Shown here piece by piece: positions 1 to 30,833 of a stretch of DNA of 30,833 nucleotides (the stretch's first letter is position 1; the number at the start of each line of letters is the position of its first letter). This stretch comes from a virus. The position numbers and the translations under genes are program-made. The notes under the pieces were generated by a model that was not told where the DNA came from, searched no databases, and saw only the letters and a list, made by a program, of their open reading frames with translations. The stretch lies in the IMG/VR virus record IMGVR_UViG_3300042541_001236, positions 1 through 30,833 of that record; one strand, 5' to 3'.

Positions 1-605
1 TCCTGGGCAAAGTCACCGCCGCGAGTGCCGATGTGCGAGAGGTCAGCGACAACAGGCGGCGCGTAATAGACCGGCGGTGCCAGGTGTCCACCTGCGATCA
101 GGTCAGCCACTTCCGGCCCACGAATCAAATCGTCAAACACGTCCTTGAGCCCTCGACCGTCGAGCCGCTGCGGCGTGGCAGTAACGCCGAGGACTCGAGC
201 CTGCGAGTGGTGGGCAATGACTTTTCGCCAGCTTCCAGCCGTCGCGTGGTGCGCCTCGTCGGCGATGATCAGCGCCGGCCTGAAGCAGTCGAGCCGCCGA
301 ACGTAGGTCTGAACGCTGGCCACCTGCACCGGAATCGAGCGATCCGGCGAGCGACCGGCAGCAATCACGCCGTGATCGACGCCAAAGGCGCGGAGCGTGC
401 GGCACGTCTGATCGACAAGCTCTTGCCGATGCACAAGGATGACGACGCCGTTGCCTTTTGCCGCCGTCCCCTGGGCGATGTAGGAAAATAACACCGTCTT
501 TCCGGAGCCCGTCGGTGCCACAACAAGCGGCGACCGCTTGCCGGATCGGTAGGATCCTCGAACGCCATCGACGAGATCGAGCTGGTAGTCTCGGAGTTGG
601 ATCAT
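1..605 (-). CDS. SF2 DEAD/DEAH-box helicase, N-terminal part (runs off window)
   Basis: The minus-strand frame is open from an ATG at 605 to the window edge, giving about 201 residues with no stop, so the gene is cut by the window. It begins MIQLRDYQLDLVDGV, a Q-motif-like start. It then shows Walker A APTGSGKT (about residues 31-38), motif Ia VHRQELVDQ, motif II ADEAHH and motif III TATP. This order is that of the SSL2/RecG-like SF2 DNA helicases used by phages in replication or recombination; the C-terminal RecA lobe lies outside. A good Shine-Dalgarno (AAGGAG) precedes the ATG, which overlaps the upstream stop as ATGA. The helicase class is certain from the motifs; the exact role is inferred. 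Confidence 0.93.
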   Translation of the reverse strand, partial: MIQLRDYQLDLVDGVRGSYRSGKRSPLVVAPTGSGKTVLFSYIAQGTAAKGNGVVILVHRQELVDQTCRTLRAFGVDHGVIAAGRSPDRSIPVQVASVQTYVRRLDCFRPALIIADEAHHATAGSWRKVIAHHSQARVLGVTATPQRLDGRGLKDVFDDLIRGPEVADLIAGGHLAPPVYYAPPVVADLSHIGTRGGDFAQ

Positions 606-829
606 GGCGACTCCTTAAATGCGGCTGCTTTTGCTTTGAGGTCTTGATACTCGCTCCACCAGTCAATGGACACCTCGTCGAAGTAATCTAGCTCGGTTGC
701 GAGTCGCTTGGATTCGTGCTTCCAGACGGCGACCTCGCGCTCCATCTCCTGTGCGAGGTCGCGAAGCACGAAACTCCACTGGCCGTCAGAGGCTGCGATC
801 GCGGCGTCGGTTCTTGGCGTGTCACTCAT
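602..829 (-). CDS. Small phage protein with MSDTPRTDA start
   Basis: A 75-residue protein starting MSDTPRTDAAIAASDGQWS. The start at 829 is chosen over an upstream TTG/ATG extension because it has a strong Shine-Dalgarno (AAGGAGG) and because this N-terminal motif recurs in small phage proteins. The middle (FVLRDLAQEMEREVAVWKHE) is predicted helical, probably coiled coil. It overlaps the previous gene by 8 bp and the helicase by 4 bp, so it belongs to the early operon. Function unknown. Confidence 0.75.
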   Translation of the reverse strand: MSDTPRTDAAIAASDGQWSFVLRDLAQEMEREVAVWKHESKRLATELDYFDEVSIDWWSEYQDLKAKAAAFKESP

Positions 830-1199
830 GGCGGGCCTCCTTCCATGCGGCAAGTGCCACGTCGTGTTCCGGCACAAACTGAATCACCTCACCAGCCAGC
901 AGGTCGTAATTGTAAGTTCTCAACACGCTTGCCAGCCTGTCCGCAAGCTCTCGCTCGGTGGAAAGCTCAGCCCTCGCGTCGTTCCGCTCGCCTAGTGCGC
1001 GGCAAACGTCTAGCTCGGCCTGCTTGCGGTCTTGGCGCTCTTGCTCAAGCTGTCGCCCGAGCTCTTCCAGCCGTTCGGCGGCGGCGTCGAGCATCAAGCC
1101 AATCTCTGCCGGGTGAGGCTGCTCTAACGCCTCATCACCTCGTCGCCAGCGATTGAATTGGCGAATCTGGGCGGACAGCTTTTTTGTCTCAGTTTTCAT
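822..1199 (-). CDS. Conserved phage coiled-coil protein
   Basis: A 125-residue hypothetical protein. The N-terminus (IRQFNRWRRGDEALEQPHP, then EIGLMLDAAAERLEEL) is a pattern I recall from conserved phage proteins of unknown role. Residues about 45-85 are rich in E, R, Q and L in heptads and should form a coiled coil. The start at 1199 overlaps the upstream stop (ATGA) and has a weak GGAG upstream. It is part of the chain of small translationally coupled early genes. No catalytic motif is visible. Confidence 0.75.
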   Translation of the reverse strand: MKTETKKLSAQIRQFNRWRRGDEALEQPHPAEIGLMLDAAAERLEELGRQLEQERQDRKQAELDVCRALGERNDARAELSTERELADRLASVLRTYNYDLLAGEVIQFVPEHDVALAAWKEARHE

Positions 1200-1633
1200 G
1201 CTCCGCTTTTTTTAACTTTAGCAATGGCGGCGCGGATCAATCGAATGTCCGCGACTGTGATTTCGCAATACACCGTGCTTCCGTTCCACGATTTTTCAAT
1301 CTCATCGTTCGGAAATGGGTCAATCCTTTGCAGCGCCTCCAGCAACTCGTCGCGTTGTTGCTCAAGTCTGCCGGCGAATGCGGCGGTCGTCACTTTTTCC
1401 GCACCGGTAAGAGCGGCTGCGATGGCTTTAGGGATGTCATAGCGGCAAATCTTGCGGAAGTCAGAAGAGCCGCATTCGTCATCGCACGCCATTGCGTCAA
1501 GCTTGGTTAAGAAATCCAGCAACTCGTCGCGCTGGCGCTCTAGGCGGCGGGCGAATGACGCCTTAACAATCTCGCCCTGGTAAATGGTCGAGAATGACTC
1601 CTGGTCCGTCTCCGGTGTTGGTCGGTCGCTCAT
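1196..1633 (-). CDS. Hypothetical early protein with internal duplication
   Basis: A 145-residue protein starting MSDRPTPETDQ, a variant of the MSDTPRTDA-type start. The start at 1633 overlaps the upstream stop as ATGA, which is why the longer reading from 1723 is not used. The sequence contains two copies of one helix: FARRLERQRDELLDFL and, about 60 residues on, FAGRLEQQRDELLEAL, each followed by a similar acidic stretch. This points to an internal duplication. Function unknown; probably a helical, self-associating protein. Confidence 0.75.
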   Translation of the reverse strand: MSDRPTPETDQESFSTIYQGEIVKASFARRLERQRDELLDFLTKLDAMACDDECGSSDFRKICRYDIPKAIAAALTGAEKVTTAAFAGRLEQQRDELLEALQRIDPFPNDEIEKSWNGSTVYCEITVADIRLIRAAIAKVKKSGA

Positions 1634-1815
1634 GGCTTCGGTGGGGTTGCGCAGGCCAGTGCAATGTTGATCCGCGCGAGGCTCGCGGCCCGTGGCTGGA
1701 ACTTGCCGGTCTTCCAGCGCCACCAGGTGGAACGGTTGACGCCGGCCAAGAGGAGGATGCCGGCGATGGGTTGGCCCGCCGCCTTGACGCGGTCTTCGAT
1801 TTCGGTGGTGGTCAT
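1630..1815 (-). CDS. Small Cro/CI-like helix-turn-helix protein
   Basis: A 61-residue protein. Residues about 21-40 (LLLAGVNRSTWWRWKTGKF) fit the turn and recognition helix of the compact HTH seen in phage Cro/CI-like proteins, where the R-S-T-W-x-R-W-K-x-G pattern is typical. It overlaps both neighbours by ATGA junctions. It may be a DNA-binding regulator of the early operon. No dimerisation or protease domain follows, so it is not a full repressor. Confidence 0.7.
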   Translation of the reverse strand: MTTTEIEDRVKAAGQPIAGILLLAGVNRSTWWRWKTGKFQPRAASLARINIALACATPPKP

Positions 1816-1931
1816 GGTTGGATGATGCGAGCAGGCCCTCGCACGTCGGCGTCGCCGGGTCCGGGGTTTAGGTGGTTGATGATTGCGACGGCCGCGTAGA
1901 GCGCGGCGGCGAGGATAAGGAGGCGGCTCAT
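1812..1931 (-). CDS. 39-residue membrane-anchored small protein
   Basis: A short ORF, MSRLLILAAALYAAVAIINH and on to RIIQP, found between two coupled genes. Both ends overlap neighbours by ATGA (1928-1931 and 1812-1815), which is the main support for it being real. Residues 4-18 form one hydrophobic segment, a possible membrane anchor or signal peptide. Its last codons (ATCATCCAACC) double as the A/C-rich leader of the next gene. Function unknown. Confidence 0.6.
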   Translation of the reverse strand: MSRLLILAAALYAAVAIINHLNPGPGDADVRGPARIIQP

Positions 1932-2074
1932 GGCTTTGGCGGGTTGCGGAGTTCTCGGCGGGCAGCCACGGCCTGCTCGATGTGCCATCGGCGTGCGTTG
2001 GGTTTGCCCATGCGGCGAGCGTGGCGAGCCAGCGCCAGTCGGTCGCGGATCTCAGAGTGGAGGTCGGTGGTCAT
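1928..2074 (-). CDS. 48-residue basic small protein
   Basis: A short ORF beginning MTTDLHSEIRDRLALARHAR, rich in arginine and alanine and mostly helical by eye. It starts 2 nt after the stop of the 87-residue gene upstream and ends in an ATGA overlap with the next gene, so it is a link in the operon. The basic character could allow nucleic-acid binding, but no known domain is visible. Confidence 0.6.
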   Translation of the reverse strand: MTTDLHSEIRDRLALARHARRMGKPNARRWHIEQAVAARRELRNPPKP

Positions 2075-2076
2075 GG

Positions 2077-2340
2077 TCAGGCGAGGATTGCTGCAATGAC
2101 GCGGTCAAAACGCTCCAGAGCGTCGTCACCGGCTGGCATGGATGCGATCTTGGCAAGGATCGGCAGCGCTTTGGCTTGATCGGCGAGGACCGCCTTGTGT
2201 TCGGCGGTCATCATGTGGGCCAGCGACTGGAGCATCCCGGCGGCGGCAGCTTGCTCGGCGGTCATTCCGGCGCGGGCGGCCATGGCATCAAACTTGGCTT
2301 TTCCGTCGAGTCCGAAAATCAGTTGGGCGATGGTGGTCAT
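2077..2340 (-). CDS. Hypothetical helical protein, first gene of the left early operon
   Basis: An 87-residue protein (MTTIAQLIFGLDGKAKFDAM...), alanine-rich and apparently all-helical. It is the first gene after the promoter-like cassette at 2383-2410. It has no Shine-Dalgarno; four ACC-AACC type units (CCAACCAACCAACC) directly precede the ATG. All downstream genes to the window edge overlap or lie within 2 nt, so this leader probably serves the whole chain through translational coupling. Function unknown. Confidence 0.7.
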   Translation of the reverse strand: MTTIAQLIFGLDGKAKFDAMAARAGMTAEQAAAAGMLQSLAHMMTAEHKAVLADQAKALPILAKIASMPAGDDALERFDRVIAAILA

Positions 2341-2445
2341 GGTTGGTTGGTTGGTTGGTGGTTGGTGTCGGTTGACGGCGTGAAACTAGCCCCCCGTTGC
2401 GTAAGTGCAACAAGAAAAAGCCCGCCCGCAAAAATAAATTCACCG
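2341..2445 (-). promoter_or_regulatory. Terminator/promoter/A-C leader cassette, copy 1
   Basis: Read on the minus strand: a G/C-rich imperfect hairpin ending GCGGGCGGGC then TTTTTC; TTGCAC (2410-2405); 16 nt; TAGTTT (2388-2383); the motif GTCAACCGACACC; and CCAACC repeats abutting the ATG at 2340. The same order and the same 16-nt spacing recur at 4713-4815 and 7096-7195. The -35/-10 assignment is an inference from that conservation. The terminator stem is weaker here than in copies 2 and 3. Confidence 0.55.
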
Positions 2446-2495
2446 GGGCCAGCCAGGGCGAACAAGGAGCGGGAGGGCAACACCAGGAGCATCTG

Positions 2496-2951
2496 TCATG
2501 ATCTTTTGTGACGGAGTCCGGCGGTATCTGCGCTATTGCCTTCGGCAGAGGGATTGCATCCATAGCCAGGGAGGTGGCCATACATTGAGATTCTGGCGAC
2601 CACGCTGCCCGTGGTGTAAAAGCTAAGATTCCCGAGCGTTTCGGGCTTTGCGTAGCGGCCGCATTGGGGGCATTTCCTTCCGCCCTCAGTCGACATAAAT
2701 GTTTTGTAGTCCATGCCGTGATCCGGCTTGCTCCCAACGGACAACAATACATCGCTCGCAACCATGACCCGCTCCGAGTTCGGAGCGGGTTTTTCGTGCG
2801 TCACGGAATCACACGCGAAGAATGCAGGACAACACGGTGTCATCAGTCCTTGTTCGGCCAAGAAGTTGTTGAAGTCACTCCCTCGGTGCGGATTCGGTGT
2901 CATGGCGGGCGCGTCCTGCGTGATTTCGAGCGTGAAGGGTGCCGTGTTCAT
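2496..2951 (-). CDS. Hypothetical protein carrying a CPxCG zinc knuckle
   Basis: A 151-residue reading frame from the ATG at 2951, chosen 4 nt after the upstream stop (2956). The N-terminal part has a HRGSDFNNFLAEQGL stretch; the C-terminal half has one KCPQCG knuckle and a second CC...C group about 70 residues earlier. It is interrupted in the middle by a perfect inverted repeat (2768-2789) that looks like a terminator on the opposite strand; there the protein reads HEKPAPNSERV. This could mean the protein is chimeric or that an older 3' end was read through. Function unknown. Confidence 0.5.
   Translation of the reverse strand: MNTAPFTLEITQDAPAMTPNPHRGSDFNNFLAEQGLMTPCCPAFFACDSVTHEKPAPNSERVMVASDVLLSVGSKPDHGMDYKTFMSTEGGRKCPQCGRYAKPETLGNLSFYTTGSVVARISMYGHLPGYGCNPSAEGNSADTAGLRHKRS
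2768..2796 (+). terminator. Plus-strand intrinsic terminator inside a minus-strand ORF
   Basis: Perfect 10-bp stem CCCGCTCCGA / TCGGAGCGGG with a 2-nt loop, then TTTTTCG. The T tract is on the plus strand only, so it would stop plus-strand (antisense) transcription. No plus-strand gene is seen upstream of it. Confidence 0.65.
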
Positions 2952-2955
2952 GACG

Positions 2956-3249
2956 TTATGCGTTCGGCGCCTCCATATTGTAGTTCGCAGCATCCAACCG
3001 CATCCGCGCCTCTGCGGTAATCCTCCAAAACGGCCAGCCGTTGCGGTTGTCCTCGGGCCGAACAAGCCCCTTAGCCTTGAGGACGGCCACAACGGCCATT
3101 GGATCTTTAGAGCAATAATCCAGCGCGGCCTTGATGTCTGGTGACTGCGCCTTGCCCTGCATTTCGGCAATGATGCCAAGGGCAATGGCTTCGCGTGCGC
3201 CGACTCCGATGGCAGCAAGCATTTGTCCGGCTTGAATTAGCGTTTGCAT
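2956..3249 (-). CDS. Hypothetical phage protein
   Basis: A 97-residue protein starting MQTLIQAGQMLAAIGVGARE. The start at 3249 lies 13 bp inside the upstream gene; the longer reading from 3348 would bury most of that gene and is not used. The C-terminal half (ALDYCSKDPMAVVAVLKAKGL, then a tryptophan-rich WPFWRITAEARMRLDA) resembles a small winged-helix fold, but I cannot assign it. It sits between a membrane protein and the zinc-knuckle ORF. Confidence 0.6.
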   Translation of the reverse strand: MQTLIQAGQMLAAIGVGAREAIALGIIAEMQGKAQSPDIKAALDYCSKDPMAVVAVLKAKGLVRPEDNRNGWPFWRITAEARMRLDAANYNMEAPNA

Positions 3250-3452
3250 CGGTTTGAGCGGTTGATGTGGCGTTGTCGGTCGGCATATTCTGCGGCTGCG
3301 AGGTTGAGCGCCTGCACGCCAGCCACCGCAAAGGCCAGCGAAGGCCATGACGGCGCGGTGGCGAATGCGCCACCGATCAGGATGATGCCGCAGGCGAAAA
3401 AGAGGCGGGCGAGCATCAAGCAGTTGCGCGCTTGGAGATCGTGATAGTTCAT
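3237..3452 (-). CDS. Small two-TM membrane protein
   Basis: A 71-residue protein with two hydrophobic segments, about residues 12-31 (LMLARLFFACGIILIGGAFA) and 36-57 (WPSLAFAVAGVQALNLAAAE), and a basic C-terminus (NRSNRCKR). The start codon overlaps the stop of the coiled-coil gene by one base (TAATG type). This position in an early operon does not suggest a holin; the role is unknown. Confidence 0.6.
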   Translation of the reverse strand: MNYHDLQARNCLMLARLFFACGIILIGGAFATAPSWPSLAFAVAGVQALNLAAAEYADRQRHINRSNRCKR

Positions 3453-4336
3453 TATCTTTTGACTTTCAGGTTTTGGAATACTCGCAACCCAGCCACTTCC
3501 GGCAGCTTGCCGTTGCGCTCGAAGGATTTCTTAAGTGCCGCCAGCACATCGGCCCGCTTTGGCTCGATCCGGCAGAGTTGCGGGAATTTTGCGACAAATG
3601 CCAAGATGTCCTCGACATCGAAGTCGATCTCCTCGCGGACGCCGGCGGGAGCTGGTGCCGCAATAACCGCATCCGCTGCGGCGATCCGTGCCGCAGCGTA
3701 GCAATCCCGAGCTGCGGCGGCGTCAGCTTCAGCCTGGAGGCGCGCGGCTTCGGCTCGCGCCTCGGCCTCGCGTTGCGCCGCCAATGCTTTTTCCTGCGCC
3801 TCACGTGCCGCCTTTTGGCCCTCCTCCGATTGCGCGGCCTCGGCTTTTAGTCGGGCGATCTCCGCTTCGTGCGCGGCCCGTTCCGCGGCCTGTCGCTCGC
3901 GCTCAATCCGTGCGGCTTCGCGCTGCGCTGCCATCTCGGCTTCGTGGCGCTCGCGATCGACGCGCTGGCGATCCTGCTCGGCGGCGAGTTCGGCCTCGCG
4001 CTTGATGCGCTGCTGCTCCCGAGCGTATTCGGTGACGAGCCCCGACAGGCGGGCCTCTTCGGCAATCACCTCGGCCACGAAATCGGCGGCTATACCGTCG
4101 ATCCGTTTGCCTAGATCAATCACCGGAGCCTTGACGATCTTGCGGCTGCTCTCGACCGCAGTGCGGACGCTGGCAAGGCTGCGGAGCCGGGACTGCGCGA
4201 TGTCGCAACTGTCGGGATCTGTGACAGCCACGACGGCGCGGGCGGCGGTGAGGATGGTTGCTTTCTGCCTCTCAGCTTCGGGCGTTATCGTGATTTGGTA
4301 ACCATCTCCAAGGATGGCAAGTGCGTTGGTGCTCAT
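3452..4336 (-). CDS. Coiled-coil phage protein next to the recombination genes
   Basis: A 294-residue protein. Residues about 1-100 form a globular N-terminal part (DSCDIAQSRLRSLASVRTAV, RKIVKAPVIDLGKRID). Residues about 100-215 are an uninterrupted E/A/R/Q-rich coiled coil, and the last 75 residues are globular again (EEIDFDVEDILAFVAKFP). I recall proteins of this layout, such as DUF1351-like ones, beside phage exonuclease/annealing genes; the family call is tentative. The start overlaps the upstream stop (ATGA) and is preceded by ACCACCAACCAACC, which is also coding for the tail of the upstream gene. Confidence 0.75.
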   Translation of the reverse strand: MSTNALAILGDGYQITITPEAERQKATILTAARAVVAVTDPDSCDIAQSRLRSLASVRTAVESSRKIVKAPVIDLGKRIDGIAADFVAEVIAEEARLSGLVTEYAREQQRIKREAELAAEQDRQRVDRERHEAEMAAQREAARIERERQAAERAAHEAEIARLKAEAAQSEEGQKAAREAQEKALAAQREAEARAEAARLQAEADAAAARDCYAAARIAAADAVIAAPAPAGVREEIDFDVEDILAFVAKFPQLCRIEPKRADVLAALKKSFERNGKLPEVAGLRVFQNLKVKR

Positions 4337-4467
4337 GGTTGGTTGGTGGTGTCGAGCGGTAGTTCGGGGTGGGTGTCAAACGATGCTTCGAGCAGCGTTG
4401 TGATTTCCGAGAGCTTGTCGATAATGTCGTCAAGCTTGTCGATCAGTGCTTTTTGTGCGGTTGTCAT
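4333..4467 (-). CDS. 44-residue helical small protein
   Basis: A short ORF, MTTAQKALIDKLDDIIDKLS and on to LPLDTTNQP, with a clear amphipathic heptad helix. The start at 4467 is set by an A/C leader (CCAAACCAATACCAACC) directly before the ATG; the longer frame from 4536 overlaps the upstream gene. Its last codons (ACCACCAACCAACCA) form the leader of the coiled-coil gene, with an ATGA junction. Function unknown; possibly a partner of the adjacent coiled-coil protein. Confidence 0.6.
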   Translation of the reverse strand: MTTAQKALIDKLDDIIDKLSEITTLLEASFDTHPELPLDTTNQP

Positions 4468-4523
4468 GGTTGGTATTGGTTTGGTGTTGTCCGCGTGTAG
4501 GATGCGCGGCCCCCGCTGGAGAT

Positions 4524-4712
4524 TTAGGCTGGGCACGAAAACTTGATTTCGGCGGACGCGGTGTAAAACACATCGAAAGGAGCACCGTTGACGCGGACGG
4601 TTAGCGAATTGTCGAAGCCAGAATCTTCTTCGCGGAACTCAAGCTGAACGGAGGTGACTCCGAGTTTGGCTGTGAAGTGGCGGGCGATGGAGTCTTGAAG
4701 GTCGGCGTTCAT
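4524..4712 (-). CDS. Hypothetical small protein
   Basis: A 62-residue protein (MNADLQDSIARHFTAKLGVT, then QLEFREEDSGFDNSLTVRVN). The predicted layout is one helix followed by beta strands. It is the first gene after cassette copy 2 and its ATG is preceded by ACCACCAACCA rather than a Shine-Dalgarno. No domain is recognised. Confidence 0.6.
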   Translation of the reverse strand: MNADLQDSIARHFTAKLGVTSVQLEFREEDSGFDNSLTVRVNGAPFDVFYTASAEIKFSCPA

Positions 4713-4815
4713 TGGTTGGTGGTGTCGGTTGACGTGCGAACCCTATCCGCAGCGGCCTGGAGTGCAACAAGAAAAAACCCGCCCCAGCAAAATAAATTTA
4801 CCGGGGCGGGTGGGA
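4713..4815 (-). promoter_or_regulatory. Terminator/promoter/A-C leader cassette, copy 2
   Basis: Minus-strand order: hairpin CCCGCCCC / GGGGCGGG with an AT-rich 17-nt loop and a TTTTTTC tail (about 4777-4812), a good terminator for the gene at 4821-5072; TTGCAC (4767-4762); 16 nt; TAGGGT (4745-4740); CACGTCAACCGACACC; and ACCAACCA against the ATG at 4712. It closely matches copies 1 and 3. Confidence 0.65.
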
Positions 4816-4820
4816 GCGAA

Positions 4821-5072
4821 TCAAAGGTGTCTCCGGTGGGCGTCCCAGCCTTTGATCCGATAGACTCGACGGATGAATTCACGAACGATCTCGGCCGTCA
4901 TCCATGGCTTTCCTGTCAGGTGCTCCAGCCAGTGAACCAGCGCCTCCGGGTCTGGTATTCTCGACAGCTCGATGTGGTAGGGGTAGGCCGCATTGATCGT
5001 GATGTATCCGAGCTTTTCGTCGTGCTCAAAGATCACATCCATCCGAATCTGATGCTCTTCGATTGGGTTCAT
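4821..5072 (-). CDS. Hypothetical protein
   Basis: An 83-residue protein: MNPIEEHQIRMDVIFEHDEK, a short beta-rich section, then helices (PDPEALVHWLEHLTGK, TAEIVREFIRRVY). It starts about 20 nt after the RecT-like gene and is followed by a strong terminator, so it ends the nuclease/annealing operon. I do not recognise the family. Confidence 0.65.
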   Translation of the reverse strand: MNPIEEHQIRMDVIFEHDEKLGYITINAAYPYHIELSRIPDPEALVHWLEHLTGKPWMTAEIVREFIRRVYRIKGWDAHRRHL

Positions 5073-5093
5073 GTGTCGGCAGGTAGGGATTGA

Positions 5094-5816
5094 TCAGCCG
5101 AAGATGTCGCCGTCGTCAGTGGTGGCCGGCGCTGCGGCCTGCACTGGATCGGCCTTCGCAGCCTTGGTCTTTTTCGCGGGCGGCAGCACCTCAACCTCTG
5201 AGACTGGTGCCGGTGACTGCACGTCGTCAAAGATTGGCGGTTCTGTGCGGGCAGTCACATTGCGCGGACGGTCGCCGATGTCCTCCACCTCCTCGGTGGC
5301 GTGCATCCCGTTAAGGACGTCGGGAGCGTAGAGCCGTCCGAAAAACGCGGCGGCGCGATAGCGTAACATCAGTTCCGGCATCGTCTTCCATTTGCTCCCA
5401 TTTTTAGCATACCAGCCCTCCGCCTTGGCCATCGAGATTGACGCCGGCGGGCCTTCAAGTCGCTCGCCAGTCTTGTCGGTCGTCCAGGCGATGCAGCTCC
5501 GGTCATCTCCCTCGCCAGTCACATCGAAGCGGACCGGCGCGAACCGACCGCAACTGTTGAGAGCAGCGATGATGAACGTCGAAGACCAGCTGGGCCGGCC
5601 GTGGATGATGTTCAGGTTCTGCATCACGGCGAGCGGAGAGGCACCGATCCGCTGCGCCATCTCAAGCGCGACGATGGCGTTGCCGATGTTGTCTTTACCT
5701 CGGTATTGCTCCGGGACGATGTTGGATGAGACGAGTGCCAGTGCCATGCGCTGGGCGGACTCGAACGATGCTGCGTTGGAAAACGCGGTGGTGGTGGTAA
5801 CGATGTCGGTTGTCAT
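5094..5816 (-). CDS. RecT-like single-strand annealing protein
   Basis: A 240-residue protein (from the ATG at 5816). The core reads FESAQRMALALVSSNIVPEQ, then IVALEMAQRIGASPLAVMQN, HGRPSWSSTFIIAALNSCGR, and GWYAKNGSKWKTMPELMLRY. I know this set of motifs from phage proteins annotated as RecT-family recombinases, and it directly follows a RecE-like nuclease. The C-terminus (about 65 residues, ending DDGDIFG) is acidic and disordered, as in proteins that bind SSB partners. The start at 5816 is preferred over 5855 because the A/C leader CCAATACCAAC lies directly before it and it avoids overlap with the nuclease gene. Confidence 0.8.
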   Translation of the reverse strand: MTTDIVTTTTAFSNAASFESAQRMALALVSSNIVPEQYRGKDNIGNAIVALEMAQRIGASPLAVMQNLNIIHGRPSWSSTFIIAALNSCGRFAPVRFDVTGEGDDRSCIAWTTDKTGERLEGPPASISMAKAEGWYAKNGSKWKTMPELMLRYRAAAFFGRLYAPDVLNGMHATEEVEDIGDRPRNVTARTEPPIFDDVQSPAPVSEVEVLPPAKKTKAAKADPVQAAAPATTDDGDIFG

Positions 5817-5845
5817 GTTGGTATTGGTTGGGGTTGGGGAGAAAA

Positions 5846-6646
5846 TCAGGCCCATTTCGGGAGGTCAATCGTCAAGGGCGCATCGGAGTAGCCGGGCCAA
5901 GTGTCGGCATCTTGGCACCGACGGAAGGTGTCAAGATCAGTCTGGTATTCGATCCTGCCACGGCTTGTCATCGTCTCGCTCGCGACGTAAACGGCCACCA
6001 GGTAAGGCGGCTCGGTCTCGACGGCGATAAATACAAACCCGCGCGGAGCCTCGCCAAACGCGGCCTTGTAGCCGTCGCTATAAAACGCGGCCTGCACATG
6101 GTAGCGGTATTGCGCGATGGATTTTGCGAACCCCTCAGGCGAGGCATCGCGAGTCGTCTTGAGATCGACGATGACGCCACGCTCGGTCACGGCATCCGGC
6201 CTGCAACGGCACGCGATGCCATCGGCATCCCAGAATATTGACTGCTCGATTGTCGGATTGCCCGCCAGTGCCTTCGCAGCGGCTGGGTGGTTGTGAACAG
6301 CCTGCTGGATCTGGCAAAGCTTTGACATCTCCTCCGCGGTGACGATCTCCTTGCCCTCGGCCTGCACCTCGAACTCGGCCCATGCGAGCTTGCCGGCAGA
6401 GGTGCGGCGTTCGATGCCTTCGGGCCGGACGGTCGCGGATGCGCGGAACAGTTGTGGCTCGAGAACCACGGTATGGGTCAAGCTACCCAGCCGCATGGCC
6501 GGCGTCTGCTCGGTGGGGTTGGCCTGCCTCCAGCGGTAGAGAGCGGGAGCCTTGCGGATGAGGTCCAGCCCGCTCTTGGAGATGGCAGGGCTGGCGTGAT
6601 ACTCTGCATTGGTCAGGTCGTGCCTGACAGTGGTGGGTGTGGTCAT
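5846..6646 (-). CDS. RecE-like PD-(D/E)XK exonuclease (DUF3799 type)
   Basis: A 266-residue protein. The N-terminus (LTNAEYHASPAISKSGLDLI) and LGSLTHTVVLEP (about 53-64) are typical of the exonuclease VIII C-terminal nuclease family. The active site is seen as D151 (CRCRPDAVT), VDLKT with D161 and K163, and the YHVQAAFY motif (182-189). Such enzymes degrade one strand of double-stranded ends to load the annealing protein encoded just downstream. The ATG at 6646 is preceded by CAACCAACACCAACC. Confidence 0.9.
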   Translation of the reverse strand: MTTPTTVRHDLTNAEYHASPAISKSGLDLIRKAPALYRWRQANPTEQTPAMRLGSLTHTVVLEPQLFRASATVRPEGIERRTSAGKLAWAEFEVQAEGKEIVTAEEMSKLCQIQQAVHNHPAAAKALAGNPTIEQSIFWDADGIACRCRPDAVTERGVIVDLKTTRDASPEGFAKSIAQYRYHVQAAFYSDGYKAAFGEAPRGFVFIAVETEPPYLVAVYVASETMTSRGRIEYQTDLDTFRRCQDADTWPGYSDAPLTIDLPKWA

Positions 6647-6671
6647 GGTTGGTGTTGGTTGAAATTAGTAT

Positions 6672-6848
6672 TCACCGCTGCCATGTTGCACTTGCTACCG
6701 ATGCAACTAAACGCCCGAAATTTTCCGCGCTGATCTCAATCATGGTATCGGTGCCGAGCTGAATAATAATCCCGCCCGGGCCATTTGTGGCGCTTATGTC
6801 CGTGACGACTTTTTCGCTGCCTACCGTTAAAAACACTTTGTCTTTCAT
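6672..6848 (-). CDS. Hypothetical small beta-rich protein
   Basis: A 58-residue protein (MKDKVFLTVGSEKVVTDISA, then GGIIIQLGTDTMIEISAENF). The ATG at 6848 is preceded by CACCAACCATCAA; the longer frame from 7043 overlaps the upstream gene and is rejected. It lies 25 nt before the nuclease gene in the same operon. No family recognised. Confidence 0.6.
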   Translation of the reverse strand: MKDKVFLTVGSEKVVTDISATNGPGGIIIQLGTDTMIEISAENFGRLVASVASATWQR

Positions 6849-6903
6849 TTGATGGTTGGTGAGGGAAGAGCGCCGGGGATGGAACCCGGCGCGGTGAGGT
6901 GGT

Positions 6904-7095
6904 TTAGGCCGCAGCCTTGTCCCATGCCATTTGGCGTTTAAGCCAGAGTTTTGAGAAGAAGTGGGCGTCATTGTATGACAGCCCCTGCCGCTTGTTGCGA
7001 CCGAGAATTTTGGAACCCTCCCAGGATTCCCAAGTCCAACCATTGAGGTCAGAATCGAATAAAATGAAAAGGTTGTATTTGGTGTCGGCGGTCAT
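6904..7095 (-). CDS. Hypothetical small protein, first gene of the recombination operon
   Basis: A 63-residue protein (MTADTKYNLFILFDSDLNGW, then SWEGSKILGRNKRQGLSY). The start at 7095 is set by the A/C leader CAACCAACACCAACC and by cassette copy 3 just upstream. No domain recognised. Confidence 0.6.
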   Translation of the reverse strand: MTADTKYNLFILFDSDLNGWTWESWEGSKILGRNKRQGLSYNDAHFFSKLWLKRQMAWDKAAA

Positions 7096-7195
7096 GGTTG
7101 GTGTTGGTTGACGTGCGGACCCTACCCCTCCCGCAGCGGAGTGCAACAAAATAAATCCACCTGCCTCAAAATAAAATTCCCGCCCCTTTCGAGGC
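7096..7195 (-). promoter_or_regulatory. Terminator/promoter/A-C leader cassette, copy 3
   Basis: Minus-strand order: hairpin ATTCCCGCC / GGGCGGGAAT with a TTTATTTT tail (about 7168-7201), which would terminate the tRNA transcript; TTGCAC (7146-7141); 16 nt; TAGGGT (7124-7119); CACGTCAACCAACACC; and AACC against the ATG at 7095. Confidence 0.65.
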
Positions 7196-7231
7196 GGGAA
7201 TCAATGACACGCACGAATTACCCCGGAAAAA

Positions 7232-7303
7232 TTGCAGGGGTGGGAGTCGAACCCACGACCTAGAGCTTATGAGACTCCCGCGCTACCACTGCGCCACCCT
7301 GCG
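7232..7303 (-). tRNA. tRNA-Met (CAU), initiator-like
   Basis: A full cloverleaf: acceptor CGCAGGG / CCCTGCA, D arm GCGC-AGTGGTA-GCGC, anticodon loop CTCATAA (anticodon CAU), variable AGGTC, T arm GTGGG-TTCGACT-CCCAC, A73, no encoded CCA. Position 1 is C and position 72 is A, an unpaired C1xA72, the hallmark of bacterial initiator tRNA, and much of the sequence follows initiator tRNA-fMet. However, the anticodon stem lacks the three G-C pairs of initiators (A29-U41, G30-C40, U31-G39 instead), and the D stem has C11-G24, not A11-U24. It could serve as initiator, elongator Met, or lysidine-modified Ile2. Confidence 0.93.
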
Positions 7304-7557
7304 ATTGAAGTGCCCGCCCTCATCGCTAGCTTGCGCATGACGGCGTAGAGGGCGAGCTGATACCAACCAAGATACCGGCCACAGAGTTTCATGGCTCAGC
7401 CAGTTGTCAAGCCGTCAGCGCCCGACGAGTCAAGCATCGCGAGTTGCCGCTTGCCATCCCTTGCCCGCCGTGGTTGGGTAATGCATTGACCCGCCGCGCC
7501 TCTTCGATCTAGCGGATCGCCATGCGTAATTCGGCGGGTGTTTTTTTTGCGGGGGTA
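7304..7557 (+). ncRNA. Candidate non-coding region ending in a plus-strand terminator
   Basis: No convincing gene lies between the tRNA and the plus-strand gene pair. The plus strand ends in an 8-bp stem ACCCGCCG (7489-7496) / CGGCGGGT (7532-7539) whose loop holds a second hairpin CGATC-TAGCG-GATCG, followed by eight T (7541-7548). A second copy of CCCGCCG (7464-7470) could compete for the same partner. This may be a small RNA or the leader of the downstream genes. Confidence 0.35.
7489..7548 (+). terminator. Strong intrinsic terminator, plus strand
   Basis: 8-bp G/C stem with nested 5-bp hairpin in the loop and a TGTTTTTTTT tail. There is no plus-strand gene upstream within the window to account for it. 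Confidence 0.7.
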
Positions 7558-7641
7558 GTGCAACGGCACAACAATCGCACGCACTACATGGAAACTACAA
7601 AATCAAAACGCCCCGCCCGTTGTTCTCGGTTAATTGTCGGA

Positions 7642-7866
7642 ATGGCGGCACTCTCGAACCAGATATTCGTCGGCAGACTCTGCAAGGACGGGAAAACGTG
7701 GAAAGAAGGAAAGCAGGATGTCACCAGCGACGTGTTGCAATCCATCATCCAATACGTCGAGCCGGGGCATGAGATCACCGTCAACGCTGGCAACGTGCCG
7801 AAATATCTAATCCGCGTGACCGAGATTCTTCCCGAGAACAGCCATGAGCGAACCACGATGCACTGA
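7642..7866 (+). CDS. Hypothetical small phage protein
   Basis: A 74-residue protein from the ATG at 7642 (MAALSNQIFVGRLCKDGKTW, then QDVTSDVLQSIIQYVEPGHE). I recall small phage proteins with the NQIFVGR...DGKTW...KQDVT order that begin near this ATG. An in-frame ATG at 7588, after an A/C-rich CACGCACTAC leader, is an alternative and would add 18 residues. It overlaps the next gene by 23 bp. It is one of only four clear plus-strand genes. Function unknown. Confidence 0.6.
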   Translation: MAALSNQIFVGRLCKDGKTWKEGKQDVTSDVLQSIIQYVEPGHEITVNAGNVPKYLIRVTEILPENSHERTTMH

Positions 7867-8113
7867 GTGCAACCTTTGGAAAGAAGCCGGATTGGTTGGA
7901 TGCAGTCTTTGCGGGGGTGTATTTGAGGATTCACGTAGCCTCAAACCCACCCACGGAGGCCTGCGCAAAGGAGCCGGTCGCCCGAAAGCTGCCGATCCCC
8001 GCGTCAACCTTACCGTCTCGCTCCTGCCCGACTGCAAAGCCCGAATCCAAGACGCGGCGAAAGCGGCAGGGGTCAGCGCGTCGGAGATCGTGGCACGAAG
8101 GTTTGCGGGGTAG
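7844..8113 (+). CDS. Zinc-knuckle protein with RHH-like C-terminus
   Basis: An 89-residue protein with two CxxC pairs (CTEC and CSLC, residues about 6-23), a probable zinc ribbon. A basic AT-hook-like linker GGLRKGAGRPK follows, then a C-terminal strand-helix-helix, VNLTVSLLPDCKARIQDAAK, that fits a ribbon-helix-helix DNA-binding fold. A DNA-binding regulator is the best inference. It converges on the endolysin gene with 3 bp between the two stops. Confidence 0.7.
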   Translation: MSEPRCTECNLWKEAGLVGCSLCGGVFEDSRSLKPTHGGLRKGAGRPKAADPRVNLTVSLLPDCKARIQDAAKAAGVSASEIVARRFAG

Positions 8114-8116
8114 CCG

Positions 8117-8785
8117 TCACTGGGTGGCCTGGAAGTGCATTGCGTCGCGGCCCCAGAACGCGCCGGCAGCAACCCATCCCTCCCGCGCGAAGGCCTCCAT
8201 TACCTCTAACGGCATCGTCGCCGAGACCGGCCACGACTGCGAGAGCCGGTTGGTATCTGCGGCCAAGTCGATCGCGGCGCCGCGAGCGTGGAGACTCGGC
8301 AGGCTGCCGCCTCGCATCGTGCGATTGTTATAAACTCCAGCGTATTGCGCGAGGATGTCGGGATGAGACTTGGCCAGTGACTCCAGCGCGCGCTTGAGGC
8401 TGTCCGCCACCTTGTCGTGGCATCGGATGCTCTTCACTGGCTTCCCGTCGTATCTCAGGCCGAGTCCTTCGACGTTGACGCTGACAAGTCGGGACTCGTC
8501 GCCGGGACTGCCGTAAAAGCCCTGTAGCGACTCCTGCGATGGGCGCGGCCAGTTGGATTCCGCTGGCATCAGCGATCGCAGATAGGACTGGCAAGCGGCG
8601 ATGGATTTCGGCCCCCAGAAGCCGTCAACCTCGACGCCGATCTTGCTCTGGATTGATTTGATGCGGTCGCGTGTCATAATTTCTTGCGGCGTGAGGTAGC
8701 TGATTATCAGAGTCGGCTCCGGCGGGAAGATCGCGTCCCCAATCCGGCCAGCCAGCCAGGCCGAGAGCTCGACGAAAAGATTCAT
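8117..8785 (-). CDS. Endolysin, M15-family peptidase with N-terminal binding region
   Basis: A 222-residue protein. Residues about 37-70 (RDRIKSIQSKIGVEVDGFWG) resemble a peptidoglycan-binding repeat. The C-terminal domain carries the zinc-peptidase signature SLHARGAAIDL (H166, D173) and the final MHF (H217), typical of M15 D-Ala-D-Ala carboxypeptidase/endolysins that cut peptide stems in peptidoglycan. The start at 8785 overlaps the holin stop by ATGA; an internal ATG at 8677 (MTRDRIKSIQ) is an alternative that drops a 36-residue N-terminal extension. Confidence 0.88.
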   Translation of the reverse strand: MNLFVELSAWLAGRIGDAIFPPEPTLIISYLTPQEIMTRDRIKSIQSKIGVEVDGFWGPKSIAACQSYLRSLMPAESNWPRPSQESLQGFYGSPGDESRLVSVNVEGLGLRYDGKPVKSIRCHDKVADSLKRALESLAKSHPDILAQYAGVYNNRTMRGGSLPSLHARGAAIDLAADTNRLSQSWPVSATMPLEVMEAFAREGWVAAGAFWGRDAMHFQATQ

Positions 8786-9117
8786 GGATTCTTCAGCACC
8801 TCCTTGACGGTGCTTAGGATCTCGGTTGCGCTGCGAAGGACGTTTGAGTTTTGCTCCACGACGGTGATGAGGCTCTTGCGGTCAGCGTCGCGCTCGTCTT
8901 CGCGCTTGTCCGCTTTGGCTTCGGCTTTATCGAGGCGCTTGGACATCCACCAAAGCCCAAGCGCGAGGCCGATGAGCGCCCCGAATGGCCCTTGCAGTTG
9001 CTGTATCCAGTCCGGTGCGGGGACTTGAGAGAGGAGATCGGGCAGGGCCTGGGAGCCGACGATTCCCGCGACGATTGCGGTCAGGCCGGACAGGGTATGG
9101 TCGATGACTGGGTGCAT
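8782..9117 (-). CDS. Putative holin
   Basis: A 111-residue protein with two hydrophobic segments, about 11-28 and 43-59 (GPFGALIGLALGLWWMSKRL), then a charged coiled coil to the end (KAEAKADKREDERDADRKS). Size, topology and ATGA coupling to the endolysin gene support a holin that permits endolysin release. The call rests on context and topology, not on a recognised family. Confidence 0.65.
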   Translation of the reverse strand: MHPVIDHTLSGLTAIVAGIVGSQALPDLLSQVPAPDWIQQLQGPFGALIGLALGLWWMSKRLDKAEAKADKREDERDADRKSLITVVEQNSNVLRSATEILSTVKEVLKNP

Positions 9118-9133
9118 GGATTAAGACTCGGGC

Positions 9134-9517
9134 TCAGGCTGCGGGTTGTGGGATGTCCGCTACCACGAACGCGCCGTTGATCACTTCCAGCGTGCGGTTT
9201 GTATCAAGGAGCTTGTCGACCACGCTGCGGGTGTCCACGCGTCCGAGGCTCCAGTATGCCAAGCCGGCGGCGTCCTCGGATAAGGCAGCCGCAAAATTGA
9301 GCGCGCCGCCGGTTTCTTCGTGGCTGGCAAACTCGGCAAGCCGCTGCGCCAGCGGGCGGGCGTTAAGCCACTCATTGATCTCGGTAGTCGTCAGATCCAA
9401 CACGTGGCCGACGATGCGGTTGGCGAGGTGGATCGCGTTGCGTAGGTGCGATGCGAGAGCGCCAGCATCGGCGGCGATGGCGGCGGTGACGGATTCGGTA
9501 GGTGTAAGTAGGGACAT
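9134..9517 (-). CDS. Hypothetical protein between tail fibre and holin
   Basis: A 127-residue mainly helical protein (MSLLTPTESVTAAIAADAGA, then LDLTTTEINEWLNARPLAQR). It lies 5 nt after the tail-fibre gene and 16 nt before the holin gene. It could be a fibre-associated or structural protein, but nothing identifies it. Confidence 0.6.
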   Translation of the reverse strand: MSLLTPTESVTAAIAADAGALASHLRNAIHLANRIVGHVLDLTTTEINEWLNARPLAQRLAEFASHEETGGALNFAAALSEDAAGLAYWSLGRVDTRSVVDKLLDTNRTLEVINGAFVVADIPQPAA

Positions 9518-9522
9518 GGTGT

Positions 9523-11283
9523 TTAGCGGGTGAGAGTGCGGTTGATTTCAAACCTGATATAATCGAGATCGAGCATCACGGTTGCCCCGTCGGAGGACGA
9601 ATCGTGGGCGATAATTCCGAAACCCGTCGTGCCGGTTGGAACCGTCGTCGCAATCGTATCCGTCCACAGGGATGTTCCGCTGGCATTGTAAACCGTGAAT
9701 GTCGCAGAGCTGGCGGATGTGAGTTCGATGCGAGCGGAATACCACGTCGAAACTGCCGCCGTGTAGGTGGTGCCACTTGAAGTGATCGCCCCTCCGTTAA
9801 CTGTTTTTCCGGTGATGACGACACCAGTTCCATTGCCGACCATCTCTAGCCAAACGCCTTTGGTCGGAGTGGTGTTGTCCGTTGTTTCCAATATCCCGAA
9901 ACGGACGGTTTGCGTCGATCTCGCAGACCGGAGATTAAAAACGGAAACCGCCAACTCTCCGCCGCCGATGATGATCGAATCCGAAAGAGCCGTCATGCGG
10001 AACCCTGAGTTTGCCGTTGTTGCCGCGTCTCGGAAAGCAATTACGCCGGGATGATTTGCATTGGCCAACCCTGAATTGATGCATGACCCGCCATTCACCG
10101 CGCCGCTTGCGAACTCGCCAGCTCCCGGAGTTGTGTTGGAAAAACACTCGCACTCTACGATTTTCGTGATGCTCTTGTCTGCCAAGCCAAGGGTGGCCCT
10201 AGCCGCTGCCGCCGTCGCCGCGCCAAACAGCGTCGCGCCGGTTGTGCCTGCGCCGAGGGCGATGCGGTGATCCGATGCGCTGGTGCCGCCGTAGGTGAAG
10301 ATTGCGCCGGTTAATGCTTGGAAATACTCAATAGTGAGGACGCTAATCTGGGCCTCGTTCATCACGACTGGGCCGCCGAAGCTCGCCGCGCCAGTGCCAT
10401 CCCGCCGCACCAGCGTGTTGGCCGTGGCTGCGCTGGTGGCATCGGACACGTCGGCGCTGACGATGGCCTCGTTCACCCAGAGCGTATTTCCCGCGTTGCG
10501 CTTGATCACCTGCTTCGCGGCAGGCGAGGAAATCGCGACATCGTGAAGCTCGTTCAACTCGTAGCCGTTCTGGATGCCAACCAGAATCCTGCCGTCAAGG
10601 TTTGCGCCGGTGCTGGCCCGAGTGATGACGCCGACGTAGACAAGATGATTCGGGGCGGAAGGTTTTGTCCGCGTGAACGCTCCTGGAGTTGTCGGAGATA
10701 GGTAGATCTGATTGCCTGCGCCGATGATCCCATCCGCGTCAGCCGTTCTGACATTCTCAAGCTCGCCTTCCATGATGACGAACCCGTTCGCGCCGTTGGC
10801 AATGTCTGCCTTCGCGAAGCCAATCGTTCGCGCCGAGTTGGTGTCGTTGTTTGCCTGCGCGAGCGTGATGCGAGGATTGCTGCTGACCGCTCCGTTGATG
10901 TACACGATGGAGCCCTTCGTGATGGTTACGCCGGTGCCGTTGTGGGCCAAGAACTCAAGGTTCTTCGCCACCGCGACTCCCGACGCAAGCTCCTGCTGCA
11001 CGAATGCCGTGGTTGCAAGCTGCGTCGTCGAGGTGGTCGTCGCGGCTGTCGGTGCAACGGACATTCCTGCAATAGTCGCAGTCGCCGTCGTGACGTTGGA
11101 AAGCGAGAGGTTCGCTGTGCTGTCGCTGGTCGTGGCCGAGGTGATACTGTTCGTCCCGCTACCATCAGCGCCGGCCGGCCCACGCGCTGCGGTGTTGATT
11201 TCGGCGGTGATCGTCTCCTCCTCAACCACGATGGTGGCCGTGATCGTTTCGACGTTGGTCGTGAGATTCGCGGTGACGCTCAT
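9523..11283 (-). CDS. Tail fibre / receptor-binding protein
   Basis: A 586-residue protein rich in T, S, A, G and N. A short collagen-like GPAGADGSG lies at about 35-43. A repetitive shaft follows (TTQLATTAFVQQEL is a recurrent phage fibre motif), with several trimer-like repeats. The C-terminal about 190 residues look like a beta-sandwich head (ISFxx-like W and Y positions, IIAHDSSSDGATVMLDLDYI). Position between baseplate and lysis genes fits the host-binding fibre. The start overlaps the upstream stop as ATGA. Confidence 0.8.
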   Translation of the reverse strand: MSVTANLTTNVETITATIVVEEETITAEINTAARGPAGADGSGTNSITSATTSDSTANLSLSNVTTATATIAGMSVAPTAATTTSTTQLATTAFVQQELASGVAVAKNLEFLAHNGTGVTITKGSIVYINGAVSSNPRITLAQANNDTNSARTIGFAKADIANGANGFVIMEGELENVRTADADGIIGAGNQIYLSPTTPGAFTRTKPSAPNHLVYVGVITRASTGANLDGRILVGIQNGYELNELHDVAISSPAAKQVIKRNAGNTLWVNEAIVSADVSDATSAATANTLVRRDGTGAASFGGPVVMNEAQISVLTIEYFQALTGAIFTYGGTSASDHRIALGAGTTGATLFGAATAAAARATLGLADKSITKIVECECFSNTTPGAGEFASGAVNGGSCINSGLANANHPGVIAFRDAATTANSGFRMTALSDSIIIGGGELAVSVFNLRSARSTQTVRFGILETTDNTTPTKGVWLEMVGNGTGVVITGKTVNGGAITSSGTTYTAAVSTWYSARIELTSASSATFTVYNASGTSLWTDTIATTVPTGTTGFGIIAHDSSSDGATVMLDLDYIRFEINRTLTR

Positions 11284-11627
11284 GGTGTCGAGTCGGCTAT
11301 GATGGTGATCGTCCCGACCATGTAATCCTGCACACTTGGCGAGGCCGCACTGCTGGTCGTTTCAACCGCCCAGGAATGGACGCCAGCGGAAAGGGTGAGG
11401 CGGGAGATTGGGTTTACGTAAAACTCCCATGCGTTCGCGTCGGTGATGGTGATATGTGACGCTGCACTGGTCAGCGTCAGTGACTCAGCGCCGGTGAGTT
11501 TGAACGTCATCTTCACGGACGCGAGGCTGTCATCGAACGTTGTGCCGTCCGATGACAGGGAGACGGTTAAGCCGTCCCACGTCTTGTCAGTTTTCGCTTC
11601 GGGGAGAGTGATGAATGCGGGGATCAT
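11280..11627 (-). CDS. Baseplate/fibre-associated beta protein
   Basis: A 115-residue protein (MIPAFITLPEAKTDKTWDGL, then ISRLTLSAGVHSWAVETTSS) with the pattern of a single immunoglobulin-like beta domain. It resembles the N-terminal domain of BppU-type baseplate proteins, which anchor fibres. It is coupled to genes on both sides (TAATG and ATGA). Confidence 0.55.
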   Translation of the reverse strand: MIPAFITLPEAKTDKTWDGLTVSLSSDGTTFDDSLASVKMTFKLTGAESLTLTSAASHITITDANAWEFYVNPISRLTLSAGVHSWAVETTSSAASPSVQDYMVGTITIIADSTP

Positions 11628-12484
11628 TAGGCGTAAATCAAGGTAAGCGTTGACCTAGAGTAGCCACCGGCTGCCGTTAGTGTTAATGTGGTCGCTCCGA
11701 AAAAAACAAATAACCCCGGAACGGCTCGGGATGAATGCTTTTGGCAAGTTTCATCAATCGAAATAGTGTCGGTAAAACCCATCCCGTTATCGACGACGAT
11801 TTTACCGCTTCCCGCCGTTTGCCTGAGCTGAAACCCTTGGAAATAAGCAGGCGTGGGGAGGTCAACTCCTTCGAGATCCTCGCCTGCCGCCGTAGTTCCT
11901 GAAATCCTAAAGCATCTCGCTGGATTGATTCCTGCCGTGGTATTTGCGCTCGTCGCTGCGGTCGTGATGCCGGTGCATGTGCCGTTTGCAAGGCTGATGT
12001 TCAGCGTCGAGTCGTTGTAGCGGTCGAGGATACGGGTCAGCGTGATTGCGGTTGTTGATCCGCCGACGGTGTAGAGTGAAGTAATGGCGGCAGTGGCATT
12101 TAGTGCGGTTCGCACCTTGCCCGCCCATGTCGCCGCTGTGTCGGTATTCAGCACCGCAACCGATACGGTCAGCGGGCTCCCGGTAATGTCGTCGCCCGTC
12201 ACGACAACAGTAGCGTTGCCGCTTGCCGTGATGGTTCCCACTGCCGTCGCCGTCTCAACCTGGTTGACGCCAGCTCCGGTGAGCGTCGGGACAAGCGTGG
12301 AAAGGTTGATCTCAACGTCGTATGTCGAATCAATCTCCACCCCAAGGACAATGGCGTTGGTGGCGTCCGGCAACGTCGTCACCGTCTGCCCCTGCCCGAT
12401 GGTGATTGTCCCAGTGGTGCCTTCGCTGGTCGGTTCAGCATTCGCCTGGAGCCCGGTGTAAGCGCGTGCGGAGGTAATGGCCAT
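11627..12484 (-). CDS. Structural tail protein, paralogue of the next upstream gene
   Basis: A 285-residue threonine-rich beta protein. The central part (VGTITASGNATVVVTGDDIT, then TDTAATWAGKVRTALNATAA) is a motif I know from phage tail structural proteins. The C-terminal EDLEGVDLPTPAYFQGFQLR aligns with DFEGTALPTATKIHGLLVTC in the protein at 12507-13295, so the two are probably paralogues. The role is likely as a tail or baseplate decoration. Confidence 0.65.
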   Translation of the reverse strand: MAITSARAYTGLQANAEPTSEGTTGTITIGQGQTVTTLPDATNAIVLGVEIDSTYDVEINLSTLVPTLTGAGVNQVETATAVGTITASGNATVVVTGDDITGSPLTVSVAVLNTDTAATWAGKVRTALNATAAITSLYTVGGSTTAITLTRILDRYNDSTLNISLANGTCTGITTAATSANTTAGINPARCFRISGTTAAGEDLEGVDLPTPAYFQGFQLRQTAGSGKIVVDNGMGFTDTISIDETCQKHSSRAVPGLFVFFGATTLTLTAAGGYSRSTLTLIYA

Positions 12485-12506
12485 TTGATAAGCGGCGGTG
12501 TCAAAA

Positions 12507-13295
12507 TCAGTTACTCGCCCGCACCACGACTTGCGCCACGGTGTTTGCCGCGTTGCTGGTGATCGTCATGCTCGCCACCAGGTCGGTTCGCCCGGTGGCG
12601 TTCCAAGTCTGCAATCCGCCGTTCGGTGTCACGGTGTCCTTGAGTATGGTCGAGACGGCCGCTGTGACGCTCCCGGCGGTGCATGTGACAAGGAGTCCGT
12701 GGATTTTGGTAGCGGTCGGCAATGCCGTTCCTTCGAAGTCAACCCCATCGCCGGTGATTACCACTTTGTCGATACCACCGGTGAGCGTTGCCCCGCTGAC
12801 AGCGGTATTGGTGGCTGATTTCGCAAGCGTGTAGGCGTTGCCATATTCGCCAGTGTTGGATGCTTCAATGGTGACGACACCAGCCACGCTGGTCACGTTA
12901 AGCAAGGCGTCGTTCGCCTCGATCTTGGATACGGTGTTCGTCGCGGTGATGGTGACGGAGCCGCCGATGGTAATCTCCGTCGCGGTTGCCGCTGCCGCTT
13001 TGAATGTATAAACGACGCCGCGCACGGTGATGGTTTCGTTGGCTACTGGCGCGCCCGTGAACGTGATCGTCCCAGTCGCATTGACTCCGTTGACGCCCCC
13101 GGTCGCGATGCCCGTGGAAAGCGGGATGGTCACGATGTCGCTGGTCCCGTCGAACGCGATATTGATCGTGTATGCAATGTCGGCAAGCGGCATGGATTTA
13201 CGGGCCGCCTGAGTCCCTGAAGACCCGGTGAATCCCGTGGCGGTATTCGTCTCGGTCGATGCGATTCCGTAGATTGAAAAGGTGTTAGTGGCCAT
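12507..13295 (-). CDS. Structural tail protein
   Basis: A 262-residue beta-rich protein. Residues about 70-170 (GVNATGTITFTGAPVANETI, VVYTFKAAAATATEITIGGS, ANDALLNVTSVAGVVTIEAS) fit a repeated phage structural domain with the TITF...TVRG...YTFK pattern. The C-terminus matches the downstream paralogue. The ATG at 13295 is preceded by TAACCAATCAACCACC rather than a Shine-Dalgarno. Confidence 0.65.
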   Translation of the reverse strand: MATNTFSIYGIASTETNTATGFTGSSGTQAARKSMPLADIAYTINIAFDGTSDIVTIPLSTGIATGGVNGVNATGTITFTGAPVANETITVRGVVYTFKAAAATATEITIGGSVTITATNTVSKIEANDALLNVTSVAGVVTIEASNTGEYGNAYTLAKSATNTAVSGATLTGGIDKVVITGDGVDFEGTALPTATKIHGLLVTCTAGSVTAAVSTILKDTVTPNGGLQTWNATGRTDLVASMTITSNAANTVAQVVVRASN

Positions 13296-13308
13296 GGTGG
13301 TTGATTGG

Positions 13309-14595
13309 TTAGGCTGCGGGCGTGAGTCCCGGTCCCGATTGATTGGACTCTGGGTTGGATTCCCCTTCGATGCGGGAAATCATGTCGTAGATCGGCACGT
13401 TCGCGCCGTCGTCGTTGAGGTAGAGAAGCCCGTTGCGGACGTAGAATAATCGCGGGTCAGTTCCCCATCCGATAGATGAAACGAAGATTTCCCCGCCCGT
13501 TTCGGAGATTTTCACGTTGAGGAGTTCGATATTGAAGTTGTCGCCAACCACTCCCGTTTCAGGTTCGATCTTGGTTGTGACGAGTCCATCAGTGAACTCC
13601 AGCCCGCCACCGAATGCGTCACGGTAGCTGATGAAGACGCCGTTGCCCTCAACTTGGATCGTGTCGCCATCGTCTTGGCTTGAGACGTTGACCTGCGGGC
13701 CTTGCGATTCGTTGGGCTTTACGCGCCTGAACCGGACGGACCTTGGTGGGTCGTCCGGGTCTTCCATCGGCTTGATAACCGGCTCGCCTTCGCCCTCGAT
13801 TTGAACAAGCGTGCGGAACTGGTGCTTGTCCTCGGGTCCGACTTCGTAGCCCTCGTAAAGCTCCCGCACTTCGCCGTCCTCGTTGTCCTCCTCGATGTTC
13901 GTGATCTCGACAAGCTGGTTCGGAAGCTCGCGGTTGCCGGTGATTCGACGGACTACTCGGGGCGCCGGCGTCGCGGCCTCGTTACTTTCCGTCTCGCATA
14001 TCAACAAGTAATAGTCGCCGTCCTCTTCGCCGGAAGTGGGGCTGTCTCGAACGTGATGCGTCGATTGCTGCGGCTCCGTGAAAGTGACGATTGTCGGCCC
14101 GTCCGATGCGCCTGGGTCGCCGGGAAACTCTGGCGCGGTCGGTTCTTTCGGCGCGCCGTCGCTGTCGGTTTGGACTCGCAGGTAGATGTAATTCACCAAC
14201 CCATCCAGCGGCAAGGCGGGCGCAACCCAATCCGCCTCGCCGGTCGATTCGATGCTGACAAGCTCGCCGTCTGCCGTCGTGATCTTGGGCGTGAGGTATC
14301 CGACAACGCCGGAATCGGAATCGGTCAGCGTGGCGTTCTGGTAGCAGAGATAGCCGGTTGTGACTTTGGCTTGATACGATACCGGAGAAGACTCAGGGAC
14401 GGCGGAAATAGTAACCCACAAAGGCGGCTTGCTTCCCGCTCCCGTGCCTCGCCCGATGTTCGCCGTTGGCATCCGCGCCTCAAGCTGTCGAATCGCCGTG
14501 CGCGTCTCGTTCGCCCACGCCGCAAAAATCGGATCGCTCGACTTGATGGCGAACGGAATCTTGACCGGGTTGGATCCTTTGCGGATTGGCGTCAT
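13309..14595 (-). CDS. Distal tail / baseplate protein of unknown family
   Basis: A 428-residue protein, acidic in the middle (about residues 200-300: EEDNEDGEVRELYEGYEVGP) and beta-rich towards the end. The N-terminus has a basic KIPFAIKSSDPIFAAWANET segment. It follows the 275-residue tail protein with an ATGA overlap, in the interval where siphophages encode tail-tip and baseplate hub proteins. I do not recognise a domain. Confidence 0.6.
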   Translation of the reverse strand: MTPIRKGSNPVKIPFAIKSSDPIFAAWANETRTAIRQLEARMPTANIGRGTGAGSKPPLWVTISAVPESSPVSYQAKVTTGYLCYQNATLTDSDSGVVGYLTPKITTADGELVSIESTGEADWVAPALPLDGLVNYIYLRVQTDSDGAPKEPTAPEFPGDPGASDGPTIVTFTEPQQSTHHVRDSPTSGEEDGDYYLLICETESNEAATPAPRVVRRITGNRELPNQLVEITNIEEDNEDGEVRELYEGYEVGPEDKHQFRTLVQIEGEGEPVIKPMEDPDDPPRSVRFRRVKPNESQGPQVNVSSQDDGDTIQVEGNGVFISYRDAFGGGLEFTDGLVTTKIEPETGVVGDNFNIELLNVKISETGGEIFVSSIGWGTDPRLFYVRNGLLYLNDDGANVPIYDMISRIEGESNPESNQSGPGLTPAA

Positions 14596-15419
14596 GGTTC
14601 TTCGTAAAGGAATGTGTCATGCCCGCCCTTTTCGGAAAGCGTCCACTCAAGGTTGGTCGTGAACATCTCGCCGTTCTGCTCTTGGAATGCGCTCGTTAGC
14701 ATCCAGTCCCGCGTTCCCGCTGCTTCTGGCGGGTCGCCTCGTGGCGTCGAGATGTTGCCAAGCTTGTTGAGCTGCGCGTTTGTCAATCCATCGGTCCCTT
14801 GCGCGGATTCGGTCCATGTGATGACCGGGCGCAGGTAGGTGGTTTCGCCGCGTGCGATGACCTTGGCAAACTCCAGCGCGTCGCCGGCAAATGTAATCGA
14901 CGCTTCTGTTGCATCTTTGAGCGGAGTAAAGAAGTTTTCCTCGTCGTAACTCCCCGCCTGCGTGAATTCTGCTGACGGCCTCGCGTTGCCGTTGATAAGT
15001 TCGCCAAGCGCAAACTTAAAAGCGTCCGAAAGCGCCGCCCATTTCGGATGTATGGAAAGCGGCGCATCCTGAAGCTGACCGCTTAATCGGTATGTCGGGT
15101 CTGGAGCTTCGCCGCTCTCGCCGTAGGATGCTCCCTGCGCCCCGGAAAGCGAGACTGAGACAATCGTTATGTCGCCCTCCTCGCTGGCAACTTCCGCCTC
15201 GACGACTTTGAGGAACGCCCACGAAAAAGACAGGTCCGGGTCTAGCGATGTGATCGAAGTCCCCTTGGCGAATCGCCCGGTGACGCCGCTTCCGCCCCAC
15301 GCCGTGCGCAGGACAGCGAACGAATGCCGCCCGATGTAGCCGCCGTTCTCCTGGCGCGTCGCCGTGAATCCCGGCTGCGGGAGAACGTCGGATGATCTGA
15401 TGCCTCGGATTGTGCTCAT
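14592..15419 (-). CDS. Tail protein downstream of tape measure
   Basis: A 275-residue protein (MSTIRGIRSSDVLPQPGFTA ...), beta-rich with several W and Y. It starts within the tape-measure stop (ATGA at 15416-15419). This position usually holds the distal tail protein, but the sequence gives no clear family match. Confidence 0.6.
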   Translation of the reverse strand: MSTIRGIRSSDVLPQPGFTATRQENGGYIGRHSFAVLRTAWGGSGVTGRFAKGTSITSLDPDLSFSWAFLKVVEAEVASEEGDITIVSVSLSGAQGASYGESGEAPDPTYRLSGQLQDAPLSIHPKWAALSDAFKFALGELINGNARPSAEFTQAGSYDEENFFTPLKDATEASITFAGDALEFAKVIARGETTYLRPVITWTESAQGTDGLTNAQLNKLGNISTPRGDPPEAAGTRDWMLTSAFQEQNGEMFTTNLEWTLSEKGGHDTFLYEEP

Positions 15420-16684
15420 CGTGATGTTGGACGTAGTCCGTTAGCTGCGAATGCTTTGCGGAGTTCTGCGGGTAGCGTTACTCCTTGACGGACTAGTTCT
15501 TCAGTAAGCATTTCTTGACGTTTGAGTGTTTCCGCCCATGTCGGGGTCGCGGATTTTTCAATGCTTTGCATGTTATCCCGCAATCCGTTCGCAATGTCAG
15601 AAGCTCGATCCGAGACGCTGCGCTTCGGGCCAAGAAGTTGGTCGATGTCCCGATTCATCAGGTCTTTCTCCTCGTTGCTAAGATTGCTTGATCCAGATTG
15701 CAGCATGGACCTCATCCCCTCAACCATCAGGTTGCCTGTAACGTCTTGGAATCCCCGCGCCATCGCCTCGCCAATCAGGATTCCAATCTGAGCAAACGTT
15801 TCAAGGTTGCCTTGCGCGGCTTGCTCCAATGCCGTGCCGATTATCTTTCCCGCAGATGCAAACTTACCCTCAAGCTGCGGGAGGAATGCGTTCGTCGAAT
15901 CGAGCGCAACGCGAAGTCCGTCGTTGAATCCGGTGCCGAATGCAACCTTGAGTCCGAGCATGGCGTCTGAAAGCTTCGCAAGCTTGCCCTCGGTGGTTGC
16001 AGCGCCCTTGTCGAGAGCGCCGTAGAAAAGCCCGCCTTGCGCCGTCGCGGATCGGAAGGCATCCGTCACCATGGCGGCGGAAATCGCGCCGTCCTCCATG
16101 GCTTTCTTCAACTCGATCATGGATCGCCCGGTCTTGCGGGAAATCTCTTGCAGTGGGTTGAATCCAGCGTTGACGAACTGAAGCACTTCCTGACCCATCA
16201 GCCGCCCCGCTGCCTGCGTTTGAGCGAAGGCAAGAGCAAGACTTCCGAATCGCTCAGAGTTGCCCATGGATACATCGCCAAGGGTCCTTAGAATCGGCAA
16301 TGTCTGATCGGCGGAAATGCCGAATGCCATCAGGGTCTTGCCCGCTTGCGCGTAGTCCGAAACGGATAGCGGCGACTTGATTGCTTCGTCGCGGAAGCTC
16401 TGGATAAGCTCGGTCGCTTTGCTCGCGGATTTGGTTAGAACCTCGAATTGAACTTGCAACGACTCCATCATGGCAGCCTTGCCGGATGCATCTTTGATGA
16501 ACGCAAGTCCTGCGCCAAGAGCTACAGCCCCAGCGGCAGCGACCGCAAGCGCGGCACCGAAAGCTGCTTGTGATGTTGCCAGCTTCCCAAGCACTCCGGT
16601 TAGCCCGCTGGCTTGCACCTCAATCCCTGCGATGGTTCGCCGGAATTGAGTGGCATCGGCGCGAATGCGGATCGTTAAAGCCAT
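15416..16684 (-). CDS. Tape measure protein
   Basis: A 422-residue protein. After an N-terminal ADATQFRRTIAGIEVQASGL stretch there is a hydrophobic Ala/Gly segment (about 40-65, AFGAALAVAAAGAVALGAGL). The TIGR02675-like tape-measure core follows: YAQAGKTLMAFGISADQTLP, LRTLGDVSMGNSERFGSLAL, QEVLQFVNAGFNPLQEISRK. It is short for a siphophage, implying a short tail. It starts 2 nt after the frameshifted chaperone stop, as in lambda (G-T-H order). Confidence 0.88.
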   Translation of the reverse strand: MALTIRIRADATQFRRTIAGIEVQASGLTGVLGKLATSQAAFGAALAVAAAGAVALGAGLAFIKDASGKAAMMESLQVQFEVLTKSASKATELIQSFRDEAIKSPLSVSDYAQAGKTLMAFGISADQTLPILRTLGDVSMGNSERFGSLALAFAQTQAAGRLMGQEVLQFVNAGFNPLQEISRKTGRSMIELKKAMEDGAISAAMVTDAFRSATAQGGLFYGALDKGAATTEGKLAKLSDAMLGLKVAFGTGFNDGLRVALDSTNAFLPQLEGKFASAGKIIGTALEQAAQGNLETFAQIGILIGEAMARGFQDVTGNLMVEGMRSMLQSGSSNLSNEEKDLMNRDIDQLLGPKRSVSDRASDIANGLRDNMQSIEKSATPTWAETLKRQEMLTEELVRQGVTLPAELRKAFAANGLRPTSR

Positions 16685-16686
16685 AC

Positions 16687-17267
16687 TTAGGTCACAGTGT
16701 CAAAGATTGCCTTGGCGCGGTCCCGTAGGCTTGGTATTGGCCCTTCCTGCTTCGCCGCTCCCTTGATCGTGCGGAGTCCTTTCCGATAGAGCAGCGCGTG
16801 GAATAGCTCCGCCTTTTGGTCGGGCGGGAGGTCGAGGATGTAGGTGATTGGCCATCCGTATTCACTGGCGAAAAGGTCGATCTCAAAAGCTTCATCTTCG
16901 GGCGGATCTCCACGGTCTAGGGCTTTCCCGGCGAGTCATCGACTGTCACTTGTGCCGCCTCCGTTCGCTGGTTCACGGCTCCGATGTATTCAGCGACGGC
17001 GGTGAGATCTTCGGCGGAAAGCTCCATGTCGGCGATTCCCACCTCACGGTTGAATCGCGCCTCGTCATTCACGGCGTCGAAGGCATCGGCGGGCGGCAGG
17101 CTGTAGATCGCGGCAAACGCCACGACGAATGCGCCCGCTTTTTCGTTCTCGTCCTCGACGTTGGCGATCTGCGCTAGGATGCGCCCGACTCCGCGCCCGA
17201 ATGGCCGGAGTTTGGTTTGCTTGCCGCGAATCGTAATCGTCGGTGGTTCTGTCTGGAATGAGGTCAT
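16687..17267 (-). CDS. Tail assembly chaperone G-T fusion made by -1 frameshift
   Basis: The 0-frame product (17267-16917) ends DDSPGKP. Just before its stop lies G GGA AAG (16929-16923), identical to the lambda G/T slippery heptamer and in the correct phase. A -1 slip continues in an open frame from 16923 to a TAA at 16689-16687 (78 residues: ALDRGDPPEDEAFEIDLFAS, GWPITYILDLPPDQKAELFH, then SLRDRAKAIFDTVT), which has no start codon of its own. The fused product would be about 193 residues. Gene position directly before the tape measure is the classic one. Confidence 0.88.
16917..17267 (-). CDS. Tail assembly chaperone G (0-frame product)
   Basis: A 116-residue protein (MTSFQTEPPTITIRGKQTKL, GRGVGRILAQIANVEDENEK, then SAEDLTAVAEYIGAVNQRTE). 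The start at 17267 comes 5 nt after the upstream stop and is preceded by GATAACCAAG. Length and composition fit the short form of siphophage tail chaperones that bind the tape measure during tail assembly. The assignment rests on the frameshift and context rather than on sequence motifs. Confidence 0.8.
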   Translation of the reverse strand: MTSFQTEPPTITIRGKQTKLRPFGRGVGRILAQIANVEDENEKAGAFVVAFAAIYSLPPADAFDAVNDEARFNREVGIADMELSAEDLTAVAEYIGAVNQRTEAAQVTVDDSPGKP

Positions 17268-17272
17268 CTTGG

Positions 17273-17971
17273 TTATCTTCGGTAGAGTAGCTTTTCGAGT
17301 TGGTTGATCTGGTCCTTGCTTATGTCTGCGCCGACGTATGCGGTTCTTCCTCGATGCTGGACGGCGGCAAACTGCGGGCCACGGTCCTTGATGAAATCCA
17401 CCATCACGCGGTGATTGTCGAAGGCGCACCAAAGGTAAGAGATCAGGGCATCCGGTAAACGCCTCTCAAGCTCGCCAGGTGGAAGCGTCCACAATGCGAA
17501 ATCCGCCGCTGCCGATTGTGAAAAGCGGAACTTGTAGCCGTTCGTCCCGTAGGCGACTCCGATGATCGGGTGGCCAAGTTGCTCCATCGCTGCCGCCGTT
17601 TGCGTGTGGTGTGTCTCAATGAACGGGACTGACGGCGCAAACAGGTGGATCGTCCCCTGCTGGATGTCGCGGACAATCTCGGCGTATTGGACGAATGCCG
17701 CCTTCATGCGAACAATAGGGCAATCTGGATTCGCTTTCGCGTATTCCTGATCGCCCCAGACTTTGAGCATTTCCAAAGACGACTCGCCGCGTGCGTTCTT
17801 TTCGGCAAGGTGCCATGTCACCTTCGTTCCCGTGATTCCGTCGCCGCTAATGGTCGTCAGCGTCCGCGAGACATCCAGCGGGACATCGTAAGCGATCAAT
17901 GCGGCGGCTGCTCGGGTGTTGGTAGTGGCACCACCTTCGCCGGTAATGCCAAGGAATCTTGGTAGTGCCAT
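17273..17971 (-). CDS. Hypothetical tail protein
   Basis: A 232-residue protein (MALPRFLGITGEGGATTNTR, HHTQTAAAMEQLGHPIIGVA, then HRGRTAYVGADISKDQINQL). It lies between the tail-tube candidate and the tail chaperone. The leader CCTAACCAG directly before the ATG matches the A/C-rich style seen elsewhere. No family recognised. Confidence 0.6.
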   Translation of the reverse strand: MALPRFLGITGEGGATTNTRAAAALIAYDVPLDVSRTLTTISGDGITGTKVTWHLAEKNARGESSLEMLKVWGDQEYAKANPDCPIVRMKAAFVQYAEIVRDIQQGTIHLFAPSVPFIETHHTQTAAAMEQLGHPIIGVAYGTNGYKFRFSQSAAADFALWTLPPGELERRLPDALISYLWCAFDNHRVMVDFIKDRGPQFAAVQHRGRTAYVGADISKDQINQLEKLLYRR

Positions 17972-17986
17972 CTGGTTAGGTTGCCG

Positions 17987-18361
17987 TTAGGCTAGGATCG
18001 TCGGGCTGTATTTGTATTTTACAGAGATGCGCCGGTAATCCTCGGAGGTGCTGGAACGGGTGATTCCGGTGACAACGTAAGTTCCACCAGTCACTGCGCC
18101 AATCAGGTGATCGGCGGGAGCAGTCGCCAAGGTCAAGGCGCTGGCGAGAGTCCCAGAGAAGGCCGAAGTGGACGGAATGTAACCGTCAAGCGTGCCTTCG
18201 ATCCGCTCGTTGTAATACGACTCGCCGGTATCGTCGCCAGAGATGTTTTTGACGGTCTTTGAATCCTGCGAGTAATCGTCAGAAACGGAGTCGAGAAGGA
18301 ATCCGGTCTGCTGCGCAGCGATGCCGAAAAGGCCGGTAGTGGTGCCAAAGGACGTAGCCAT
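17987..18361 (-). CDS. Major tail (tube) protein candidate
   Basis: A 124-residue beta-rich protein (DDYSQDSKTVKNISGDDTGE, YNERIEGTLDGYIPSTSAFS, then EDYRRISVKYKYSPTILA). The KTVKNISGDDTGESYYNER pattern, small size and position between tail-completion and chaperone genes fit a tail-tube subunit. The call is by context with some sequence flavour. Confidence 0.65.
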   Translation of the reverse strand: MATSFGTTTGLFGIAAQQTGFLLDSVSDDYSQDSKTVKNISGDDTGESYYNERIEGTLDGYIPSTSAFSGTLASALTLATAPADHLIGAVTGGTYVVTGITRSSTSEDYRRISVKYKYSPTILA

Positions 18362-18384
18362 TTGAAATGGCCGTCATGTCAAAT

Positions 18385-18804
18385 TCAGCTTGTCCGCTGT
18401 ATCCAAGCTTCAGCCGTGAACACCGCTTCAAAGGTCGTCTCTTCCCATCGCGTGCTGCCGCCGTCCATCTGGAAAAAGTCGCATTGCACGCCAAGGCCGG
18501 TCCCGCTGATGAGGCTCGCCACGTTTGCCGTGCCGTTGATGTTGCGCTCGATGGCGTCAGCCCATGTCTTGAGCGTCGCCCGTGTCTCGCCGTCGCCGGA
18601 ATGCGCCCGCAAGGTAATCTCGACTGGGCATTTCATCACGCCTGGAAGCGCCAGCGAATGCCGCTCAGGCTCGCCAACGTCAACCGCAATGGTCGGCAGG
18701 TCAATGTCCGCAATGGCGCGGGCGTCGACGACGGTGATGGAAGCGTCGGGCTTGATCGGCTCAAGTAAGGCAATCAGCGCGTTGGTAAGTTTGTCGGTAG
18801 TCAT
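18385..18804 (-). CDS. Tail terminator/completion protein candidate
   Basis: A 139-residue protein: helix KLTNALIALLEPIKP, then beta strands (VMKCPVEITLRAHSGDGETR) and a C-terminal strand (EAVFTAEAWIQ). This helix-strand layout and its place after the gp10-like gene fit tail terminator proteins (gpU/DUF3168-like). One-base overlap with the upstream stop. Confidence 0.6.
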   Translation of the reverse strand: MTTDKLTNALIALLEPIKPDASITVVDARAIADIDLPTIAVDVGEPERHSLALPGVMKCPVEITLRAHSGDGETRATLKTWADAIERNINGTANVASLISGTGLGVQCDFFQMDGGSTRWEETTFEAVFTAEAWIQRTS

Positions 18805-19466
18805 CAGATTTCCCCTCGGAGCTTTTTCAGCGCAATTGTCATGTAGCGGAAGTTTCGGGCGTATCCTCGCTTCAATGCCAAATCAATCACTGCCTTGGAC
18901 TGTAGCCCGTTGATGTATGAAAGTCGGTTGGTGAGTGAGATCGTAGAGCCCAAACCCTCCGCCCTGATAGATGCGTCGCCGTTGCGTGTCGCATGGCGTC
19001 GAATCCACTTACTGATTCCACGCATTTTCTTTCCGTCGATAGCCTCCCCGGCAGCAATCCAAGCGCCTTTCGCGGTGCCCGCTGCCGCTTGCTTCTTGCG
19101 GAGCAGGTCCACCTTTTCCCTGATCGGAATCGGCTCACGCCTGAATCGCCCTTCGGTCTTCAGCCCTTTAGGAACCTGCCCTTTCCGCCTGACTTGAGTG
19201 TGGACGAATCCCGCTGATCCTTGAGTTCCCGCCACGTTGGCAGCGCGGATTGCGCGGTCGATTTGCTTGGCGATGCTCTTTTGGAATCCCGCGCCCTGCT
19301 TGGCTGTAATGCCGTAAGGCGGGACAAGCACCGCTAGTTCTTTCGCGCAACCCTTCCCGAGAAGATTCATGGACTCTTGAATGGTTTTGCCGGTCTCTCT
19401 TGAGAACTCGACCATTCTTCGCCGGAATCCGCGAACGGATGATTGGTCCATGGAGAATCTGATCAT
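18804..19466 (-). CDS. HK97 gp10-like minor tail/head-completion protein
   Basis: A 220-residue basic protein starting MIRFSMDQSSVRG. The start at 19466 overlaps the upstream stop as ATGA. Features: MVEFSRETGKTIQESMNLLG, KELAVLVPPYG, many K/R, and LSYINGLQSKAVIDLALKRG near the C-terminus. The AVLVPP...N-L-YI-G pattern is reminiscent of gp10/HK97-type completion proteins; family assignment tentative. Confidence 0.6.
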   Translation of the reverse strand: MIRFSMDQSSVRGFRRRMVEFSRETGKTIQESMNLLGKGCAKELAVLVPPYGITAKQGAGFQKSIAKQIDRAIRAANVAGTQGSAGFVHTQVRRKGQVPKGLKTEGRFRREPIPIREKVDLLRKKQAAAGTAKGAWIAAGEAIDGKKMRGISKWIRRHATRNGDASIRAEGLGSTISLTNRLSYINGLQSKAVIDLALKRGYARNFRYMTIALKKLRGEI

Positions 19467-19780
19467 TTGCTTTCGTTCGGGTCGCAAAGGTCAAACCGGA
19501 TCGCCACGGAGCCGACTCGGACGGCGTAGATTCTGAACGCCACGCCGCCGACCGTGCATCGCTTGCCCTTGAGCGCGGCGGGCGTTGTAACGTCGCCAGG
19601 CTGCGCGGTGGCCGTCGCCTGAAGCTCAGGTTCAAGCCCTCCTAGCCCGCCGTCTGAGTTGCTGCTGTAATCGTCCCAGACCACGCTAAACGTCTGCCCG
19701 TCGCAAACCATGGTCTTCGTTCCCATGGTGGCGTCAACCTCGTTGTGCGAGGTGTTCAGGAAATCGTCAATGATGCTCAT
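19463..19780 (-). CDS. Small head-tail connector candidate
   Basis: A 105-residue protein (MSIIDDFLNTSHNEVDATMG, VCDGQTFSVVWDDYSSNSDG, then KRCTVGGVAFRIYAVRVGSV). The ATG at 19780 follows the capsid terminator by 23 nt. The position right after the coat gene and the beta-rich composition suggest a head-completion or stopper protein. Not recognised by sequence. Confidence 0.6.
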   Translation of the reverse strand: MSIIDDFLNTSHNEVDATMGTKTMVCDGQTFSVVWDDYSSNSDGGLGGLEPELQATATAQPGDVTTPAALKGKRCTVGGVAFRIYAVRVGSVAIRFDLCDPNESK

Positions 19781-19802
19781 AACATGGGCGCGGTGTAAAG
19801 CG

Positions 19803-19827
19803 AAAGCCCGCCCCATTGCTGGAGCGG
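19803..19827 (-). terminator. Weak terminator after the coat gene
   Basis: Minus-strand stem CCGCTCC-AGCAAT-GGGGCGG (one G-T pair) followed by GCTTTCGCTTT. It may reduce read-through from the highly expressed coat gene. Confidence 0.45.
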
Positions 19828-19863
19828 ACTCGCGATGAACAACACGCGAATCAGCAGGAAAGC

Positions 19864-20991
19864 TTAGCCAAGGATGATGGCGGCGTGCGCTGGCTTCAGC
19901 GCCTTGAAGCCCCAAAGAGCGTGAATGCGGTAGAGCACCATGCCGTCACCTGGATAAACGCGGAGGTCGAAACTGATTCCCGTGCGGGGGTCGGTGATGA
20001 TTTCGTTGTCAATCGCGAGGTCGCCTTGCTTCGGGAAGATCGGCAGGCGAGTGGCGAGAACCAGAGCGTCGGACGAGAATGCGATGTTGCGGGCGCTGGT
20101 AGAGTTGACCGTGATAGCCAAGTTGTCGGCGGCGGCAACCACGATTCCCGGCGCGTTGATTGTAAAGACGTTCGTGGCCAGCGCGGTGGCGACGACATAC
20201 TTGTGAGCGCCAATCGTCACGATGTCACCCGCAAGGATGGTTCCCGACCCTCCGTCAACCGTGACGGAGGTGGCCCCGACCGCAAGAGCGCCGTTGAGTA
20301 GGTAGCTTGCGCCGGTTCCTGCGGTGGCGGTGTTGATCTGGGCGGACTCGCGGATGCTGAAGCCGTGCATGTTCAGCAGCTCTCCGTCGCGGAGGGTCAT
20401 TGAAGTCCCGGCTTCGTTGGCCTTGGTCAACTGGGCGAGGGTGCGGAGGGCCGCACCTGCGGAGGTGTCGATGACAAGAGACCGGCCCGATGGCGGGGCT
20501 CCGTTGTCGTCGAGGATCTTGCGGATCTGGGCAGAGTCGGCAAGATTCGTGGCGAACGGAGTCGTGCCAGCGGTGCCGTAAGCGCGGGAAGCACCCTGCG
20601 CGAGAGCATCGCAAACATCGTTCTCCATTTCGTTCACAAGGACGCGGAACGCTTGCGCGATCTGGCCCTGCTGGATGCTCAGGAAGCCTGGTCCCTGATC
20701 CACCGCGTATTCCTCTTCGCCGGTCCATGAGAACGCGGCATACTTGTTTTTCGACAAGGTGAGTGAAGCATTGGCGATGGTCTGGTCAACAGCAGCAGGC
20801 ACCGCCATTGCTGGCGTGAACGTGCTGGTCGTGTTCGTCGGGGTCTGTCCGACACGAAGCGTCTGGTTGGTCGCGAGGCGGTCAGCCTTCGCGTCACGGG
20901 AGACACCGGGGATTGCTCCGACAAGTTCACGGGAAACCACGTCGAGCGCGGCGTAAACGTCGGGGATGAGATTGGTCAGGGTATTGGCCAT
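19864..20991 (-). CDS. Major capsid protein, P22 coat-like
   Basis: A 375-residue protein. The N-terminus (NTLTNLIPDVYAALDVVSRE, LVGAIPGVSRDAKADR) and the following GQTPTNTTSTFTPAM, then ALTLSKNK-type YAAFSWTGEEE, are close to P22 gp5-type coat proteins. The region at about 225-300 (LLNGALAVGATSVTVDGGSG, GDIVTIGAHKYVVATAL) is a beta insertion like the accessory I-domain. The C-terminus (DPRTGISFDLRVYPGDGMVL, ALWGFKALKPAHAAIILG) is also typical. Forms the icosahedral shell. Confidence 0.9.
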   Translation of the reverse strand: MANTLTNLIPDVYAALDVVSRELVGAIPGVSRDAKADRLATNQTLRVGQTPTNTTSTFTPAMAVPAAVDQTIANASLTLSKNKYAAFSWTGEEEYAVDQGPGFLSIQQGQIAQAFRVLVNEMENDVCDALAQGASRAYGTAGTTPFATNLADSAQIRKILDDNGAPPSGRSLVIDTSAGAALRTLAQLTKANEAGTSMTLRDGELLNMHGFSIRESAQINTATAGTGASYLLNGALAVGATSVTVDGGSGTILAGDIVTIGAHKYVVATALATNVFTINAPGIVVAAADNLAITVNSTSARNIAFSSDALVLATRLPIFPKQGDLAIDNEIITDPRTGISFDLRVYPGDGMVLYRIHALWGFKALKPAHAAIILG

Positions 20992-21000
20992 GATGGTAGA

Positions 21001-21066
21001 TTAGTTTGGATCTTCAATGAAGGTGCCGCCGTTGTGGCGGGAGTTGGTTTTAGGCTTTGCGGCCAC
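21001..21066 (-). CDS. Possible 21-residue ORF before the coat gene
   Basis: A GTG-initiated short frame, VAAKPKTNSRHNGGTFIEDP plus N, fills the gap between protease and coat genes. It starts 5 nt after the protease stop and ends 10 nt before the coat ATG. Spacing supports it; its length and the GTG start argue against certainty. Confidence 0.25.
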   Translation of the reverse strand: MAAKPKTNSRHNGGTFIEDPN

Positions 21067-21070
21067 GGTG

Positions 21071-21511
21071 TTAGGCTGTAATTTTGCCGCCCGACTTGGA
21101 AAAGTCGGACTTGGCGCGAGGGGAAAGCGAGTTGAACGCCTCGCGTGTCATCGCGTTTGCGACTTGGGCAGTCTCGATACCCTCAATCGGCTCAGGGTGG
21201 CCAGAGGCGGCAAGTTGGCGTGCTGCTTCAATGCCAACCTTCTCGGCGGTGACAACGGCAGCGGCTTCGAGTTCTGGAACGCGGGCGGCGATTGCCTCAA
21301 GCTCGGTGACGCGGGCGGCGGCGGTCGCTAGGTTGTTGCGAAGCTCGGCCGTTGCGGTTGCGGCTTCCTGCAAAGCGGCCTCTGCGACGCTGACCTTGTT
21401 AGAGAGCTCGGCGACTTCGTTTTCGCGGTTGGAGACTTCACCTTTCAAGGTGTCGATTTCCGCCAATGCTTCGGCGCTGGCAGGGGAAGTGAGACGGTCG
21501 AGGATATTCAT
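21071..21511 (-). CDS. Possible nested scaffold protein (internal start)
   Basis: The in-frame ATG at 21511 (MNILDRLTSPASAEALAEID) lies just after the protease domain and starts the coiled-coil segment; AAAAGGGCAAGAGC precedes it. Lambda makes its scaffold from an internal start in the protease gene, so a 146-residue separate scaffold is plausible. This is inference from layout. Confidence 0.4.
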   Translation of the reverse strand: MNILDRLTSPASAEALAEIDTLKGEVSNRENEVAELSNKVSVAEAALQEAATATAELRNNLATAAARVTELEAIAARVPELEAAAVVTAEKVGIEAARQLAASGHPEPIEGIETAQVANAMTREAFNSLSPRAKSDFSKSGGKITA

Positions 21512-22120
21512 GCTCTTGCCCTTTTGCTTGGTGTCAAATTTACCGCTCACGACTTCATCGGCGAATCCTTCCGCGACTGCCGTTTCGGCGCTCATCCAAG
21601 TCTCCTCCTTCATCCGCTCGCGCATTTCGGATGGCTTCTTGCCAGTGCGCTCGGCATAGATCTCGGCAATCTCGCCGCTCATTTCGTCCAGCAACTTCGC
21701 GGCCCGTGCGTGGTCCTCGGCGTTGCCCCAAGTCGCGGTCGAGGCTTCGTGAATCATCATCCGTCCGCCCTTCACGATCTTGATTTCATCCGCAGCCATC
21801 GCGATCACGGATGCCATGGACGCGGCGAGCGAATTGATAAACGCCGTGACGTGGACTCCGCGCCCGCGAAGGTCCATGATCGCCTGATAGACCCGGTATC
21901 CGTCCAGGATGCTGCCGCCTGGGGAATGGATCTCGAATTCCATCGTATCCGCCGCGTTTTCGGCTGAGTTCATCAGGACTCCGAAATCCGCCCCCTCGGC
22001 AACGGCTCGCGCCCCGAACACGCTGCCGATTTCCTCAAGCAGCTTGTCAACGGACTCCTTGTAAACGCTCTCGTTGAGCTTCACTTTGCCCGCCTTGTTT
22101 TCAATCGTCAGAATTTTCAT
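21071..22120 (-). CDS. ClpP-like head maturation protease with fused scaffold region
   Basis: A 349-residue protein (ATG at 22120; a GTG at 22123 is just upstream). The N-terminal about 190 residues are a ClpP/S49-type fold: EFEIHSPGGSILDGYRVYQA, then SLAASMAS with the nucleophile Ser (about 101) and MIHEAS with the His (about 124). The C-terminal part (about 210-300) is a long coiled coil (LKGEVSNRENEVAELSNKVS), as expected for a scaffold. Such proteins process the prohead. It overlaps the portal gene by 20 bp. Confidence 0.88.
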   Translation of the reverse strand: MKILTIENKAGKVKLNESVYKESVDKLLEEIGSVFGARAVAEGADFGVLMNSAENAADTMEFEIHSPGGSILDGYRVYQAIMDLRGRGVHVTAFINSLAASMASVIAMAADEIKIVKGGRMMIHEASTATWGNAEDHARAAKLLDEMSGEIAEIYAERTGKKPSEMRERMKEETWMSAETAVAEGFADEVVSGKFDTKQKGKSMNILDRLTSPASAEALAEIDTLKGEVSNRENEVAELSNKVSVAEAALQEAATATAELRNNLATAAARVTELEAIAARVPELEAAAVVTAEKVGIEAARQLAASGHPEPIEGIETAQVANAMTREAFNSLSPRAKSDFSKSGGKITA

Positions 22121-23603
22121 CACTTTGAGTGGTTGGTTTTGCTTTGCCTGCTTCCGATCCGTTTGGATTTCTCATGCCCATTTCGTCGTCCGTGATTTTG
22201 ACGCCGTGTTTCGAGCCGACTTCCTTGGCAATGACCTTGCCAAGCGCCACCTCTTCGGCCCGCTCGCGCAAGTGTTCTTGGAGCGACTTACCGTAAGCGC
22301 CAAGGATGTCGGTTTGGTTGGTGTGGCCTGCTTTCCACATCTCGATCAACTCTTTCGATACGCGCCCGTCGTCAATCGTGAGTTTTTTCGGCATCGTGAA
22401 ATCCCACTTCCACCAATCGGCGGAAGGCTCCAGAATCCCGAGCTTGATGGCCTTGGCGATGGCGTAACCGACTTTACGGCGGGCGCCTTTTTTAAGTGTT
22501 TCCTGACGGTCCTCAACCGCAAGTTGCGCCTTGGAAATGTCGTTTCGCTCGGCAGTTCCCTGCCCACTTGGTTTCCAAAGTGAGTAGGGCCAGCCGACCC
22601 CAACCAGCGCGGCGCGGATGATTCGGTCGTGGAACGATTCCCACTCGGGGCCAGGTCGCGAGTTGACAAGCTGCTCGATCCCGCCGCCGCTGTTGGCGCG
22701 GAAATAGCGCATCATCCCGCCTGCGAAAGACTCAACAGTCACGCCGCAACCGGCGGCAACTCCTTCTTCCCCGCCCGTCAGCGCGTTCATCGGATCGCCC
22801 ATGTCAGGGCCGCCTGTTTCGTTTTTTTCAATGAGGCCGATGGCGGACGCCATTAGTAAAGCGTGCTGTTCCCATTCGTGAGATTGTAGCATGTCCCTCA
22901 GTTTATTCAAAGAAGCCGTAAACGCGGGCAATCCGCGCCCCTGCTCTTGCCAAGACGGGTCGAAATTGTGAATCAGGTCGCGATAGGAAACCCATTGCTC
23001 GGTCTTCCCGTCCTCGCTCAAAATCGCAGCAGCAACAGGCTGGTCTAGCCGGTTGTACGCGATGCCGTCGCGGATTTTCGCGTTCCGATACGGCCCTTCC
23101 TTGATGTATCCACTGTCGGTCGAGTAGCCGCACCCTACGCGGTGTGCGGGGATTTGCTGCACTCGCGGGTATCCGGTGCGGTCTTCTGTTAGAAGCTCCC
23201 AAGCCTCGCCATCCCGGTCAATTGCGTTGGATGTGGTGTAAAGCGTGGTGGCGAAATCGTATTCGTTTCCGCGAATGTCGCAAAGCTGATACCATTCCTC
23301 AGAAAGCCACTTCGCCGCCTTGTCGCCCCATTCTTTATTTTTGCCTTGAAACTTCGGAAGCCAGGCGCGTCCCACCGAATACATGGATTTTTGCTCAATC
23401 GCGCCCTTTAGGATTTCTTCATTCAGGTAGAGTTTGCGAGAAGCCGAAACAATGGTCTTGCGGTCCCACGATGGCACCAAAGCGCCGATGTCCTTCATCT
23501 CCACCGACTCATAAGGGCGCGAACGAGTTTCCCGGTCGGCAGCTCTTGCGGGTCGGCGGTATTGATACGGCTGCCCGTTTTGGTCAAGTATGATGCTGGA
23601 CAT
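22101..23603 (-). CDS. Portal protein, lambda family
   Basis: A 500-residue protein of the usual length for lambda gpB-type portals. Recognisable sections are TIVSASRKLYLNEEILKGAI (early helices), AIDRDGEAWELLTEDRTGYP, QIPAHRVGCGY, the DPSWQEQGRGLPAFTASLNK stretch (compare R-G-xP in the family) and AALVGVGWPYSLWKPSGQGT. It forms the dodecameric DNA channel at one capsid vertex. Its last codons double as the A/C-rich leader of the protease gene. Confidence 0.9.
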   Translation of the reverse strand: MSSIILDQNGQPYQYRRPARAADRETRSRPYESVEMKDIGALVPSWDRKTIVSASRKLYLNEEILKGAIEQKSMYSVGRAWLPKFQGKNKEWGDKAAKWLSEEWYQLCDIRGNEYDFATTLYTTSNAIDRDGEAWELLTEDRTGYPRVQQIPAHRVGCGYSTDSGYIKEGPYRNAKIRDGIAYNRLDQPVAAAILSEDGKTEQWVSYRDLIHNFDPSWQEQGRGLPAFTASLNKLRDMLQSHEWEQHALLMASAIGLIEKNETGGPDMGDPMNALTGGEEGVAAGCGVTVESFAGGMMRYFRANSGGGIEQLVNSRPGPEWESFHDRIIRAALVGVGWPYSLWKPSGQGTAERNDISKAQLAVEDRQETLKKGARRKVGYAIAKAIKLGILEPSADWWKWDFTMPKKLTIDDGRVSKELIEMWKAGHTNQTDILGAYGKSLQEHLRERAEEVALGKVIAKEVGSKHGVKITDDEMGMRNPNGSEAGKAKPTTQSDENSDD

Positions 23604-23605
23604 GG

Positions 23606-23887
23606 TTAGAAACGGACGAATGTGCGGCTGCTTGGCCGGGTGTTGTTATCCAGTCCAATAATCGCAATACGCATTGCCGAAATTCGATGCGACTCGGGCA
23701 GGCCCACCGTCTTCTGGTAGCTCACGCCGTTCTTGGTGGCCGATGTCACGTTGTCCGTGCCGCCCTTGGTTAGATACCCAGCGGAAACAGCCGATGCAAA
23801 CTCAGTTTTCACCGACGCAATCCGGATGGCGTCGCCGAAAGCGTAGTCGTAAATGTCCTGTGCCGCCTGGAATGCGTTCGCCGCCAT
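23606..23887 (-). CDS. Head-tail joining protein candidate (gpW position)
   Basis: A 93-residue protein (MAANAFQAAQDIYDYAFGDA, then ESHRISAMRIAIIGLDNNTR) that ends 2 nt before the portal start. In lambda the gpW gene lies between terminase and portal. No strong sequence match to gpW is claimed. A 13-bp palindrome GTCAAAGTTTGAC (23903-23915) lies just upstream. Confidence 0.6.
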   Translation of the reverse strand: MAANAFQAAQDIYDYAFGDAIRIASVKTEFASAVSAGYLTKGGTDNVTSATKNGVSYQKTVGLPESHRISAMRIAIIGLDNNTRPSSRTFVRF

Positions 23888-23902
23888 TGCAAAGCGGGCG
23901 GT

Positions 23903-23915
23903 GTCAAAGTTTGAC
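23903..23915. promoter_or_regulatory. Palindrome GTCAAAGTTTGAC, operator candidate
   Basis: Perfect 6-bp inverted repeat around a single G, located between the divergent genes at 23887 (minus) and 24090 (plus). TTTGAC also resembles a -35 box. Could be a repressor site. Confidence 0.35.
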
Positions 23916-24002
23916 GGGGTGACGAAAAAAGCTTGCGCGGGCCGATGATTTTTGGAATTGGTCGCGGCACGCTTTCGTGAGGCGCAAAAACCAGATCAGC
24001 AA

Positions 24003-24070
24003 CAGCCTTCGGGCTGGCTTCTAGGGGGTTCTGGCCCCATCACGACTAGGAGCCAGCCCGTGGGCTTTTT
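24003..24070 (+). promoter_or_regulatory. Attenuator-like leader with three competing hairpins
   Basis: Three overlapping structures precede the plus-strand gene at 24090. (1) CAGCC-TTCG-GGCTG (24003-24016), a stable tetraloop hairpin. (2) GGGCTGGCTTCTAG (24011-24024) pairing with CTAGGAGCCAGCCC (24046-24059). (3) AGCCC-GT-GGGCT-TTTT (24055-24070), a typical terminator. (2) needs the bases of both (1) and (3), so forming (1) would free (3) and stop transcription, while (2) would block the terminator. The pairings are exact apart from one G-T; the regulatory reading is inferred. Confidence 0.55.
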
Positions 24071-24089
24071 CGTGCACAAAACAAACCAG

Positions 24090-24728
24090 ATGGCTATTAA
24101 GAAAAAACAAGAAGAGACGGTCGCGGTTCATATCAGCGCCCCGAAAATTGAAACGCTCAAGGTCCGCATTGTCGGGACCGCTCCATACGTCCAGCTCCGG
24201 TTTTCGGAAAAGGCGATCAATGCCATGTCGGAAAAGATGATGGCGGGATCGCAGGCAACGAAGAAAAAGGCGCGGGAGGCTCGAAACTTCGACGAGGATT
24301 TCCGCCAAGCACTCCACGTTTCCGACGAAGGGTGGCACGGCATTCCTGCCGGTGCTTTCCGCGCCGGAATGATCGACGCTTGCCGGTTGGTCGGATTCAA
24401 GATGACTCAGGCGAAAATGTCCGTTTTCGTCGAAGCTGATGGGTTCGACAAGGTTGATGCCGTCCCGCTCATCAAGATCAAGGGCAAGCCGGAACCGTCC
24501 AAGATGCACGTTCGCAATGCCACCGGCGTTTGTGACCTGCGCGTTCGGGCTAAATTCTGGCCATGGTCGGCGGAAATCCGAATCAGCTACGACGCTGACC
24601 AGTTCTCCGCAAACGACGCGATCAACCTCATTAACCGGGTCGGCGCGCAAGTCGGGGTTGGCGAGGGTCGCCCGTTCTCCAAAAACTCCGCTGGCATGGG
24701 CTGGGGCACCTTCCGCATCGAAGATTGA
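24090..24728 (+). CDS. Conserved phage protein of unknown function
   Basis: A 212-residue protein (start at 24090, after AAACAAACCAG; the longer frame from 23952 would run through the hairpin leader). Motifs: KVRIVGTAPYVQLRFSEKAI, WHGIPAGAFRAGMIDACRLV, FKMTQAKMSVFVEADGFD, MHVRNATGVCDLRVRAKFWP, VGVGEGRPFSKNSAGMGWGT. I recognise this as a widespread but uncharacterised phage family. It is on the strand opposite to the terminase-portal genes that flank it, and its 3' side is a GGCNN tract. Confidence 0.75.
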   Translation: MAIKKKQEETVAVHISAPKIETLKVRIVGTAPYVQLRFSEKAINAMSEKMMAGSQATKKKAREARNFDEDFRQALHVSDEGWHGIPAGAFRAGMIDACRLVGFKMTQAKMSVFVEADGFDKVDAVPLIKIKGKPEPSKMHVRNATGVCDLRVRAKFWPWSAEIRISYDADQFSANDAINLINRVGAQVGVGEGRPFSKNSAGMGWGTFRIED

Positions 24729-24744
24729 TCGTCAATGCCACATT

Positions 24745-24902
24745 GCAGGCTGGGCAAGGCCAGACGAGGTCAGGCGCGCAATCGCATGTTACGGCAGGCG
24801 TGGCAGGGCGTGGCAAGGCCAGGCGAGGCACGGCAAGGCAAGGCACGGCAGGCAAGGCGGGGCGGGGCCGGGCTAGGCTAGGCGCGGCATGGCAACACAC
24901 GG
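24745..24902 (+). repeat. GGCNN pentamer tract 1
   Basis: About 155 bp of mainly 5-nt units GGCNN (GGCAA, GGCAC, GGCAG, GGCGG, GGCTA), degenerate and broken by single shifts. It begins soon after the stop of the plus-strand gene at 24728 and ends in the 37-nt element at 24891-24927. Confidence 0.85.
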
Positions 24903-24927
24903 CGTGATGGGCATCACTATAAAAGGC
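24891..24927 (+). repeat. 37-nt tail element, copy 1 (ends CTATAAAAGGC)
   Basis: Matches the copy at 25637-25673 at 29 of 37 positions with no gaps; the last 11 bases CTATAAAAGGC are identical. Here TATAAA lies about 20 nt before the ATG of the next plus-strand gene and could act as a -10 box. It also contains a small hairpin TGATG-GG-CATCA. Confidence 0.7.
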
Positions 24928-24941
24928 CCGCATTCTCCAAT

Positions 24942-25403
24942 ATGAAAACGAAACCAAATGAAACGGCATCTCTTGAGGAACTCCTTGGGAAGATCGCGCA
25001 GAAACACGGCGGGACATTGACACCGGAACAGGTGCTAAAAGCGGCGGCTCCGAAAAGCTCGCCGCTACACCAGCACTTCCAATGGGACGACACGGAAGCG
25101 GCGAGGCAATACCGCTTGATGCAGGCCGGCCAGCTCATCCGCAGGGTCCGCATTACCTACTCCCCAAGCGAGGGCCGCGAGTTCCGCGTCCGCGCTTTCG
25201 TGAACGTCACCCCTGAAGCGTGCGAAGACGAAAGCCCGCGTGGCCATTACGTCTCTTTCGAGACGGCAATCGGAATCCCGAACTACCGCGAGCAACTGTT
25301 GGCAAATGCGCGGCGGGACGCTGAGACTTTCAAGCAGAAATACGCCACGCTTGAAGAGGTGCTTCCAATCATCCAAGCCATCGACGCAGGCTTGGCCCGG
25401 TAG
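24942..25403 (+). CDS. Conserved phage protein of unknown function
   Basis: A 153-residue protein. The N-terminal half (LEELLGKIAQKHGGTLTPEQ, VLKAAAPKSSPLHQHFQWDD, TEAARQYRLMQAGQLIRRVR) is a pattern I recall from conserved phage proteins with SPLHxxFxWDD. The C-terminal third is helical (RREQLLANARRDAETFKQKY-like). Like the gene before it, it lies on the plus strand between terminase and portal and is followed by a GGCNN tract. Function unknown. Confidence 0.75.
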   Translation: MKTKPNETASLEELLGKIAQKHGGTLTPEQVLKAAAPKSSPLHQHFQWDDTEAARQYRLMQAGQLIRRVRITYSPSEGREFRVRAFVNVTPEACEDESPRGHYVSFETAIGIPNYREQLLANARRDAETFKQKYATLEEVLPIIQAIDAGLAR

Positions 25404-25423
25404 GCCCGCAAAGGCTCGACTCG

Positions 25424-25651
25424 TCATGGCAGGCATGGCGAGGCCTGGCACGGCGAGGCTGGGCAAGGCACGGCAGGCAAGGCTCGGCAAGGCATGGCAC
25501 GGCAAGGCATGGCGAGGCACGGCAGGCGTGGCGCGGCGTGGCGTGGCGTGGCAAGGCTGGGCGAGGCTGGGCAAGGCATGGCAGGCAAGGCAGGCAAGGC
25601 TTGGCAGGGCAAGGCACGGCACGGCCCGGCAAGGCAGGCACAACACGGCGA
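25424..25651 (+). repeat. GGCNN pentamer tract 2
   Basis: About 225 bp of GGCNN pentamers (GGCAA, GGCAC, GGCAT, GGCGA, GGCGT), with short runs of in-phase units. It follows the stop of the gene at 25403 and ends in the second 37-nt element. Open frames that cross it are low-complexity (ARHGK/ARQGM type) and are not taken as genes. Confidence 0.88.
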
Positions 25652-25673
25652 CATGAGCAGGTCTATAAAAGGC
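25637..25673 (+). repeat. 37-nt tail element, copy 2 (ends CTATAAAAGGC)
   Basis: Ungapped direct repeat of the element at 24891-24927 (29/37). Its last base abuts the stop codon of the terminase large-subunit gene on the other strand (TGA at 25676-25674). Confidence 0.7.
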
Positions 25674-27413
25674 TCACTTTACCTCTTCCATTGCGACGAG
25701 AACCTTGAAAATGCACGCTGCGACGACTCCAATCACCTCGCAGTCCCAAAGGTGGTTCGGTGCGTGCTGCTTAACGAGTTCCCATCGCCACAAGCCCGGT
25801 TTCACCTCGCGCTTTTGCTCGTTCTGCATCTGGCTGTGGTAGTTTTTCGAGGCATCGACCGGCACTCCGAAGCTGCCGCTACCCATCAATGCCGTTAGTC
25901 GGTCTTTCGCCAGCAGGTTGGAAAACGGAATGATCTGGTAAGCCTGACCAGCGGACGAAATGCAGTTGATGTAATCGCCGAAAATGCGCCGGTATTTCTT
26001 TTCACCGTAACGCTTGATATAGCCGTCAACGTCCGCGCCTTTTGTAAGGTTCCAAGGTTTTGGGTCGTTCGGTGTCGCTGACCTCATTGCCTCGTTGGCA
26101 ACCTCCTCCTGCTGGTATCCGCAGTCCACGAACACGCACCGGTTTTCGACGCCGAAACGCTCTTGCAAGTATCGCACGTTGTCCCATGTCTCAACCCGTC
26201 CCTCCCAAAGTAGCCGCGATTGCCCGCCGATCTTCCATGCGCGAATACCAACCCATCGGTGGCCCTTCTGGTTGTCCACGGTCATAAAGCGGAAGTCTTC
26301 CAAGTCCCATTTTGCGCCTTCGTGGAACTCGTTCTTGGAATACGGATCGCCAGTGTCGGTCAGCCTGGGCGTGTCAGACGGCGGCGACCAGAACGACGCG
26401 AAACGCTGGGTAATGATTTGCTCCAGCTTCTCAAGCTGCCCGTTCTTCTTCTCCTCGTTGGCGACGATCCATTCTTTCACAATGTCGCTCCACCGATAGC
26501 GCCAGACGGTCATGAAGGTTGCCCGCAACGTCATCCGCTCGGGCATGAATCGCCCTTCGTCCCACACCGGGCGGCACTTGGCCCACTGTCGCCGGTTGTA
26601 TTCCGTGTCCTCAAACTCCGTCCCGCAGTGCGGGCATTTCAAGCGGACCGTGGCGAAGATGGCCGGCCAATCCAGTTCCTCGTTGCCGTCGCGGATTGTC
26701 TCATATTGGAAATTCTTCCAGTCAAAAACGTGACCGGTTGAGCAGTGCGGGCAGAGATGTTCCAGCTCATGCCACTTGCCGTCCTTCGCGTGCTTGTGCC
26801 ACTCGGTTCCTTCGTTCCCGCCTTGGGACATGAGCAAGTTCTTGCGGTTCCATCGCCCGTGATGGCGCTTCAAAAGGAATCCGATCATGCCCTCATCCCA
26901 TCGCCAGCACTCGTCGCCCGCCGTGTTGACCATCGACTTTTCCTGCAGGTCGGTGACGTTCGCGGCGCCGGCGAAGAAATTCATGTGCCGGAAAATCACC
27001 GAGTCCTTCTTCCAGTTGGACCGCTCCGGCCCGGTCGGGATGTAGTCGCGGGTCAGCGGCGAAGTCTGCCAAACTTTGCGCATCCGCGACTCCATCCAGT
27101 CCTTCACCATGTCCGTCGTCTGGCCAATGACCAGAGTGTCGCCAGGGTCAACTGCCACGATGCGGGTACACCACGATTCAAGGATCGCCGTCTTGCCAAA
27201 CCCGACGCACGCCAGAACCGCAATCTCCCGCACCTCGGAATCCTCCAGCCAATCGAAAATTGTGCTGTGCGCCGGCACGGCATCGAGCGAATATCGCGCC
27301 CCTTCGGGAGAGTTTGGGAGATACACGTTCTCGCTTACCCACTCGCGGAGCGGCATCTCAGGTGGCGGGCGAACCCCGAGCCGGAAGCCGTCAAGGTAGG
27401 GTGTCGGGCGCAT
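25674..27413 (-). CDS. Terminase large subunit (GpA-like)
   Basis: A 579-residue ATPase-nuclease that packages DNA. The ATPase part has a variant Walker A CVGFGKT (69-75) and a Walker B-like NTAGDECW (D167, E168). Two CPHC pairs (221-224 and 260-263) form a zinc-finger insert as in GpA-type terminases. The nuclease part shows TVDNQKGH, VFVDCGYQ and WDCEV acidic positions. It starts 23 bp inside the small-subunit gene. The length is typical of the family. Confidence 0.92.
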   Translation of the reverse strand: MRPTPYLDGFRLGVRPPPEMPLREWVSENVYLPNSPEGARYSLDAVPAHSTIFDWLEDSEVREIAVLACVGFGKTAILESWCTRIVAVDPGDTLVIGQTTDMVKDWMESRMRKVWQTSPLTRDYIPTGPERSNWKKDSVIFRHMNFFAGAANVTDLQEKSMVNTAGDECWRWDEGMIGFLLKRHHGRWNRKNLLMSQGGNEGTEWHKHAKDGKWHELEHLCPHCSTGHVFDWKNFQYETIRDGNEELDWPAIFATVRLKCPHCGTEFEDTEYNRRQWAKCRPVWDEGRFMPERMTLRATFMTVWRYRWSDIVKEWIVANEEKKNGQLEKLEQIITQRFASFWSPPSDTPRLTDTGDPYSKNEFHEGAKWDLEDFRFMTVDNQKGHRWVGIRAWKIGGQSRLLWEGRVETWDNVRYLQERFGVENRCVFVDCGYQQEEVANEAMRSATPNDPKPWNLTKGADVDGYIKRYGEKKYRRIFGDYINCISSAGQAYQIIPFSNLLAKDRLTALMGSGSFGVPVDASKNYHSQMQNEQKREVKPGLWRWELVKQHAPNHLWDCEVIGVVAACIFKVLVAMEEVK

Positions 27414-28041
27414 ATTGCGAGAGTTCTCCCAGCTTCTCGCGGGCGTATTTGCCGATGGCCTTCTTCACCTCGCCTGCCGGTCGGCCAGCAAGGACCGGCG
27501 TAAGGTCGCCTGCCATTTTTAGGAGCATCCCTTGCAGGACGAGTCCAAGTTTTTGCCCGTCTGCTCGCTGCGACTCCTGGGAGACGAATTTACCGGACTC
27601 GACCTCCAGCTCGATCTTTTTAATGTCGATTTCAACTTCAAGCTTTTCGCAAAGCAGCGTCTCACGGTCCCTTCGCGGCTTGCCGTCGTAGTGCCCTGCT
27701 GATGGATTGGCCGCAAACCATGAGCGCCAGGCCGCCACGTCTTCCTTCGTGCCGACCTTTTCAGGGATGCCTTGCCGGCATTCATTGCGCCATTGATAGA
27801 TTGTCTTTCGTGAGATTTCAAACAGTTCAGCAATGCGGGTGATACTGACAAGCTCGCGATCTATAGGCTCAACGCCTGCTGCCGATTCCAAAATCTTCCG
27901 CTCTGCTGCAGTGAGAGACTTGCCCTGCCGGACCTTGCCGACCAGGTTGGCGATGTCCTTCTTTTTGATCTGGTCGAGCTGGTCGCCGGTCAGCATCGGG
28001 GCAGCCTTCGGGCGGCCTGCTTTGCGCTTCACGGGTGTCAT
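27391..28041 (-). CDS. Terminase small subunit (DNA-binding)
   Basis: A 216-residue protein (MTPVKRKAGRPKAAPMLTGD). A helix-turn-helix lies at about 70-90 (ITRIAELFEISRKTIYQWRN), followed by helices and a C-terminal KKAIGKYAREKLGELSQYAP, as in Nu1-like small subunits that recognise packaging sites. The start at 28041 is fixed by an ATGA overlap with the small gene upstream; the longer frame from 28389 is a shadow of that and the SLOG gene. Confidence 0.85.
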   Translation of the reverse strand: MTPVKRKAGRPKAAPMLTGDQLDQIKKKDIANLVGKVRQGKSLTAAERKILESAAGVEPIDRELVSITRIAELFEISRKTIYQWRNECRQGIPEKVGTKEDVAAWRSWFAANPSAGHYDGKPRRDRETLLCEKLEVEIDIKKIELEVESGKFVSQESQRADGQKLGLVLQGMLLKMAGDLTPVLAGRPAGEVKKAIGKYAREKLGELSQYAPDTLP

Positions 28042-28160
28042 GGCGTCGGAGATTGGAGCGCTGAGGTCGGAGTCGAACCGCCTTCTTCCGGCTGGAAGCC
28101 GGGCGCATGGCCAAGGTTGGCATCCTTCATCTTCGCTGCTTGTTCGGGGGTGAGTTTCAT
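28038..28160 (-). CDS. 40-residue small protein before terminase
   Basis: MKLTPEQAAKMKDANLGHAP then GFQPEEGGSTPTSALQSPTP. ATGA overlaps on both sides (28157-28160 and 28038-28041) support it as a true link of the operon. Function unknown. Confidence 0.55.
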   Translation of the reverse strand: MKLTPEQAAKMKDANLGHAPGFQPEEGGSTPTSALQSPTP

Positions 28161-28483
28161 AGCCGCTTAAAAATTTTGAGCCCATGTTTTCTTGCCGTCG
28201 CTTCCATGTTGGCGGTCCCTTTCCCGCCCGGAAATAAAACAACTGCTTGCGCCTGCTTAGCCATGGCTTCGTTTCGCATTGGTCCCGCCGCCTTGCCATA
28301 AGTTTTCCAATCTGCGGCAATCTTAGTGACCGGCAATCCGATTCTCCTTGCCCATATTTCTCCGAACTCATCACCTCCCCGACATCCACCGCTTATAACT
28401 TCCGACACCCCTATTCTTGACAAGAATTCCGCGTCACCTTGTCTTTCGGTGTAGTCTCTTCCTCCTGCAATTATTGTTTTCAT
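28157..28483 (-). CDS. DUF2493/SLOG-like Rossmann protein
   Basis: A 108-residue protein: MKTIIAGGRDYT (beta-strand and GGR loop), SEVISGGCRGGDEFGEIWAR (second nucleotide-binding loop), ADWKTYGKAAGPMRNEAMAK and VVLFPGGKGTANM (PGGxGT). These are the hallmarks of DUF2493, a member of the SLOG/LOG-DprA nucleotide-binding superfamily; LOG enzymes split nucleoside 5'-monophosphates into base and ribose 5-phosphate. The exact activity here is unknown. The start at 28483 overlaps the ParB-PRTase stop (ATGA). Confidence 0.85.
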   Translation of the reverse strand: MKTIIAGGRDYTERQGDAEFLSRIGVSEVISGGCRGGDEFGEIWARRIGLPVTKIAADWKTYGKAAGPMRNEAMAKQAQAVVLFPGGKGTANMEATARKHGLKIFKRL

Positions 28484-29421
28484 TGGTAGGTGATCCATGC
28501 AAATGGTCGGCAGTTGCCCCCAGCTTCGTGAATTGCATTCACGCATGCCCGAATCGTTCGGCCAGTGGTTATCACATCATCCAACAAAAGAATGCTACAA
28601 TTTTCAACGGCGCTTGACAAAATTTGTTGCTTTTCCTCCGCGTGAACCCCTCTCGATTTTCTGTCGCTCGCGCCAAAGATTTCTTTTCGCTTGGTCCCCA
28701 TTAGACTGGCTACCGCATCAGCCACCGCTATCATTGGATGGCTTTCGCGCTTGCTTGCTGGAACGGTGACAAATTGAAACTTTGGCCACTTCGGCCCCGG
28801 CCTGTTGAACATTTCTGAGAAGTCTGCAATCAACCTTTCAGCGAATGCTTTCGGGTTGCTCTGCTTCATTGCCATAACCTCCTTGTAGTCAGTGACAGAG
28901 CTTGTTGATTTTACGGCAAAGCATCCAATGCACGCATCCTTCACATGATAAGGGCCGAGTCCGGTCGGTCGCGGAACAGAAGATTCGATTGGCGACTTGC
29001 TTTGTTCTTGTTCGGTCGGTTCCGGTGAATTCAAAAATGCCTCAATATCTGCGCCGTCGAAGCCGAGCAGGTCCAGGTCAAAGTCCATTTCCCGTAGGTC
29101 GGCCAGCTCCAGCCCGAGCAGCTCCTCATCCCAGCCCGCGTTCAGCGCGAGCTTGTTGTCCGCGATGATGTAGGCGCGGCGCTGCGTGTCGGTGAGGTGC
29201 GACAGCCGGATGCACGGCACTTTCGCCAGCCCGAGCTTGCCTGCTGCCAACACGCGGCCATGGCCGGCGATGATGCCGTTCTCGCCGTCGATTAGGACCG
29301 GGTTTGTGAAGCCGAACTCTCGGATGCTGCCCGCAATCTGCGCGACCTGCGCATCGGAGTGGGTCCGCGCGTTGCGGGCGTAGGGAATCAGGTCCGATGT
29401 CGGTATGGTTTCGATTTTCAC
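28480..29421 (-). CDS. ParB-like domain fused to a phosphoribosyltransferase
   Basis: A 313-residue two-domain protein. Residues 1-130 are a ParB/sulfiredoxin-fold domain: LIPYARNARTHSDAQVAQIA, then NGIIAGHGRVLAAGKLGLAK with the GHGR box, and RRAYIIADNKLALNAGWDEE. After a linker (about 131-155) the C-terminal part ends in a textbook type-I phosphoribosyltransferase signature, LLLDDVITTGRTI (about 278-290), with DACIGCFAVKST at about 162-173. In phages this ParB domain is usually joined to a DNA methyltransferase; here that place is taken by a PRTase. Substrate unknown; linkage to the SLOG gene suggests nucleotide or base chemistry on DNA. Confidence 0.85.
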   Translation of the reverse strand: MKIETIPTSDLIPYARNARTHSDAQVAQIAGSIREFGFTNPVLIDGENGIIAGHGRVLAAGKLGLAKVPCIRLSHLTDTQRRAYIIADNKLALNAGWDEELLGLELADLREMDFDLDLLGFDGADIEAFLNSPEPTEQEQSKSPIESSVPRPTGLGPYHVKDACIGCFAVKSTSSVTDYKEVMAMKQSNPKAFAERLIADFSEMFNRPGPKWPKFQFVTVPASKRESHPMIAVADAVASLMGTKRKEIFGASDRKSRGVHAEEKQQILSSAVENCSILLLDDVITTGRTIRACVNAIHEAGGNCRPFAWITYQ

Positions 29422-29590
29422 GGTGTTGCGTTGTAACCTTGGCTGTCAAATTTGTCGTAAGAAAAGAGCGGGATGCGCCTTAACCCCGAGGGGCTATCTT
29501 ATGACGTAGGGTTCCCGTATGGGGGTGGATAATGCGATAAAGTGCAATAAATGCTCGTTTTCTGTCTTTATTGCTCATTTCTTTAGTGCG
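29422..29590 (-). promoter_or_regulatory. Intergenic region before the ParB-PRTase gene
   Basis: The 169-bp gap has TTGACA (29449-29444), which could be a -35 box but lies only about 22 nt from the ATG. A small CCCC-GA-GGGG hairpin (about 29483-29494) is also present. The leader ends ACAACGCAACACC, again A/C-rich. Confidence 0.3.
29480..29578 (-). CDS. Possible 32-residue basic peptide
   Basis: MSNKDRKRAFIALYRIIHPH then TGTLRHKIAPRG, starting 12 nt after the stop of the upstream gene with AAAGAA before the ATG. It fills most of the gap but has no other support. Confidence 0.3.
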   Translation of the reverse strand: MSNKDRKRAFIALYRIIHPHTGTLRHKIAPRG

Positions 29591-30109
29591 TTATACACTA
29601 CCTCCCGCCCTCTTATAAAGCGCAACCATAGGCTCAAGCGTGTCGGCTAATGCCTTGCGCTCAAAGCTTTCCCAAGTCTCGATTGGCCTTGTGCTGTCCA
29701 GCCCCCTGAAATGCTGCGCAATATGGCCCGCCCACTTGATCCACCGAGAGCCATCCGCCTTTTGCCCCGTGCTGTGGCCCCCGTTGTCAGCAACCTCGTC
29801 GTCGCCTATGATGCCGATAAGCTTGAGCTGTCGAGTATCCGCTTCGAGACATTCCCTGCGCTGTCTTACCTTGTGAATTCCATGATACACATCGGCCTGT
29901 TCAGGCGTCAATCCCGGAACGTGTTCACGTAGCCACTCATGCAGCCTGCCGTGATACTGGTCTTTCGCCTTCTCGATAAGCGTGCCTACGTCAGCGGCAG
30001 CATTTAGCGCCTTGTAGATGTTCTGGCGTGCCTCGGTGGCAATGGACAGCGCCTCTTGGTGCTTGCTGGCGATCTCTGCGGCTAGGCTTGTGGATAGTTC
30101 TTGGTTCAT
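29591..30109 (-). CDS. Hypothetical phage protein (DUF3102-like impression)
   Basis: A 172-residue, mostly helical protein (MNQELSTSLAAEIASKHQEA, AARQNIYKALNAAADVGTLI-type helices, then LREHVPGLTPEQADVYHGIH). The layout recalls DUF3102-type proteins in which a helix bundle is followed by a short HTH-like segment; this is a weak call. It overlaps the HTH gene by ATGA. Confidence 0.6.
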   Translation of the reverse strand: MNQELSTSLAAEIASKHQEALSIATEARQNIYKALNAAADVGTLIEKAKDQYHGRLHEWLREHVPGLTPEQADVYHGIHKVRQRRECLEADTRQLKLIGIIGDDEVADNGGHSTGQKADGSRWIKWAGHIAQHFRGLDSTRPIETWESFERKALADTLEPMVALYKRAGGSV

Positions 30110-30414
30110 AGATTGGCCTTCATGTAAGGACTGGCGGGAAGTTGGTGTCTGCGGCAGAAATCGACCGCTCGATGGGAAATAAGTGCCCTTGTCGTGCCTA
30201 GCTTGGCTGCGATCTCTGACATGGAGCGCCCTGTTAAGTTGCTCGCTCCGATAGCATAGGCTACTCCGAATTTCTCAGGGCAGTCGGGCATTTCGTCAAT
30301 TACCGCCGAAAGGATCGCCATCATTTTACGGGCTACTTCAATCTCCTCAGGCGGATAATCGTCCTCATCTTCATAAGGATGCCGCCAGTGCGTATCGGCT
30401 AAATCTTGTTGCAC
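30106..30414 (-). CDS. Small helix-turn-helix protein
   Basis: An about 102-residue protein. The C-terminal half has a clear HTH: RSMSEIAAKLGTTRALISHR, then AVDFCRRHQL, like sigma-region-4/RNA polymerase sigma-like small phage regulators. A GTG at 30414 with AAGG upstream is preferred; a TTG at 30432 is an alternative. TTGACA lies at 30449-30444. It opens the rightward end of the minus-strand operon. Confidence 0.65.
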   Translation of the reverse strand: MQQDLADTHWRHPYEDEDDYPPEEIEVARKMMAILSAVIDEMPDCPEKFGVAYAIGASNLTGRSMSEIAAKLGTTRALISHRAVDFCRRHQLPASPYMKANL

Positions 30415-30432
30415 GCTCGCCTTGTGCGGCAA

Positions 30433-30833
30433 ATCGCGCTATCTGTCAAACTTGAATATCCGGAAAACAGTCAGAATTGGCAATGGCGTCGGCGCGCGGG
30501 ATTGCAAGCTTCAGACCGGTTGCGGTGGCGACGGGTGACACCTTGCCGAAAACCTGCGCAGAATCAAACGGGAAATGGGAGGTAACAAAGTTACTGGCCG
30601 TAACAATCCCGTGTTGGAGGCTAACCCCTTGAAAATCATGGCGGGAGGCCCCTACTACTACTACTACAACTAAATATAGATAGTAGTAGTAGTAGTGGGC
30701 TCTCTCATAGGGCCTCCCTCTCTGAATTTCTCTCTCTATTTAATAGGGGCTGTCTCCCGGAAATTACCGTTGCAAGCTAACCCGTTGATTATTAGCAAAA
30801 ATCTCGTAACAAACAACAACAGCCCACAAAAAA
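30433..30833. other. Non-coding end region with large hairpin and short repeats
   Basis: A stretch of 401 bp with no convincing gene. It contains the hairpin at 30643-30718, a GTAAC-AAA-GTTAC inverted repeat (30582-30594), and a direct repeat of about 26 bp (30613-30638 and 30769-30794; both contain GCTAACCC and TTGA). A 49-residue plus-strand frame (30483-30632) and a 32-residue one (30575-30673) exist but are unsupported. Confidence 0.5.
30643..30718. repeat. Two-tier hairpin with TAC/GTA triplet stem
   Basis: Inner stem of 17 bp (30651-30667 with 30683-30699) made of five TAC triplets against GTA triplets, one G-T pair, 15-nt loop. The outer stem GGGAGGCC / GGCCTCCC (30643-30650 with 30711-30718) encloses it. 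It could act as an RNA element or a replication/packaging signal. Confidence 0.75.

Follow-up and report, generated by a model that had tools for sequence, protein, structure and literature searches.

Two plus-strand genes lie between the minus-strand portal gene and the minus-strand terminase large subunit gene of an IMG/VR virus record (IMGVR_UViG_3300042541_001236), and each is followed by a tract of GGCNN pentamers and a 37-nt element. What kind of system is this, and how could it serve the phage? We analysed the whole record of 30,833 nt, called the window below. A first-pass annotation had described the locus as an array of gene cassettes, and had offered the 37-nt elements as recombination sites, promoter-bearing spacers or structured RNA 3′ ends. 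The repeated gene-tract-element arrangement was borne out by pattern counts and by an ungapped alignment of the two elements (29/37 positions identical). The function proposed here is different: the locus is very probably a VIPR system, with a Vipr protein, array RNAs carrying NN guides, hairpin tails and a partner gene.

VIPR, an RNA-guided system described only very recently, is a proposed ancestor of CRISPR. The preprint that describes it (PMC13142463, 2026) presents in its main text a phage-encoded RAMP protein and vrRNAs of alternating GGY and NN, with 9–16 repeats and an invariable structured 3′ tail, found mainly in phages and prophages. The NN recognise DNA, skipping one base, accessory genes are named vap1 to vap6, seven types are distinguished, and ‘staggered arrays with overlapping vrRNAs’ are mentioned (fig. 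S18) (PMC13142463).

Organization of the locus

The features discussed below are the following.

22101–23603, minus strand: portal gene
23606–23887, minus strand: small ORF beside the portal gene
23969–25673, plus strand: whole putative VIPR locus, about 1.7 kb, apparently transferable (extent of homology to four related loci)
about 23969–24092, plus strand: leader, a long and very stable hairpin followed by TTTTT
24090–24728, plus strand: gene 1, predicted vipr, 212 aa, RAMP/Cas7-like (phrog_4652; profile match to 36pp; model compared with Csm3/Cas7)
24793–24890, plus strand: array 1 (unit parse; NN replaced in relatives)
24793–24796 and 24847–24850, plus strand: GGCA units of array 1
24797–24846 (10 units) and 24851–24890 (8 units), plus strand: guide segments of array 1
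24891–24927, plus strand: tail 1, 37 nt, putative 3′ handle of array 1, with a hairpin at 24904–24917 (conservation; covariation with tail 2)
24942–25403, plus strand: gene 2, vap-like partner, 153 aa (phrog_15946; adjacency to gene 1)
25428–25636, plus strand: array 2 (unit parse)
25432–25471 (8 units), 25476–25520 (9 units), 25525–25579 (11 units) and 25593–25632 (8 units), plus strand: guide segments of array 2, separated by GGCA
25584–25588, plus strand: lone unit of array 2
25637–25673, plus strand: tail 2, 37 nt, putative 3′ handle of array 2 and right border of the locus (conservation, covariation and homology edge)
25674–27413, minus strand: terminase large subunit gene

The leader hairpin preceding gene 1 (−53 kcal/mol, z −4.4) is conserved in all near relatives inspected and looks like a terminator or attenuator placed upstream of vipr, inside the locus. 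No sigma-70-like promoter was found in 23850–25750, tRNA was the only known family matched in an RNA-family search, and genes 1 and 2 had no Pfam, NCBIfam or PADLOC match. Scanning of flanking proteins revealed no cas gene; the locus itself shows no integrase and no CRISPR repeats, its repeats being 5-nt GGCNN units.

Gene 1 is predicted to encode a Vipr protein

A family profile of gene 1, built from 40 relatives, was searched against all PDB sequences. The sole significant match was 36pp, ‘SUSP1 Vipr protein’ (E 1.3e-4); before iteration the match to SUSP1 Vipr spans only about 55 residues, and after profile iteration it reaches 132 bits. We also compared an AlphaFold2 model of the protein (pLDDT 84.9) with a structure library older than 36pp. 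All 46 matches with E ≤0.001 were to CRISPR effectors, for the most part Csm3/Cas7 of type III and chains of type VII, with modest whole-chain TM-scores against Cas7 (0.35–0.46). The family conserves a G-rich stretch, QVGIGEGRPxSKNSAGMGWG; with the 36pp match and the fold hits, this agrees with the RRM core and glycine-rich loop expected of a VIPR RAMP homologue. On profile and model, gene 1 is predicted to be Vipr, a small RAMP/Cas7-like protein.

The association of this family with the tracts was examined from the DNA side. When IMG/VR was scanned for the GGCNN pattern with no other criterion, at least 120 stretches were returned, so the pentamer tracts, which the first-pass annotation had proposed to look for in related phages, are widespread. 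Many of the stretches carry several tracts in one orientation with a repeated tail of their own. With the iterated profile, a gene 1 relative was encoded in 84 of the 120 stretches listed, compared with 0/24 control stretches and no reversed protein; since the stretches are fragments, its absence from the other 36 is uninformative. The relative shares the strand of the nearest tract in 82 of these 84 cases, and the median separation is 24 nt. Looser tracts, in which GGC units are interspersed with GGA and GGT, were observed downstream of gene 1 in L175, L178, L190 and L199 and are perhaps another repeat code.

Gene 2 is a conserved neighbour of gene 1

Gene 2 stands beside gene 1 in 32 of the 33 annotated phages that carry gene 1 (Mycobacterium and Gordonia). 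In the actinophages inspected, tracts lie between both genes or immediately before gene 1, and in many actinophages gene 1 abuts gene 2 with no element between them. A model of the gene 2 protein (pLDDT 87) had no significant PDB match, with weak winged-helix (FoxO) hits at best. Its sequence suggests a conserved, vap-like partner; we call it only vap-like because the protein has no match to SUSP1 vap1.

GGCNN tracts as proposed punctuated guide-RNA arrays

Over the whole window, the pattern of four GGCNN units followed by GGC has 36 exact matches, all on the plus strand and all in the two post-gene gaps, against none in 100 dinucleotide shuffles. A six-repeat pattern gave 30 forward and 0 reverse matches, and 0 in the reversed-pattern control. 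By analogy with SUSP1, the tracts would be guide-RNA arrays. They combine GGY with hypervariable NN as VIPR tracts do, in segments of mostly 7–12 units, on the low side of the published 9–16. Taken whole, the window arrays fit less well, with 18–37 repeats against 9–16 for single vrRNAs (PMC13142463).

Every 4-nt unit in the window tracts is GGCA, as are 111 of 113 such units when near relatives are included, and the runs closed by GGCA in this set are mostly 7–12 units long, with a mode of 8. GGCA is also the start of the tails. The dinucleotide preceding it (AC 22, AT 10, GC 9, AA 6; n = 47) is constrained relative to inner ones, both at its first base (p = 1.7e-8) and at its second (p = 2e-4). 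In relatives at 70–76% identity, 9-nt breaks such as GGCATCGCA occur in the place of GGCA, alongside GGCA itself. Our inference is that a run corresponds to one guide, with GGCA at its 3′ border.

These features lead us to suggest, tentatively and as something a little short of probable, a punctuated VIPR architecture. A transcript with a single tail would hold several guides of mostly 7–12 repeats, each closed by R-H plus GGCA, which would break the register or mark a cleavage site; segments duplicated or swapped between the two arrays would renew the guides, and phages would trade the entire locus at the terminase-portal junction. The staggered arrays of the preprint possibly reflect the same architecture, a long tract with several guides, although its main text has no 4-nt GGCA unit. 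GGCA punctuation and a punctuated multi-guide array may go beyond that main text and are possibly new; they offer a clear, checkable hypothesis for how multi-guide RNAs are divided.

The 37-nt elements as probable RNA 3′ tails

No further copy of the 37-nt element, nor of the 27-base pattern common to tails 1 and 2, was found in the window. Tail 1 can form the hairpin GTGAT-GGGC-ATCAC. The corresponding hairpin of tail 2 is GACCT-GAGC-AGGTC in most copies and GACAT-GAGC-AGGTC, with one mismatch, in the window. Compensatory changes on both sides affect 3/5 hairpin pairs (6 distinct rows from two lineages, a small set), and in the same 6 rows 96.7% of hairpin cells are paired, against 26.7–50% when partners are slid. 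The hairpin rests on this covariation, since single-sequence folding energies of the tails are no better than those of shuffles. Together with their position, this argues that the 37-nt elements are 3′ tails, or handles, predicted to end the guide-RNA arrays, as expected for the invariable structured 3′ tail of VIPR. The suggestion of a structured RNA 3′ end was therefore upheld, and that of per-gene recombination sites gave way to it.

A promoter-bearing spacer (TATAAA) had also been suggested. This reading of TATAAAAGGC was rejected: tail 2 directly adjoins the terminase stop codon, no plus-strand gene lies beyond it and no promoter was matched. In related loci the tails differ in sequence and often show a short stem and then GGTAWAAA; TATAAAA therefore seems to belong to the handle rather than to a promoter.

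Other tail forms were observed among the stretches. In L022, L040, L058 and L133, a contig-specific tail recurs in many successive tract-tail repeats; the window arrays are single-tailed. Some tails 3′ of GGCNN tracts (L024, L039, L113, L127) resemble a tRNA acceptor/T-arm minihelix with a GGTTCGA loop. The 90 nt on the 3′ side of tracts hold GGTTCGA-type motifs at 0.18 per kb (7 occurrences), about 7 times the density elsewhere (51 occurrences, 0.025 per kb). Such tRNA-like tails may recruit tRNA-processing enzymes.

Putative guide content is replaced while genes and tails are kept

Fourteen IMG/VR loci were taken as near relatives (gene 1 99–100% identical in amino acids; 92–99% nucleotide identity, mean 94%). 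Gene 2 and the tails are present, in the same gene order, wherever the relative's stretch extends far enough. The GGC scaffold is kept, and NN agree at 31–37% of positions on average. Across these loci, array 1 has 15–48 units and array 2 has 16–39. Tract content thus does vary among relatives, as anticipated, and it is the number of repeats per array that differs: among near relatives reaching gene 2, the predicted variation in cassette number was absent. Since the same proteins and tails accompany almost wholly different guides, the guides change at a far higher rate than the genes do. Replacement of NN and change in repeat number would fit guides under changing target pressure.

Traces of how guides turn over were found in several loci. 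Segments are duplicated within one array in L154, segments are common to array 1 and array 2 in L157, and a GT-GG-TT-CC segment family in L149, L158 and L160 is likewise common to both arrays. Relatives with duplicated, partly altered segments make guide acquisition without a Cas1-like enzyme testable.

The locus is transferred as a whole

Compared with L151, L154, L155 and L157, homology (about 87–92%) is confined to 23969–25673 and stops at tail 2; the flanks are unrelated or remotely related. In L157 the locus sits between a different terminase and a different portal gene and is co-directional with both; in the window it runs opposite to its neighbours. The first-pass statement that the genes run against the operon holds for the window and fails for L157. 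The portal of near relatives is either 97–100% or about 63% identical. Sharp homology edges, the different context in L157 and the two portal classes indicate exchange of the locus as one block of about 1.7 kb. Cassette gain and loss survives in this modified form: the two-gene, two-array locus moves whole, with borders near 23969 and 25673, and the number of gene-plus-tract units is constant in the near relatives that reach far enough. Sharp-edged transfer of the whole locus may also exceed what the preprint's main text reports and is possibly new; the locus contributes near-relative data on a compact 1.7-kb unit passed on whole.

Comparison with known systems

Protein, RNA anatomy and context place the locus, on sequence and model, in VIPR. 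The VIPR locus in Escherichia phage SUSP1 (PDB 36pp; KT454805; PMC13142463) likewise pairs a small RAMP gene with a partner, has intergenic GGY-NN and a structured 3′ tail, and is carried by a phage. The window locus differs in that Y is C in every array, several GGCA-closed segments share one tail, an array follows each gene, the partner lacks detectable kinship to vap1 and the tail sequences are others. The same gene 1 family, with GGCNN tracts and GGCA, occurs in Mycobacterium (Cheoctovirus) and Gordonia phages and in Cyanophage Cy-LDV1, where the homologues (29–63% protein identity) are annotated as hypothetical and array position and tails differ; the actinophages have gene 2, whereas Cy-LDV1 is without a detectable one. 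Phage carriage is seen both in the position between terminase and portal genes and in the 33 annotated phages with gene 1.

Class 1 CRISPR-Cas systems (type III Csm3/Cas7, type VII Cas7) resemble the locus in the predicted RAMP fold and, by analogy, in a filament on guide RNA. They combine a repeat-spacer array with several cas genes and use contiguous spacers, whereas the locus has neither CRISPR repeats nor cas genes and shows a 5-nt period with constant GGC.

By analogy with the published SUSP1 work, from which transcription, RNP formation, the skip rule and silencing are taken over, Vipr would assemble along the array RNAs with one subunit per GGCNN unit. GGC would be gripped by the protein, and NN would pair with DNA, one base being skipped between successive NN. 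Each array would provide several GGCA-closed segments of mostly 7–12 repeats, with the hairpin tail as 3′ handle. Gene 2 probably aids DNA binding, and the complex would act on genes of competing phages, binding and silencing them, a role in inter-phage conflict that is carried over from the published VIPR system.

Target searches

Exact skip-rule patterns of six guides were searched against IMG/VR, and all guides against the window and related loci. No target was supported for the six patterns in IMG/VR, where matches stayed at chance level. A mycobacteriophage guide pattern had one match and two guides had none. An 8-unit pattern had 20 matches, about the chance number by a rough estimate, none of them matching all 10 units. 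For the 12-unit guide of L160 and the 11-unit guide of the window, matches cover only the 9 scanned units and no flanking unit. Against the window and related loci, guides matched no more often than shuffled guides did, or than patterns with other skip lengths. One candidate, the last array 1 guide against L158/L159 with one mismatch, relied on a tail unit and disappeared under the correct parse.

Alternative explanations

In the gene-cassette reading, the 37-nt element is an attC-like recombination site and single genes are gained and lost. Integron cassettes do pair a gene with a short hairpin element, the whole locus does occur in two contexts with sharp borders, the right one at tail 2, and segments are common to both arrays. 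Yet both genes are constant and in the same order in all near relatives reaching far enough, so the gain or loss of single cassettes that marks integrons was not seen; the elements come after RNA arrays, with hairpins that covary as RNA; and neither an integrase in the locus nor, in many actinophages, an element between genes 1 and 2 was seen. We regard this reading as very improbable. Functionless repeats, whether products of simple-sequence slippage or selfish, deserve still less credence and are barely conceivable here: pentamer repeats can in principle grow by slippage, but the strand bias of 36 to 0 with none in shuffles, the conserved and covarying tails, the link of one protein family to 84 of the 120 stretches listed, and the retention of GGC while NN is replaced all speak against them.

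The tracts might instead be bound as RNA by a Vipr-like protein that regulates the phage's own genes and not those of rivals. The terminator-like leader suggests regulated expression, and our searches found no rival target. But NN that differ almost wholly among near-identical proteins are a poor fit to a fixed self target, no self target rose above chance in the window or near relatives, and published guides match rival elements (PMC13142463). Own-gene regulation is thus very improbable too, if slightly less so than the cassettes, and a VIPR system directed at competing phages is the reading we retain.

Additional observations

Two arrays of GGY-NN are annotated as coding in Gordonia phages, gp40 of UmaThurman (L143:5605–5970) and gene 43 of Pipp (L147:5605–5880); both are probably mis-annotated guide arrays. 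The phage record also carries a tRNA-Met gene on the minus strand (7231–7304), and a minus-strand ORF at 28480–29421 combines, by weak Pfam matches, a ParB N-terminal domain with a phosphoribosyltransferase-like domain, which is an unusual combination.
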